Of a stretch of 57,048 bases of DNA, positions 1-57,048 are shown piece after piece. Numbering within the stretch: position 1 is the stretch's first letter; every line of letters starts with the position of its first letter. Position numbers and translations under genes: made by a program. Location: assembly GCA_003279635.1 (NCBI GenBank), contig QCHK01000010.1, positions 1-57,048 on the forward strand, given 5' to 3'. Source of the stretch: Prochlorococcus sp. AG-402-B05 (GTDB lineage Bacteria > Cyanobacteriota > Cyanobacteriia > PCC-6307 > Cyanobiaceae). Below the pieces are notes generated by a model that saw only the letters and a list, made by a program, of their open reading frames with translations, ran no database searches and had not been told where the DNA came from.

Positions 1-2698
1 TATCAATAGCTCCATCACCAATTGAGGTTTCAAGTTTAAACGTATCGATGGTCCTCTCTCTTACGTAATAAACAGCCTCATTGGTTAAACCTCCTATTTC
101 TGTAGCACCTTTTGCTAAGTATTGAATTCGTTGTCCGTTTCTATAACCGTGATCATCAATGTTAATGACATCTGTATTCGTATCAACTGAGCTGGTGATG
201 AGATTTTTTTCATTTTCTCCTGAGGCAGTAAAGGTCGTCGTATAAGTATTACCTACTTTAGTGAGAGGAGTAATTGTTCCTCCTGTTATCGTTATATCGT
301 CTACTGTTAAATCAGCTGTAGACTCAGAAGTCGTAAACGTTAAATTGATTGTTTTGTCATAGCCCTTAAATCCACTCCTGCCATCTGCAGAGGTGATGCT
401 AATCGTTGGGGAAGCTGTATCAATTATTATATTTAATGGTGATGATTCGGCAGATTCATTAATCTCGGTTCTTTCAAATACTCTGGCATGACCTCTATTT
501 CCCCATCCATTATTGTCCCAATCTTCTGCTCCAACAATAAGGGTTGAACCATCAGACGAGATCTCAAGTGCCTGCCCATGCCATCCCCCTCCTAGGTGAT
601 TCCCTCGATACTCACCAATAATTGTATTGCCTAAATCAATCCATTGATTACCTATATTTTGATAAACATTGACAGAACCAGCACCCTCCCCATTTAAGTC
701 ATTTTGTGGTGAACTAACAGCTACTATTGAACCGTCAGCACTTAGTGAAACTGAAGCCCCTGAATCGTCCCAAGATGCTTTACCATCGATATCATTTCCA
801 ACCTTTTCCCAGTCTTTAGTTGTAGTATCGTAGTCATAAACTCTAACATGTCCGGTATTATTACTATTACCATCATTAAATAATGCTCCTATCGCTACTC
901 TATGTCCGTCATCAGTTAGTGAAACAGAAAAGCCTGAATAATCGTGAGCAGCCTCACCGTAAATAGAAGAACCTAATTGTACCCATGTACCATTTTCACC
1001 TTCTTGAAATATTTTTACCATACCTCTATTGTTTAAGCCTTCATGATCACTACCCTCTCCACCCATTGCAAAAGTTTGTCCATCACCAGATATTGTTGAA
1101 GAACGACCTAGAACATCATAGGAATTATCACCTTCAAAATTAGCTACCCTTTCCCATTGATCAGTACTATTAATATACTTATAGACACCTGCAGATCCTC
1201 GTCTATTAGTTCCTCCGTGTACAACTCCAAGAGCAAGCGTTTCACCATCATTTGATATTGATGGCCTTGCCCAACCAAGGTGATCATCTTTTTTTTCTCC
1301 ATAAATTGTATTTCCTTTTTGATTCCATTGATTCGCTCCATTGTTTTCAAAAACTTTTACATCACCAGTTTTGTTAGCACCTATATCAGAACGTGGTGTA
1401 CCAATCGCAATTACACTTCCATCATATGAGAGGCTGTTTGTAAAAGTATTATCCCAAGCATTTATTCCATCAAGATCACCTATTCTATTAATTGAATTGT
1501 TATTAATATCAAAGATCTGAACATTACCGTGATCATGATGCCGATGCCAAGGAGCTCCAACTGAAACAGTTGTGCCATCTCCTGAAATACTTACTGATGA
1601 TCCAGCACGATCGTATTCCCATTTTCCTAATAGAGAATCTCCAACTTGATCCCAAGAAATATCTTCACTGATTGCTTTTAATGAATAAGATCCTGGAGTT
1701 AATTCACTGGATGTAATTTCCCAAGATCCATCACTCCAGTCGGCTATCGTTGTTCCTAAAACGACATCACCATTCAATAAAGTTATTTTGCTACCTTGTT
1801 CTCCTACGCCAATAAAAGTAGGTGTTTGAGACGTTGTTATATTATCGCCAACAGTACCTGTATCGCTTGTAGATTTTATTGCTAAATTGGTTGGAGATGG
1901 ATTAGGAAGATCTATCTCAACGACTCCTTTTAATAATCCATTATTATTATTATTATCAAACCATTTGCCTGTAGTCGATGAAACAGCACCATAATCTTGG
2001 TTATTAATATTATTTGGCTGGCCATCTTCCCAATTTGTATAAACAAAAGGTGAACCATCACTCCATTTCCACGTGACGCTTTTATTCTCATCGTCTTCAA
2101 CCTCTGAATCATTGGCTCCAATCCAGTGCCAACCAGAATCTTTTACTAAATTATTAAAGACATAGTCTTGTTCTTCCTTGCTGTTAATGGAAGCTAAATG
2201 GCCACCAAGAGATTGAGCTGTAGCTTCTCCTTCTGTCCATGTCGAAGCATCTATAATGAAATAGGCTTTGTCACCAAATGTCTGAACAGGTATTTCAGCT
2301 AAACCTTGTAAATCATCATTAGGTCTTTCAATCCAATCATTCCAATCTCCTGGTTGCCTAACTGCAGAATATATAGAGTCGCCATGTATGGGAGACCAGA
2401 TATGAACCCAATCTTCCTTGTTGCCTCCATTACTTGGTTCATTTGGTGCCCAATTTGCGTAGTTTAAAGGAGTACCATCAAGCCATTTGAAGTTACCTTC
2501 AACTTCTGTATCAGATAAACCAATCCAAATATCTTTATCAGCATTAACAACAAAATTGTCATAAATAAATTGCTGTTCTTCTGCCGTATTTATCGAAACA
2601 AGTTGACCGCCAAGCTTTTCTGCATTGCTTTTCGCCTCATTCCATGAAGACCCAACTACAAATGTATAAAAGGAGCCATCGTAATATTGTGTACCCAT
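1..2698 (-). CDS. Large lectin-domain / FG-GAP-like surface or secreted protein, C-terminus off the left edge
   Basis: I followed this frame base by base from ATG at 2698 to the edge and found no stop: about 899 residues are visible and the end is missing. Residues ~1-135 and ~140-255 each look like a C-type-lectin-like domain (WIGLSD and WIGAND cores, then FKWLDG and WKWSDG, NYANW and VYTNW). Residues ~270-340 resemble a bacterial Ig-like domain. Residues ~345-740 hold about six blade-like repeats of the form SLSADGSIVAVSSP ... GSVNVYQ, typical of FG-GAP/propeller repeats. Another Ig-like domain follows (SPTISITSADGRSG). No Sec signal peptide is visible, so type I secretion by a C-terminal signal is possible, but that end is not in the window. 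AAGAGAT about 10 bases upstream could be the ribosome site. Adhesion or glycan binding is inference. Confidence 0.8.
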   Translation of the reverse strand, partial: MGTQYYDGSFYTFVVGSSWNEAKSNAEKLGGQLVSINTAEEQQFIYDNFVVNADKDIWIGLSDTEVEGNFKWLDGTPLNYANWAPNEPSNGGNKEDWVHIWSPIHGDSIYSAVRQPGDWNDWIERPNDDLQGLAEIPVQTFGDKAYFIIDASTWTEGEATAQSLGGHLASINSKEEQDYVFNNLVKDSGWHWIGANDSEVEDDENKSVTWKWSDGSPFVYTNWEDGQPNNINNQDYGAVSSTTGKWFDNNNNNGLLKGVVEIDLPNPSPTNLAIKSTSDTGTVGDNITTSQTPTFIGVGEQGSKITLLNGDVVLGTTIADWSDGSWEITSSELTPGSYSLKAISEDISWDQVGDSLLGKWEYDRAGSSVSISGDGTTVSVGAPWHRHHDHGNVQIFDINNNSINRIGDLDGINAWDNTFTNSLSYDGSVIAIGTPRSDIGANKTGDVKVFENNGANQWNQKGNTIYGEKKDDHLGWARPSISNDGETLALGVVHGGTNRRGSAGVYKYINSTDQWERVANFEGDNSYDVLGRSSTISGDGQTFAMGGEGSDHEGLNNRGMVKIFQEGENGTWVQLGSSIYGEAAHDYSGFSVSLTDDGHRVAIGALFNDGNSNNTGHVRVYDYDTTTKDWEKVGNDIDGKASWDDSGASVSLSADGSIVAVSSPQNDLNGEGAGSVNVYQNIGNQWIDLGNTIIGEYRGNHLGGGWHGQALEISSDGSTLIVGAEDWDNNGWGNRGHARVFERTEINESAESSPLNIIIDTASPTISITSADGRSGFKGYDKTINLTFTTSESTADLTVDDITITGGTITPLTKVGNTYTTTFTASGENEKNLITSSVDTNTDVINIDDHGYRNGQRIQYLAKGATEIGGLTNEAVYYVRERTIDTFKLETSIGDGAID

Positions 2699-2874
2699 TA
2701 TCTATGCAATCTCTTTAAGACTTGTTTTAACCTTGCAATATATATGCTCATCTGCTCTTGAAATATAAATTACAATTGGATTTAAATAGGTCATTATTAA
2801 TATTCTCTGTAGTATTAAATATCTCTATTTCTTTTTGAAAATCCATAATAGTAATTAATTATTTATTGATTATT

Positions 2875-2907
2875 GATTTTGATTTTGATTTTGATTTTGA
2901 TTTTGAT
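2875..2907. repeat. GATTTT hexanucleotide tandem repeat
   Basis: Five exact copies of GATTTT (2875-2904) followed by a partial GAT. It lies about 180 bp upstream of the lectin-domain protein start, which points away from it on the minus strand. Copy number in such a tract can vary by slippage and could alter promoter spacing. Confidence 0.85.
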
Positions 2908-3002
2908 CATATAATATCAATCAATAACCCTATCATTCTAGAAAAGTATTATTTGTCTCAATATGTATATAAAATCAGGTTCGGTCCGATACAAATAACT
3001 TA

Positions 3003-3028
3003 AAAAAAGTATTTAAGGCTACTTTTTT
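3003..3028. terminator. A/T-flanked hairpin, possible terminator
   Basis: Nine-base arms AAAAAAGTA and TACTTTTTT enclose an 8-base loop. The T run on the + strand and A run on the other side would allow termination in either direction. No adjacent gene clearly uses it. Confidence 0.4.
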
Positions 3029-3206
3029 CTTTTTCTTTTCTGGCTTTATTTGTATTTAGATCGAAATTGACACTACAAGTTGACAAGGATGAATTACTAA
3101 ACTGATTTGAAAGAAAAAGTAATATTTAATACATAATTATCTGAGATCAATCTATTTATGATGAGATATGTATCCAGCTGAACTTTAAATTATAGAATTA
3201 AAGATA

Positions 3207-3347
3207 TTAATAGCAAGATATTTTTATCATGGTTTGTTTTTTGATTTGGTCATTAAATATATAAAAATGTTTAATAAATTCCCCCTTTTTGATTCTCCTT
3301 AACCGTAATTGTGGATTGAATTCAGCCATAAGATCATCTTTTGTCAT
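3207..3347 (-). CDS. Possible 46-aa protein, unknown
   Basis: ATG at 3347 opens a 46-residue frame with a basic middle (LRLRRIKKGEFIKHFYIF). No family is recognised and there is no clear ribosome site. The EFIK part shares its DNA with a second site at 4946-4960, so it may be part of a repeated or remnant sequence. It could be a chance ORF. Confidence 0.25.
   Translation of the reverse strand: MTKDDLMAEFNPQLRLRRIKKGEFIKHFYIFNDQIKKQTMIKISCY
3269..3283. repeat. 15-bp direct repeat, copy 1
   Basis: GTTTAATAAATTCCC is present here and again at 4946-4960 in the same orientation. The two copies bracket the broken nuclease and the broken small membrane protein genes. On the minus strand both copies can encode EFIK. 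Confidence 0.5.
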
Positions 3348-3743
3348 TAAGCTCCACTAATTAGACATTTTCGGTATACCCAACTAATCAGTATTAGCAA
3401 CTGATCTTGATCGAAGAGGCCGTATCAAATTCTTCGGTTTACAACATTTTAAATTCCAGGTAGTCGAATCAAAGTAGATATGTCCTTTGAACTGAATGTA
3501 ATGTATTCCTCTTTATTTGATGCTGTATTGGCTGATTCTTTCTTATCTCCTATGAGAACAGTTTATGTTGTCTCTGTAGGAATAGTTAATCTTTGAATAG
3601 ATTGTTTATTTTCAAAGCTTCCTAATAATAGCTATTGATTAAGTTACCCATTAAAAAAATTTGATCAACTATCTCTTGAACCCAGGCAATTCCAATCAGA
3701 AATATAGGCAGAAAAAAACGTAATGATGTCGGAGTCTTACTCA
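3348..3743. other. Intergenic, no gene seen
   Basis: I see no supported ORF, tRNA or strong hairpin here. It lies downstream of the broken nuclease gene and may be further eroded sequence. Confidence 0.4.
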
Positions 3744-4164
3744 TTACCTAGACCACCTGCATTGATCTGCGTATCTCTGATATATCGTTGCGTACCCTTT
3801 CCCTACAAGTCTTTTGTGAATATTCATTCTTCCTTTAGATAATTCTACCAATGTTCTGCCGTAACGATCCTTGGGTAATCCTACGAATAGAAACCTCTTG
3901 TCCAGCAACCAAACTATTGAGATGATCCCTTGCAGCTTTGGCTGGGACTGGATCAGCTCTCGATCCTCTTGATTCGGGTGTATCAATACAAGCTAGTCTT
4001 ATCTTTTCGCCTTTAATTGTGGTACACGTATCCCCGTCATAACAGCTTTTGATCGTAACTAAATTATTCTTGTTGGAGAAATAGTTAATACCAAGAATCA
4101 CAACAAGTCCACCCAGACCGATCTTCAGTAAATCAAATACACAACCAAAACAACCTTTAATCAT
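3744..4164 (-). pseudogene. Staphylococcal-nuclease-like (thermonuclease) gene, frameshifted
   Basis: ATG at 4164 opens a protein with an N-terminal hydrophobic segment (GLGGLVVILG, ~residues 17-26), an anchor or signal peptide. It is followed by a thermonuclease core, VTIKSCYDGDTCTTIKGEKI and RLACIDTPESRG. DGDT and the IDTPE/Arg motif are catalytic or calcium-site features of the family. The frame ends early at 3835, but the expected continuation (DRYGRTLVELSKG ... LVGKGYATIYQRYADQC) is present in another frame down to 3744. Removing one G at about 3870 restores ITQDRYGRTL. Either this is a recent single-base loss of function or a sequence error. The start overlaps the stop of the upstream remnant by ATGA, so the two were probably coupled. 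Confidence 0.8.
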
Positions 4165-4344
4165 TTTTTGGAACCCTTGAGTAACTGTTCAATAGGCAGC
4201 GATGCAGGACAGTTTATGAGACAGGTGAGTCTAATGATTAAGTCAGAGTCTTATGAAAACCACATTCCGCCATTCTTACTTGCTTCTAGAAAAAGATCTA
4301 TTTTGTTCCTGCTGTTTCTCAATAAGCTCTTTGGACATGTCCAT
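4161..4344 (-). pseudogene. Remnant of a gene upstream of the nuclease
   Basis: A minus-strand frame ending LIIRLTCLINCPASLPIEQL plus a short basic tail stops at 4161-4163 and overlaps the nuclease ATG as ATGA, typical of coupled genes. Upstream the same frame has an in-frame TAA after GGMWFS. A second coding-like piece (MDMSKELIEKQQEQ, starting at 4344) sits in another frame. I read this as a small gene broken by at least one nonsense change or frameshift. Product unknown. Confidence 0.35.
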
Positions 4345-4587
4345 CGCAGCTGTCTCATTCTTAATGGGTTGAACTGTCACAGGTCATAGTCTTGAAATCC
4401 ATGATCTTGTTCTTGCCCTAGCGAATGAAACCATTGAACAAATTCCTTAAAATTTTAGCCAACTAATTAGCTCCCTATATTTTTTATAGCTTTAAAACTG
4501 CAATCAGCTATTAGATCCGTCTTGAGATAAAGACGGGTGAAATCATTATGTTCGCTTTGATTTCATTAATTACATTTTTCTAAATGG
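4345..4587. other. No supported gene
   Basis: Coding-like fragments on the minus strand (for example QWFHSLGQEQDHGFQDY) are interrupted by stops, consistent with continued decay. Nothing intact is visible. Confidence 0.35.
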
Positions 4588-4822
4588 GTGAATCATTACA
4601 GAAAGCTTTTTTTCGGTGTCATTGCTCTAGGTGTCTCTTTTATCGCTATCGAATTAATACCTGTTTCTAGACAAGCTGCTTACTGGAATCGCTGTTTAGA
4701 CAGCACAGTGAAATGGATAGATCAGGCAAAAGATAAAGGGATGGAATCAGAAAGCCAAAGAGTCTCTCGCAGTCGGTGTATGTAATGGGGCTGTATATGA
4801 GCCGAAGTTAAAAACTCAGTAA
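4588..4822 (+). pseudogene. Small membrane-anchored protein, frameshifted near its C-terminus
   Basis: ATG at 4588 gives MNHYRKLFFGVIALGVSFIA, a single N-terminal hydrophobic helix, followed by a soluble part containing YWNRCLD. The frame as read ends at 4785. Shifting by one base near 4738 gives a more protein-like tail, WNQKAKESLAVGVCNGAVYE, ending at TAA 4820-4822. Two Cys residues (YWNRC and VCNG) would then frame the soluble domain. From memory, small picocyanobacterial proteins of this shape exist, but I cannot name a family. It converges on the minus-strand remnant ending at 4823. Confidence 0.55.
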
Positions 4823-4942
4823 TTACCAATGTGGATCTTCACCTTCAATATCGCCGATGTCATAGCGTGATCTTTGCAGCATGCTCTTTTTAATAGTCTC
4901 TCTTTCATAGGAAGTAAAGGTATTAGATCGATTGATATAAAT
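4823..4942 (-). pseudogene. C-terminal fragment of an unknown protein
   Basis: A minus-strand frame without a usable start codon reads NTFTSYERETIKKSMLQRSR then YDIGDIEGEDPHW and stops at 4823. It looks like coding sequence. It lies directly downstream of the broken helicase gene and is probably the tail of a further gene in the same decayed operon. Confidence 0.3.
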
Positions 4943-4945
4943 AAG

Positions 4946-4960
4946 GTTTAATAAATTCCC
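4946..4960. repeat. 15-bp direct repeat, copy 2
   Basis: Second copy of GTTTAATAAATTCCC (first at 3269-3283), at the 3' end of the decayed helicase gene. Confidence 0.5.
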
Positions 4961-6172
4961 GCCAGAGAGAGAGACTCCTCCTCAAAAGATTGTATTACAT
5001 CAGGCGAAAGAGAATATTTTCCACGTTTAGGTTTAACTAGTTGGCGTTTCGCTGTTAAAGCTCCAAGGGTATTGTCTACTGTCTTGAACTTTGCTTTGGC
5101 ATCTGAGTATGCCTTTTTCTGAATCTCGTTCCTTGTTAAAGAATGAATGCCAATCCTATGTGATTTCAAAGAATACTTTTGATTACGTTCTCGCAGCTTC
5201 CAACAATTTCTTCTTCTGGTAGCAGTTCAAGTTGATTGTCTTTGAGCGTAAATCTAACTTGTCTTCGTGGATCAACTACAGCAGCACGATCTTTGATAAG
5301 TATCGCCTTCACCCCTATTTGTTTAGGATTTGATGTTTGTTCATCGTCGTTAAAACTGGATCCAGCCTAATAACCATTGAAGGCTCTTCTGCCCAACTTT
5401 TAGCCCCTGAATGAGCCCCTTGTTCTGTCCCGTCGTGAGATAGAAATTCCAAGTGGCAGCCTTGGCTCTGACAGATTCCTTCTCGTATATATTGGAGAAG
5501 TGTTCTTACTTATTGAATGTCTAGATAGCTCCAACCACCTCTAGAAGAAACTGATTTAGCAGAGTCAATCACAATATTAGAAATCCCTTGAGTCTTTATG
5601 AATTGCTCTAGTTTTATGATTCCATTAATATCTACGGCCCAAGCATCATGGCCTTGCTCAGGATCAAATCCCCATATAAATACTTTTTGTTCAGGACCAC
5701 TCATAACCGGATCATCATCTTCTATGCCCAATTGATCCATTGAGTCTTTTAAGGCTCCAAGTCCTGAATCAGTTGCGATGAATAATGTTTTACCAGGTTC
5801 ACATGCTGTTGACCGATCAAGAATATTTTTACCTTTGGCATAGTTATAAGCCTTCCAAAGAGCATATATCATTTTACCTGAACCAGCCTTACCATAGGTA
5901 AGACATATATCGCCTTTTAGTAGCCATCCGTCCATTAAATATGAAAGTGGAGCAACTTTTTTAAAATCAACCCATTCATTTTCTGGAGTGATAGGAGTAA
6001 TTTTAGAAGCAGAAAATCTTTTAAATAAGGCAGAATTAATCTGTTCATCTTTGACTTTAAAGTTAGTCTTCAGTTCAGACTTAAATGCCATTTCAGAGTC
6101 AGTATCACCTGCTTGAATCGCAGCAATAATTTCTTCTAAGAAATCTGAATAGGATAATTCTTCAGAGGTCAT
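4948..6172 (-). pseudogene. RecA/AAA-type replicative helicase-like ATPase with winged-helix tail, multiply disrupted
   Basis: ATG at 6172 has a strong AGGAGGT site upstream. Residues ~1-60 form an acidic helical start. At ~90 lies a Walker A loop, YGKAGSGKM, where the normal Thr/Ser after Lys is Met. Walker B is SNIVIDSAKSV. The frame stops at TAA after GGWSYLDIQ (5510), but the same frame resumes beyond it: REGICQSQGCHLEFLSHDGT, then EEPSMVIRLDP. A one-base shift leads to DDEQTSNPKQIGVKAILIKD, and another joins SCENVIKSI to a winged-helix-like tail (HSLTRNEIQKKAYSDAKAKF ... KRGKYSL). So one nonsense change, two frameshifts and a Walker A change affect a gene of roughly 400 codons. This architecture is typical of plasmid/satellite primase-helicase modules. 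It surely no longer encodes a working ATPase if the sequence is right. Confidence 0.8.
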
Positions 6173-6195
6173 AATTCACCTCCTTCTTGTACCTT

Positions 6196-6938
6196 CTAAT
6201 CGGTGGTTTGATCTATGCCTCCATAATCTTTGTGCTTGCTACAGATATTTCTCTCATTTCGATTGCAGATTTCGCAATAACTTGTTCTTACCCAGTCCCC
6301 CGAAGAAGTGCTGGCAATTGAGATTGGTCGCTTCCTGTCAAATTTCTATAAGAACTCGACTGTTAGATCCCACCAATCATCAGGGGGAGGCACCAATCTC
6401 TCAGGCCCAAATCCATCGGGCCAAAGGTAAGATCCTCCGCTTGGATGCTTACCAAGAATTGCAATCTGGCGACCACCCACAAAGAAACATTCAATCTGTT
6501 CTTTATCGCCAGTCTTTTGGGAATAAGTGAACTCTCCAGTATTGAGTTGATTGATTTGTTGATTGCTTGGCTGAAAAAGTAGTTTCCTTCTCCAAGCATC
6601 ATTGGATCTTGCAACGATCCAAGTCTTTTGGAGAACCATCCCCCGACTCTTTAACCAATACCAAGCGCTTTCGCCATCAAGATCAAAACAGAGCAATGGT
6701 CCTGTGGATAATCCAGTTCTTGCTCCGATAGTTGTGCAGTTTTGATACTTGAGAAGATCATCAATGCTGTACCCTTAGATTTTGGCCATCCTTTGATAAG
6801 AGGAATTTTCCCTGAGAGTGGAATAAAGGCAAATCGTTCTACTAATGGATTTAAGCGGTGAGCAGTCTCTGGATCTAAATTGGGGTTGGATTCAGCAGGC
6901 CCGCCATCAAAGGTGGGCTTTTTATTGAGTAAGTCCAC
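6196..6938 (-). pseudogene. Bifunctional DNA primase-polymerase (prim-pol) gene, frameshifted
   Basis: GTG at 6936-6938 overlaps the stop of the upstream RHH gene (TAGTG), so translation was probably coupled. The N-terminal part reads FAFIPLSGKIPLIKGWPKSK, the usual start of archaeo-eukaryotic prim-pol domains. After a one-base shift near 6765 the frame continues KYQNCTTIGARTGLSTGPLL then CFDLDGESAWYWL, where the DLDG Asp residues match the metal-binding motif. TWIVARSNDAWRRKLLF follows. A second shift near 6345 leads to a Cys/His-rich tail (SYCEICNRN, ICSKHKD) ending at 6196, possibly zinc-binding. Next in line is the helicase-like ATPase. Together they resemble the replication module of small integrative elements. 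Confidence 0.75.
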
Positions 6939-7114
6939 TAGGCCTGCTCGTGACTCTTTAGTGCGTCAGCGATGATCGCCCTCATCAAATCGGCACGGGA
7001 GCAGTTATATCTGCGAGCTAAATCATCAAAAGATTCCTGCATCCCTATTTCAACTTTGCAGGCAATTACAGGATCAATTTTTCTGACCGTTGGGATTACT
7101 TTGAGTAGTGACAT
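6938..7114 (-). CDS. 58-aa ribbon-helix-helix-like DNA-binding protein
   Basis: ATG at 7114. The protein starts MSLLKVIPTVRKIDP, a short strand-like start, and continues IGMQESFDDLARRYNCSRAD and LMRAIIADALKSH. This matches the strand-helix-helix plan of CopG/Arc-type repressors (SRADLMRAII resembles the second helix). It is intact and its stop overlaps the GTG start of the prim-pol gene by one base. A copy-number or operon autorepressor role is inferred from its position at the head of the replication module. It is the only undamaged gene of the set. Confidence 0.6.
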   Translation of the reverse strand: MSLLKVIPTVRKIDPVIACKVEIGMQESFDDLARRYNCSRADLMRAIIADALKSHEQA

Positions 7115-7236
7115 TTAAGGAAGAAATATCTTCCCTCCATAGATACAGACACCTAAGAACTATTGCAAAGACTGGATTCTTAGTGAATATTGCTTAATGT
7201 GCAACCGTGAAATTAAACTCATGAGTTAAGAAAACA

Positions 7237-7413
7237 TCAATTTTGAAGAGGCTGTCCTAGTTCATCTCTCAATCTTCTAATTCGCTGCAATAGTTTTAAT
7301 CTTCTACTTCTTGCTGTAGCTGTAAGAAATATCCTCAAAGGGAAATAAATCAAAGTCATAGTGCCTGCTAACCCAGCCATGAGAATAAAAAATAAAGCCC
7401 CGGGATCGTTCAT
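7237..7413 (-). CDS. Conserved-type 58-aa single-helix membrane protein
   Basis: ATG at 7413. Residues ~5-32 form one hydrophobic segment (ALFFILMAGLAGTMTLIYFP), followed by a strongly basic stretch (TARSRRLKLLQRIRRLRDE) and a short end. Positive-inside logic places the C-terminus in the cytoplasm. It is divergent from groL. I do not recognise a named family; the composition and compact form suggest a real gene. Confidence 0.6.
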   Translation of the reverse strand: MNDPGALFFILMAGLAGTMTLIYFPLRIFLTATARSRRLKLLQRIRRLRDELGQPLQN

Positions 7414-7541
7414 ACGTTGACACTAACTACCTTCTGCAAAAATTGGGAATAATTTGTGAATTACAATTCGGCTTTCCCCACTTATTTAGCCTCCCCTAAT
7501 GTGTGTTTCCTGTGGGAGATTAAGTTCAATTCAAACCAAAT

Positions 7542-9215
7542 ATGGCAAAACTTCTAAGTTTTTCAGACGAATCCCGTGGTGCTCTAGAAAAAGGAGTAAA
7601 CAATTTAGCCAACGCTCTAAAAGTCACAATTGGACCTAAAGGTAGAAATGTTGTTATTGAAAAGAAATTTGGAGCCCCAGATATAGTTAATGATGGAGTA
7701 ACTATTGCCAAGGAAATAGATCTTGAAGATCCATTTGAAAATTTAGGCGCAAAACTCATTGAACAAGTTGCATCAAAAACGAAGGAAAAAGCTGGCGATG
7801 GAACAACTACTGCAACAGTTTTAGCTCAATTTATGGTTCAAGAAGGTTTGAGAAATACAGCCGCCGGAGCCAGCCCAATCGAATTAAGAAGGGGAATGGA
7901 AAAGGCTGTAGCTCAAATAGTTGATGATCTAAAGAAAAAAAGCAAATCAGTCAGTGGTGATGCTATTAAGCAAGTTGCGACAGTAAGTGCCGGTGGAGAC
8001 GAGGAAATAGGTTCAATGATTGCAGATGCAATAGATAAGGTAAGTTTTGATGGAGTGATAACAGTTGAGGAATCCAAATCTCTAGCCACCGAGTTAGATA
8101 TCACTGAGGGAATGGCATTTGATAGAGGCTATAGCTCTCCATATTTTGTGACAGATGAAGATCGATTAATTTGCGAATATGAAAATCCATCAATCCTAAT
8201 TACTGACAAAAAGATTTCATCAATTGCCGATCTCATTCCTGTTCTAGAAACAGTTCAAAAGAACGGAACACCATTAATAATTCTTGCAGAAGAAGTAGAG
8301 GGTGAAGCATTAGCCACATTAGTAGTAAATAAAAATCGTGGTGTTTTACAGGTAGCAGCTGTTAGGGCTCCATCATTTGGCGAGAGAAGAAAAGCTGCTC
8401 TTGGAGATATTGCAGTATTAACTGGCGGCACATTAATAAGTGAAGATAAAGCAATGAGTCTTGAGAAAGTTCAAATTTCTGACCTAGGTCAAGCAAGAAA
8501 AGTAACAATTACAAAAGAGAGCACAACAATTGTCGCAAATGAGAATCAAAACACCGAACTATCTAATCGCATTGCCTCAATCAAGAGAGAACTTGACGAA
8601 ACAGATTCTGAGTACGATCAAGAGAAGTTAAATGAGAGAATCGCTAAACTTGCTGGCGGTGTAGCTGTGATTAAAGTCGGAGCTCCAACTGAAACTGAAT
8701 TAAAGAACAGAAAGCTCAGAATCGAGGATGCTCTGAATGCAACTCGTGCAGCCATTGAAGAAGGTATTGTTGCAGGTGGTGGAACGACTCTTCTTGCACT
8801 AAGTGAAGGACTTGGAGATTTAGCTAAAAAATTAGAGGGTGATCAAAAAACCGGAGTTGAAATAATAAAAAGATCCTTAGCTGCTCCAACAAAACAGATA
8901 GCCATCAATGCTGGATTTAACGGAGATGTTGTTGTATCAGATATCAAGCGTTTAGGCAAAGGCTTCAATGCACAAACTGGAGAGTACGAGGATTTGCTTG
9001 AAGCAGGAATCTTAGATGCTTCAAAAGTAATACGACTTGCTCTTCAAGATGCTGTATCAATTGCCTCACTGCTCATAACTACTGAAGTTGTTATTGCTGA
9101 TAAACCTGAGCCACCAACAGCGCCAGGAGCTGAAGGTGGAGACCCAATGGGTGGTATGGGTGGTATGGGTGGTATGGGTGGTATGGGTGGTATGGGAATG
9201 CCTGGAATGATGTAA
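7542..9215 (+). CDS. groL: Chaperonin GroEL (60-kDa, HSP60)
   Basis: 557 residues, close to the usual 540-550. The ATP-binding signature [12 protein letters not shown] is near residue 84 and the family core [20 protein letters not shown] is intact. The C-terminus carries five GGM repeats and ends GMPGMM, encoded by a GGTGGTATG tandem repeat at about 9150-9195. No groES precedes it, so it is the stand-alone paralogue; cyanobacteria usually also carry a groES-groEL operon elsewhere. I see no CIRCE inverted repeat upstream, so HrcA control is not supported here. It forms the double-ring folding chamber in the cytoplasm. Confidence 0.97.
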
Positions 9216-9279
9216 GAAAATAAAAAGATCTACAATTTCAAATTAGAAAATTAGAAATTAATAAAAACTAATTTAGAAC

Positions 9280-9756
9280 TTATTTTCTTAACAACCACTT
9301 CTTGAGATAACTATATTTAGGTTTAGGAGGCAAAGGAATCAAAGCTTTTATTTCAGGTTGGCTTTTACTGTCTTTGGATATATTTATAGCTTTGTCTTCA
9401 TAATTTTTTTTCTCAGCTATTGAATAAGATGTAATTATAAAAGTTTTATCATTCTCATCCTTAACTGACTCATCAAGCTCTTTGTTTATTATTTCTTTTG
9501 ACTGATTAACATCGTCTTTAATAGAAGTTTCTTTTTCGCCCTCGAAAGAATTTTCTTTTGATTGATCAATTTTTTGATTATCTACATTATTTGGGTTTTG
9601 ATCTAACTGTTTTAAATCTAGGCTTTGCAGTTCTTCCAAACTATCTACTCCAAAACGATGAGCCCATTGAGATTTCAGGAGAAAATATAAATCATTATCA
9701 TTAGCCTTTAGAGCTTCTATAATTTGTTTTTGTAGCTGATACTTTCTAGACTCCAA
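9280..9756 (-). CDS. Hypothetical protein, acidic/Ser-Lys-rich middle
   Basis: 158 residues from ATG at 9756. The N-terminal ~50 residues look folded (YQLQKQIIEALKANDNDLYF, LKSQWAHRFGV). A low-complexity Asn/Asp/Lys/Ser region follows, with a short basic Pro-rich end (PLPPKPKYSYLKKWLLRK). There is no signal peptide or membrane segment. It lies in the same orientation as the ABC exporter pair and just upstream of neither. Function unknown. Confidence 0.6.
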   Translation of the reverse strand: MESRKYQLQKQIIEALKANDNDLYFLLKSQWAHRFGVDSLEELQSLDLKQLDQNPNNVDNQKIDQSKENSFEGEKETSIKDDVNQSKEIINKELDESVKDENDKTFIITSYSIAEKKNYEDKAINISKDSKSQPEIKALIPLPPKPKYSYLKKWLLRK

Positions 9757-9785
9757 GGTTCTTTTAAATCGCTAAATTAAGATTA

Positions 9786-10640
9786 TCAAGCAAGTTTGCG
9801 ATTTAAAAGAGGTCTGATAAGAAAAAATAATCCAACTGTAAGAATCAATAGAATTGCTAAGCAAGAATATCCATTCACTTCTCCATAAGGAGCATTAATT
9901 AAAACTGCTCTCAGATCGACAGAACTTTGGTAAGCCATTCGAATAGGTTCAATCGCAAATGTTAATGGATTAATTGATGCTATCCATCCAAGCCATTCAG
10001 GCATAAAAGATATGGGGGCTAGGGCTGTGCTAGCAAAAAGGACAGGCAGATTAGCTATGAAGATAATTGCAATTAATTCTATATGTCCTGGTAAAACAAA
10101 GGCCAACCCAAGACTCAGGCCAGTTATTGCAAATACCAATAACAATAATGTTATTGCTATGAGAAGAAAACCTCCCAGACTTGGCCATCCATAACCCAAT
10201 AGAGCAGAAGTTGCCATTATTGCAAAACTCTGCAAAAGGCTAATAGAAGTTATATAGATTACTGAAGAAATTACTATTGAACTTCTACTACTCAATGGTG
10301 CAACTAATAGTCGATTTAGAAAACCAAATTCTCTATCAAACATCAAAGGGAGGCCAGCATTAAGAGCACCACTAAAAGCAGTAAAGACTATTAATCCTGC
10401 ACCAAGGAATTCTCCATAGCTACTGCTCCCTGGCAAAAAATCAATAGGAGCTTTAGAGAATAACGCTGCAAAAAGTAAAAGCCATATCAAAGGCTGGAGA
10501 ATCCCTGCAAATAAAGTTGAGGGTCGTCGAATTAATTGAATGAAAAGCCTCCAAGTTAGAGCAGAAATCTCCTGAGACATTTCATTCAAATCATTTCTAG
10601 ATTGCTTTTCCTGCTGAAGTGATGGGTTAGTAGTAATCAT
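9786..10640 (-). CDS. ABC-2 type exporter permease
   Basis: 284 residues with about six membrane helices in the ABC-2 (DrrB/NodJ-like) arrangement. PSTLFAGILQPLIWLLLF opens the first helix, FDREFGFLNRLLVAPLS is the typical cytosolic coupling segment, and NPLTFAIEPIRMAY sits before the last helix. It follows the ATPase gene by 31 bp on the same strand, so the two should form one exporter in the inner membrane. Substrate is unknown; the closest named families move drugs, lipids or polysaccharides. Confidence 0.88.
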   Translation of the reverse strand: MITTNPSLQQEKQSRNDLNEMSQEISALTWRLFIQLIRRPSTLFAGILQPLIWLLLFAALFSKAPIDFLPGSSSYGEFLGAGLIVFTAFSGALNAGLPLMFDREFGFLNRLLVAPLSSRSSIVISSVIYITSISLLQSFAIMATSALLGYGWPSLGGFLLIAITLLLLVFAITGLSLGLAFVLPGHIELIAIIFIANLPVLFASTALAPISFMPEWLGWIASINPLTFAIEPIRMAYQSSVDLRAVLINAPYGEVNGYSCLAILLILTVGLFFLIRPLLNRKLA

Positions 10641-10671
10641 GTGTTTAATAATTCAGGAGTAATAAAGTTAA

Positions 10672-11685
10672 TTAACGCATCGATTTCTTATTCTCAAGCT
10701 TAAAATCTCTTTTACCCGCAAGTTCTAATTCAGCGTCCATAAGCGTTTTTCCTGTCGCCTGCAGATAAACATCATCTAAACTTGGCCTACTGTGAGAAAG
10801 AGCAAAGACTTCAAAATTTTCTTTTGAAAGATGAGCCGACAAATTAGATATAACATCATTACTTTGCACTAAAAAGTTTAGCGAATATCCTTGCGTTTGA
10901 TTCACCACTACATTTGACACTCCATTTATATTTTTAATTAATTTCTTTACAGATTCAGCTTCTACTTCATCACTGAACTCTCGCACCCTAAGTGTCACTC
11001 TATCTCCACCAAGTTCTTTTTTTAAATCATCTGGTTTTCCACTAGCAATGACTTTTCCTTTATCAATAATAGCTATCTCATCCGCCAATTCATCTACTTC
11101 CTCAAGATAATGACTACTTAAAAGAATTGTAGTTTCTTTATTTCTTAGTTCCTTCAATAATCCCCAAATAACTGATCGACTTTCTATGTCCAACCCAACA
11201 GTAGGTTCATCAAGAATCAATAATTCTGGTTCATGCAACAATCCTGATGAGAGGTCAAGTCTTCTTTTCATACCTCCCGAAAAAGAACCACATCGTCTAT
11301 CAATCCATTCATGCATATCCAGTCTATCTATCAATTCTTCAATTCTGTTTTTCTTATATTTTTTATCAAGATGATAAAGATCTCCTTGAAGCTGTAACAA
11401 CTCTCTACCTGTAAGTATTTTATCGATTGCGACATCTTGAGCTACATAACCCAATCTTCGTCTGGTTTCTTTTTCCTCAAACAAGACATTATGTCCCCCG
11501 ACCTCAACATAACCAGAATCAGGCGAAAGGAGAGTACAGATAATTCTAAGTGCAGTGCTTTTACCTGCCCCGTTTGGGCCCAATAATCCATACAAAGAAC
11601 CTTTAGGAACTTCGAGGTTAAGTCCATTTAGAGCCATAACAGAGCCATAAGACTTAAATAGATCTCTAAGTTTGATGAAAAACAT
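10672..11685 (-). CDS. ABC transporter ATP-binding protein, DrrA-like
   Basis: 337 residues. Walker A GPNGAGKST is near residue 37, the ABC signature FSGGMKRRLDLSS, Walker B LLILDEPTVGLD and the switch His in LLSSHYLEEVDELAD. The C-terminal ~100 residues contain the DrrA-type extra domain (SHSRPSLDDVYLQATGKTL). It is immediately upstream of the ABC-2 permease and powers it. Start ATG at 11685. Confidence 0.92.
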   Translation of the reverse strand: MFFIKLRDLFKSYGSVMALNGLNLEVPKGSLYGLLGPNGAGKSTALRIICTLLSPDSGYVEVGGHNVLFEEKETRRRLGYVAQDVAIDKILTGRELLQLQGDLYHLDKKYKKNRIEELIDRLDMHEWIDRRCGSFSGGMKRRLDLSSGLLHEPELLILDEPTVGLDIESRSVIWGLLKELRNKETTILLSSHYLEEVDELADEIAIIDKGKVIASGKPDDLKKELGGDRVTLRVREFSDEVEAESVKKLIKNINGVSNVVVNQTQGYSLNFLVQSNDVISNLSAHLSKENFEVFALSHSRPSLDDVYLQATGKTLMDAELELAGKRDFKLENKKSMR

Positions 11686-11786
11686 CTAGGAATAAATTGC
11701 CTAAAAAGATAAGCTGATATCTTCTAACAAATTCTAATTAATTTTGGAGAGCAAGTTCATAAAGTTTTTATTTTTATTTTATAGAT

Positions 11787-12836
11787 TTACGAAAATCCGA
11801 TATAGAAGTCTCTAATTAAAGCTATTAACTGATCATTAAAAACAATTGACACTTGTAATCTACTAATAACCAGCAAAAAACAAATCCCGAACATATAAAG
11901 AATAGACCATCGAAATAAACCCTTCGCACGATCTAAATCTTCAGGATTATCTCTTAATCTGGAAACCAATTGAAGAAGTCTTGAATTATAAGGTAGTAAT
12001 AAAATTCCATATAATAAACCTCCTTCAGGTAAAACGAAGCACCCTAAAAAGCTTAAAAAAACAGTTAGATAGCCATACACAGAGATAGCCTTAACTGTAA
12101 CAAAAGGTCCACTTACTGTAGGAAGCATAGGAATGCCAACAGATCGATAGTCCTCTTTCAACAAGATGGCCAAAGCCCAAAAATGTGCTGGGGTCCAAAC
12201 CATAACCAAAGAGAATAGCCACCAACCACCTAATCCAATATGTCCTGCCGCTGCTGAAGCTCCTACAAGAGGGGGAATTGCTCCAGCGACACCTCCAAAA
12301 ACTATATTTTGAGATGTTCTAGGTTTTAAGAAAGCTGTATAGAGAAGTACGTAACTACAAAGTCCTAAAAGAGTAAGTCCCGCTGCTAAACAGTTAACTC
12401 CACTTACTAAAAGGGCTGAAGAAACAAGTGTACAAGCAATTGCTCCAATAAAAACAGAAGACTGAGAAAGGCGACCAGAAGGTAATGCTCTATTACTCGT
12501 TCGTTTCATTCGCTTATCAAGATCTTGTTCCCATAAGCAATTAAGAGCTCCTGCAGCCGCAGCGGCAAGGGCTCCTCCTGCTAAAGTGCATGCCATTCTT
12601 GGAGAAGGTAATGGCCATTGCTCAGAAAGAGCCATTCCTCCAACAGTTGTTGCAAGTAAAAGAGGAATTAATCTTGGTTTGGCGACTTCTAGCCAAGCTG
12701 GCAGTTTAATACGCTTTCTAGAGGGAACTATTTCCTCGCGATTAACGGGCTGTGTAATTAATTCTGATGTAGAGCTAACCATGACATGTCTCCAATGTTG
12801 ATTGGTTGATATAAAGTGATTGGGAAGAGTCATCAT
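11787..12836 (-). CDS. ctaB: Protoheme IX farnesyltransferase (heme O synthase)
   Basis: Adds a farnesyl chain to heme B, the first step toward heme A for the aa3-type oxidase. UbiA-family motifs are present: [20 protein letters not shown] with PSG following (the Mg-prenyl-diphosphate site) and [15 protein letters not shown] in the second site. About nine membrane helices. As listed it has 349 residues, but an internal ATG at 12782 (MVSSTSELI) would overlap the end of ctaA by only 8 bp and gives a length closer to the family, so it is a likely alternative start. Operon with ctaA. Confidence 0.95.
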
Positions 12837-13701
12837 TTCCTCTACCTTTAAAATTCAAGGCTGCTATTAAGGCAACTAACAAGCAGGCAATTAGTTGATG
12901 ACCAATAATAAGGCTAGGCTCACTCATCCTTAGATGAATAGAAAAAGCTCCTAAAAGGATTTGTGAAATGATCAAAAAAATAATCGTTAAAAGATAGGGC
13001 CATTGCTTAATAAAAACATCTCTCTGTAAAGATGAAACAATTACAAATAAAATCACCAAAAAGCTCACTGGTATAGCACTTAATCGATGAAGTCCTAAAA
13101 GATTGCAAGACTCTCCCAAATCCAAGCATCTTTGAGCAGCCCACGAGGTTGCCACCCGACTACCTAGTAAAGACTGAGCGATCACTGCAAAAAGGGATAC
13201 AAATCCAAAACAACGAAGCCAAGTTGGAAAAATTGATTTACCTGGATTAAGTAATTGTTGAGTCACACCACTCATAATGGCAACAAGAGTAAATGCAACT
13301 AAAAGATGAGCCATGATGACTAAAGATGGTAATAATTGCAGTACTGTCAAAGCGCCTAAAAAACCCTGCAGAGAAACCAAAAGAGTCAAGAATCCATAGA
13401 TCCAAGGAAGCCATTTAGGTAAAGTTTTTGCCCAGTACAAAGAGAAAGCAAATTGTGTAATTAACACAATCCCTACGAAGAAGGCATCTAAGCGATGAAA
13501 CCATTCCAGGAAGACTTGTAAATTCATTTGCCTACCAGGCAAAAACGATCCGTAGCAAAGGGGCCAGTCTGGGCAAGCAAGACCAGCCTCCATAACTCTG
13601 GTTGCTCCTCCTATCACTACAAGAGCGATAAGTGCAACCACCACGTGAGCAGCAAGCTGGCCCAATCTAAAGAGTGGCTTAGGTGGATAAATAACCTGCA
13701 C
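12775..13701 (-). CDS. ctaA: Heme A synthase (CtaA/COX15)
   Basis: 308 residues, eight predicted helices. Signature segments are [20 protein letters not shown], with the conserved Cys/Trp loop, and a helix with [14 protein letters not shown] holding a heme-ligand His; later His residues are at [15 protein letters not shown] and GHQLIA. It oxidises the methyl of heme O to formyl. It is transcribed away from the cox operon, with a 182-bp shared upstream region, so both sides of oxidase assembly could be co-regulated. Confidence 0.95.
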
Positions 13702-13883
13702 GTATGCAAAAATCCATCAAGATCATTGTTTACTCAACGTAGCGATTACTTCTTACACGTCACCTAAATAAACTGACTGGAACATAAAGATTCTCTTTAA
13801 AAAAATTATTCATCTTGAATTAACAATTAGCCGATACATTAATTACTTTTGCCCATAACCTATAGATAGAAAAGGAGATCTTC

Positions 13884-14696
13884 TTGCCGAAACTGTCGGC
13901 CATCTTAACTCTTACAACAAGTTTAATCCTTGGAATAGCTGGAGTTTGGGTTGCGTACAACGTAAATATGCTTCCCGTGAGCGCGAGCATGAATGCTCCT
14001 GTTTACGATGAACTCTATCGAGTCCTGTTCATTATTGGCGTCATACTTTTCATAGGTATGACTGCTTTAGTAATTTATAGTCTTATTCAATTTCGTCGTA
14101 GACCTGGAGAAACTGGAGATGGCATTGACTTAGAGGGTAATATTTCTCTCGAAATTTTCTGGACAGCAGTTCCTGCAATTGTTGTTTTATTTGTAGGTTT
14201 ATATAGCTACGATATTTATGATCGAATGGGTGGTATGCAACCTTTAATGCATGATCACAGTGGTCAAATGGATAATCAGGCCGAGAGAGTGTGGGGAGGG
14301 ATTGGTTCTGGTCCAATTGAGTCTTCATCTAAGAAAAATTCATCCTCATTACCAATTGAGTTAACTGCAATGCAATTTGCTTTTATCTTTCATTATCCAA
14401 AAGGAGATATTATTTCGGGCGAACTTCATGTTCCTGTTGGAAGAGAAGTTAGTTTAAAAATGGAATCTAAAGATGTAATACATGCTTTTTGGGTGCCTCA
14501 ATTCAGACTTAAACAAGATGTCATTCCTGGCCAACCAACTATTTTAAATTTCACTCCTACAAAAGCAGGCAATTTCCCAATTGTTTGCGCAGAATTATGT
14601 GGTCCTTATCATGGTGGGATGAGATCAAACGTAATAGTTGATAAACAAGAAGACTTTGATACTTGGTTAAAAGAAAACTCTAAAGAATCAATATAA
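13884..14696 (+). CDS. coxB: Cytochrome c oxidase subunit II
   Basis: TTG start at 13884, chosen because AAGGAGAT lies 5 bp upstream. 270 residues: two N-terminal helices (signal/anchor, then VLFIIGVILFIGMTALVI), then the periplasmic cupredoxin domain. The CuA ligands are complete in CAELCGPYHGGM, plus a His in DVIHAFWVP. It takes electrons from cytochrome c or plastocyanin. First gene of a tight coxB-coxA-coxC operon (4-bp gap to coxA). Confidence 0.95.
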   Translation: MPKLSAILTLTTSLILGIAGVWVAYNVNMLPVSASMNAPVYDELYRVLFIIGVILFIGMTALVIYSLIQFRRRPGETGDGIDLEGNISLEIFWTAVPAIVVLFVGLYSYDIYDRMGGMQPLMHDHSGQMDNQAERVWGGIGSGPIESSSKKNSSSLPIELTAMQFAFIFHYPKGDIISGELHVPVGREVSLKMESKDVIHAFWVPQFRLKQDVIPGQPTILNFTPTKAGNFPIVCAELCGPYHGGMRSNVIVDKQEDFDTWLKENSKESI

Positions 14697-14700
14697 GTTC

Positions 14701-16341
14701 ATGACTATTTCACTCAAACCAAACAACTCTTCTCCAGAAAAACTTCAACCAACTGGATGGCTCAAATATCTGAGTTTTAGTCTTGATCACAAAGTCATAG
14801 GACTTCAATATTTAGTTTGTGGTTTCTTGTTTTATTTAATTGGAGGATCTTTAGCTGGAGCAATAAGAGTAGAACTCATCAGTCCCCTCTCAGATTTTAT
14901 GCCTAGAGAGGTTTACAACCAGGTTTTAACTCTCCACGGCACAATCATGATTTTCTTATGGATCGTGCCTGTAGTAAATGGTGCCTTTGGAAACTATTTA
15001 ATACCCTTTTATGTTGGAGCTAGAGACATGGCTTTTCCAAGGCTGAATGCAGTTGCTTTTTGGCTAATACCTCCCTCTGGCTTAATGTTGATAACAAGTT
15101 ATTTCATAAACGGAGCCGCACAATCTGGGTGGACAGCTTACCCACCCTTAAGCATCACGACTCCAGCCGCTGGGCAAATCATTTGGATATTAAGTGTCTT
15201 GCTTTTGGGTGGGAGCTCAATTTTTGGTGGTATTAATTTCATCGCCACCATTCTCAAGCTAAGGAGACCTGATCTTAAATTAATGCAATTACCTATGTAT
15301 TGCTGGGCAATGCTTGGCACGAGTATTCTTGTGGTTCTATCAACTCCTGTTCTCGCTGGTACTCTAATACTTCTAAGCTTTGACATAGTTGCTCATACCG
15401 GTTTCTTTAATCCAAGTCTTGGTGGGAATGTAATCGTTTATCAACATCTTTTTTGGTTTTACTCGCATCCTGCTGTTTATATCATGGTCTTACCTGCCTT
15501 TGGTTTAGTCAGTGAAATACTTCCAATCCATAGTAGAAAACCACTTTTTGGCTATACAACAATGGTCTTCTCAATTATGGGAATAGTTGTTCTGGGTCTA
15601 ATTGTTTGGGCTCATCATATGTTTACAAGCGGTACTCCTCCTTGGATGCGCTTATTTTTTACAATCGCTACTGCATTCATAGCTGTTCCCACAGGGATTA
15701 AATTTTTTAATTGGGTTGCCACCTTATGGGGAGGAAAAATATCACTTAATGCCGCAATGTTATTTTCCTGCGGATTTATTATCAACTTTGTTTTAGGTGG
15801 TATAACGGGAGTTGCATTGGCGCAAGTACCTTTTGATGTTCATGTACACGACACTTATTTTGTTGTTGCCCATTTTCATTACATAGTATATGGCGGTTCT
15901 GTCTTTGTTATCTTCTCCTCGATTTATCACTGGTTCCCAAAATTTACTGGAAAAATGCTCAATGAAAATCTTGGAAGATTCCACTTTATAATTACTTTTA
16001 TAGGCTTTAATCTTTGTTTTGCTCCTCAACATTGGCTAGGTTTAAACGGAATGCCTCGACGAGTTGCCGAATACGATCCACAATTTCAGTTAATCAATCA
16101 AATTAGTAGCGTAGGTGCATTATTAATGGCTTTAAGTACGTTACCTTTCCTATGGAATATTCTTCAAAGCATCCTATACGGGGAAGAAGCTGGTGATAAC
16201 CCTTGGAATGCACTAACTCCTGAGTGGTTAACAAGTTCTCCTCCACCTGTTGAGAATTGGGACGGAGAGGCCCCACTCGTTCTTGAACCTTATGGTTATG
16301 GAAAAAAAGATTCAAATGAGACTCAGGAGGCAATCAGATGA
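14701..16341 (+). CDS. coxA: Cytochrome c oxidase subunit I
   Basis: 546 residues, twelve membrane helices. Low-spin heme His in LTLHGTIMIF. CuB/active-site motif FYSHPAVYIMVLPAFG, which includes the His-Tyr crosslink pair, and WAHHMFTSG. HDTYFVVAHFHYIVYGG carries the heme a3 and low-spin heme His residues. It reduces oxygen to water and pumps protons. The stop overlaps the coxC start by 4 bp (ATGA). Confidence 0.97.
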   Translation: MTISLKPNNSSPEKLQPTGWLKYLSFSLDHKVIGLQYLVCGFLFYLIGGSLAGAIRVELISPLSDFMPREVYNQVLTLHGTIMIFLWIVPVVNGAFGNYLIPFYVGARDMAFPRLNAVAFWLIPPSGLMLITSYFINGAAQSGWTAYPPLSITTPAAGQIIWILSVLLLGGSSIFGGINFIATILKLRRPDLKLMQLPMYCWAMLGTSILVVLSTPVLAGTLILLSFDIVAHTGFFNPSLGGNVIVYQHLFWFYSHPAVYIMVLPAFGLVSEILPIHSRKPLFGYTTMVFSIMGIVVLGLIVWAHHMFTSGTPPWMRLFFTIATAFIAVPTGIKFFNWVATLWGGKISLNAAMLFSCGFIINFVLGGITGVALAQVPFDVHVHDTYFVVAHFHYIVYGGSVFVIFSSIYHWFPKFTGKMLNENLGRFHFIITFIGFNLCFAPQHWLGLNGMPRRVAEYDPQFQLINQISSVGALLMALSTLPFLWNILQSILYGEEAGDNPWNALTPEWLTSSPPPVENWDGEAPLVLEPYGYGKKDSNETQEAIR

Positions 16342-16943
16342 CATCACTAGTCCCAAAAGAGCAATCCTCAGAAAGCAAAAATGACCTCTCAACTGAAGAA
16401 CATGAAGATTTTCGTTTATTTGGCTTAATAGCTTTTTTAATTGCAGACGGGATGACCTTTGCAGGTTTTTTTGCGGCATATCTCACTTTCAAAGCAGTTA
16501 ATCCAATTGGTCCTGATGCTATTTATGAATTAGAACTACCTTTACCAACTTTAAATACAATCTTGCTCTTGGTTAGTAGCTTTACTTTTCATCGGGCTGG
16601 GAAATTCCTAGAAAAGAATGAATCAAAACAATGCCAAAAATGGCTTCTCATAACAGGTGTATTGGGAGTGGCATTTTTAATCAGTCAGATGTTTGAGTAC
16701 TTTACTTTGCCTTTTGGATTAACTGATAACCTTTTTGCTAGTACTTTTTATGCATTGACTGGCTTTCATGGGCTTCACGTAACACTTGGATCATTAATGA
16801 TAATGATTATTTGGTGGCAAACACGTGTCCCATCTGGCCGAGTGAATAATCAAAACAAGTTTCCATTTGAGGCCGTAGAGCTCTATTGGCACTTCGTTGA
16901 TGGGATTTGGGTCATTTTATTCATTATCCTTTACCTGCTTTGA
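16338..16943 (+). CDS. coxC: Cytochrome c oxidase subunit III
   Basis: 201 residues, five helices, the short bacterial form. Family motifs are ALTGFHGLHVTLGS and AVELYWHFVDGIWVILF. The start overlaps coxA by 4 bp. It stabilises subunit I and supports the oxygen and proton paths. No further operon gene follows before the abrB gene at 17039. Confidence 0.95.
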   Translation: MTSLVPKEQSSESKNDLSTEEHEDFRLFGLIAFLIADGMTFAGFFAAYLTFKAVNPIGPDAIYELELPLPTLNTILLLVSSFTFHRAGKFLEKNESKQCQKWLLITGVLGVAFLISQMFEYFTLPFGLTDNLFASTFYALTGFHGLHVTLGSLMIMIIWWQTRVPSGRVNNQNKFPFEAVELYWHFVDGIWVILFIILYLL

Positions 16944-17038
16944 GAGTTAAATATTGATACTAAGCAAGAATCTTTCAATTAATTTGTTGCCACAATTCCA
17001 CTTATTGGTCAGAATTAAGTTAATTAAATCAGTCTGAA

Positions 17039-17395
17039 ATGCTTGTTGGAAAAGAACTCCTAGACAAAGCAAGAGCTTTGAGCAACCGTCCAGAAGACGA
17101 AATAGCTAAAGGTTGTGGTTATGTTGGGCCAAGCGGAAGAGTTTTGCGTAAAAGTTTCTATCGTGCTCTAGTTGAGGCAAAGGGTTATAAGCTTCGTTCA
17201 AATGGTCCAGGAAGAGCAGGAAATAGATCTTCAAGAGGAAGGCAAGCAGAATTCCGTACAAAAGTTCATGGCAATGGCAATCTTCTTATTGGACATGCCT
17301 ATACAAAAAAATTAGGGCTTGAACCTGGACAGGAATTTCGCATTGATGTACGAAAAGAGTCAGGAGCGATAAGTTTGTTACCACTCAAGAAATAA
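17039..17395 (+). CDS. Cyanobacterial AbrB-family transcriptional regulator (cyAbrB)
   Basis: 118 residues. The N-terminal half has GYVGPSGRVLRKSFYRAL, typical of cyAbrB proteins. The DNA-binding AbrB-like part lies in the C-terminal half (LLIGHAYTKKLGLEPGQEF), opposite to Bacillus AbrB. cyAbrB proteins are global regulators of carbon and nitrogen genes in cyanobacteria. It stands alone 95 bp after coxC; joint transcription with the oxidase is possible but not shown. Confidence 0.88.
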   Translation: MLVGKELLDKARALSNRPEDEIAKGCGYVGPSGRVLRKSFYRALVEAKGYKLRSNGPGRAGNRSSRGRQAEFRTKVHGNGNLLIGHAYTKKLGLEPGQEFRIDVRKESGAISLLPLKK

Positions 17396-17440
17396 TTAAT
17401 TTCTCAAAGTAAATTATATAAATCAAACATAAATTCACTA

Positions 17441-18094
17441 TTACCAACCTTGCTCACTAAGCCACTGAGAATTAATTACTGGGCCTTGTTTCGAAATGGA
17501 ATCATTATTATTTACTTTTAAAAGTTTTTCTGCGTACTTAGCCATCAAGTCAACTTCCAAATTAACCTTTTCTCCAATTGTCAAAAACTTCAAGCATGTA
17601 TTAGACCAAGTGTGAGGTATTACTGCTACTGAAAATTCACACCCATCAACATAGATCTCAGCAATAGTAAGACTTATTCCATTTAAGCTAATACTCGCCT
17701 TATCGCACATATATCTGCAAAAGTTTAAATCCTCCCAAGATACTCTCAAATTCCAGGAATTCTTCAAATTTTTCATTGAAACAACTTTACCCAACCCGTC
17801 TATGTGTCCACTCACAATATGTCCACCTAACCGATCAGACAGACGTAATGCCGGCTCAAGATTTACATAATCATTTTTCTGGGCTTTTTCTGCAAGATTT
17901 GTTCTCTTAAGAGTCTCTTCACTTATATTTGAGAAAAAAGAATCATTCATTAATTCAGAAACTGTTAGACAGACTCCATCAACAGAAACGCTATCTCCAA
18001 GTTTTAACGGAGAAAAAGGCTTACATCCATCAACAGTTACCCCCAGATTATTTTTCTTGATCGTGCCGATAGCCTGAATTAAACCAGTAAACAT
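17441..18094 (-). CDS. ribE: Riboflavin synthase alpha chain
   Basis: 217 residues made of two lumazine-binding repeats: MFTGLIQAIG and GDSVSVDGVCLTV in the first, GGHIVSGHIDGLG and SISLNGISLTI in the second. The enzyme converts two 6,7-dimethyl-8-ribityllumazine into riboflavin plus the pyrimidine precursor. ATG at 18094. The family usually has ~210-220 residues, so it is full length. Confidence 0.95.
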   Translation of the reverse strand: MFTGLIQAIGTIKKNNLGVTVDGCKPFSPLKLGDSVSVDGVCLTVSELMNDSFFSNISEETLKRTNLAEKAQKNDYVNLEPALRLSDRLGGHIVSGHIDGLGKVVSMKNLKNSWNLRVSWEDLNFCRYMCDKASISLNGISLTIAEIYVDGCEFSVAVIPHTWSNTCLKFLTIGEKVNLEVDLMAKYAEKLLKVNNNDSISKQGPVINSQWLSEQGW

Positions 18095-18179
18095 TATTGA
18101 GCCTACAACTTTTAGAATGCTAGTTATGGTATTTAAAAATGTCTCTGAAAAAGTTTTTTGAATTTCAAAGATATTTCGG

Positions 18180-19181
18180 TTATGAATTATTCCAATTTAA
18201 AGCCAAATCTTTTTTTTCCTGAAAACTTAGAATTGGCAATGACCAACATTTATTCCAAACACTTTCTTCAGGGAGATAAATAGATTGATATCTTTTGGGG
18301 ACATTTATATTTTTCCTGCTTAAGTCTAAAAAATTTGTTGGGGGCAAAAAACCTTTACTTATTACACGTCTCAAATAATTAGAGCTCCACAACGAATCAA
18401 ACCAATCAGTAGGGAAAGGCTCTCGAGACAGGGAAGGAGAAGCAAGTACTGTCCAATTCAGTGGGCTACCCTCTTGTGGCAACAAAACAGACAAACGAGG
18501 GTCTTTGACAAGGCTATCAACACAGCTAGATAAAGGTAAAACTGCTGCATTAGCTCTACCTGAAACAACCCAATTTAAAGCATTCATATCATCAAATGAA
18601 TGGGCTTGACTCTTGATTTTTGAGAAATCATTAACTAAATCTATTTTTTGAGCTATTGAAATCAGAAGATAAGGACTTTTAGGAAAAACTATTTGATTTG
18701 CAAGTGCACTCGAAAAAACAACTTCCCAAGAATTCTTATTGTTTAGAGCCAAAGAATCTTCATTTCTAAAAAGTATCACCCAAGGACTAACAGCTAAAGG
18801 AAAAAGCTTTTTTTTATAATCCTTTCCCAATCCATCAAGAAAAGAACTAGTCTGCTTGCTGAAATTATTTCTAATATTATCTGCTTTTATTTCCTGAAGT
18901 GAATTAATAGGCAAACCAGAAATCCAACCATCATTTAAGACTAATAAATCTGTTTTTTCTTTAAGTGCAGAGTTATAGGGAAATTTCCTGAACTCAATAT
19001 CTTTTATAGGGAAAAATTCCCAACCGGTAGACAAACTATTAACAAATTCACTTGGGAAGCTGTTGGCAACTCCTCTCAAAGCTAATTTTTCTTGAGACGT
19101 TGAGCACCCAGATAACAAAAACAAAGAGGAAATGAATCCATACTTGATGAAATCTCTCCTTCCTAGCGTATTAGTATTCAT
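18180..19181 (-). CDS. Periplasmic solute-binding-like lipoprotein with Tat-type start
   Basis: 333 residues. The N-terminus has a twin-arginine pattern (GRRDFIKYGF), a hydrophobic run and a lipobox LLSGC, so the protein is probably exported folded and lipid-anchored. The mature part looks like a spermidine/putrescine (PotD-like) or iron-type binding fold: LVLNDGWISGLP, SPWVILFRNEDSL, NWVVSGRANAAVLP. No permease or ATPase lies beside it, so transport is inference. It follows the CobT-like gene by 5 bp and should be co-transcribed with it. Confidence 0.7.
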   Translation of the reverse strand: MNTNTLGRRDFIKYGFISSLFLLSGCSTSQEKLALRGVANSFPSEFVNSLSTGWEFFPIKDIEFRKFPYNSALKEKTDLLVLNDGWISGLPINSLQEIKADNIRNNFSKQTSSFLDGLGKDYKKKLFPLAVSPWVILFRNEDSLALNNKNSWEVVFSSALANQIVFPKSPYLLISIAQKIDLVNDFSKIKSQAHSFDDMNALNWVVSGRANAAVLPLSSCVDSLVKDPRLSVLLPQEGSPLNWTVLASPSLSREPFPTDWFDSLWSSNYLRRVISKGFLPPTNFLDLSRKNINVPKRYQSIYLPEESVWNKCWSLPILSFQEKKDLALNWNNS

Positions 19182-19186
19182 ATTAC

Positions 19187-20389
19187 TTAGATCCCTTGAC
19201 AGGTTTTTTCATTATTAAACTTAAATAGATTACTAACCTCAATATCACATCTTTGAATCATTTCTTTCTGAGTCAATCCCTTAATTTGAGCGAGTAACGA
19301 TAATGCACCAGCCCCAACACCTTCCTTGACGTAACCAATCTCATAATCTCGCAAAACCTTTTGCTTACTATCATTAAATCTATAACCACTAGCGAGACCT
19401 AGGATATTTACTTTAAAATGATTAGCAACATGATTCATTAAATGAATAAAAGAATTTCTATTTTCCGAAGAAGAAAGTGATTCATCAACTAACCATGATG
19501 TGGTCCCTATTAAAATTTTACCAACGAATTCAGAACGTGACTCAGGTTCAATTTCATTTAATGCCAAAGTCAATACTGCCAACATTTGACAACCTCCTCC
19601 TAATAAAATCTCCTGGCCAGATTGTCTTGCACCCATTAAAAGACCAACTGCAACTGGCTGAAATGGATCACCAACAGCAGCCATTAAATCAACAGAAGAT
19701 GGATTCTTCTTTAATTTCGCTGCCTCAAGTCCTTGTTGAACTAATTTTATTTTTAATTCTGAAGGTGGATTTCTATGACTTCCACTTATAAGACCATTAA
19801 CATTTATTCCCAAGCCAGAGAGAACGGCAAAAGCAGTAGAGGTGCCTCCAGGGACACACTCTGTGAGCAAAAGAGATTTTTTTAATTTCCTACCTATCTT
19901 ATAACCACTCTCGAATAAAAGTTTAACCCTAGTTCTTTCCATTGCATTCCCTGAACTCAAGCATCTAGCGGGGCCTATCTCTGGTGACTCTAGGGAAACA
20001 TGAGTAAAGGGAGGCGTTTGTAGCAGTCCTGCAGATATTATCGTTGGTTTAATTTTTAAGAAACTTGAGGCAACGTAACTAATCAATGCAGGAGAGACCC
20101 CTGCGGGCAAAGGAGGCAAAGGCCATCTCTTTGGAAGGTTAGGTCCTCTTAATAAAAGTTCAGCATCGGCAACAGCTGTATAACGTCTAGAAACAGCAGT
20201 TGAACCAGCAGCAGAAATCCCCTCAATCTCTGCAGTTTGAGATCCAGCAAGAATTAAAAAGAAAGCCGTATTCGTAATATTTTCTTGCCATCTTTGAACT
20301 CTTTCTTCAACATTTTGCTCATGGATGCCTTCTCCAAAAGCCAATACCCCTGACGGCAACAAAACGTAGTTGTCTCCTGTCATTTTCAA
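19187..20389 (-). CDS. CobT-like nicotinate-nucleotide phosphoribosyltransferase homologue (UPF0284/TIGR00303 type)
   Basis: 400 residues. Segments related to CobT include LLLTECVPGGTSTAFAVLSG and GLLMGARQSGQEILLGGGCQ with the following MLAVLTLAL. CobT joins the lower base to nicotinate ribotide in cobalamin assembly; whether this cyanobacterial and archaeal branch does the same reaction is not settled. Picocyanobacteria make pseudocobalamin with adenine, so a base-activating enzyme would fit. It starts one base after the DUF2232 gene ends, a tight operon. Confidence 0.8.
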   Translation of the reverse strand: MKMTGDNYVLLPSGVLAFGEGIHEQNVEERVQRWQENITNTAFFLILAGSQTAEIEGISAAGSTAVSRRYTAVADAELLLRGPNLPKRWPLPPLPAGVSPALISYVASSFLKIKPTIISAGLLQTPPFTHVSLESPEIGPARCLSSGNAMERTRVKLLFESGYKIGRKLKKSLLLTECVPGGTSTAFAVLSGLGINVNGLISGSHRNPPSELKIKLVQQGLEAAKLKKNPSSVDLMAAVGDPFQPVAVGLLMGARQSGQEILLGGGCQMLAVLTLALNEIEPESRSEFVGKILIGTTSWLVDESLSSSENRNSFIHLMNHVANHFKVNILGLASGYRFNDSKQKVLRDYEIGYVKEGVGAGALSLLAQIKGLTQKEMIQRCDIEVSNLFKFNNEKTCQGI

Positions 20390-21076
20390 TCAGTTAGATT
20401 CTAGAGAAATTAGATTTTCTAACAAAGCGGGTGGTTCAGGTATTGATGACTTGAGTCTCGGGAAAATCCAATAAGCCAAAGCATGCAAACATAGAACGTA
20501 AATGATTTCTTGAGTAATAATTAGACATAGTGCAACTATTTGAACTTGTCTCATGTCTGGAGTAAAAGAAAGATTAAAAATATCTATTCCTTTTTCAAGC
20601 AATGCCGCTCCAGCACGAGTAAGAATAACCCATAAATTCTCACCAACCAACAGAGACAAAACGATGACCCTAACAAGAAAACCCATCGTTCCAATTGATA
20701 CTCCAACACTCCAACTTAACCACCAATTCCATCCCTTTTCCCAACAATATCCTAACCATAAGGAAAGTAATCCATACGGGAAAAGCACTAAAGGTCCTCT
20801 TAGCGGACCCATCAGAGCAGTTAATAGCATTACGCATATTGTCACTCCCTCAATACCTGTTTTGACACCTCTCCGAATTTGAAGAAGAGCCAATGGCAAT
20901 GGTAAAGCAAGACGAAAAATAGCTCCGCCAATAGGCAAATAATAAAGAGCTATCCAAATCAAAGCTGTTGCGGCCGCAAGATAAGAGGACTCAACGATTT
21001 TCAAAGCTTGTCTCTTACTTAGAGGAGCTTTATAAAGAGATCTACTTTTTACAGAGTTTTTATTATCTAAGGTCAA
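20390..21076 (-). CDS. DUF2232-type integral membrane protein
   Basis: 228 residues with about six hydrophobic helices (AATALIWIALYYLPIGGAIF, LPLALLQIRRGVKTG). The LPLALLQIRRG step and the MGPLRGPLVLFPYGLLSLWLG stretch fit the YybS/DUF2232 family, some of whose members resemble ECF-type S components. It lies in a minus-strand run with topA, a small lipoprotein, the CobT-like gene and the binding lipoprotein. A link to cobalamin uptake or assembly would be speculative. Confidence 0.7.
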   Translation of the reverse strand: MTLDNKNSVKSRSLYKAPLSKRQALKIVESSYLAAATALIWIALYYLPIGGAIFRLALPLPLALLQIRRGVKTGIEGVTICVMLLTALMGPLRGPLVLFPYGLLSLWLGYCWEKGWNWWLSWSVGVSIGTMGFLVRVIVLSLLVGENLWVILTRAGAALLEKGIDIFNLSFTPDMRQVQIVALCLIITQEIIYVLCLHALAYWIFPRLKSSIPEPPALLENLISLESN

Positions 21077-21081
21077 AATTT

Positions 21082-21570
21082 TTATCTTTTTAAAGATGAA
21101 TCCTTTAACAATTCCTCGCCATCAAAACGTTCGATTTTCTCCACCTCAAACTGGACACCTGCTGTTCTTAAAGCCTCAGTAACCCTCTCCGCTGGTGCAG
21201 ATGGATTTGCACCTGATAATCTTAGGATAATTCTGTATGGTTGTGGATTATAAATAGTCTTCTTTTTTGATTTGGTTGTTTTTTTAATAAGTTTATCTTT
21301 ATTAGATATTGAATTTTCTTTGAAAATATTAGCAAAATCATTTTTATTTTCTTTCTTATCATCTTTTAGTATTGATTTAATTTTTGTTTTTTCATTAGTT
21401 TTTTGTGGCTTAATATTAGTTTTTTCTGAAGTTCTTGATTTTTCCATCATATCAAAACTACTTTCCAACTTTTCGCCAATTAGAGTATTTGAGCATGATT
21501 GAAGTGAAAAAAGAGTAACTATTAGAAATGATCTAATAAATATTTTTTCAACTAATCTTGAAATATTCAA
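21082..21570 (-). CDS. Small lipoprotein, unknown
   Basis: 162 residues. N-terminal signal with lipobox (FLIVTLFSLQSC) means cleavage and lipid attachment. The Lys/Asn/Ser-rich linker (~40-100) is low complexity. The C-terminal ~55 residues form a compact domain (PYRIILRLSGANPSAPAERV, TEALRTAGVQFEVEKIERFD). It sits 4 bp after topA ends and before DUF2232. Function unknown. Confidence 0.65.
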   Translation of the reverse strand: MNISRLVEKIFIRSFLIVTLFSLQSCSNTLIGEKLESSFDMMEKSRTSEKTNIKPQKTNEKTKIKSILKDDKKENKNDFANIFKENSISNKDKLIKKTTKSKKKTIYNPQPYRIILRLSGANPSAPAERVTEALRTAGVQFEVEKIERFDGEELLKDSSLKR

Positions 21571-21574
21571 AATT

Positions 21575-24481
21575 TTATTTTGTTTTAATTACCCTTACTT
21601 TACTGGCTCTTAGCCGTCCTGTTTTAGTTGTAGAAGGCGCCTTTCGAGTACTACTTTTTTTTGATGCTGATGAGTTTAAATCTTTTTTTGTTGACTTGGT
21701 TGTCTTTGGTGTAGATTTTCTTTTCTTAGATGTTGTCTTTTTACTTGATTTCTTAGCTGCCAATAATTCAATAGCCACCTCAATAGTGATATCTTCAGCG
21801 CTTTTGCCGTCTGGTAGAGAAGCATTTACTTTGCCCTGTTTAACATATAAACCATAAGGGCCATCAAATAATTGGATAGTTTCTTTTTCTCCCTCTGGGA
21901 TACCAAGTTCCTTCAAGGCAGTTCTTCCGCCTCTTCCTCTTTTTGGTATAGATAAAAGCTCAAGAGCTCTTTCTAGACTTACTTGAAGAACGTCATCTTC
22001 ACCCTTAATTGAGCGATAATCTTTTTCACCACCACTTTTACTCCAGACCACATACGGGCCAAATCTACCCAAGCTTGATTGAACTCTACCTCCCTCTGGA
22101 TGCTCTCCAAGTAGACGTGGTAATTGAATTAATCCAAGGGCCTCCTCAAAGGTCAAGTTCTCTGGTTTTAAACTCTTTGGTAAGGAAGTCCTTTTTGGAT
22201 TTGGAGCTTTTTTTAATGATTTATCATCTAAATATTCAAGTGCTTTCTCAACATCAATATCTTCCTCTTTTATATTCTCTGGCAACAAAACTTGGATCTT
22301 TGATGAATCTTGCTTTAAATAGAGTCCATATTGACTGCTTTTGAACAAGCGAAGATTTCCTAATTTTTTCTTACCTTTTAGAATTCCAAGATCTTTCAAT
22401 TCGACTACTAAGCCCCTTTGAACAAAATGACCATATCTACCATTTAGTAGATATAAATTCTGTCCACTCTCAGGATCAACACCAAGTGATTCAGGACCCT
22501 CCGTTTTTTGTTTTAAAATCATCTCTGCGATATCCTCATCCAAATCTGCAGGAGTAATTTCCTGTGGGAGCGTAGCTGTTATGGGCTTGCCATTTTCACC
22601 CAGTTGCTTTGATTCCAGGTATGTTCCAAATTTGCCCAACCTAACAAGAGATGAAAGTCCCTCCAGAGAAACAGCTCGGAACTCCCCTCCATCAATATCT
22701 CCTTCTCTTTGTTGAACTTGATTCTCTAGACCAGAATCACCCTTATAAAAGCTTTTAAGGTATGGAAGCCAACTCACTTTTCCTGTTGAGATCTCATCAA
22801 GTGTAGATTCCATTCGAGCAGTAAAACTGGTATCGACAAGATCAGGAAAATGTTCTTCAAGAAGTGCCGTAACAGCAAATGCTGTAAAGCTTGGAGTCAA
22901 AGAATTGTTATTGAGAACTGAATAACCTCGATCAACAATTGTTCCTATAATACTCGCGTATGTTGAGGGACGACCTATCCCTTCTTTCTCAAGTGTTTTA
23001 ACTAATGAGGCTTCGCTATATCTTGCTGGAGGCTGAGTCTGATGCCCCATCGCCTCTACATTCTTAGCTGTTGGAGAATCACCTACAGCTAATTTAGGCA
23101 AAAGCACTTCTTGTCCTTCAAGTGCACTATCAGGATCATCACTACCTTCAACATAAGCTCTAAAGAAGCCAGGGAAATCTATTCGTTTACCACTAGCCCG
23201 GAAAGATACATCCGATGCTTGTAATTCGACTCCAAGCATTGTCAATCTTGCATCGGCCATTTGACTGGCAACTGTTCGTTTCCAAATAAGTTCGTATAAA
23301 GAAAGGTCCCTACCTTGCAAGTTTGAATCTTTGGGTGTTTTAAAGCTCTCACCGGAGGGACGAATTGCTTCATGGGCTTCTTGAGCATTTCTAGTCTTGT
23401 TGGAAAATTGTCGCGGTTTCTCACATAAATATTCAGCCCCATATTTTGATTCAACACAATTTCGTGAGGCATTTATTGCCTGATCAGAAAGATGAACAGA
23501 ATCTGTTCTCATATATGTAATAAAACCTCTTTCATACAAGCCCTGGGCACATCTCATGGTCTCTCTAGCTGACAATCGAAGTTTTCTATTAGCTTCTTGT
23601 TGTAATGTACTTGTTGTGAAAGGAGGGACTGGTTTACGGGTTGACGGCTTTTCCTCGACATTAACAACTTTCCATTTATCAGTAGTTAAATTTTTTGCAA
23701 GTTCCCTAGACTCTTCTTCCTTGAGTAATATGACATTTCGGCCAGATTTCAATAATCCAGTTGACTCATCAAAATCACTACCAGTAGCAACTCTTTTACC
23801 ACCAATTGAGGTCATTTTCACCTCAAATTCACTACCTTCTTTCTCTAATTGTGCTTTTAAGTCCCAATAACTTCCGCTTTTGAAAGATCTCCTTGCTCTC
23901 TCTCTCAGAACAAGCAATCTTACTGCAACTGATTGGACTCTTCCTGCAGATAAACCCCAGGAAACTTTCTTCCATAAAAGAGGAGACAAAGTGTAACCCA
24001 CTAATCGGTCTAAGATCCTCCTTGTTTCTTGGGCATGAACTAATTCCATATCAATTGCTCTTGTTTTTGATAGCGCTTTAGAAATAGCTTCTTTAGTTAT
24101 CTCATGGAAGACCATCCTCTTCACAGGTATTTTCGGGTCAAGCACATTCATTAAATGCCAACTTATACTTTCTCCTTCTCTATCTTCATCAGTCGCAAGC
24201 AACAATTCACTAGCACCCTTCAAAGATTGTTTTAATTCCTTGACAATTTTTTTCTTGTCTTTGGGGACCACGTATAAGGGATCAAAATCAGCAGTTGTGT
24301 TGACTCCAATAGTTGCCCACTTTTCTCCTTTATGCTTCGAAGGGATCTCAGATGCATTGTTAGGCAAGTCTCTTATGTGCCCCATTGACGCAAGAACCTG
24401 AAAGTCCTTAGGCAAAAAACCTCTAATAGTTTTTGCCTTTGTAGGACTTTCAACAATCACTAGAGTGTGGTCAGTGGGCAT
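21575..24481 (-). CDS. topA: DNA topoisomerase I
   Basis: 968 residues, full type IA enzyme. The Toprim domain opens LVIVESPTKAKTIRGFLP and carries LLATDEDREGESISWHL. The catalytic Tyr is in RGFITYMRTDSVHLS. C-terminal region has repeated topoisomerase C-terminal (Toprim_Crpt-like) units such as GRFGPYVVW and DGPYGLYVKQGK, then a Lys/Ser/Thr-rich basic tail (KKSSKKTTSKKRKSTPKTTK), typical of cyanobacterial TopA. It relaxes negative supercoils. It is divergent from ndhB. Confidence 0.97.
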   Translation of the reverse strand: MPTDHTLVIVESPTKAKTIRGFLPKDFQVLASMGHIRDLPNNASEIPSKHKGEKWATIGVNTTADFDPLYVVPKDKKKIVKELKQSLKGASELLLATDEDREGESISWHLMNVLDPKIPVKRMVFHEITKEAISKALSKTRAIDMELVHAQETRRILDRLVGYTLSPLLWKKVSWGLSAGRVQSVAVRLLVLRERARRSFKSGSYWDLKAQLEKEGSEFEVKMTSIGGKRVATGSDFDESTGLLKSGRNVILLKEEESRELAKNLTTDKWKVVNVEEKPSTRKPVPPFTTSTLQQEANRKLRLSARETMRCAQGLYERGFITYMRTDSVHLSDQAINASRNCVESKYGAEYLCEKPRQFSNKTRNAQEAHEAIRPSGESFKTPKDSNLQGRDLSLYELIWKRTVASQMADARLTMLGVELQASDVSFRASGKRIDFPGFFRAYVEGSDDPDSALEGQEVLLPKLAVGDSPTAKNVEAMGHQTQPPARYSEASLVKTLEKEGIGRPSTYASIIGTIVDRGYSVLNNNSLTPSFTAFAVTALLEEHFPDLVDTSFTARMESTLDEISTGKVSWLPYLKSFYKGDSGLENQVQQREGDIDGGEFRAVSLEGLSSLVRLGKFGTYLESKQLGENGKPITATLPQEITPADLDEDIAEMILKQKTEGPESLGVDPESGQNLYLLNGRYGHFVQRGLVVELKDLGILKGKKKLGNLRLFKSSQYGLYLKQDSSKIQVLLPENIKEEDIDVEKALEYLDDKSLKKAPNPKRTSLPKSLKPENLTFEEALGLIQLPRLLGEHPEGGRVQSSLGRFGPYVVWSKSGGEKDYRSIKGEDDVLQVSLERALELLSIPKRGRGGRTALKELGIPEGEKETIQLFDGPYGLYVKQGKVNASLPDGKSAEDITIEVAIELLAAKKSSKKTTSKKRKSTPKTTKSTKKDLNSSASKKSSTRKAPSTTKTGRLRASKVRVIKTK

Positions 24482-24611
24482 CAGCTCAATTTTCCTCCTT
24501 CTTATCTAACGTACTGAATAGTAAAATGCATAGCCCAAAATGATAAAAAAGGCATATTTCATAACTTCGCTAGAGTTATAAAATAAGACACAGCTTAAAA
24601 ACAATACATAA

Positions 24612-26174
24612 ATGGGAGAACTTTTGTCTTTTCAAATATTCATAAATGAGCCTGTAGAGCTTTTAAATCTTTCTTTAAATGCCAAAGCTGTGCTTCCAGA
24701 GGCTGCCGTTCTAATGGCAATGCTTGGAACGCTTTTGGTTGATTTGGCTGGTGAAAACATATCAGCCCGCTGGTCTCCTCCAATATGTTACGCAGGCCTT
24801 GGTAGTGCTTTGATTTTGCTAACAATGCAATGGAATGGAGAAATTCAAGAATCTTTTTTAGGTGCATTTATTGCAGACAATCTTGCTATTGCTTTTAGAG
24901 GGGTGATTGTTCTTTCAACTCTTATTTCTTTACTAATTAGCTGGAGATATGCTGATCAAAATGGAAGTCCTATTGGAGAATTTGCTGCAATATTATTAGC
25001 TTCCACTCTTGGAGCAATGCTTCTATGTGGTTCAACTGATTTGGTAAGTGTTTTTGTTTCATTAGAAACACTTTCCGTGGCTAGCTACTTGCTTGCTGGA
25101 TATCTCAAAAGAGACTCAAGAAGTTCAGAAGCAGCTTTAAAATACTTGTTAGTTGGTTCGGCTGCAGCCGCTGTATTTCTTTATGGAGCATCCTTACTTT
25201 ATGGAGTAAGTGGATCTACAAATTTAAAAGAAATAGGAATAACTTTGCTAAGTGCTCCTACACCTTTATCAGCATTAGCGCTGGTTTTCGTATTGTCTAC
25301 AGTAGCTTTCAAAATTGCAGCAGTTCCATTTCATCAATGGACTCCAGATGTTTACGAAGGTTCTCCTACACCAGTGGTTGCATTCTTATCAGTAGGTTCC
25401 AAAGCAGCAGGTTTTGCTCTCGCAATAAGAATACTAGTCGGATGTTTTAGCGCTTTTGACACACAATGGAAATTGCTATTTACTGTTTTAGCTGTTCTCA
25501 GTATGTCTCTGGGAAATGTTGTAGCACTAGCTCAAAAATCAATGAAAAGGATGCTTGCTTATAGCTCAATTGGACAAGCTGGCTTTGTAATGATTGGTTT
25601 GGTTTGCGGAACTGAAGATGGTTTCGCCGCGATGGTTCTTTATATGGCTGCTTATTTGTTTATGAATCTTGGTGCTTTTGCATGCATAATCCTTTTCTCA
25701 ATCAGAACTGGTAGTGATCAAATATCAGATTATGCAGGACTTTACCAAAAAGATCCATTAATCACTTTAGGATTAAGTTTATGCCTTCTCTCATTGGGAG
25801 GAATTCCTCCAATGTTGGGATTCTTCGGGAAGATTTATTTATTTTTTGCTGGATGGGCAGATGGGCAATACTTATTAGTAAGTGTTGGTCTAGTTACCTC
25901 TGTTATTTCAATTTACTATTACATATCAGTTATAAAAATGATGGTAGTCACTGAACCGAAAGAAGCCTCAGATGTTGTAAAAGCATATCCATCCATAGAA
26001 TGGTCATTGCCTGGGATGCCATCTCTCAAAGTGGCTTTGATTTTTTGTGTTCTAGTAACTGCTATTGGTGGAATCATTTCAAACCCTCTTTTCGATTTTG
26101 CAGATAGTGCGGTAAACGGAACTCCATTACTTCGTGAAGCCATTACTCTTGCAAGTAAAGGCTCAATTGGTTAA
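24612..26174 (+). CDS. ndhB: NAD(P)H-quinone oxidoreductase subunit 2
   Basis: 520 residues, about fourteen helices. Antiporter-like core: [55 protein letters not shown]. The conserved Lys and Glu residues on these helices form the proton path. It is a membrane subunit of the cyanobacterial NDH-1 complex, used in respiration and cyclic electron flow, in thylakoids. The 5' end is divergent from topA with a 130-bp gap. Its 3' end overlaps the long version of the next ORF, though not with the start preferred here. Confidence 0.97.
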
Positions 26175-26187
26175 CCAATTAAAATCA

Positions 26188-26874
26188 TTGAAAAAGTCTG
26201 TAGCGCGACTAACGAATGTAAATAAATTTTATGGGGAAGGCTCGGTCAAAGTGAAAGCTCTTGACGAACTAAACCTCGAGGTTTGCCAGGGTGATTACCT
26301 TGCTGTAATGGGTGCAAGTGGATCTGGTAAAAGTACTGCAATGAATATACTTGGATGCCTTGATCGTCCTACTAATGGAACTTATGAACTAAACGGAACT
26401 GCTGTAGAGAAGCTCGATGATGACTTGCTAGCAGATATTAGAAACAAAGAACTTGGTTTTGTTTTTCAGCAATTTCATCTACTTCAAGAAGTTTCAGCAC
26501 TTGAGAATGTCATGCTTCCAATGATTTATGCATGTGTCCCTTCTTTAGAGAGAGAGAAGCGCGCTGAAGAGGCTCTTAAACGAGTAGGGCTTGAGAACAG
26601 GATGACCAATCTACCTAATCAATTATCAGGAGGACAACAACAACGTGTTGCTATCGCAAGGGCAATAATCAATCAACCATCTCTGTTATTAGCAGACGAA
26701 CCAACTGGTGCTCTTGATTCCAAAACTACTGAAGATGTTTTAAATCTTTTTGACCAACTTCATAGTCAAGGCATCACAATTGTCTTAGTTACGCATGAAG
26801 ACAATGTTGCTCAAAGAGCAAAAAAAATAGCAAGGTTTAGAGATGGCAAAGTAATAGAGATTACTCATAATTAA
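26188..26874 (+). CDS. ABC transporter ATP-binding protein, LolD/MacB/DevA type
   Basis: A longer start at 26134 would overlap ndhB by 41 bp. TTG at 26188 (KKSVARLTNVNKFYGEG) gives the usual family length (~229 residues) and no overlap, so I chose it. Walker A GASGSGKST, signature LSGGQQQRVAIARA, Walker B LLLADEPTGALDS and H-loop VTHEDNVAQRA are intact. In this family the ATPase pairs with an MacB/LolC-like permease, but none is adjacent, so the partner is encoded elsewhere. Confidence 0.88.
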   Translation: MKKSVARLTNVNKFYGEGSVKVKALDELNLEVCQGDYLAVMGASGSGKSTAMNILGCLDRPTNGTYELNGTAVEKLDDDLLADIRNKELGFVFQQFHLLQEVSALENVMLPMIYACVPSLEREKRAEEALKRVGLENRMTNLPNQLSGGQQQRVAIARAIINQPSLLLADEPTGALDSKTTEDVLNLFDQLHSQGITIVLVTHEDNVAQRAKKIARFRDGKVIEITHN

Positions 26875-26889
26875 TTCAGACAATCAAGT

Positions 26890-27648
26890 CTAAATAGACA
26901 AGACTTTCACTTTATCTTCTTTAAAAAGAATCAATCTTCCAGCAGAATCTACACTTTTGACATCCCATTTTAATCCAGTTTCTTTATCAATGTATTTTCT
27001 TGACCACAATCTTTGTTCGACCTGACTGCACAGAAATTTTTTATTATATAAAAGATCTAAAGATCTTTCTATTGCAAGGAGAACTTCTGAAGACCAAAAA
27101 TTTATATTCATCGTTTTATCTCCAATAATTTGTTTTAGTGAAATCCCCTCTTTAGGAACATTATTAAAAACATTTAAACCTACTCCAACTCTTAGTAATC
27201 TAAGTTTTCCTCCTCTAAAAGATAATCTAGGTAAGATCCCAGCTAATTTTTGGCCATCAACCAATAGATCATTTGGCCATTTTATTTTCACATCAATTCC
27301 TATACGTTCAATTCTTTCAACCAAAGCTAATGCCACCGCTAACCCATAAAGCTGAGAATTTTTTTCACAAGAACCTTCATTATTAATAGCCGCACTAACC
27401 CAAACACCTCCTTTTGGTGCATGCCAATTTCGACCAGCTTGACCTTGACCAAATTTTTGGCAAGAAGAAAATATAGCTATTGGCTGATTTTTTTTTACTG
27501 GTTTCTCTGCAACCCAATTTGATAGCTCTATTTCTGTACTAGCACAAATAGTTTTCAGCATTAATCTCCAAGACCTAGGAGAGGAATGATTTAATTTGTG
27601 ATATCTATAGATCAACCCAACCCCTCTATCGAATCTTTGATTATTCAT
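26890..27648 (-). CDS. birA: Biotin-[acetyl-CoA-carboxylase] ligase
   Basis: 252 residues. The biotinyl-5'-AMP loop appears as KFGQGQAGRNWHAPKGGVW (canonical GRGRxGRxW, with Gln substitutions) and KWPNDLLVDGQKLAGIL is the biotin-site motif. There is no N-terminal helix-turn-helix, so it is a monofunctional ligase that loads biotin on AccB for fatty-acid synthesis and is not a repressor. It converges on the upstream ATPase gene. Confidence 0.92.
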   Translation of the reverse strand: MNNQRFDRGVGLIYRYHKLNHSSPRSWRLMLKTICASTEIELSNWVAEKPVKKNQPIAIFSSCQKFGQGQAGRNWHAPKGGVWVSAAINNEGSCEKNSQLYGLAVALALVERIERIGIDVKIKWPNDLLVDGQKLAGILPRLSFRGGKLRLLRVGVGLNVFNNVPKEGISLKQIIGDKTMNINFWSSEVLLAIERSLDLLYNKKFLCSQVEQRLWSRKYIDKETGLKWDVKSVDSAGRLILFKEDKVKVLSI

Positions 27649-27676
27649 ATTTCAAACATAATGAGTTCTTAAAATA

Positions 27677-28453
27677 TCAAGAATTATCCATTGACTTTTT
27701 CATTGCCTCTAATTCAACTTCAACTTCTTGGATTTCTACTATTTTTACTTCATTTAAATCTAAATCAGAAGGAGGCAAAGCTATTGCCTCAACTCCCGAT
27801 TTCAGTTGAGTCCTCAATGTCTCTAATTCTTTCTCTATATCATCAACTCCTTCTAATGCTGCGAACTTACTTTCCAGATCTTCTCCAGCCAACTCTAATG
27901 CAGCTTGCCCAGAAGCTTCCAATGCCTCTACTTTGTCTTCCATTCTTTCAAAAGCAGCCATGGCGGACTTGCTCCCTAAATCACCAACAGCACTTTGAAT
28001 TTGTTGCTGAGCTTTGGCTGCCTGAGCCCTTGCTTTGAGCATATCTTTTTTAGTTCGAGCCTCGGCAATCTTTCTCTCTAATAACAAAAGGCTTTTCTTT
28101 AGTTTTTCAACTTGACCATTTTGAGTTTGAAATTGAGTCGATAAAGATTCATAAGTTTCTTGAAAAGTTTTTTTTCTACTTAATGCTTCTCTAGCTAGAT
28201 CATCCTCTCCCTTTTTTAAGGCTAATTCAGCTCTGGCGAACCAATTTTTTATTTGCTCTTTTGCTTGATTTGCCTGGTTCTCTAATCTTTTTTGACTTGC
28301 AATAGCCATAGCGACAGCTTGACGAAGCTTGACCAAGTCATCTTGCATATCAGCAACAGACTGATCAAGTATTTTTATTGGATCTTCTGCATCACTGACA
28401 AAAGCATTTAGATTTGCCCTTACCAAGCGACTTAACCTCTCGAATAATCCCAT
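27677..28453 (-). CDS. PspA/Vipp1 (IM30) membrane-remodelling protein
   Basis: 258 residues, nearly all coiled coil. The start MGLFERLSRLVRANLNAFVS is the amphipathic membrane-binding helix of the family, followed by EDPIKILDQSVADMQDDLVK. It is longer than E. coli PspA (~222) and has an extra C-terminal segment, which favours Vipp1 (thylakoid biogenesis and membrane repair); the symbol pspA/vipp1 cannot be fixed from sequence alone. It lies on the membrane face as large rings. Confidence 0.9.
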   Translation of the reverse strand: MGLFERLSRLVRANLNAFVSDAEDPIKILDQSVADMQDDLVKLRQAVAMAIASQKRLENQANQAKEQIKNWFARAELALKKGEDDLAREALSRKKTFQETYESLSTQFQTQNGQVEKLKKSLLLLERKIAEARTKKDMLKARAQAAKAQQQIQSAVGDLGSKSAMAAFERMEDKVEALEASGQAALELAGEDLESKFAALEGVDDIEKELETLRTQLKSGVEAIALPPSDLDLNEVKIVEIQEVEVELEAMKKSMDNS

Positions 28454-28527
28454 TAGGATAATTTTATGAAATCAAAAAAATATTAGCTAGATTTAAGCAC
28501 TAACTTACCAATAGTGTCTAATTAAAA

Positions 28528-29010
28528 TTGATTTTAGAAAACTTAAAGCATAAAACAAAAGGAAAAAGAGAGCAGTCAATTTATACATGCTTGGAAGAAA
28601 TCAAGTCTTCTTGGAAAGGGAATGTCGGAGGGCTTATTCAAGATTGGGTAGAAATAGCTGGGGAGCAACTCGCATTGAATTGCACACCGCTTAATATTCA
28701 AAATAAAATTTTAACGATTGGAGCAAGTCATCCTCAGTGGAGACAGGCTCTCCAGTACAACCGCTTAGAATTAATTGAGTCTTTAAAATCATATGGATAT
28801 CAAATAAAAGAGATTCGGATTAGACAACATTATCCCAATGATTTAGTTACTAGAGAGAGTGAAAAAGAAATATGGGAAAAGCACCCAAGTCGAACAGATA
28901 AGACTGGAATCACCAATTGTCCTTTTTGCAAAGTCCCTTCTCCCAAGGGAGAAGTTAAATTATGGGGTAAATGTAGTTTTTGTAGAAGAAAAGAATTGAG
29001 GATATATTGA
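28528..29010 (+). CDS. DUF721 (DciA-like) protein with C-terminal zinc ribbon
   Basis: TTG at 28528. 160 residues. The N-terminal ~100 residues contain a DUF721 pattern (LIQDWVEIAGEQLALNCTPL, TIGASHPQWRQALQYNR). The C-terminus carries two paired Cys knuckles, CPFCKVP and CSFCRRKE, a probable zinc ribbon. DUF721 proteins include DciA, which loads the replicative helicase DnaB in bacteria lacking DnaC. A helicase-loading role is plausible here. Confidence 0.75.
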   Translation: MILENLKHKTKGKREQSIYTCLEEIKSSWKGNVGGLIQDWVEIAGEQLALNCTPLNIQNKILTIGASHPQWRQALQYNRLELIESLKSYGYQIKEIRIRQHYPNDLVTRESEKEIWEKHPSRTDKTGITNCPFCKVPSPKGEVKLWGKCSFCRRKELRIY

Positions 29011-29021
29011 TCGATTTTGAT

Positions 29022-29720
29022 TCATGCTTCAAGTAATAAAATCCCCATCTGTCCCATTGCTAATGTTTGGTATGTTGCTTTTTTGAAGCCTGCAGCAAGT
29101 GCTAAATGAATTTGTTTTTCACCTGAAGGAAAGTTAACTAAGCTTTTTTTTATATATGAATATTCTTTCCCTAAACCGAAAAGAGAAGCAATTGGAACCA
29201 CATAAAGACTTAAATAAATTCTTTGGAATATCCCCTGTATGGAAAGTCCTTCAAAAGATCTAAAATCCAAGATTCCCGCTCTTCCTCCTGGTTTCAAAAT
29301 CCTAAAAGCCTCTCTAAGGCCTTCATAAGAGCTGGAAAGATTCCTTAAGCCATAGGCCATCAAAAGGCCATCAAATTGATGTGATGTGAGACTTGTCTCT
29401 AGAGCATCACCATTTATCCATTCAATTGAAGAATATTTTTGTTTAGATCTTTCTCTAGCAACTAATAATGCTTGAGAAGCTGAATCTATTCCAGTAATGT
29501 TTTCAGAGCGCTTCATATATCTAGCCAAAAGTATTGACATATCTCCAGTTCCACAACAAAGATCTATCCATTTTTCTCCAAAAGTCGGGTTAAGAATATC
29601 CAATAATTTTCTTTTCCAAAACCTATGCAATCCAAAACTAAACATATCATTTAAAAAATCATATTTTGAAGAAATTGAATTAAACATTTCCTCTATAGAT
29701 TTAGTATTGCCAGGTCTCAT
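29022..29720 (-). CDS. menG: 2-phytyl-1,4-naphthoquinone methyltransferase
   Basis: 232 residues, UbiE/MenG class I methyltransferase. SAM motif WIDLCCGTGDMSILLAR, then NGDALETSL and GLRNLSSSYEGLREAFRILK. It methylates demethylphylloquinone to phylloquinone, the A1 acceptor of photosystem I; the general name ubiE is also used. Upstream it is divergent from nothing; downstream it converges on the DUF721 gene. Confidence 0.9.
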   Translation of the reverse strand: MRPGNTKSIEEMFNSISSKYDFLNDMFSFGLHRFWKRKLLDILNPTFGEKWIDLCCGTGDMSILLARYMKRSENITGIDSASQALLVARERSKQKYSSIEWINGDALETSLTSHQFDGLLMAYGLRNLSSSYEGLREAFRILKPGGRAGILDFRSFEGLSIQGIFQRIYLSLYVVPIASLFGLGKEYSYIKKSLVNFPSGEKQIHLALAAGFKKATYQTLAMGQMGILLLEA

Positions 29721-29801
29721 GTTAATACAGGAAAAACTTAACTAGCAAAAAAATTTTAATGCGTAAAAGATGTATTTTATATCCTTCGATGAGAATATTT
29801 A

Positions 29802-30572
29802 TCATTCAATTGGTCTTATAGGTAAATTTTCCTTAATCAAATATTCTTTTATTTCTTTAATAGTTAATTGTCCATCATGCAATAAGGAAGCCAAGAGAGC
29901 CGCTGAAGATTTTCCAAGAGTAAAAGCCTCTTTAATGTGTTTCAAAGAACCAGCTCCTCCTGAGGCTATTACTGGTATTGAAACTTTCTCAGCAATACTT
30001 TTAGTCAGTTCTATGTCATAACCATTTTGAGTTCCATCACCGTCCATGGAGGTTAAAAGGATCTCACCTGCTCCAATCTCAGACACTTTTTCTGCCCATT
30101 CAATCGCATCCAAGCCTGTATTATTCCGTCCTCCACTCACATAAACGTCCCACTTATTAGGAATATTTTTGTTCTTTTTTGCATCTATTGCGACCACAAT
30201 ACATTGAGAGCCAAAACGATTTGCCCCTTGAGAAATCAACGAAGGGTCTTTAACAGCACTGGAATTCAAACTTACCTTGTCAGCGCCTGCTCGTAGCAAT
30301 TCATTTATTGCATGCAAAGAACTGATCCCACCTCCAACAGTAAATGGAATGGTTACTGCTTCAGATGTTCGTCTAACCATATCAACCAAAGTAGACCTTT
30401 TCTCGTATGTAGCTGTTATGTCAAGGAAGACCAATTCATCTGCTCCAGCCTGGCTGTATCTACATCCCAGCTCAACTGGATCGCCTGCATCGCGCAATCC
30501 AACGAAGTTAACCCCCTTCACTACTCGTCCGTTTGAAACATCAAGACAAGGAATCAATCTTAAAGCAACCAT
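29802..30572 (-). CDS. hisF: Imidazole glycerol phosphate synthase, cyclase subunit
   Basis: 256 residues, full-length TIM barrel. [20 protein letters not shown] opens with the catalytic Asp, and [13 protein letters not shown] holds the second. [15 protein letters not shown] and FTVGGGISS are phosphate-binding loops. It forms imidazole glycerol phosphate with ammonia from HisH. Start ATG at 30572. Confidence 0.96.
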
Positions 30573-30624
30573 GATTTTTAAACGGAAGAACTGTTAAGGT
30601 GCCGAAATCAAGTAATTTAATTCC

Positions 30625-30846
30625 ATGGCTAAGCCAACCTCCCTTTCAAGGATAGGTTCAAAAATTAAGGTTAATATTGAACGTGTTCGAGATCGCATAC
30701 CTTCTTATTTGATAGACCAACTATCAGAAGACCCTAGAGGCACGGTAATTGATTATAAGATGACTGATGGAAGGGGTGGAATTGGGGTGGTAATTAAAAT
30801 GAATGACGGAAGCAAACATTGGTTCTTCGAGGATGAAGTTTCTTAA
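30625..30846 (+). CDS. petP: PetP-like small subunit of the cytochrome b6f complex (DUF2862)
   Basis: 73 residues. GSKIKVNIERVRDRIPSYLI and the SH3-like end IGVVIKMNDGSKHWFFEDEV match the DUF2862 family, which includes PetP (Ssr2998 in Synechocystis), a peripheral cytochrome b6f protein affecting electron transport. It lies 15 bp upstream of chlG on the same strand, so these two are probably co-transcribed. Confidence 0.85.
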   Translation: MAKPTSLSRIGSKIKVNIERVRDRIPSYLIDQLSEDPRGTVIDYKMTDGRGGIGVVIKMNDGSKHWFFEDEVS

Positions 30847-30861
30847 CCCTGAGATTAAAAA

Positions 30862-31812
30862 GTGAGTGACGCTAGACAACTCCTTGGGATAAAAGGAGGT
30901 TCTGAAACAAAAAACATTTGGAAACTTCGTTTGCAATTAATGAAGCCCATCACATGGATTCCCTTGCTATGGGGAGTCATATGTGGTGCAGCTGCCAGTG
31001 GTAATTATCACTGGGAATTAAGCAACGTTCTTGCTTCGGTAAGTTGCATGTTTATGAGCGGGCCGCTCTTAACTGGATATACCCAAACAATAAATGATTA
31101 CTTTGATAGAGAAATTGATGCAATAAATGAACCTAATAGACCAATACCTTCAGGGGCAATTTCACTTTTTCAAGTAAAGTGCCAAATTTGGTTTTTATTA
31201 ATAGCGGGTCTTGGAGTTGCCTATTTATTAGATTTGTGGGCTAATCACACAATTCCTTCCGTCCTTCTTTTGGCATTGGGAGGTTCATTTGTAAGTTTTA
31301 TTTACTCAGCACCACCTTTAAAACTCAAACAAAATGGTTGGCTCGGAAATTATGCACTTGGCGCAAGCTATATAGCTCTTCCTTGGTGGGCTGGTCAGGC
31401 TCTATTTGGACATTTAACGTGGATAACCGCTCTTCTTACTCTTGCCTATAGCTTGTCAGGTTTAGGAATTGCTGTGATAAACGATTTTAAAAGCGTGGAA
31501 GGGGATAAAAGCCTTGGGCTTGAATCACTTCCTGTTGTTTTTGGTATTAAAAATGCAAGTCGTATTAGCGCTGGAATGATAGACATTTTCCAGCTAGCAA
31601 TGGTGGTAGTTTTAATAGCGATAGGACAACATTTTGCATCTGTCATTCTGGTTTTATTGATAATTCCTCAAATAACATTTCAAGATATATGGTTATTACG
31701 TGACCCATTAAAATTTGATGTTAAATACCAAGCCAGTGCACAACCATTTTTAATTTTAGGAATGCTTGTGACAGCAATAGCAATAGGACATAGTTCATTA
31801 ATTAGTTTATAA
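30862..31812 (+). CDS. chlG: Chlorophyll synthase
   Basis: GTG start at 30862, 316 residues, eight to nine helices. UbiA prenyltransferase motifs: TQTINDYFDREIDAINEPNR with PIPSG following, and NDFKSVEGDKSLGLESLPV. It esterifies (divinyl-)chlorophyllide with phytyl or geranylgeranyl diphosphate, the last step of chlorophyll synthesis, in the thylakoid or plasma membrane. Confidence 0.95.
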   Translation: MSDARQLLGIKGGSETKNIWKLRLQLMKPITWIPLLWGVICGAAASGNYHWELSNVLASVSCMFMSGPLLTGYTQTINDYFDREIDAINEPNRPIPSGAISLFQVKCQIWFLLIAGLGVAYLLDLWANHTIPSVLLLALGGSFVSFIYSAPPLKLKQNGWLGNYALGASYIALPWWAGQALFGHLTWITALLTLAYSLSGLGIAVINDFKSVEGDKSLGLESLPVVFGIKNASRISAGMIDIFQLAMVVVLIAIGQHFASVILVLLIIPQITFQDIWLLRDPLKFDVKYQASAQPFLILGMLVTAIAIGHSSLISL

Positions 31813-31882
31813 AATTAATTCTTAATTCTTAAAAACTTAATCATAACTATTCAAAAATATTTGAACACACTAAATCCGTTAA

Positions 31883-33220
31883 TTAATTTTTTAATTTATT
31901 TAAAACAGCAGTATAAAAACCATCTCCATTATCTTCCTCACCAGGCCATATCTGTTTTTCATATTCCAATAAAAAATCAGCCTTTAATTGAAGAAAGTTT
32001 TTGATCTGATTAAAATTTTCTTCAGGATGAATAGTACAGGTGGAATAGACCAATGTGCCTCCACTTTTTAATAAAGGAGCTAACGAGTTAAGCAAATGAC
32101 TTTGAACAGCGACAAGCTCCTGAATACTATCTTCATTCATTCTCCATCTTGCATCAGGGTGGCGAGCAAGAGTACCCAATCCTGAGCATGGCGCGTCAAT
32201 AAGTATTCGATCAAAAAAACCTTTCCAATCAGGATTTTTGAGTAATAGCTCATTAGAGTCAGCAACCAATACTTGCAAGCATTTAGTCCCTAGCCTCTCT
32301 GAGTTGGCTAAAATTTTTTTTGATCTTCTGGATGATCGATCAACAGACCAGACCTTGCCCTGATTATTAATTAATTCAGCAATATGTGTTGATTTTCCGC
32401 CTGGTGCAGCACAAGCATCAAGAATCTTTTCTCCAGGCAAAGGTCCTAATGATGGGGCAATTAGCTGTGAAGATCTATCTTGCACACTCCATAAACCTTC
32501 TACATAACCTGGCCATTTCCTAGGTTCACCAACACCAGATCGAACTTCCAACCCGTAAGGACAATTTGGAATTTCTTGATTTTGAATCCCGCTGGAATCA
32601 AAAATTTCTTTTACTTCTTTTAAATTTGCACGCAATTTATTCACCCTTATATCAATAGGACTAATACTGTTGAATGCTTGAGCAATAGTATTAGCTGCTT
32701 CAACTCCCTTCCAAGCAATCAATTCATCTGCCAGCCAAAGAGGAAGTGACTCTTTTTTTGCTAATTCTAAACTTGGATTATTTGATTTACTTAGCAGAAG
32801 ACCTTTCTCTTTGCTACGAAGAGCAGATCGCAAGATGCCATTAACAACAGGAGCAAGTTTTTTTAGATGATGAGTTTTCGCAAGCTCGACAGTTGTATTA
32901 ATTGCAGCAGATGGAGGAATTCGCTCCATTTTTAAAATTTGATAAAGTCCAAGATGAAGTAACCATCTCAATAAGGGAGGTTGTTTTTTAGCAGATACTT
33001 TTCCTAATGTATCTATCCAGCAATCTAAGAAATATCTTTGACGAATTGCGCCATAAGAAAGTTCAGTTATTAAAGCTTTATCCATAGAATTAAAAGAATA
33101 AAGATTAAAAGTCCTCTCTAAAGCCACATCCGCAAACGCCCCTCCGCCTACTGCTTGGATAACCTCCCAAGCAGCCTTCCTAGCTTCAAATCCTTTAAAA
33201 GATGATAAATTTTCACTCAA
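31883..33220 (-). CDS. rsmB: 16S rRNA (cytosine-5)-methyltransferase, RsmB/Sun type
   Basis: TTG start at 33220, 445 residues. The N-terminal ~140 residues resemble NusB (AAWEVIQAVGGGAFADVALE, GAIRQRYFLDCW). The catalytic half has SAM motif LDACAAPGGKSTHIAEL, the first Cys in IDAPCSGLGTLARHPD and the catalytic Cys in LVYSTCTIHPEEN. It methylates C967 of 16S rRNA. Confidence 0.93.
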   Translation of the reverse strand: MSENLSSFKGFEARKAAWEVIQAVGGGAFADVALERTFNLYSFNSMDKALITELSYGAIRQRYFLDCWIDTLGKVSAKKQPPLLRWLLHLGLYQILKMERIPPSAAINTTVELAKTHHLKKLAPVVNGILRSALRSKEKGLLLSKSNNPSLELAKKESLPLWLADELIAWKGVEAANTIAQAFNSISPIDIRVNKLRANLKEVKEIFDSSGIQNQEIPNCPYGLEVRSGVGEPRKWPGYVEGLWSVQDRSSQLIAPSLGPLPGEKILDACAAPGGKSTHIAELINNQGKVWSVDRSSRRSKKILANSERLGTKCLQVLVADSNELLLKNPDWKGFFDRILIDAPCSGLGTLARHPDARWRMNEDSIQELVAVQSHLLNSLAPLLKSGGTLVYSTCTIHPEENFNQIKNFLQLKADFLLEYEKQIWPGEEDNGDGFYTAVLNKLKN

Positions 33221-33389
33221 AGGTAAACATATTCAGGCCAGCAAATATTTAAATCACTACGATAAAAGAATTAATCTTTTTTGGGAAAAATGTATTAGAG
33301 AATCAAAAGAAGTAATTTCACAAAATGAAAAAGCTTTTTATTATGAACATGACAGATAAAAATGTGTAACATTTGATGCTTACTCTAAT

Positions 33390-33418
33390 TTGTTAACAAA
33401 GTATGTTTTAGATATAAC
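33390..33418 (+). promoter_or_regulatory. Candidate sigma70-type promoter of the porin-like gene
   Basis: TTGTTA (33390-33395) and TATAAC (33413-33418) are separated by exactly 17 bp. The predicted start would lie ~10 bases before the ribosome site (GAGG, 33427-33430). The short leader is a weakness of this assignment. Confidence 0.45.
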
Positions 33419-33435
33419 ATTTGTGTGAGGACACA

Positions 33436-34461
33436 ATGAAACTTTTTCAGCGCTTGCTGGTTGCTCCTGCTGCCCTGGGTCTAATGGCTCCTGTTGCAGT
33501 TAATGCAGACACATTTTCATCAACCACAAGTCTTTCTGGTTCTGCTGTTTTTACTTTAGGTTCTGTCGAAAACGGAACTGCAGCTGCTACTCCTGACGAA
33601 GAAATGATTATGGTCTACGGCTATAGTCTTGACATGAATTCAAGCTTTACAGGTGAAGATTCACTTTACATAGGCTTGGAAGCTGGTAACAACGGTGACA
33701 CTTCTACATTGTCCATTATGGATAGTGCAGTTGGCAATACTGGAGCTCTTACAGTCCATTCTGCTTTCTACTCTTTCCCTGTTGGAGATTTAAGTATCAC
33801 TGCTGGTCCATTGCTTGATCAGGACGATGTGGTTTCTGCGACAACTTCAGCTTATTCTGATGCCTTTGTTTTAGGAAGCGCTCCATGGTCTTTATCTGGT
33901 GAAGGCGGTGCACCTGGAATTGCTATTTCATACGCTGGTGACAGTGGTTTAAATGCTTCTGTTAGTTATGTAGGTCTTGGCGGAATAAATCCTACTCAAG
34001 GTCTAAATGCAGATAATGCAACTGACATTACAACTATTTCAGTTGGTTATGATGGCGATGGATTTGGTGGTGGTCTGGTACTGACTTCTGCTGACGACGA
34101 CGTTCCTGCTGATGGTCATGATTCTTTTGGAGTAGGTATCTACTACACTCCTGAGTCAATTCCTGCAACAATCAGCGTTGCTTATGACACAACTGATCCA
34201 AGCGCTGCTGGAGCGGCTGACTCTACAGACCTATTTATAGGTGTAGATTATGAAGTTGGTCCTGGAACTTTAAGTACTGCTTACTTCAATAGAGAAGTTG
34301 ATGATAGTTCAGATCTTACTGATCAAACAGGATATGAACTTTCTTACAGCTATAATGTAAATGACTACGTCACTACTACAGCTGGCTTCTTCTCAGTAGA
34401 AGAAGATAATACAGAAGAAGATGATACTGGTGTAGTATTTGAAACTGTATTTAGCTTCTAA
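33436..34461 (+). CDS. Outer-membrane porin-like protein, acidic
   Basis: I use ATG at 33436 (after TGTGAGGACACA) instead of the TTG at 33421; this gives 341 residues. Signal peptide MKLFQRLLVAPAALGLMAPV with cleavage near VNADT. The mature protein is a repeating beta-strand pattern rich in Gly, Ser, Thr and Asp (SISYAGDSGLNASVSYVGLG-like stretches) and ends VVFETVFSF, a C-terminal Phe typical of beta-barrel proteins. No SLH domain is seen at the N-terminus, unlike the larger cyanobacterial Som porins. It is a probable outer-membrane channel with its own promoter and terminator. Confidence 0.75.
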   Translation: MKLFQRLLVAPAALGLMAPVAVNADTFSSTTSLSGSAVFTLGSVENGTAAATPDEEMIMVYGYSLDMNSSFTGEDSLYIGLEAGNNGDTSTLSIMDSAVGNTGALTVHSAFYSFPVGDLSITAGPLLDQDDVVSATTSAYSDAFVLGSAPWSLSGEGGAPGIAISYAGDSGLNASVSYVGLGGINPTQGLNADNATDITTISVGYDGDGFGGGLVLTSADDDVPADGHDSFGVGIYYTPESIPATISVAYDTTDPSAAGAADSTDLFIGVDYEVGPGTLSTAYFNREVDDSSDLTDQTGYELSYSYNVNDYVTTTAGFFSVEEDNTEEDDTGVVFETVFSF

Positions 34462-34495
34462 TTAATTAAAAATTAAAAGCCTAAACACCTTAGTT

Positions 34496-34530
34496 AAAAA
34501 AGAGCTTCTACATAGTAGAAGCTCTTTTTT
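34496..34530 (+). terminator. Rho-independent terminator after the porin-like gene
   Basis: Perfect 11-bp stem AGAGCTTCTAC / GTAGAAGCTCT with loop ATA, followed by a T run at 34525-34530 and preceded by an A run. Confidence 0.9.
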
Positions 34531-34634
34531 ATGTAGATTTTTATTAATGGTCAACATTTCATTTAATAGATCAAGGATTCTAATGAGATAAATATTTAAC
34601 GTACAAAGAAATTCATTATTTCCAACTGACAAAA

Positions 34635-35324
34635 ATGCCTTTATTGCCTAGACGTTACGAACGACTAAAGTCTGTATTAAATAAAAGGATGTCGAATCTT
34701 ACTGTATTAATTGAAAATGTTGAAAAGCCCCATAATTTATCTGCGATCATAAGAAGCTGTGATGCTGTTGGTATTCTTGAGGCATATGCAATCTTCAATA
34801 AAGAAAAATATTTAACATTTAATAGCACCGCACAAGGCAGCCAAAAATGGGTCCAAATAAATCAATACAAAGAAACCACCAAAGCAATCAAAGTTCTTAA
34901 AAGCAAAGGATTTAAATTATACGGCACTAATTTAAATCCTACTTCAATTGACTATAGAGAATGTAATTTCAAGGGAGCAACAGCTTTTATACTAGGCGCT
35001 GAGAAATGGGGTATTAGCGAAGAAGCCGCGAGTCTAGTTGATGAGCATATTCATATCCCAATGAGAGGAATGGTTGAATCGCTGAATGTATCAGTTGCAG
35101 CATCGGCTTTATTATTTGAAGCGCTAAGGCAACGTCGAGTAGCCAATATAATTCCTGAATCTGGAGAAGGCATGAGCCAAGAAACGTACAAAGAAAAGAT
35201 CTTCGAGTGGGCTTACCCCGAGGTTGCTCAATGGTGCAAAAGCGAAGGAAAAAAATATCCAGAACTCAATAAGAAAGGTGAAATTATTGACGATCTCCCA
35301 AGAACAGAAAAAATGAGATATTAA
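34635..35324 (+). CDS. trmH: tRNA (guanosine-18-2'-O)-methyltransferase
   Basis: 229 residues, SPOUT family. Motif 1 ENVEKPHNLSAIIRSCDAVG, motif 2 AFILGAEKWGISEEA, motif 3 IPMRGMVESLNVSVAASALL. Full length for TrmH, with the C-terminal extension (YPELNKKGEI). It methylates G18 in tRNA. Confidence 0.93.
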   Translation: MPLLPRRYERLKSVLNKRMSNLTVLIENVEKPHNLSAIIRSCDAVGILEAYAIFNKEKYLTFNSTAQGSQKWVQINQYKETTKAIKVLKSKGFKLYGTNLNPTSIDYRECNFKGATAFILGAEKWGISEEAASLVDEHIHIPMRGMVESLNVSVAASALLFEALRQRRVANIIPESGEGMSQETYKEKIFEWAYPEVAQWCKSEGKKYPELNKKGEIIDDLPRTEKMRY

Positions 35325-35345
35325 ATTCCAAACCTGAAGTAATTT

Positions 35346-36203
35346 TTAATTCTGAAGACTAGTTTCACTTAAAATCTTCTCCAAGCCTTCTCCAATAAAA
35401 GACAGTCCCAGCACTAACACGAACATAGCCATGCCAGGATAGATCGCTGTCCACCATATACCAGTAGGTAATGCAACTAATGCCATATTTAAATCACTTC
35501 CCCATTCTGGAATATTCTCAGGAAGACCTAATCCAAGAAATCCCAATCCCCCAAGAACTAATACAGCGTCTGCAGCATTAAGTGTTAAAACTACAGGGAC
35601 AGAAGTAAGAACATTTTTAAGAAGGTACTTTCTTATTACCCACAAAGGCGATGCTCCCATTGATATTGCTGCCTCAATATAAAGTTCTGATTTAACCTGT
35701 GAAGTCTGGTTCCTAACAAGTCGAAAATATTGAGGAATATAAACGACGCACAATGCTATTGATGCATTCAATATGCCTCTACCCAATAAAAATGCCATCA
35801 CAACAGAAAGAAGAAGGACAGGAATTGTATAAAGAGTATCCATGAAAAGTACCAAAACCCTATCTAAAAGCCCACCGATATAGCCACTTAAAAGTCCCAA
35901 AGGAATTCCTACGAGAACGGCAAGAGATACGGCAATAAAAACAACTTGTAACGCAACTCCACTCGCAGCCAAAGTTCTAATACAAACATCTCTTCCTAGT
36001 CGGTCAGTTCCACACCAGTGATCTATAGATGGAGCCGAAAAAATCGGGTTGCCTAACCCAAATTCACCATTAGGTACAATCTTTAAAGTTATTAATAGTG
36101 GCATAAAAATAGAGATGCCGACATAGATGGATAAAATTATCAGCCCAGCGAAAAATAACCGTGTCGACAAATTCTTTCGTCTTAAAAAACCTCTCAAATT
36201 CAA
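35346..36203 (-). CDS. Peptide/nickel-type ABC transporter permease (DppC-like)
   Basis: 285 residues, six helices, with the OppC-type N-terminal helix. The coupling EAA loop is EAAISMGASPLWVIRKYLL, and HWCGTDRLGRDVCIR is the conserved periplasmic segment of this family. Only one permease gene is here; DppB, the ATPases and binding protein are missing, so the system is completed elsewhere or the gene is an orphan. Substrate (peptides, nickel or other) is unknown. Confidence 0.85.
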   Translation of the reverse strand: MNLRGFLRRKNLSTRLFFAGLIILSIYVGISIFMPLLITLKIVPNGEFGLGNPIFSAPSIDHWCGTDRLGRDVCIRTLAASGVALQVVFIAVSLAVLVGIPLGLLSGYIGGLLDRVLVLFMDTLYTIPVLLLSVVMAFLLGRGILNASIALCVVYIPQYFRLVRNQTSQVKSELYIEAAISMGASPLWVIRKYLLKNVLTSVPVVLTLNAADAVLVLGGLGFLGLGLPENIPEWGSDLNMALVALPTGIWWTAIYPGMAMFVLVLGLSFIGEGLEKILSETSLQN

Positions 36204-36294
36204 TGATCAAATAATAAGACCTAATTAAATTTAGCTGTAAAAGGTAGAAATTAAAAAAAAAATTGCTTAAATAAATGAATACATACATTTTAAG

Positions 36295-36456
36295 ATGCAT
36301 TTTAAAAATGATGGTCTCACCGTAGGGGAGCTCTCAATAACCATTGCAGTATTAATAATTATAGGTTTTATATGGACGAACCTAACAAAAGATAAAGGGA
36401 ATCAGGAAGTCTCAATGTTTATAAATAATTCAAGTGAAATAAGCTATGTAAGATAA
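36295..36456 (+). CDS. Small type IV pilin/pseudopilin-like protein
   Basis: ATG at 36295, 53 residues, too short to be noticed easily. NDGLTVGELSITIAVLIIIG is a prepilin-peptidase motif: Gly before the cleavage, a Thr at +2 and Glu at +5, followed by a hydrophobic helix. The mature protein would be only ~46 residues with a short polar end. There is no other pilus gene nearby. Could be a minor pseudopilin of the competence/secretion apparatus, or a truncated one. Confidence 0.6.
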   Translation: MHFKNDGLTVGELSITIAVLIIIGFIWTNLTKDKGNQEVSMFINNSSEISYVR

Positions 36457-36477
36457 CATAGCTCTTAGAAAGATCTA

Positions 36478-38289
36478 TTAATCATTATTTAATTTCAAAA
36501 CAGCCATAAATGCCTCTTGGGGAACATCTACTTTCCCCATAGACTTCATTCGTTTTTTCCCTTTTGCCTGTTTCTTCAACAATTTCTTTTTTCTGGATAT
36601 ATCGCCTCCGTAGCATTTGGACAAAACATCTTTTCGTAAAGCACTAATACCTTCACTTGCAATAATTCGACTCCCAATTGAAGCCTGTAAAGGAATCTTA
36701 AATTGCTGTTTTGGAATAAGTTCTTTTAATTTCTCAACAAGTCCTTTCCCTACACCATAGGCGTTATCTTTATGAACAATCGTTGTTAAAGGGTCTGCTC
36801 GTTCTGAATTAATTAAAACGTCTAATCTGACTAAATCATTTTCCCTATAACCAATTAAGTGATATTCCATAGAGGCATATCCCTTAGTTCTACTTTTCAT
36901 CTGATCAAAGAAGTCTGTCACAACTTCTGCAAGAGGTATTTCATAAATAAGCGTAACTCGATCAGTCGTTATGTACTTCATATCGATAAAGTCTCCTCTT
37001 CTATCCTGACAAAGACCCATCAAAGTTCCGTTGTAATCATTGGGAGCATAAATTTCCATTCGGACGTAGGGTTCTTCTATGGTTTCACGTTTTTGAGGGT
37101 CTGGAAGTGTAGCTGGATTATCGATCATTTTAACTTCTCCATCAATCATTTTCACTTTATAAATAACTGATGGTGCAGTAACGATTAAATCTAAATCATA
37201 TTCACGTTCTAAACGCTCTTGAACAATTTCCATATGCAATAAACCTAAAAATCCACAACGGAAGCCAAATCCCATTGCACTACTTGTTTCAGGCTCATAT
37301 TTCAATGCAGCATCGGATAGTTGCAATTTATCTAGAGCATCTCTTAGATCTGGATATTGATCTGCATCGGTGGGAAACAATCCACAAAAAACCATTGGTT
37401 TAGCTTCGGCATAACCTGGCAAAGCATCTTCAGCAGGTCTGTCCACCAACGTAATGGTATCCCCTACTCTCGCATCAGCAACTGCTTTGATAGATGCAGC
37501 TAAATATCCAACTTCACCAGCATGAAGAGAATTTACTTTTACTTGATCAGGTGCCATAACACCTATTTCATCTAACTCATAACTTTTTTTACTAGACATA
37601 AGCAAAACCTTGTCTTTCTTACTTATGCCACCACTCATGATTCTGAAATAAACAATCACGCCTCTGTAAGGGTCGTAATAGGAATCAAAAATAAGTGCTT
37701 TTGTAGCTTGATCAGTATTATCTTTCGGAGAAGGTATTCTATCTACTACTGCTTGCAGTATTTCTGGAATACCAACCCCTGTTTTAGCAGAACAGGAAAT
37801 TGCCTTAGATGTATCTAAACCAATAATTGATTCAATTTCAATTTTGATTTTCTCAGGATCAGCTCCGGGTAAATCAACTTTATTGAGAACAGGAATAATT
37901 TCTAAATCATTTTCCAAGGCGAGGTAAACATTGGCCAAAGTTTGAGCTTCTACTCCTTGACTAGCATCAACAACCAGCAAAGCGCCCTCACAAGCCTGTA
38001 ATGATCGACTCACCTCATAAGAGAAGTCAACATGGCCAGGAGTATCAATCAAATTCAGGACATATTCCTCTCCATCATCCGCTTTATAATTCATCCGCGC
38101 AGCCTGTAATTTTATAGTTATTCCTCTCTCTCTTTCAAGGTCCATATTATCCAAGAATTGTTCTTGCATGTCTCTAGAGGAGACAGTGCCAGTATCTTGA
38201 AGAAGCCTATCTGCCAAGGTTGATTTACCATGGTCAATATGAGCAATTATGCAAAAGTTCCTCAGACGAGAAATGGGCACATTAGTCAT
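36478..38289 (-). CDS. lepA: Elongation factor 4 (back-translocating GTPase)
   Basis: 603 residues. G motifs: [41 protein letters not shown]. The LepA-specific C-terminal domain is complete ([19 protein letters not shown]). It rescues stalled ribosomes by reverse translocation. Convergent with the pilin-like gene. Confidence 0.97.
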
Positions 38290-38373
38290 ACGAAAGCAAT
38301 TAAAGGAGCAAGATCTTCATTTATCAATTCAACTCTGAATAAAAATTAAATATAGCTCACCAGTACTAAAGTT

Positions 38374-39900
38374 TTAAATTAATTTAAGTAAGAAATCGTT
38401 TCTTTTGCGAATTGCCAAAAGAGCTTCTTGATCTAAATTAATATCTGTACCAATACTGGGGAAAAGCTCTAACATTTTATTTTTCCATTTACTTGATCTC
38501 ATTTTTTCCTGCCAGCATCGGTTTAGAACTTCAATCATGATTGTTACTGCTGTGCTTGCGCCCGGAGAAGCACCAAGCAAAGCAGCTAAAGATCCATCTG
38601 ATGAAGTAACCACTTCTGTCCCCATTTTTAAAACACCACCTTTAGAGGTTTGTTTAATTATTTGAACACGCTGTCCTGCAGTTGAAAGCTTCCAATCATT
38701 AGGTGAAACCTGAGGAAGAAATCTTTTTAAAGTTTCTATTCGATCCTCATTTGTTTGTATTAATTGATTTAACAAGTATTTTCCTAGGTCTATATTGTCT
38801 AATCCTGCTTGCAACATTGAGAAAAGATTAGTTGTTTTGATTGATCTAAACAAATCCAACTTTGATCCGTATTTTAAAAAATTTGAACTAAATCCTGCGA
38901 AAGGACCAAACAAAAGAGATTTTTTTTTATCTATCCATCTTGTATCTAAGTGTGGGACTGACATTGGCGGGGCTCCAACTGCTGCCTTTCCATAAACCTT
39001 GGCATTATGTGTTTTTGTTGATTTCTCCTCATCACAAATCAACCACTTGCCGCTAACAGGGAAGCCTGCATATAACAAGCCTTCTGGAATTCTCGATTTT
39101 TGCAAAAGGGATAAAGCTCCTCCACCTGCCCCCAGGAAAACAAACTTTGATCTAACAATTCTATTTTTTTTGGCTCCTTCTAAAGATAAATACCAATCTC
39201 CTTCACTATTTTGTTGAAGATTTTCAACATTAGTAGAGTAGTTAATATCAATAGATTTTGCTCCTTCAATTTGATTGATATATGAGCGAGTTAAATTGCC
39301 AAAATCAATATCAGTACCTCTTTTAATTCTTGTCGCGGCAATCTTCTCATCCTGTTTCCTACCATCCATAATCAATGGAATCCAATCTTTTAATTCACCA
39401 TGGTCCATAGTGAATTCCATTTTGGCAAAAGCGGCATGAGAACTAAGTTTAAAAAACCTTTTTTTAAGCAAAGAAATATCCTCATCTCCAAAGACAAGGC
39501 TGATGTGTGGCAACTTATTTAAAAAAGTTTTTGGTATCAATTTCCCTTTTTCTGCCAAAGATGCCCAAAACTCCAAGCTTTGCTCAAAGGATTTATTTAT
39601 TTCAAAAGCTTTGTTAGTACTAAGATGTCCATCCTCTTGGATTGGAGTGTAATTAAGCTCACAGTTAGCAGCATGTCCTGTTCCAGCATTATTCTTAGCA
39701 CAGCTACTTTCCAAGCCAGCAGAAGATAGTTTTTCAACAACTAACAACCGTAAATCCGGCTCAAGCTCATGCAGAAGTACTGCAAGAGTTGAGCTCATGA
39801 TTCCTGCACCTACTAATATTGCGTCATAAGTATTTTCTGTATCTGGAGTGCCGGTATTAAACAAAATCTTTATCAAGATTACATACAGACTATCCTGCAA
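38374..39900 (-). CDS. mqo: Malate:quinone oxidoreductase
   Basis: 508 residues from a TTG at 39900; the true start is uncertain, because the FAD motif begins only at residue ~27 (YDAILVGAGIMSSTLAVLLH). Family segments: SSCAKNNAGTGHAANCELNY, GAPPMSVPHLDTRWI, LLGASPGASTAVTIMIEVLN. It is a peripheral membrane flavoprotein that oxidises malate and passes electrons to quinone. It is divergent from the NifU-domain gene. Confidence 0.92.
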   Translation of the reverse strand: MQDSLYVILIKILFNTGTPDTENTYDAILVGAGIMSSTLAVLLHELEPDLRLLVVEKLSSAGLESSCAKNNAGTGHAANCELNYTPIQEDGHLSTNKAFEINKSFEQSLEFWASLAEKGKLIPKTFLNKLPHISLVFGDEDISLLKKRFFKLSSHAAFAKMEFTMDHGELKDWIPLIMDGRKQDEKIAATRIKRGTDIDFGNLTRSYINQIEGAKSIDINYSTNVENLQQNSEGDWYLSLEGAKKNRIVRSKFVFLGAGGGALSLLQKSRIPEGLLYAGFPVSGKWLICDEEKSTKTHNAKVYGKAAVGAPPMSVPHLDTRWIDKKKSLLFGPFAGFSSNFLKYGSKLDLFRSIKTTNLFSMLQAGLDNIDLGKYLLNQLIQTNEDRIETLKRFLPQVSPNDWKLSTAGQRVQIIKQTSKGGVLKMGTEVVTSSDGSLAALLGASPGASTAVTIMIEVLNRCWQEKMRSSKWKNKMLELFPSIGTDINLDQEALLAIRKRNDFLLKLI

Positions 39901-39938
39901 TTAACTAAGCTAAGCAAAATTAAATTAAGTAAATCGAA

Positions 39939-40184
39939 ATGAGCGACGAAACTCTTGCACTGACGACAGAAAACGTTGAAAAGGTTCTTGATGAATTAAG
40001 ACCTTTTCTAATGGCTGATGGAGGGAATGTAGAGATAGCTGAAATAGATGGACCAATCGTCAAAGTTAGACTTCAGGGGGCTTGCGGAAGTTGCCCAAGT
40101 AGCACAATGACTTTAAAAATGGGTATTGAAAGAAAACTAAGGGAAATGATTCCTGAGGTTAGCGAGGTAATACAAGTTTTATAA
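39939..40184 (+). CDS. NifU C-terminal-domain iron-sulfur scaffold (Nfu type)
   Basis: 81 residues. Core motif [20 protein letters not shown] with CxxC that binds a [4Fe-4S] cluster shared between two subunits. This short cyanobacterial form consists of the NifU-C domain alone and delivers clusters, for example to photosystem I. The gene symbol nfu/nifU is used for it; I leave it blank. Confidence 0.92.
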
Positions 40185-40211
40185 ATTAACTTTCTAATTA
40201 ACCTTTATTGT

Positions 40212-40475
40212 TTAATTTAGAGAACTTAATTCTCTTTTAATTGCAGACTTATAATCAAGACAATCTAAAGGCAGACCATTATAGATGAGATAACCGATTG
40301 GAGCCATTAGTCCAACTGTAAAAATAAGATTAGACACTTCTAAACCTAAGTTTCTTAGCAAAAAAGTTATTCCATATATCCCTAAAAGATAAACATGCAG
40401 AATCAAAAATTCTTTACTATTTTGAACAGGCCATCTAAAGATAGAACCTAAAAAAAACAAAACACCTTTCATCAC
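40212..40475 (-). CDS. Small multi-helix membrane protein, unknown
   Basis: 87 residues. Two or three hydrophobic stretches (FLILHVYLLGIYGITFLL, LIFTVGLMAPIGYLIYNG) and a polar end with DCLDYKSAIKRELSSL. No known family. Convergent with the Nfu gene. Confidence 0.55.
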   Translation of the reverse strand: MMKGVLFFLGSIFRWPVQNSKEFLILHVYLLGIYGITFLLRNLGLEVSNLIFTVGLMAPIGYLIYNGLPLDCLDYKSAIKRELSSLN

Positions 40476-40561
40476 TCTTCTTTATAGTTAATTGATCATA
40501 CATAATCTTTAATCATTTTCACTGATAAATATGTATCTAAAGATGAAAAATGATGTATCAA

Positions 40562-40696
40562 TTAATTTTTGAATTTTGATTTATTGAGAGAATATTCTTT
40601 TTTAAGTTTTCTCATTCTTCTTGCCCATATAAGTGTCGCAATAACAACCCAAAGAAAGAAGCCTGCCAAAGCAACAAGGCTAGCTGTGTAATTCAT
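40562..40696 (-). CDS. 44-aa single-helix membrane protein
   Basis: ATG at 40696: MNYTASLVALAGFFLWVVIA opens one membrane helix, followed by a basic cytoplasmic end (ARRMRKLKKEYSLNKSK). It sits 12 bp downstream of the NicO-like permease on the same strand, so it could be a small partner of that permease. Function unknown. Confidence 0.55.
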   Translation of the reverse strand: MNYTASLVALAGFFLWVVIATLIWARRMRKLKKEYSLNKSKFKN

Positions 40697-40708
40697 GAAG
40701 AAAGACTT

Positions 40709-41377
40709 TTAATAAGTTAGAATTGAAGTCTTTTGAAGCCAAAATATTCCAGTCACTATTGATAGTGCTCCTATTGATCGCATCAAGAAAGGATAAAACA
40801 TTTTATTCGCTTTACTAGTTGCAAAAGATATACCTAAAACAACGCATCCCATTGCAAAAATTGATCCAAGTAAATATGCAAATAAATATGCCAATGCTCC
40901 AAATAAAGGTAATGCCAATGCGGGAATAACTGCCAACAAATGACTAGCTCCAGCGAACCCGTGTAAAACCCCTAATCCAGTTGCAGCATGAGCATGACTT
41001 CTATTAAGTTTATTTCCAAGTGAATGGAAATGAAAATGTTTATGAGTCGCTTCTTCTCCATGCATATGCTGATGCATGTGAATGTTTACTTTCAAGGAAG
41101 TCCTAATAGCCACACCCCCCACAATCAAAAGGCTTATACCAACAAGAAACTCTGCATAAGAAGACATTAATTCAATGTTTATTACGTCCCTAGCCATAAT
41201 CCCGAATATTGAGAGGATTAAAACCCCAACTGAATGACCAATCCCCCATGCTAACCCATTAATCAAAGCTACTCGAGGTTTTCTGACAGAGGAAGGAGCC
41301 ATTGCGACCATATGATCAGCCCCACTAACCACATGCACTGCCCCAGCAGCAAATCCAGTCAAGATGCTGATTACCAT
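40709..41377 (-). CDS. NicO/HupE-type nickel (cobalt) permease-like protein
   Basis: 222 residues, six helices. HVVSGADHMVAMAPSS in the first helix corresponds to the His/Asp motif of nickel-cobalt permeases, and GLAWGIGHSVGVLIL carries a second His. A central His-rich loop (HMHQHMHGEEATHKHFHFHS) probably binds metal. Prochlorococcus needs nickel for Ni-superoxide dismutase and urease, making nickel import the leading guess; efflux or cobalt cannot be excluded. Confidence 0.75.
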   Translation of the reverse strand: MVISILTGFAAGAVHVVSGADHMVAMAPSSVRKPRVALINGLAWGIGHSVGVLILSIFGIMARDVINIELMSSYAEFLVGISLLIVGGVAIRTSLKVNIHMHQHMHGEEATHKHFHFHSLGNKLNRSHAHAATGLGVLHGFAGASHLLAVIPALALPLFGALAYLFAYLLGSIFAMGCVVLGISFATSKANKMFYPFLMRSIGALSIVTGIFWLQKTSILTY

Positions 41378-41484
41378 GAGAACAGGGAAGTTTGAATTAC
41401 CTTCTCGAAGAAATTATTATCTTCATTCAATGTAAACAATTTATCTAATATGAATTCTTCAATATTACATCCCAGCAGTTTAAG

Positions 41485-41527
41485 TATTTTGATGAAATTT
41501 TTTATAAACAAAATTTTCATCAAAATA
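41485..41527. repeat. Long AT-rich inverted repeat
   Basis: Arms TATTTTGATGAAATTTT and AAAATTTTCATCAAAATA pair over about 17 bases with one bulge, around a short loop (TTATAAAC). It lies between the PsbN-like gene and the permease gene (both minus strand). It could be a terminator-like or processing hairpin or an operator palindrome. Confidence 0.65.
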
Positions 41528-41547
41528 AAGTATTGAGACTTTCGTTT

Positions 41548-41784
41548 TTACGAAATTTGATCCTTTTGAAGTTTTCCAGACATCTCATAAGCCTCTGAAC
41601 TTCCACCATGTCCATGGGCAATACCTAATTCATGCATTTTCGCGTGCTCATCAATAGTGTCCCTGAGTTCTTTTGAGCCCGAACCGAATGTTGAATAAAT
41701 GCCATAGGCCACTGAGCCCGCCAATAAAACAACAATTCCTCCTATAAGCATCAATAAGGTTGGATCAGTAGTTGAAGTTTCCAT
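41548..41784 (-). CDS. PsbN-like membrane protein with long C-terminal extension
   Basis: 78 residues from ATG at 41784. METSTTDP, one hydrophobic helix (LLMLIGGIVVLLAGSVAYG) and IYSTFGSGSKELRDTIDEHA match the whole length of PsbN (~43 residues; META..., [21 protein letters not shown] pattern). About 30 extra residues follow, starting with His/Gly-rich HELGIAHGHGG. PsbN helps photosystem II assembly. This may be psbN itself in extended form or a paralogue; the psbH gene is not beside it here. It lies upstream of the metal permease. Confidence 0.65.
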   Translation of the reverse strand: METSTTDPTLLMLIGGIVVLLAGSVAYGIYSTFGSGSKELRDTIDEHAKMHELGIAHGHGGSSEAYEMSGKLQKDQIS

Positions 41785-42025
41785 TTGTATTGATAAATTG
41801 CTGTAATTCTACTGTATGAATACATGCATCGAGAGCTGCAAATGGAAACTACTTAAATTGGCCTGTTATAATCTTTAATTCAATGGATAAAAAACTCAAA
41901 AGACATTTGTAGTTAAAGGATCTTGAAGTGATAAATACTTTAGAAAATAATTAATTGCCAGCAATAAAAATAATTTCGTTTATATGTGTGTAATTAGAAT
42001 ATTATATTTATCAATTAATATAATA
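41785..42025. other. Intergenic, nothing seen
   Basis: Very AT-rich, no ORF with a plausible start, no strong terminator. It should include the minus-strand promoter for the PsbN-like gene. Confidence 0.4.
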
Positions 42026-42124
42026 TTAAAGAGTAGAATTATAAGCTAAAAGACCGAAAAAACCCAATATCAAAAGGATACTAGCAATCCTGCTAAAAGT
42101 TATAGGGCCAAAATCGATTTTCAT
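42026..42124 (-). CDS. 32-aa single-helix membrane peptide
   Basis: ATG at 42124: MKIDFGPITFSRIASILLIL then a short end GFFGLLAYNSTL. Hydrophobic core with a polar start, like the small one-helix proteins around photosystems, but not one I can name. Size means moderate risk of chance. Confidence 0.4.
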   Translation of the reverse strand: MKIDFGPITFSRIASILLILGFFGLLAYNSTL

Positions 42125-42250
42125 CTTGAAACTTAATTAGGGATTGTACTTTAATATAAAACCCATATAAAGTGAAACACTTGTAAAAGAAAGAACTTCA
42201 AAAGTTCAAAAGAAATATCATTTTCACTGATTTGCCCAACAAAACCAAAT

Positions 42251-42385
42251 CTAATCACTCTTTTGATTGTTAACTTCTAAATGATGCTCATAAGAATCAA
42301 TCTTTTTCTCACTTTTTTTTATTTGCCCATCGAACATAACCACCCATTCTTGAGCTTTGATTTTTTGTTCTTTTTTAATATTCAT
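42251..42385 (-). CDS. 44-aa charged protein, unknown
   Basis: ATG at 42385: MNIKKEQKIKAQEWVVMFDG, then a Lys/Glu-rich helix (QIKKSEKKIDSYEHHLEVNN). Soluble, no motif known. It precedes the aminotransferase-like gene on the other strand. Confidence 0.4.
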   Translation of the reverse strand: MNIKKEQKIKAQEWVVMFDGQIKKSEKKIDSYEHHLEVNNQKSD

Positions 42386-42558
42386 GAACCAATAAAAAAT
42401 TAAAACCATCATACTTTAATAACATGTTTTTTTTAATCGCTCTATAAAATACTAAAAAAATAGTAGGCGTTAGGTTGACATAACTAGAGGACATACACAA
42501 ATTGGTAAGTTGGCAAAAAAAAGATATTCTTAGTTACCACAACTAATAAACAGAAGAT
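42386..42558. other. Intergenic upstream of the aminotransferase gene
   Basis: No gene. It holds the divergent control region for 42251-42385 and 42559. Confidence 0.4.
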
Positions 42559-43761
42559 ATGTCACCAATATTGTTCAAAGACAATATGCCTGCGCTGCAA
42601 AATAAAGATTATTTCAATTATGGAGGTCAAGGTCCACTCCCAACTCAATCATTAAATGCAATAACTTCTAGTTGGCAAACAATTCAAAAATTAGGTCCAT
42701 TCACAAATAATGTTTGGCCATACATTACGAAAGAAGTAATAACCACGAAAAATCTTATAGCGGAGATTTGCTCTATACATCCCAAGAGAATTGCAATTAC
42801 TGAAAATGTCACCTCCGGATGTGTCTTACCTTTACTAGGACTACCATTTTCTGATGGTGATAATTTATTACTTAGCGATTGTGAGCATCCTGGGATAGTC
42901 GCAACATGTAAAGAGTTAGCTCGAAAAAAGAATCTAACAATCGCAATACTTCCTGTATCAAAGTTATGTAATGGTAACGACAAGAAAGATGAGACGTATA
43001 AAACAGTACTTAAATTGATAGATGAATATCTAAAAAAAAATACGAAGCTTGTTGTTCTCTCACATCTCCTTTGGAATACAGGGCAAGTTATGCCAATTGA
43101 ACTTATTTCAAAAAGACTTAAAGAGCATTCAAGCAAACCTTATTTATTAGTTGATGCTGCTCAAAGTTTTTGTCATATTCCAATCAAAGGTGCTTGTGAC
43201 ACTGCGGACATCTATGCGTTTACAGGACATAAATGGGCTTACGGGCCTGAGGGGCTGGGCGCTGTTGCTCTTTCAACAAGAGTTCTAGAAGAATCAAGTC
43301 CAACATTAATTGGCTGGAAAAGCTTAAAAGCCGAAGAAGGAATACATGTCAATAATAAAGCTCCTTTTCATTCTGATGCCAGACGTTTTGAGATAGCGAC
43401 TTCTTGTATCCCTCTTTTAGCTGGTCTCAGAAGCTCTCTAATAATGCTAAAAAATGAAGGTCATGAGACTGAGCGCTTTTTTAAGATTAAAAGCCTCAGT
43501 TCTATCCTGTGGGAGAAACTAAACCAAATCAACAACATTGAACTTGTTTTAAATAGTCCTCCACCTTCAGGAATTATAAGTTTTACCATTAATGGGAACC
43601 ATTCTCCTGAAGAGGTTGTCAACTATCTTGGTGAAGAGAATTTATGGATAAGAGTTCTCGAGGATCCTAAATGGCTTCGTGCTTGCGTTCATATAACTAC
43701 AGATTCAAACGAAATAGATAACCTTGTTATTGGTCTAAAAAATTTCATCTCGACTAAGTAG
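42559..43761 (+). CDS. Class V aminotransferase: cysteine desulfurase/cysteine lyase-like
   Basis: 400 residues with PLP fold type I. The Lys that binds PLP is in YAFTGHKWAYGPEG; VDAAQSFCHIPI gives the Asp and Gln of the cofactor site; CEHPGIVATCKEL is in the substrate face. The C-terminal segment DPKWLRACVHITTDSNEIDN lacks the classic mobile Cys loop of SufS; it looks closer to C-DES L-cysteine/cystine lyases. Sulfur transfer or cysteine breakdown is inference. Start ATG at 42559. Confidence 0.82.
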   Translation: MSPILFKDNMPALQNKDYFNYGGQGPLPTQSLNAITSSWQTIQKLGPFTNNVWPYITKEVITTKNLIAEICSIHPKRIAITENVTSGCVLPLLGLPFSDGDNLLLSDCEHPGIVATCKELARKKNLTIAILPVSKLCNGNDKKDETYKTVLKLIDEYLKKNTKLVVLSHLLWNTGQVMPIELISKRLKEHSSKPYLLVDAAQSFCHIPIKGACDTADIYAFTGHKWAYGPEGLGAVALSTRVLEESSPTLIGWKSLKAEEGIHVNNKAPFHSDARRFEIATSCIPLLAGLRSSLIMLKNEGHETERFFKIKSLSSILWEKLNQINNIELVLNSPPPSGIISFTINGNHSPEEVVNYLGEENLWIRVLEDPKWLRACVHITTDSNEIDNLVIGLKNFISTK

Positions 43762-45318
43762 TCAAATAAAATCTGTTTTTAAAAATAGTGCTTTTCTAGC
43801 TTGTTCACGATCATCAAAATAAATTGTCTGATCTTTTAGAATTTGATAATCCTCATGACCTTTCCCTGCGATTAAAACAACGTCGTTTTTCGTGGCTTTT
43901 GCTATGGCCAATTGAATTGCAATGGATCTCTCTGGCTCAAGAGAAATTTCAGAATCAATTGTTATACCTTTTTCAATATCTTGAATAATTTCGATTGGGT
44001 CTTCTTGTCGAGGATTATCAGATGTCACAACTATGTAATCTGCAAACTTAGCAGCAACTTCCCCCATCTTAGACCTTTTACCTTTATCTCTATCACCACC
44101 ACAACCAAAGACACAAATTAATCTTTTTTTCGTCAATGATCTCGATGCGATTAAAGCATTTTGCAAACCATCCGGTGTATGCGCATAATCTACTATCACT
44201 AGTGGATAGCCGTCTTTTACTTTAAATCCATCCATGTTTATCATTTGCATTCTCCCTGGCACTCCAGGGAACTTGTTCAAAGCTGCCAAAAGATCATTTA
44301 ATCGGAGTCCCCTTTGAACTAAAATTCCTACTGCTTGCAACATATTCATTAAATTAAACTCACCTATTAATGGTGAAATAAAATTTTCCACCCCAAAGGG
44401 AGTATGCAATTTTCCCTTGTATCCGTCTTGCATAATTTGAAGATTGCTAATATATAAATCTGGTTTTTCTCTAGTTCGGGAGTTCTCTTTTAATGAACAT
44501 GTCCAACATTTTTTGTTGAGCTCTTTTGCTAATATTGCACCCCATTTATTATCTATATTAATTACTGATCTAGGGCCATCATCTTCGATCAAATGTGATC
44601 GGAACAAACTAGCTTTAGCCTCAAAATAAGATTCCATTGAATCGTGATAATCTAAATGGTCTCTTGAAAGGTTTGTAAATATTGCTCCATTAAAATCACA
44701 ACCAGCAACTCTATTCTGAGACAAAGCATGTGAACTTACTTCCATTGCTCCATATTCAACTCCTGACTGAACGGCTTTCCTAAGTTTTGCCTGCAAAGGG
44801 ACTGCAAAAGTAGTTGTATACTTTGAAGTTTCCTCATGGTTAGGCCATCTATTAATTAATGTTCCAAACAAAGCGGATGGATGACCAAGCGAAGTAGTCA
44901 GAAATTCAATTAAAAATGATGTCGTCGTTTTACCGTTAGTACCAGTAATACCTATCAAACAAATCTCACTAGATGGCTTACCCCAAAAATCTGCAGCTAA
45001 TTTACCCATAAATAGTGATACAGGCTCTGGGAGAATAACTACAGGGTCTTCGTTAGTTGGCGGATTTACAAGAGAAGCCTTTTTACTAATAATGGCTGCA
45101 CAAGCACCTCTCTCAATTGCTTTTGCCCAAAAATTCCCTCCATCAACTTTTTCACCGTCTAAACCTAAGAACAAATCACCTTTTTCGATTTCTCTAGAAT
45201 CAGTGGAAAGATTTTTTATTTCTGGATTTGCTAACCCTGAGCGGACCTGAAGATCAATTGCTTTCAACAAAGTGTGCAGATAAGGCGACAAAACAAACCT
45301 CGGATAATGAAAAATCAA
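43762..45318 (-). CDS. murE: UDP-N-acetylmuramoyl-L-alanyl-D-glutamate:2,6-diaminopimelate ligase
   Basis: 518 residues. Mur ligase ATP motif IGITGTNGKTTTSFLI, substrate motif MEVSSHALSQNRVAG, VPGRMQMI and the DNPRQEDP motif that selects meso-diaminopimelate. It adds the third residue of the peptidoglycan stem peptide. Full length for the family. Confidence 0.95.
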   Translation of the reverse strand: MIFHYPRFVLSPYLHTLLKAIDLQVRSGLANPEIKNLSTDSREIEKGDLFLGLDGEKVDGGNFWAKAIERGACAAIISKKASLVNPPTNEDPVVILPEPVSLFMGKLAADFWGKPSSEICLIGITGTNGKTTTSFLIEFLTTSLGHPSALFGTLINRWPNHEETSKYTTTFAVPLQAKLRKAVQSGVEYGAMEVSSHALSQNRVAGCDFNGAIFTNLSRDHLDYHDSMESYFEAKASLFRSHLIEDDGPRSVINIDNKWGAILAKELNKKCWTCSLKENSRTREKPDLYISNLQIMQDGYKGKLHTPFGVENFISPLIGEFNLMNMLQAVGILVQRGLRLNDLLAALNKFPGVPGRMQMINMDGFKVKDGYPLVIVDYAHTPDGLQNALIASRSLTKKRLICVFGCGGDRDKGKRSKMGEVAAKFADYIVVTSDNPRQEDPIEIIQDIEKGITIDSEISLEPERSIAIQLAIAKATKNDVVLIAGKGHEDYQILKDQTIYFDDREQARKALFLKTDFI

Positions 45319-45509
45319 TGAAGGATCATTTAAAGTATAAAAAGATCTGCATGATTTTCACCACAAAATAAATCTACTTATGATTCAGTAATTTAAAAGA
45401 AATTTAATCTTCTTAATAAAATAATTTTAGTTATTAAAAAAATAAATTATGTATTTTCTCTTTGAAATCAATAAAGAAATTTATTAAAAAAGAAGAATTG
45501 GTTATTTTC

Positions 45510-45821
45510 TTAAACTTTTTTGTACAAAATATTCAAATTCTTTTGTAGCCAAGATAAAAGCATGTCTTCCTTTAAACGTGGAGAGACCCGAGGAAATTCA
45601 ATCTTTTTTAATAATCTAGTTGAGTCAAGAACTATTACTGGAACCTCATTTGTATACTTCATTTTTATATCTAAAGACACTGTTTTACTATCTATGTCGA
45701 CAATGGAAAGCTCAATAGAAGGGTTTAAATTATCTAGACATATCCTAGATAATTTTTTTTCAAGTGTTTGACACAAGCAGCAGCCTTTACGTGAAAATAA
45801 GATCAATACCTCTGAGTTCAT
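45510..45821 (-). CDS. Glutaredoxin/thioredoxin-fold protein (DUF836 type)
   Basis: 103 residues. [14 protein letters not shown] gives the CxxC-like active site (CCLC) after a beta strand, and NEVPVIVLD is the cis-Pro loop. The start overlaps yidD by 4 bp (ATGA-type, 45818-45821), so the two are translated together. Likely cytoplasmic thiol-disulfide protein; substrate unknown. Confidence 0.75.
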
Positions 45822-46057
45822 TTTTCTGGAACTGGGTCACACCCACAAGGGGTAAAAGGATGACATTTACTTAATCTTTTCAAAGTCAGCCAACTCCCTC
45901 TCCAGGGACCATGCTTATTAACGGCTTCTATCCCATAAGCACTGCAACTAGGGATAAATCGACAACTCGGTCCAAACAATGGCGAAATCCACTTCTGATA
46001 AAAGGAAATTAAACTAACAAAAACAAGTGCAATGGCTTTATTGATCTTTGTAAGCAT
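45818..46057 (-). CDS. yidD: Membrane protein insertion efficiency factor
   Basis: 79 residues. [20 protein letters not shown] and [20 protein letters not shown] are the full YidD signature with its conserved Cys and Pro residues. It assists YidC-dependent insertion. Coupled with the thioredoxin-fold gene downstream. Confidence 0.95.
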
Positions 46058-46148
46058 CTTTAGATAGAATAAAGGACTGGTGAATAAGGGGCCAATGGAT
46101 TTATTCCAGACTACCCTTACCAGTAAACATTTTCTAAATTAAACCCCT

Positions 46149-46757
46149 ATGTCTAGATACCGCGGACCTCGTTTGAGGATCACGCGACGCTTGGGAGACC
46201 TGCCTGGTCTCACCCGGAAGACCGCAAAAAGGTCTCATCCACCAGGTCAGCACGGCCAAGCCCGTCGCAAGCGCTCTGAATACGCGATCCGACTCGAAGA
46301 AAAGCAAAAACTTCGATTCAATTATGGTATTTCTGAACGCCAGCTTGTTCGCTATGTAAAGAAAGCTCGTGCTCAGGAGGGTTCCACAGGAACAAATCTC
46401 TTAAAGCTTCTGGAGAATAGGCTTGATAATGTTTGTTTTAGACTTGGATTTGGACCTACAATCCCAGGTTCAAGACAGTTAGTAAACCATGGACATGTAT
46501 CTGTTAATGGCAAGATCACTGACATTGCAAGTTACCAATGCAAGGCTGGAGATGTTATTGCTATCAGAGACAACAAAGCTAGTAAGCAATTAGCTCAAGC
46601 CAACTTAGAATTCCCAGGCCTTGCAAATGTTCCTCCACACCTTGAGCTTGATAAAACCAAACTCTCGGCAAAGATATCTGCAAAGACAGATAGGGAATGG
46701 GTTGCTATTGAAATTAATGAATTGTTAGTTGTTGAGTATTATTCAAGAAAAGTTTAG
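46149..46757 (+). CDS. rpsD: 30S ribosomal protein S4
   Basis: 202 residues. [20 protein letters not shown] at the start and the S4 RNA-binding domain ([33 protein letters not shown]) are intact. It begins assembly of the 30S body and can act as a translational repressor. It ends just before an accessory island and has its own terminator. Confidence 0.98.
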
Positions 46758-46803
46758 AACTAGTCTATTACTGGCTTTTCTCAACCCCAGTCCAACCTTA
46801 GTC

Positions 46804-46845
46804 AAACTCTTGCTACGCTGCTTTCAGTATGGCAAGAGTTTTTTT
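46804..46845 (+). terminator. Rho-independent terminator of rpsD
   Basis: Arms AAACTCTTGC (46804-46813) and GCAAGAGTTT (46832-46841) with an 18-base loop, then a T run to 46845. The recombinase remnant's ATG (46846) directly follows the T run. Confidence 0.75.
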
Positions 46846-48270
46846 ATGCCGAATATTGCAGAGAAATCAAAAGTTTTCGGAGGTAATGGCGTTGTCTTTC
46901 CTTTCACAAGAGTTCCTGATGTTTTCTTATATCATGAACTAATCCCAGGGACTAAGAAGTACAGATACAAAGTTATTGATGGAGCCAATACGTTAGAGGC
47001 TGCCATTGATAAGTACTCGATGCATATAACGCATTAAAAAGCTAGATATTAGAGCATGAGCAAGAGGTAGCGATCAGAAAAGCTCAGTATGAAATCGAAA
47101 CCAATAGTCCAAGAAGACGCGCAAGAATGATTACTGAGAATATGGTTAGGTCAAAGAAAGTCAGTATTAGAAAGTGCCTCAATAACTTCCTTGATGAAGA
47201 GCAAAAAAAGTAGATGCTGATCTATTAAAAGAAAAATCTCTACAAAATAAAGCACAAGGTTTAAAACAGCTCGAGAAGTATCTCAGCTACAAAGCACTCG
47301 AGAAAACCCACCAAATAGATAACCACACTTTTCAAGAGTACATAACTTGGAGAAAAGCAAAGAAGTCGACTAGAAGAATTGAACTGATTTACTTTAAAGA
47401 TTTTCTCATTGGCTACTGCAAACCAAGAGGATTATTAATCAACTCACTAGATGAAAAAGATTAATACCAAAGATAGTCATTAAAGAATCCGAAGTAGATG
47501 CCAAGCCGCCTCTCATAGAAGAAGGGAACTGGAATGTAGTAGTAAAGACTTTGAAGCGGATGATTAAAAACAGAGAGACAGGAAGAGGTCCCGCTAAGTA
47601 TTCAGAAAAAGGTAGAGGTGTCTACTTCAATCAGTTGTTTTATCGATGGTGTTTAATTTGTAAAAACAGTGGCTTACGTCCAAGCATTGAACTGAATAAG
47701 TTGAGATGGTGTGATGTCAAAAGGGAGAACGTAGGACGATGGAGCAAGTCCAAAGGGGAAACAGAAGATAAATGGATCGCAATTATTTATATAAAAGATA
47801 CTAAGACTGGGAAACAAAGAGCCGTACCCACTAATGGAGTGGATAGTCAACTACTTGAATGGAGGAAAGAACAAAAAGAGTACTTAAGTCGGTACTATCC
47901 AGAGCAAAAGATTAAAGATACAGATTTAATCTTTTGCAACCCAGCTAATGAGATGAAGTAATTTCCATACTCAATGTTCAATACAATATGGATAAGGATG
48001 ATCAAACTATGTGGAGACGAATTGAAACCCTATGTCTTCAGCGATAGGAACTACATCCCATACCGCCTTCGAAGCACTTTCATTTGCAATTTGATTTTGC
48101 AAGGAAAGGATATTTATAGCTTCGCTAAGCTTGCGGGTCATAGCATTGCATTCTGTGAAAGATTTTATGCAAAGCTAGATATGGATAGGAAATCGAAGGA
48201 GCTAACAGAAATTGAATATGGAATAAAAGTACGAAGAAAGACTTTTATAGGTCGCTATCTAGAGGATTAA
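46846..48270 (+). pseudogene. Tyrosine recombinase (phage-type integrase), broken into several pieces
   Basis: From ATG at 46846 an N-terminal arm (FPFTRVPDVFLYHELIPGTK, KYRYKVIDGANTLEAA) stops at 47037. Coding then continues in other frames: EHEQEVAIRKAQYEIETNSP from 47052 to a TAG at 47211-47216; then one base apart, VDADLLKEKSLQNKAQGLKQ up to 47463, where loss of one T breaks LDEKDLIPKI. From ~47470 to 48270 the frame is continuous but for a TAA after CNPANEMK (47959). Catalytic Arg in NSGLRPSIELNKLRW, box-II-like YRLRSTF, LAGHS and the nucleophile Tyr in RFYAKLDM are all readable. About 470 codons in total. The 47211 break is at a run of seven A. It was the integrase of an element inserted next to rpsD. 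Confidence 0.85.
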
Positions 48271-48310
48271 AAAAAACAAACTCATATGTTTCCCTTGCAC
48301 TAAAACCTAG

Positions 48311-48520
48311 TCAAGAAGTAAGTTTTTCCCAGATATCCTCTGATTCCTTAATCAATTCAATCGCATCTTCCTTTCCAAAAGTCTTATGAACATCTCTCAT
48401 TAGCTGTATAAATCTCAGTCTTATTTCTCCCATTTCTATTTCTCGGTCTAATTCACTTAAAGAAGCCTTGTTCTTATATGGTGCATGAGAGAAATTAAGG
48501 GTGGCATTGTGGTGACTCAT
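48311..48520 (-). CDS. Hypothetical 69-aa protein
   Basis: ATG at 48520 (MSHHNATLNF) is preferred over a start upstream at 48610. C-terminal part is an acidic helix with a repeated charge pattern (LRFIQLMRDVHKTFGKEDAI, ELIKESEDIWEKL). No family known. It is downstream of the integrase remnant and convergent with it. Confidence 0.45.
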   Translation of the reverse strand: MSHHNATLNFSHAPYKNKASLSELDREIEMGEIRLRFIQLMRDVHKTFGKEDAIELIKESEDIWEKLTS

Positions 48521-48636
48521 TGTTCTGGATTTCAATAACAACTTAGCGAGAAGAGGAAGACTGGCTTCCGACAGAACAGTCCTCCTATCTCTCGTTGGTG
48601 CTGATCCCAACGTTTAAACATTCTGGCTAAGTGATT

Positions 48637-48852
48637 TTACGATTGCGTTGATTGTCTAGTACGGTTTTCCTTGTTGAAATCTGGAACGTTTAGCGTTGCA
48701 GCTTTAAGTCCTTCTGGATAGACATTCAAACAGGTAGTCCATTCACAGAATTCTTGGCTAACAGCGTAGCTATCTTCGTACCTCTTAAGGCTATCGAGAT
48801 AAGAAACTCTCTGAGCAGCCCATAAAATAGTAATACGTTGACTTATATTCAT
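48637..48852 (-). CDS. Hypothetical 71-aa protein
   Basis: ATG at 48852. MNISQRITILWAAQRVSYLD is amphipathic, followed by an aromatic/acidic part (YEDSYAVSQEFCEWTTCLNV) and a polar end. No signal peptide. Unknown function. Confidence 0.4.
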   Translation of the reverse strand: MNISQRITILWAAQRVSYLDSLKRYEDSYAVSQEFCEWTTCLNVYPEGLKAATLNVPDFNKENRTRQSTQS

Positions 48853-48876
48853 ATATCTAACTTATTTAAATCCTAA

Positions 48877-49338
48877 AAGGACTATGGTTATAGCTTTGAT
48901 CAAGCCGCTTACAATGCAGCCGAGACTGCATACACCAATGCAATAGGAACAGCAGGAGAAGCTGCTGCTTTAACAGCTTTTGAAGCCACATATGCTGCAA
49001 GTGATGTTGATGCTGATCACGACCATGAGATCAACATGGATGACCTAGCAATGATTGATGCAGACTGGGAAGCAACCATTCATTCAGGTGCTGGTGCAAT
49101 TGGCGTGGCAACAGGAGATTTCCAGAGTTTGAACTTTGCTTCTACCCTTACAAAAGTTGGTGAAAATGCTTCTTCCTTGGATTATTCTGGCTTAAAAGAT
49201 ACTGGTGCCGCTCAATTGACCACCATTGATAATCGTCTCGGTGCTGACCTAGAAACATCCTGGTCGAACACAGATTTAGAAAAGGCTATTGGAATGGATC
49301 TCGCAAGTTCACTCTTAGCGGCAGGTGACCTTTCATAA
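48877..49338 (+). pseudogene. Ala/Asp-rich ORF without a start codon
   Basis: The frame is open from just after a TAA (48874-48876) to 49338 (153 residues), but has no ATG, GTG or TTG before ATG 49036. The first part is coding-like (DYGYSFDQAAYNAAETAYTN, GTAGEAAALTAFEATYAASD), followed by HDHEINMDDLAMIDADWEA. Composition is richer in G/C and in Ala/Asp than nearby small ORFs, so a transferred origin is possible. It is 5'-truncated or frameshifted; if it is expressed from 49036 the product has 100 residues. No family recognised. Confidence 0.45.
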
Positions 49339-49455
49339 ACTGCTGCTTAGATCATTGATTTGAGTTAACGACTAATTTCAACGAAGTCAGTTTCTCACTC
49401 AACCATAACTTGCCAATAGTATCGAAAGGGAGCACTTACACGATCTTGCACTCGA

Positions 49456-49647
49456 TTAGTCTTCTCGAACTTTCTTCAGCAAATAGGGAATAAAAGTCTT
49501 TTCTTTCTTTGCTGAATCATATAGATAGTCAGCGGTCCCCTCTAATAAAGCTGCAAAGCTTTTATGAACACTGGGAAACGTACGACCAAAAGAATAGCAA
49601 TCAAGAAAATTATCTTCACCAAAACCTCCTCTTCCCAGTCCAATCAT
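49456..49647 (-). CDS. Hypothetical 63-aa frame, possibly a frameshifted tail
   Basis: ATG at 49647 overlaps the next gene by 32 bp. The C-terminal part looks real (LLEGTADYLYDSAKKEKTFI, PYLLKKVRED). In another frame a GTG that overlaps the stop of the 61-aa gene (TGGTGA) starts MKIIFLIAILLVVRFPVFIK and stops soon. A single gene with a one-base shift between these two halves is plausible. Confidence 0.35.
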   Translation of the reverse strand: MIGLGRGGFGEDNFLDCYSFGRTFPSVHKSFAALLEGTADYLYDSAKKEKTFIPYLLKKVRED

Positions 49648-49801
49648 AAAGAAGCCAAACTACAAACCCAACCATAAACAAAGGCATAAAGCTATCAATG
49701 AACATATAAGCTGAATAGACAATTAAGGGGAAGAAGATGACACGTTTAATGTTTAAACGTCTACCTCTTGAAAGTTTTTTGAAGGGTTTAAAGAGAGACA
49801 T
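49616..49801 (-). CDS. 61-aa two-helix membrane protein
   Basis: MSLFKPFKKLSRGRRLNIKR is a basic start, then two hydrophobic stretches (VIFFPLIVYSAYMFIDSF, MPLFMVGFVVWLLYDW). Third gene in a packed minus-strand run from 51274 to 49456; two base pairs separate it from the upstream secreted protein gene. Unknown function. Confidence 0.55.
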   Translation of the reverse strand: MSLFKPFKKLSRGRRLNIKRVIFFPLIVYSAYMFIDSFMPLFMVGFVVWLLYDWTGKRRFW

Positions 49802-49803
49802 GA

Positions 49804-50052
49804 TTACTTACCTTTCATACAGATTGCACTAATTGTTTGTTTGCTTGTGTTTTGCCATCCTTCCCAGTTCCCTGTTTTAACGACTTTAAGTTTCTCTATA
49901 TTGCACTCAGATTCAGAATTAGTTGGAATCCTCCATGAGTAGCTTCTCCCCGCTAATCCTTCACCATGCTTAACAAGTAACCACCATGCTTCAGCACTGG
50001 CAGATATAGTGAAAGCAAGAGAAGTGATCAAGATGAAAAGTAGACGTCTCAT
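49804..50052 (-). CDS. Small secreted protein with two Cys
   Basis: 82 residues. Signal peptide RRLLFILITSLAFTISASA with cleavage before EAWW. Mature part includes WWLLVKHGEG, SESECNIEKLK and SAICMKGK, two Cys that could pair. This shape (short, exported, WW near the mature start) is familiar for picocyanobacterial accessory proteins but has no known job. Confidence 0.6.
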   Translation of the reverse strand: MRRLLFILITSLAFTISASAEAWWLLVKHGEGLAGRSYSWRIPTNSESECNIEKLKVVKTGNWEGWQNTSKQTISAICMKGK

Positions 50053-50053
50053 C

Positions 50054-50224
50054 CTAAAAAGGGAACTCAGGACTACCTTTGATTACTGATGAAACCTTCA
50101 TCACTATCCATAAGACCAGAGCACCTTCAAGAAATCCAGACCAATACAATTGATAGTTTGTAAGCTCCAATTCTTTCTGAGCTTTTTCAACTAAAGATCT
50201 ATGCCAGTCAATGATTTTCTTCAT
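50054..50224 (-). CDS. 56-aa single-helix protein
   Basis: ATG at 50224, stop TAG at 50054-50056, so just before the next gene. MKKIIDWHRSLVEKAQKELE is an amphipathic helix, then YQLYWSGFLEGALVLWIVMK, one membrane helix, and a polar end. Unknown family; likely inner membrane or thylakoid, peripheral N-terminal helix in cytoplasm. Confidence 0.6.
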   Translation of the reverse strand: MKKIIDWHRSLVEKAQKELELTNYQLYWSGFLEGALVLWIVMKVSSVIKGSPEFPF

Positions 50225-50230
50225 AATTTA

Positions 50231-50425
50231 TTAGTCATCTTTGTATATCCGCTTGAACGCAATTGTAAGTAATAACCAAGAGACTCCAGCACTAACTCCA
50301 ACAGAGTAATCGTGCTTCAGAATTTCTACAATTGCAATTGTACTTGCTGCAATCCTTAATCCTCGAATACTAAACTTGCCAATAGAAAATAGACCGTTTT
50401 GTTTTTCTTTCGTTGAGGGTTTCAT
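50231..50425 (-). CDS. 64-aa membrane protein, unknown
   Basis: MKPSTKEKQNGLFSIGKFSI then two weak helices (LRIAASTIAIVEILKHDY, SVGVSAGVSWLLLTIAFK). ATG at 50425. It lies 6 bp from the 56-aa gene start. No known family. Confidence 0.55.
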   Translation of the reverse strand: MKPSTKEKQNGLFSIGKFSIRGLRIAASTIAIVEILKHDYSVGVSAGVSWLLLTIAFKRIYKDD

Positions 50426-50449
50426 CTCTTAAGAATTACTAATTAGATT

Positions 50450-50926
50450 TCATCTGGCAATGGGAAGCGAATCAATTACAGAACAATATTTCTTTTCTAC
50501 TGCCATCGCAACAGGATCTTCAAGTGTTTCCATCCAACCTTTTTTCATCCCAGTTCCTGTTCGATCTCCTATTCGATTAAAAGTTTTGTCTCGACAATCT
50601 AATTCATAAACAAAAGTCTTATTCTCTATACCACTCTCTTCACCTTCTATGTATGTAGGTGGTTCCCAAAAAGTTGTGCAATTGTCGTCTTCGCATTCTG
50701 TATAACTTTGTCCCTCTGACTCGTAATAGCCATCAGTCCCCTCGTATTCATTATCAGTTCGTCCCCTAAAAGTCAGATATCGTCCGTAGCCACCTCTGAT
50801 CTTCAATTGTTTTACCGTATCGGATTCATAACTAAACCTTGCAGGCGTTGGAACTACTATTGTTTCAGCGCTCACAGCATTAGGCAAAATAATAGAGGCA
50901 AGTAGGGGAAGAAGTATGCGTTCCAT
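50450..50926 (-). CDS. Secreted protein, 158 aa, unknown
   Basis: Signal peptide MERILLPLLASIILPNAVSA with an AxA-type site before ETIVV. The mature part is acidic with Tyr/Gly/Glu-rich stretches (YGRYLTFRGRTDNEYEGTDG, YYESEGQSYTECEDDNCTTF) and four Cys residues, so disulfides are likely. It starts next to the end of the 115-aa gene (stop at 50927). Confidence 0.65.
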   Translation of the reverse strand: MERILLPLLASIILPNAVSAETIVVPTPARFSYESDTVKQLKIRGGYGRYLTFRGRTDNEYEGTDGYYESEGQSYTECEDDNCTTFWEPPTYIEGEESGIENKTFVYELDCRDKTFNRIGDRTGTGMKKGWMETLEDPVAMAVEKKYCSVIDSLPIAR

Positions 50927-51274
50927 TTAAAATGAACTTAATTGCTTATTCTTCAACCAATCTTCCGACACTCTGCTTTCTTTTCCCTCATAGCAAACAA
51001 AATTCATATCGTAATTAAGACCACTGTTATTGAACCAGTAAGCGATCTTTGCGAATGCTTGCAGATAGTCTGAGTTGTCCTCTTCCTTGCAATCATTTAT
51101 AGCTTTCAGAAGCTCCTCAGGGAAATTGTCAGGGTCACTAGCTATTAAGTCCTTTTTTAAGTTCTCCATTACTTCTGACTGCATAGCTTTAGCTCTTTTC
51201 TCCCATGCCATGCAGTCTTCTTTGTTTGCGAATAAATGTCCTGTGAACGATTTAAATCCAGAGATTTTCAACAA
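50927..51274 (-). CDS. 115-aa protein, unknown
   Basis: TTG start at 51274. FKSFTGHLFANKEDCMAWEK, LKKDLIASDPDNFPEELLKA, AFAKIAYWFNNSGLNYDM. Soluble, with three Cys; no signal peptide as read, but TTG start choice is uncertain. First gene of the packed minus-strand run that ends at 49456. Confidence 0.5.
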   Translation of the reverse strand: MLKISGFKSFTGHLFANKEDCMAWEKRAKAMQSEVMENLKKDLIASDPDNFPEELLKAINDCKEEDNSDYLQAFAKIAYWFNNSGLNYDMNFVCYEGKESRVSEDWLKNKQLSSF

Positions 51275-51632
51275 CTAAGCAGCCCTCATTTATTTAAAAG
51301 CAGTAACTCGAAGAGTTATTAATCAAAAACTAGAGCATCTAGAAAGACCAAACAACTTACATGAAGGGATCTAAATACAGCAAAATCAAACCTTAAAAAA
51401 ACATCAAAGCAGGAATAAACCCAAACTCACAACCTAGCCATATCTAAACTTCTGATCCATCTAACGTATCTACTGGGATCTCATCCGCTAACTTGACACT
51501 CTAATAAGAAGAAGAGCAATTCATTTTCTTTCTCAGTGGTTCACGACCACTTAAAACAAGTATTTATAGACAGAACAAATACCATGAAGGATTAAGTCTG
51601 TTTAGGTTACTGGAAGCTCAAGGAGAGCACGT
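51275..51632. other. Intergenic, no gene seen
   Basis: No ORF with a good start on either strand and no clear hairpin. It lies between the leftward small-gene run and rightward remnants, so it probably contains divergent promoters. Confidence 0.4.
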
Positions 51633-51856
51633 ATGAAAGAGGCGTGCAGTAGTTCCATAATTTCCAGGCTGTTAGATGACACAATGAACAACGGCATCAC
51701 ACCACTATAAGATGAAAACGGTAACAGTAGTAGGTACTAAGAGCAATTGACGACTATGTTGCCAGAACGCTTTTTGGTACATACAAGATGAATACTTATA
51801 AGACTAAAACTCTTTTCACACCCATCACTGAAACAGAGATGAAGACTAACCAATAA
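51633..51856 (+). pseudogene. Remnant of a small gene with nonsense change and frameshift
   Basis: ATG at 51633 follows AAGGAGAGCACGT. It reads MKEACSSSIISRLLDDTMNN, then a TAA, then DENGNSSRY in the same frame. A one-base shift continues with RAIDDYVARTLFGTYKMNTY and TKTLFTPITETEMKTNQ to TAA 51854-51856. It is coding-like throughout, so it is a broken ~70-aa gene. No family known. Confidence 0.4.
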
Positions 51857-51875
51857 ATTTACACGTGTAAAAAAT

Positions 51876-52771
51876 ATGAACACTGAACTAGCTAAGACAT
51901 TTAATCCAAAAACAAAGGAGAGAGAAACTGATCATAGATTTGCTCCTGACCTAGCAAACATATTCAGTTCTATACGTCCTGAAGTTCTAAGAGGATTAGA
52001 AGAGTTCAAGAACAAGACAACAGAGCTAGAGATTAAATACGGATCATATGCTTTAGAGTTTTGCGTTAGTTGGTTTGATTACACAGACAACCTCTCTACT
52101 AATCATCCTGAAAACAAATGGAACCAGAAAGCAAAGGGTCTTAGAAAAGGTTTAATAGAGGGTTTGAAAGAAAGAGGATTCAAATCCAGCAACGTATCCA
52201 AGATTATTGGAGCTGCTAAATTTATAAAGAAGTTAAAAGATGATCTACTAATCCCAGACTTTCACAATCCTAATGAACTTGTGGAGAGCAAAAGGACAAG
52301 AAAGATTCTTGACTTTGTTAATCCTCTACCCATATCCGCCAAATACCTCCTTGGTGGAATGACAGAGCTTGGTCTTAAAAAGGCAATGAGCTATGAGAAT
52401 GACAGTAAAGAATGGGACTCTCAGACAGACACGTTCCCAAGCAAACTCTGACGATAAGAGTACTAGAAGACCTTAAACAGCAATACCCTCTAAACCCTAA
52501 CGAGAAAAGAGGAGGAGGAAAGAAGCAACTAAGCAAACTTGAAGAGGTAGAAGACAACCAAGAGACAATATCAATAGAAGCTACTGAGCTTAAAGAATTA
52601 ACTCAAGATGAAATAGCAAACAACATTGTCTCACTAGCTAAGAAGCTCAACACTTCAGAGATTTGGAAAGATAAGCAGATAGTAGAGATTCTTAAAGGAG
52701 CAGAGAAAGAACTCATAGCTCTAGGTCACATGGTATTAACGCCATCAGACAAGGTACTTACAAGTAACTAA
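51876..52771 (+). pseudogene. ~300-aa unknown protein gene, frameshifted in the middle
   Basis: ATG at 51876 gives 191 residues (FAPDLANIFSSIRPEVLRGL, AKGLRKGLIEGLKERGFKSS, NVSKIIGAAKFIKKLKDDLL) ending at 52451. A second frame continues without a gap: VPKQTLTIRVLEDLKQQYPL, NPNEKRGGGKKQLSKLEEVE, ILKGAEKELIALGHMVL, to 52771. The two overlap where the shift must lie, near 52420-52440. Helical, Lys-rich and soluble; it looks like a DNA- or partition-associated element protein, but that is only a guess. Confidence 0.6.
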
Positions 52772-52796
52772 AGCTCACACCGCCTACCCAACAAAT

Positions 52797-52958
52797 ATGA
52801 ACCAGCATCCAAACAATAAAACAGAACCCACAACAAGACAGATCTACTTCTGGTTAGACGGTAAGATTCCTAATTCTGCATACCAGCGAATCAGGAAACA
52901 CCAGATAGAGAAGAACAAAGACTATGAGAAGGCAATGCTTGATGAATGGATTATCTAA
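52797..52958 (+). CDS. 53-aa basic protein
   Basis: ATG at 52797: NNKTEPTTRQIYFWLDGKIP, NSAYQRIRKHQIEKNKDYEK, AMLDEWII. Looks like a small helix-turn-helix-like protein but no exact match can be claimed. Directly downstream of the frameshifted gene and in the same orientation. Confidence 0.45.
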   Translation: MNQHPNNKTEPTTRQIYFWLDGKIPNSAYQRIRKHQIEKNKDYEKAMLDEWII

Positions 52959-53010
52959 TTAAGCCGCTGCATATAGAACATTTATTTTCCCTATATTTTA
53001 ATTTACCTAA

Positions 53011-53142
53011 ATGACTAATCGCACCTACAAACAACTACAAATCAGCAATTACAAAGACTTCCTAGCCCCAAAAGACACCAGTAAAGACCAGTTAAAACTC
53101 AATAATCACATCATCACCCACAGACTCAAAATAGGAGACTAA
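53011..53142 (+). CDS. 43-aa protein, unknown
   Basis: ATG at 53011: TYKQLQISNYKDFLAPKDTS, KDQLKLNNHIITHRLKIGD. Three base pairs separate it from the next small ORF, so the two may be co-transcribed. No family known. Confidence 0.4.
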   Translation: MTNRTYKQLQISNYKDFLAPKDTSKDQLKLNNHIITHRLKIGD

Positions 53143-53145
53143 ACA

Positions 53146-53298
53146 ATGATACACAAACCAGAGAAGGTTAAAGAAGCGTTCCAAATCAAAGCTAACCTCG
53201 GCGACAGAGAGATTCGAATGATCCGAGCTAGTGCAATGGGTATCTCCTTGTATGAATACGAGAAGACTCTTAGAGCAATAGGTAGAGACGATTTTTGA
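53146..53298 (+). CDS. 50-aa charged helical protein
   Basis: ATG at 53146: MIHKPEKVKEAFQIKANLGD, REIRMIRASAMGISLYEYEK, TLRAIGRDDF. The composition is that of a small folded helical protein; a DNA-binding role is possible but unproven. Confidence 0.45.
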   Translation: MIHKPEKVKEAFQIKANLGDREIRMIRASAMGISLYEYEKTLRAIGRDDF

Positions 53299-53417
53299 AG
53301 TCACCACCTCTTAAGTTTCTTGCCATAACGCATGCAAGTTGAAAAAGGTATCAAAATAAACAGTCTTTAAATGGACATGGTTGCTACTACTAGTTGAGAC
53401 ATTAATGGTTCCTACCT

Positions 53418-53624
53418 ATGTCAAATGAAAATTTTAATGAGACATTAGGTCAGGTGATTAGCTATGCCTTGCAAAGGGTGTCTTCATCTAAAGCTGGTGA
53501 TAAAGATGCTTTAATTCAAGAATACAGCGACTGGCTACAGTGCTTAGGCAATCCTTATTTAATTTGCAAGGATATTCTTTTTATAAATACTTTAACTTTC
53601 AAGGATACATATTTAAAGAGTTAA
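53418..53624 (+). CDS. 68-aa hypothetical protein
   Basis: ATG at 53418: MSNENFNETLGQVISYALQR, VSSSKAGDKDALIQEYSDWL. The C-terminus is ordinary and may be altered by a shift. No motif known. Confidence 0.4.
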   Translation: MSNENFNETLGQVISYALQRVSSSKAGDKDALIQEYSDWLQCLGNPYLICKDILFINTLTFKDTYLKS

Positions 53625-53716
53625 CTCCTCAGACATTAGTCGCTGCAGGGAAGATTAATTAGGTATGCGTAATAGTCCAACGAGGTGATGACTTTAAAAA
53701 GCACCCTAAAAGCATT

Positions 53717-53739
53717 AAAAAAGCCCGCTTCTTGCGGCT
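53717..53739 (-). terminator. Orphan minus-strand terminator hairpin
   Basis: On the minus strand AGCCGC pairs with GCGGGCT around a 5-base loop (AAGAA) and is followed by six T. No minus-strand gene is visible between here and 54421, so it may end an unannotated small RNA or be a leftover. Confidence 0.55.
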
Positions 53740-53823
53740 ACGTTATTTACTTGCGAACTAGGAGTGGAGTTGTGGGCCTATTAACTTCTAGTCCTTCAAA
53801 AAATTCCAAAAAATAAAATTAAA

Positions 53824-54113
53824 ATGACAAGAACAGATGTAATAAAGGTAGATCACGACTTGTCTTTAGATGATGCCGTGAAAGGACTTATCTATCATCA
53901 ACAAGGAGAAAAATGGATCAAAGGATTAGAGCATGACAATCTACAGGACTCGATGGACGAGTTTACTGAACTACTTCTGAAGACACCAAGAGATAAGGTT
54001 CAACCTTCACCACATATGTCAAAGAGAAGTTTTGGGCTAAGGCTGATGAGGACATCAACAAGAATGAATTTGAAAGACGATGGGCTGGAGGACAAACAAT
54101 TCTGAAAACCTAA
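53824..54113 (+). pseudogene. ~95-aa unknown protein, frameshifted
   Basis: ATG at 53824: MTRTDVIKVDHDLSLDDAVK, QQGEKWIKGLEHDNLQDSMD. The open frame then reads through a weak Ser/Arg-rich tail. One base shift near 54000 gives a more normal tail, STFTTYVKEKFWAKADEDIN, KNEFERRWAGGQTILKT, to TAA 54111-54113. I take the shifted version as ancestral. Confidence 0.45.
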
Positions 54114-54214
54114 GCATCATAAAAAACTGATCTTCCACATATTCCTGAATATAAGTTCGCTATGAACGTCACTATTTGATTGTCGGCTCATAATCTGTAA
54201 AACAGCTAAGAACT

Positions 54215-54403
54215 ATGTCTTCTAAATCATCTCGGAGTGTTCTTTCCCTTAACGATTATAAAGCTGTTCTTGCAGAAGATTCAAGTGTTGCGAAGCCTTG
54301 TTCAGAGACAGGTCACTTACATCAAGACAGTAGACTTCTTCCAAGACCTGTATGGTTTAAAGGAAGTAGGGAGAGAGGCTTGAGAAGGGATATAGCAGCA
54401 TGA
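54215..54403 (+). CDS. 62-aa hypothetical protein
   Basis: ATG at 54215: SSKSSRSVLSLNDYKAVLAE, DSSVAKPCSETGHLHQDSRL. Short, soluble, basic end. No family known. Confidence 0.4.
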   Translation: MSSKSSRSVLSLNDYKAVLAEDSSVAKPCSETGHLHQDSRLLPRPVWFKGSRERGLRRDIAA

Positions 54404-54466
54404 AACGAATCCAAGTAACCCTTAAAAATCCGACAGAAATGTGAAAGGGGTTATATCGATGTAGGG

Positions 54467-54616
54467 ATGGACAGATTTACCCCATACTGGGTCGAAAAGC
54501 TCAACCAAAAGCCGATCAAAACAACCTCTAGAAACCCAGTCCAATCCTTGCATAACTGTTGCATGAGAAGTTACGCAATACCACAAGAAACAAGTCATAG
54601 CCCCAACCAATTTTGA
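54467..54616 (+). CDS. Possible 49-aa protein
   Basis: ATG at 54467: MDRFTPYWVEKLNQKPIKTT, SRNPVQSLHNCCMRSYAIPQ. More protein-like than the overlapping minus-strand frame (54422-54610). Low confidence because no ribosome site or family is seen. Confidence 0.3.
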   Translation: MDRFTPYWVEKLNQKPIKTTSRNPVQSLHNCCMRSYAIPQETSHSPNQF

Positions 54617-54929
54617 CTCATCTCAGCGGATGGGTCTTAGGACATTTATTTGGACACAGATTGGACAAGAATTTAGACATAAAGCAGGAGATTTCCTCGT
54701 CATTTCCAACTCGAGAAGAATCGGACTTAAGCCATCTAAATATTTATAAGCCGATGTCTAGCGATCAGTTTGATAAAACCTGCTTCTATGTCGTATAGCA
54801 TGATTACCATAAGATTACCAATCTTTTTTAGACTCTTAAATACCTTGCTAACACATGCTTTTTAGTCTAAGTTGTGTAATCGACATTAGTATAGACGTAA
54901 GAATATGACCGTATTTTGTAAATCAGAAT
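54617..54929. other. No confident gene
   Basis: A TTG-started frame at 54613-54798 ends in KPMSSDQFDKTCFYVV, but has no support. Nothing else is visible. Confidence 0.3.
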
Positions 54930-55358
54930 TCATCTCAACAGTAGTCCTAACTCGCTTCTCTTAACAGAAATCTTATTTCCTTTAGGAGTTAAGAAAACCT
55001 TCTCCATTATTCTGCCATCCCTTACAACGATTAATATTGTTTGTCCTGAGAATCTACCTCGTGTCCAATCAATATTTTCTTGATAAGAGTTAGCTCTTTT
55101 TTTGGTAGACGTTCTAGAGAAGATAGATGTTTTACTTTTTGATTTTATTTTCCTTTCAACAGATTCTGTAGATTTTGCGATCAAATCATTAAGGCTTGAA
55201 CGAATGAGTTCTATTTCAGGTACTTCTCTATGAAACCTTGAGGTTACCTTCCAATGGATTAGCTCATATTTCGATTCAAATTGTTTGGCAACTTGATGAT
55301 ATTTTGATTCAATTTTCTTTTGCTTATCCTTCAGATACTTGGCCACAGGCATCTTCAA
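54930..55358 (-). CDS. 142-aa basic protein, unknown
   Basis: ATG at 55358. N-terminal ~40 residues form a charged coiled helix (AKYLKDKQKKIESKYHQVAK). The middle is Lys/Ser-rich (KIKSKSKTSIFSRTSTKKRA). The C-terminal ~45 residues form a strand-rich module (TRGRFSGQTILIVVRDGRIM, EKVFLTPKGNKISV). Soluble, cytoplasmic. No known family; a nucleic-acid-related role is only a guess from the charge. Confidence 0.55.
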   Translation of the reverse strand: MKMPVAKYLKDKQKKIESKYHQVAKQFESKYELIHWKVTSRFHREVPEIELIRSSLNDLIAKSTESVERKIKSKSKTSIFSRTSTKKRANSYQENIDWTRGRFSGQTILIVVRDGRIMEKVFLTPKGNKISVKRSELGLLLR

Positions 55359-55468
55359 TATCTTCTACTACGCTTGTTTATCGTATACGTGAATACAAAA
55401 CCAGATAATAAATACTTATCGAAACACTATTAAACATTAATCAAAAACATACACATATCCCTATCACT

Positions 55469-55567
55469 GTGAGTCTTTTAGCTAGCTTGACCTCTTTGGA
55501 AGATGACTGGGATCAAACCTTTAAAGAGAAGTCAAACTACATTCAACAATCAGCCAAACGAAACTAA
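55469..55567 (+). CDS. Possible 32-aa peptide
   Basis: GTG at 55469: MSLLASLTSLEDDWDQTFKE, KSNYIQQSAKRN. It is soluble and amphipathic. There is no ribosome site; the frame may be a remnant. It lies upstream of the hli gene on the same strand. Confidence 0.3.
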   Translation: MSLLASLTSLEDDWDQTFKEKSNYIQQSAKRN

Positions 55568-55702
55568 AATAACAATGTCAAAACTGACTAGCTGAGCTTG
55601 ATGCAATTAAGCTTTTTTATATTCAATCTTATTGATGATCGTTCGGTATTCCGCTCTCGAACACTCAACACAATTATTAAAATTTGTTTTTTCTAAAAAG
55701 TC

Positions 55703-55810
55703 ATGAATTCTGGTGCTGAACGTTTTAATGGTTTGATGGCGATGATAGGCATCGTTGCTGGAATAGGCGCTTATGCAACAACTGGTCAATTCATCCCAGG
55801 TATTTTCTAG
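55703..55810 (+). CDS. High-light-inducible protein (Hli), 35 aa
   Basis: ATG at 55703; an in-frame TAA just upstream fixes the start. GAERFNGLMAMIGIVAGIGA carries the ExxNG chlorophyll-binding motif, but the usual following Arg is Leu. The end TGQFIPGIF is close to the TGQIIPG signature of multi-copy and phage-type Hli proteins. One membrane helix; Hli proteins bind pigments and protect photosystems under light or nutrient stress. Confidence 0.85.
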   Translation: MNSGAERFNGLMAMIGIVAGIGAYATTGQFIPGIF

Positions 55811-55824
55811 AAATAATTAAAAAT

Positions 55825-55869
55825 AAAAAATCAGTGAATAGACTTTAAAAATCTACTAACTGATTTTTT
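55825..55869. terminator. Shared bidirectional terminator between hli and the 56-aa gene
   Basis: Outer arms AAAAATCAGT and ACTGATTTTTT, with inner TAGA/TCTA pairing. T runs on both strands suit the two convergent genes. Confidence 0.65.
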
Positions 55870-55907
55870 AATCAACCCAATATTTGAGTTACTAATCAAG
55901 AAATGAT

Positions 55908-56078
55908 TTAGCCTTGATTAGCATCTTTGGAATTTCCTAATGCGGGCGCATTCATTCCATCATAGTCAGGTCCAACCATAACTCCAACGATTGCAAACAA
56001 AGCAATAAAAGCAATTCCTACAATTGGAGCAGTGGGTGCTGGGGTTGATAACAAACCACCAAAAATCAAATGACTCAT
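55908..56078 (-). CDS. 56-aa single-helix membrane protein in the hli cluster
   Basis: ATG at 56078: MSHLIFGGLLSTPAPTAPIV, GIAFIALFAIVGVMVGPDYD, then a polar Asn/Asp-rich end. One central helix. It is not PsaI, PsaM or PsbJ by the residues I can compare. Position among hli and psaJ-like genes suggests a thylakoid protein. Function unknown. Confidence 0.6.
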   Translation of the reverse strand: MSHLIFGGLLSTPAPTAPIVGIAFIALFAIVGVMVGPDYDGMNAPALGNSKDANQG

Positions 56079-56368
56079 ATCAGTAAAGTTGGGAGTTATG
56101 TTTTAGCGACTTAACGTTCTGACTGTGATTCGTTTGGAAAGTTTTACTTTTTTATTTAATTTTTGTTCCTTTCATACTCTGCTCATACAATCGATAATAT
56201 TTAATTCTTCCCTATTCAAATCTTGAGTATTTAATTGGAATGTTTTTTCTAGTGAATTGTCAAACCCAAGACGAATAGAGGTCAAACCAACCTAGACAAA
56301 CGTTGTAATAACTGACTGCTTATACCTAGGTCATGTAGGGCTTTGCTCTTAAAACCCTAGCTCACAAA

Positions 56369-56503
56369 TTAACTCATCGGCATGAATAAGTAGTCGGGAG
56401 CGACATAATTCACTCCAATAAGGATGACTGCTGTGGTAGAAAGCCATAGTGTTGCTACTACTGGCGCAGACTTAAACCACTTTGTTCGAAAGATTTTAAA
56501 CAT
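56369..56503 (-). CDS. psaJ: PsaJ-like photosystem I subunit IX, divergent
   Basis: ATG at 56503, 44 residues. [20 protein letters not shown] is the start of PsaJ, followed by the single helix ([20 protein letters not shown]). Canonical PsaJ has ILIEFNRFFPDLLFHP, in which Glu and His each bind a chlorophyll. Here they are Gly (residue ~30) and Met (~41), so both ligands are gone. psaF, the usual neighbour, is not adjacent. It may be a paralogue, since a core psaJ-psaF pair is expected elsewhere. The divergence could also be characteristic of the whole lineage. Confidence 0.75.
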
Positions 56504-56617
56504 TGTTCAAATATTTCTTAGATGCTAAGAGATCGACAATAGAAGCGAAGGGTCGGTTTTAAGCAGACGATCATGTCTTAATCCATCTCTTAAATATAAA
56601 TATTTAATTTAGCGAAT

Positions 56618-56652
56618 CAAAAAGCCTCTCACTTGCCATACAGGGAGAGGCT
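56618..56652 (-). terminator. Terminator of the hli operon
   Basis: On the minus strand AGCCTCTC pairs with GAGAGGCT around a 14-base loop and is followed by five T (56619-56623 on the + strand are A). Confidence 0.85.
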
Positions 56653-56678
56653 AAAGAAAGATTTGTTAAATTTGAATC

Positions 56679-56804
56679 TTAAACAATTCCAGGAACAATC
56701 CAACCAGTGAATCCGTAGTTAATGACTGCAGCAAATAAGCCCATCATAGCAAGACGACCGTTCATTTGCTCTGCTGTTTTCCAGTAGCTAGTTTCTTTGT
56801 TCAT
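56679..56804 (-). CDS. High-light-inducible protein, 41 aa
   Basis: ATG at 56804 overlaps the stop of the upstream hli by one base (TGATG). KTAEQMNGRLAMMGLFAAVI has the canonical ExxNGR motif with Arg, and ends TGWIVPGIV. It is the last gene of the operon before the terminator. Binds chlorophyll and carotenoid. Confidence 0.9.
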   Translation of the reverse strand: MNKETSYWKTAEQMNGRLAMMGLFAAVINYGFTGWIVPGIV

Positions 56805-56950
56805 CACACAAAACCAGGAATGATTTGACCGGTTGTCAAATATGCACCAATGAGAGCCAAACAGCCAACAGAGGCTGCTAAACCATTAAGTCGTTCAGCA
56901 AATTCTTTGCCTTCTTCTAATCTTGGTGTTTCAGTGGTTTGATTTTTCAT
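56804..56950 (-). CDS. High-light-inducible protein, 48 aa
   Basis: I chose ATG at 56950 (MKNQTTETPRLEEGKEFAER) because it overlaps the stop of the upstream hli as TAATG; a longer version from 57010 reads in another gene. EFAERLNGLAASVGCLALIG has ExxNG followed by Leu instead of Arg, and the end is TGQIIPGFV, the phage-shared signature. Confidence 0.88.
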   Translation of the reverse strand: MKNQTTETPRLEEGKEFAERLNGLAASVGCLALIGAYLTTGQIIPGFV

Positions 56951-57048
56951 TAGACGAAACCCGGAATGATTTGACCGGTTGTTGCATAAGCACCAACTAG
57001 AGCAATGCATCCAAACAATGCTGCATAGCCGTTAAGCCTTTCTGCTGT
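56950..57048 (-). CDS. High-light-inducible protein, 5' part off the right edge
   Basis: Last 32 residues are visible: TAERLNGYAALFGCIALVGA then YATTGQIIPGFV. The ExxNG is followed by Tyr, again not Arg. Stop TAA is shared with the next start (TAATG). At least three hli genes are in this operon. Confidence 0.85.
   Translation of the reverse strand, partial: TAERLNGYAALFGCIALVGAYATTGQIIPGFV

Follow-up and report, generated by a model that had tools for sequence, protein, structure and literature searches.

A decayed replication module beside groEL in Prochlorococcus, probably one end of an element that integrates site-specifically at the fabG 3' end

The decayed gene set on the minus strand of the window, by which we mean the whole stretch of 57,048 nucleotides analysed here, is best read as the RHH/replication end of a site-specific integrative element inserted in the last bases of fabG, between fabG and a small groEL-linked host core gene (core58), and we put the probability of this reading at about 0.87. 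The window is contig C10 of a 1.76-Mb, 62-contig Prochlorococcus genome, and the set lies between core58, with groEL beyond it, and the cargo of an island. An earlier note on this DNA had proposed a decayed replication module of an integrative element, a proposal now supported by intact relatives at the same locus and by the ends of the element.

Read from the host side inwards, groEL (7542-9215) and core58 (58 aa, minus strand, 7237-7413, flanking the insertion site and present in 31 of the 41 genus genomes) are followed by the element/host junction at 7216-7229, where a cross-genome comparison of junctions, with core58 on the host side, places a 12-bp palindrome (7216-7227) and a 9-bp core (7221-7229) in common with the fabG 3' end. 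At the element end stands an open RHH-like gene of 58 aa (minus strand, 6938-7114), whose stop overlaps the start of a prim-pol pseudogene (minus strand, 6213-6938) in the motif TAGTG, an overlap also present in the intact relative of genome G010. There follow the pseudogene of a RecA/AAA_25 ATPase with a winged-helix-like tail (minus strand, 4855-6172), a thermonuclease (SNase) gene split over two frames (minus strand, 3744-4164) and, as island cargo, a lectin-C/Ig-like/FG-GAP protein cut by the contig end (minus strand, 2-2698). The order and strand of the RHH-like, prim-pol and ATPase genes, together with their TAGTG overlap, are as the earlier note had read them; the span of 4948-7114 does hold the module, but the feature is larger, with the ATPase remnant reaching to about 4856 and the element end lying at the junction given above. 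No Rfam family was found in the window at gathering scores. Further along the window, an open frame on the plus strand (47551-47961) gives a sub-threshold tyrosine-recombinase match (Phage_integrase, E 0.0027).

The insertion site and the position of the large serine recombinase (LSR) were compared across all 31 core58 loci, in stretches of at most 15 kb (less than 3 kb for G010 and G029). Core58 and the convergent fabG are 5-8 bp apart in 17 of the 31 genomes and 321-4543 bp apart in eight, and fabG is absent from the fetched stretch in six (the window's genome, G007, G009, G010, G027 and G029), so that the close spacing is missing in 14 genomes (8 + 6), the window's genome included. Two of these, G027 (AG-402-G19) and G010 (AG-424-E20), are Prochlorococcus single cells with the same insertion site as the window. 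The 9-bp core is the 3' end of fabG including its stop codon. It occurs as TTAACTCAT/TCAACTCAT at the core58 junction in six of the 14 islands, and at both ends in G001, G003 and G007. Read from the core58 side, the end is TTAACTCAT followed by GAGTT; read from the fabG side, it is ATGAGTTAA, continued by CC in G001, G003, G010, G026 and G027. The empty site and both island ends share this att core, with the qualification that at the core58 junction it is missing or degenerate in eight of the 14 islands, which carry no clean copy there. A tandem junction in G027, in which a single core has an LSR end on one side and an RHH end on the other, forms an almost perfect palindrome centred on AT, and such a centre would allow insertion in both orientations.

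Both orientations are in fact seen. The RHH end at core58, or the LSR or LSR-like end at fabG, marks the forward orientation in the window's genome, G001, G003, G010, G026 and G027. The arrangement is reversed in G007, with the LSR at core58, in G018, with an LSR piece and an LSR-like end at core58 and an RHH-like end at fabG, and in G011, where an RHH-like gene (40-44% identical) lies about 100 bp from fabG, with an RHH-like end there. These ends were scored for each reference end against a background of 500 random stretches; since the backgrounds for RHH_G010 and RHH_G027t are contaminated by true ends, the RHH-like fabG end of G018 (score 41) was judged by the 99th percentile (22). The background maximum was not exceeded for any reference end at the core58 ends of G003, G001 and G026 or at the fabG end of G007.

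An LSR, intact or decayed, was found in six of the 14 islands (G003, G007, G010, G018, G026 and G027). In G027 it is open over 627 aa on contig C16, starting 62 bp from the fabG stop, and contig C62 of G010 reads fabG, core, then the first ~298 aa of an LSR up to the contig end; on both contigs the gene lies 60-70 bp past the core. The 627-aa protein carries the Resolvase (PF00239, E 5.2e-13) and Recombinase (PF07508, E 1.4e-8) domains and matches a PHROG integrase family (E 6.7e-41). Decayed LSRs or pieces of them lie at the ends in G003, G026, G027 (a second copy), G007 and G018, those of G003 and G018 being short (23-47 aa); on the single contig of G003, an ATPase fragment and LSR pieces stand between two copies of the core. 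No single contig was found on which one element holds an intact LSR together with an intact replication operon; in G010 and G027 the two sit on separate contigs. Because the LSRs of G010 and G027 are 98.2% identical in nucleotides over their common 890 bp, against 91.2% for fabG and 93.5% for ispD, the LSR element appears to have moved recently. LSR matches, most of them distant, occur in 29 of 400 family genomes. At L148 (contig C10 of G307, 8099-11519), another LSR lies between near-identical copies of a glyoxalase-looking gene (129 and 118 aa, by eye), as if this were its target.

The fabG islands might instead have spread by homologous recombination through the flanking core genes, a view that we consider unlikely. 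Five of the 14 islands (G009, G016, G023, G029 and G036) show none of the sought genes or clean cores, G029 offering less than 3 kb and G023 an LSR-like end that is no more than marginal (score 26, background maximum 24), and some of these may have been swapped in just such a way. Exchange through flanking genes is opposed, however, by the precise ends at the fabG 3' end with the LSR beside them, and by the occurrence of both orientations as well as a tandem junction, all of which argue for site-specific integration.

In the window's own genome, fabG lies on contig C2, and the RHH end of the element on C10. On C2, the island end next to fabG and the LSR-side end on contig C26 of this genome share 85.7% identity over 126 bp, the local score being 139 where 500 random stretches reached 27 at most. 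Contig C26 carries a decayed LSR, and an SNase gene about 3 kb away from it is open over 139 aa and 93.8% identical to the split one of the window. The first 27 kb of C2 gave no match to the LSR, and the window's own island yielded no recombinase gene, only the LSR-type end sequence. Up to fabG, C2 encodes a 4157-aa protein with Ig-like domains (L122, 5116-17589), downstream of which lie the genes of an ABC exporter and an HlyD protein. Split over C10 and C2, the island would measure about 31 kb or more. At 255-2290 on C26 (L124), a second att-like core followed by the decayed LSR lies away from fabG, possibly at another insertion site.

The open RHH-like gene amid dead partners had suggested to the earlier note that it was kept as a domesticated regulator of the host, which is quite unlikely in the light of the substitution rates. 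Its dN/dS between the window and G027 is 0.31 (8 synonymous and 10 nonsynonymous changes), a pairwise value over a history that was possibly mostly functional, and it lies below neutrality (binomial P 0.026). The dead prim-pol of the same pair, however, gives 0.30 (44 synonymous and 58 nonsynonymous changes, with the same reservation), so that the gene is no better retained than its dead neighbour and domestication finds no support; the other RHH pair, G010 against the second element of G027, reaches 0.07 and the host gene core58 0.01. Moreover, at the module's own lesion rate a 174-bp gene would escape lesions with a chance of 0.56. The two RHH pairs do not differ significantly in dN/dS (Fisher P 0.14), and relaxed selection on the RHH-like gene is not proven either. 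The assignment to the RHH class is itself cautious: the RHH_1 profile matched the 58-aa protein at E 0.05, below the cut-off, the PHROG profiles gave no match to it, and a search of solved-structure sequences with an RHH profile returned weak unrelated matches only. Its structural model is of low confidence (mean pLDDT 68), with PDB matches all at E 0.88 or worse, which we take to be mostly known RHH proteins.

The founding tycheposon paper reportedly gives a tyrosine recombinase as a tycheposon feature. That the module is the relic of such an element, with a tyrosine recombinase and a tRNA site, displaced to the fabG locus, is very unlikely, and the earlier note's comparison with tycheposons finds no support for this copy. 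No tRNA was found in the window or in L064, L076, L082, L086, L124, L125 and L126. In the parts of PMC10872708 consulted, a tyrosine recombinase is the hallmark of tycheposons; the recombinase class of the present element, as judged by its relatives (LSR in six of the 14 same-site islands) and by its own LSR-type end, is a different one. As the islands end in the fabG 3'-end core with the LSR adjoining, in common with the window's island end, we read the module as the decayed RHH/replication end of an LSR element and not as a tycheposon. What speaks for a tycheposon origin is that related replication genes adjoin tRNAs and tyrosine-type recombinases in L169 and L170 of this genome and in L103 of another genus, with profile support for the recombinase in L169 only (PHROG integrase, E 1.8e-6). 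The name tyrosine recombinase otherwise rests on a sub-threshold Pfam match for L097 and on resemblance for L096, L099 and L103, none of which has a Pfam match, and for L170. Several of the tRNA-type copies, by contrast, have a short HTH-looking gene before the prim-pol and no RHH that we could see, although profile support is weak here.

Related prim-pol genes near tRNAs and tyrosine-type recombinases do exist, but they are other copies, three further prim-pol matches lying on C1 and C22 of the window's genome. On C1, a prim-pol and a VapE gene (E 1.6e-54) lie about 3 kb from a PHROG-integrase protein adjoining tRNA-Ala; on C22, one prim-pol stands behind a protein similar to that of C1 and adjoining tRNA-Arg. 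The partner helicase in G010 is likewise VapE (E 4e-60), not AAA_25, the name being profile-confirmed on C1 and in G010 and not on C22. Therefore, related replication genes occur with two integration systems. Among the 20 family loci fetched, five of which had their gene maps read, 11 have a tRNA within the stretch.

The decay of the replication genes can be followed lesion by lesion against intact relatives. The prim-pol remnant, 82-91% identical to the intact 300-aa protein of G010, has a 1-nt deletion at ~6771 and a nonsense codon at 6346-6348, and its last ~62 of 300 residues are lost at ~6213-6225; of the two or more frameshifts first supposed, one thus stands and the second is the nonsense codon. 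The Prim-Pol profile (PF09250) finds no match in the window's pieces, but it does match the intact relative (E 8.2e-6, 26.8 bits against a curated cut-off of 22.8). G027 has an RHH gene and a broken prim-pol copy in the same place, and since its lesions differ from those of the window, decay was at least partly independent. The window's prim-pol was not inherited in common with that of G010: between the two, groEL and fabG are 96.9% identical and the prim-pol only 86%. On contig C18 of G027 (L003, 1827-2252), a 141-aa gene with no Pfam match replaces the prim-pol between the RHH gene and an intact ATPase; the match of this 141-aa product to the window is confined to its last 16 residues.

The ATPase has fared no better. 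The nonsense codon and two frameshifts first reported were confirmed, at 5510-5512, ~5351 and ~5167 (the latter two 1-nt deletions), and to these are added a 109-nt deletion at ~4964 and a missense change in Walker A, where a Thr invariant in 13 of 13 relatives has become Met. AAA_25 was matched, as anticipated, by the window's piece (E 1.4e-8) and by the intact relative (E 7.9e-13). Aligned with the intact 480-aa protein of G027, the remnant reaches 81-93% identity in three stretches and 65% in the last. The AlphaFold model of the 480-aa protein (mean pLDDT 70.8, the last 77 residues below 50) is similar to RecA and KaiC (E as low as 1e-10), and the helices after its RecA-like part are read as the winged-helix-like tail. 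Of 400 family genomes, 46 have a match to this protein; neither the ATPase profile nor the LSR found anything among solved-structure sequences. That the module is alive and its lesions are assembly errors, as calling them on assembled sequence alone might allow, is hardly credible given the seven disabling lesions (two of them nonsense codons and one the 109-nt deletion), the Walker A change and a G027 prim-pol copy broken at the same locus by different lesions.

The sequences themselves show the order of the genes, their lesions, the insertion site, the end sequences, the place of the LSR and the intact relatives; the functions in recombination, repression and replication that we infer for the element would fit together as follows. 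In relatives the LSR lies at the opposite end from the RHH operon, and once the element is excised as a circle, the LSR and the RHH - prim-pol - helicase operon would diverge from each other on either side of attP. The LSR would act on the fabG 3' end and the nearly palindromic attP, in a recombination that preserves the fabG stop codon; the RHH protein would repress the replication operon; prim-pol and a helicase of the AAA_25 or VapE type would copy the excised circle; and cargo would ride along. In the window's genome, prim-pol and helicase are dead and the LSR gene is gone from the fabG side, which leaves the two ends, the RHH gene and cargo.

Such an element resembles tycheposons in being a cargo-carrying integrative element of Prochlorococcus, with related prim-pol/helicase genes near tRNA genes of the same genome, but it combines an LSR, the fabG 3' end and an RHH-like operon head, whereas tycheposons combine a tyrosine recombinase with tRNA genes. 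Large serine recombinases of integrative elements and prophages include the phiC31/Bxb1-type integrases, with which it shares the Resolvase and Recombinase domains, the PHROG integrase family and an att site at a gene 3' end; unlike these, the fabG elements have a near-palindromic attP, both insertion orientations and an operon of prim-pol plus AAA_25 or VapE, and inspection by eye of the parts read showed no capsid gene. PICI-type phage satellites offer a further comparison through their prim-pol and VapE-type helicase genes, and a related copy in the family (L099) has a phage-capsid gene nearby; in the fabG islands, by contrast, neither capsid nor terminase gene was noticed in the same reading. 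The window's ATPase piece found no match in a phage collection, and in a scan of viral contigs, sensitive to close relatives only, neither the LSR nor the prim-pol nor the 480-aa ATPase found any.

The intact LSR of G027 is followed by three small open frames and then by an iron-uptake cluster, made up of ExbD- and ExbB-like genes, those of a TonB-dependent receptor and a substrate-binding protein, and ABC transporter genes. Further along C16, an RmuC-like gene has no match in the other nine of ten genomes searched, which marks that contig end as accessory. The receptor occurs in eight of the 41 genus genomes: G027, G004 (99%), G005 (92%) and five at 39-43%. On the single contig of G004, whose fabG site is empty, an 8,894-bp block 96.8% identical lies elsewhere, about 1.8 kb from tRNA-Pro, with backbone genes at 89.5-92.8%. 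In G005 the block is split, its two long pieces (89.7-92.2%) being little or no closer than the backbone (fabG 90.9%, ispD 89.7%), so that only G004 suggests an exchange of cargo; the 60 kb around the G005 block yielded no tRNA. Siderophore transport clusters are reported in 31% of 84 LLI genomes (PMC9122953), and the main text of that paper, as far as consulted, makes no mention of genomic island, integrase, recombinase, tRNA or mobile.

In the literature searched, a body that leaves the founding tycheposon paper outside, we found no account of LSR elements at fabG in Prochlorococcus. Elements with a tyrosine recombinase, inserted at tRNA genes, have been linked to the genome plasticity of this phototroph, the most abundant in the ocean. 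At slightly less than even odds, and so tentatively, we suggest that Prochlorococcus has a second, non-tRNA route of island building, in which LSR elements with palindromic attP insert at fabG in either orientation, stack in tandem, have replication genes in common with tRNA-site elements and exchange cargo with tRNA islands, including a siderophore-type uptake cluster that is patchy among low-iron populations. With attP and attB predicted, the element lends itself to direct testing, and LSRs whose att sites are defined make useful genetic tools. A route of this kind, through a serine recombinase at a protein gene beside groEL, would explain the recurrent island (14 of 31 genomes), and at fabG it would name a concrete vehicle for iron-uptake genes.
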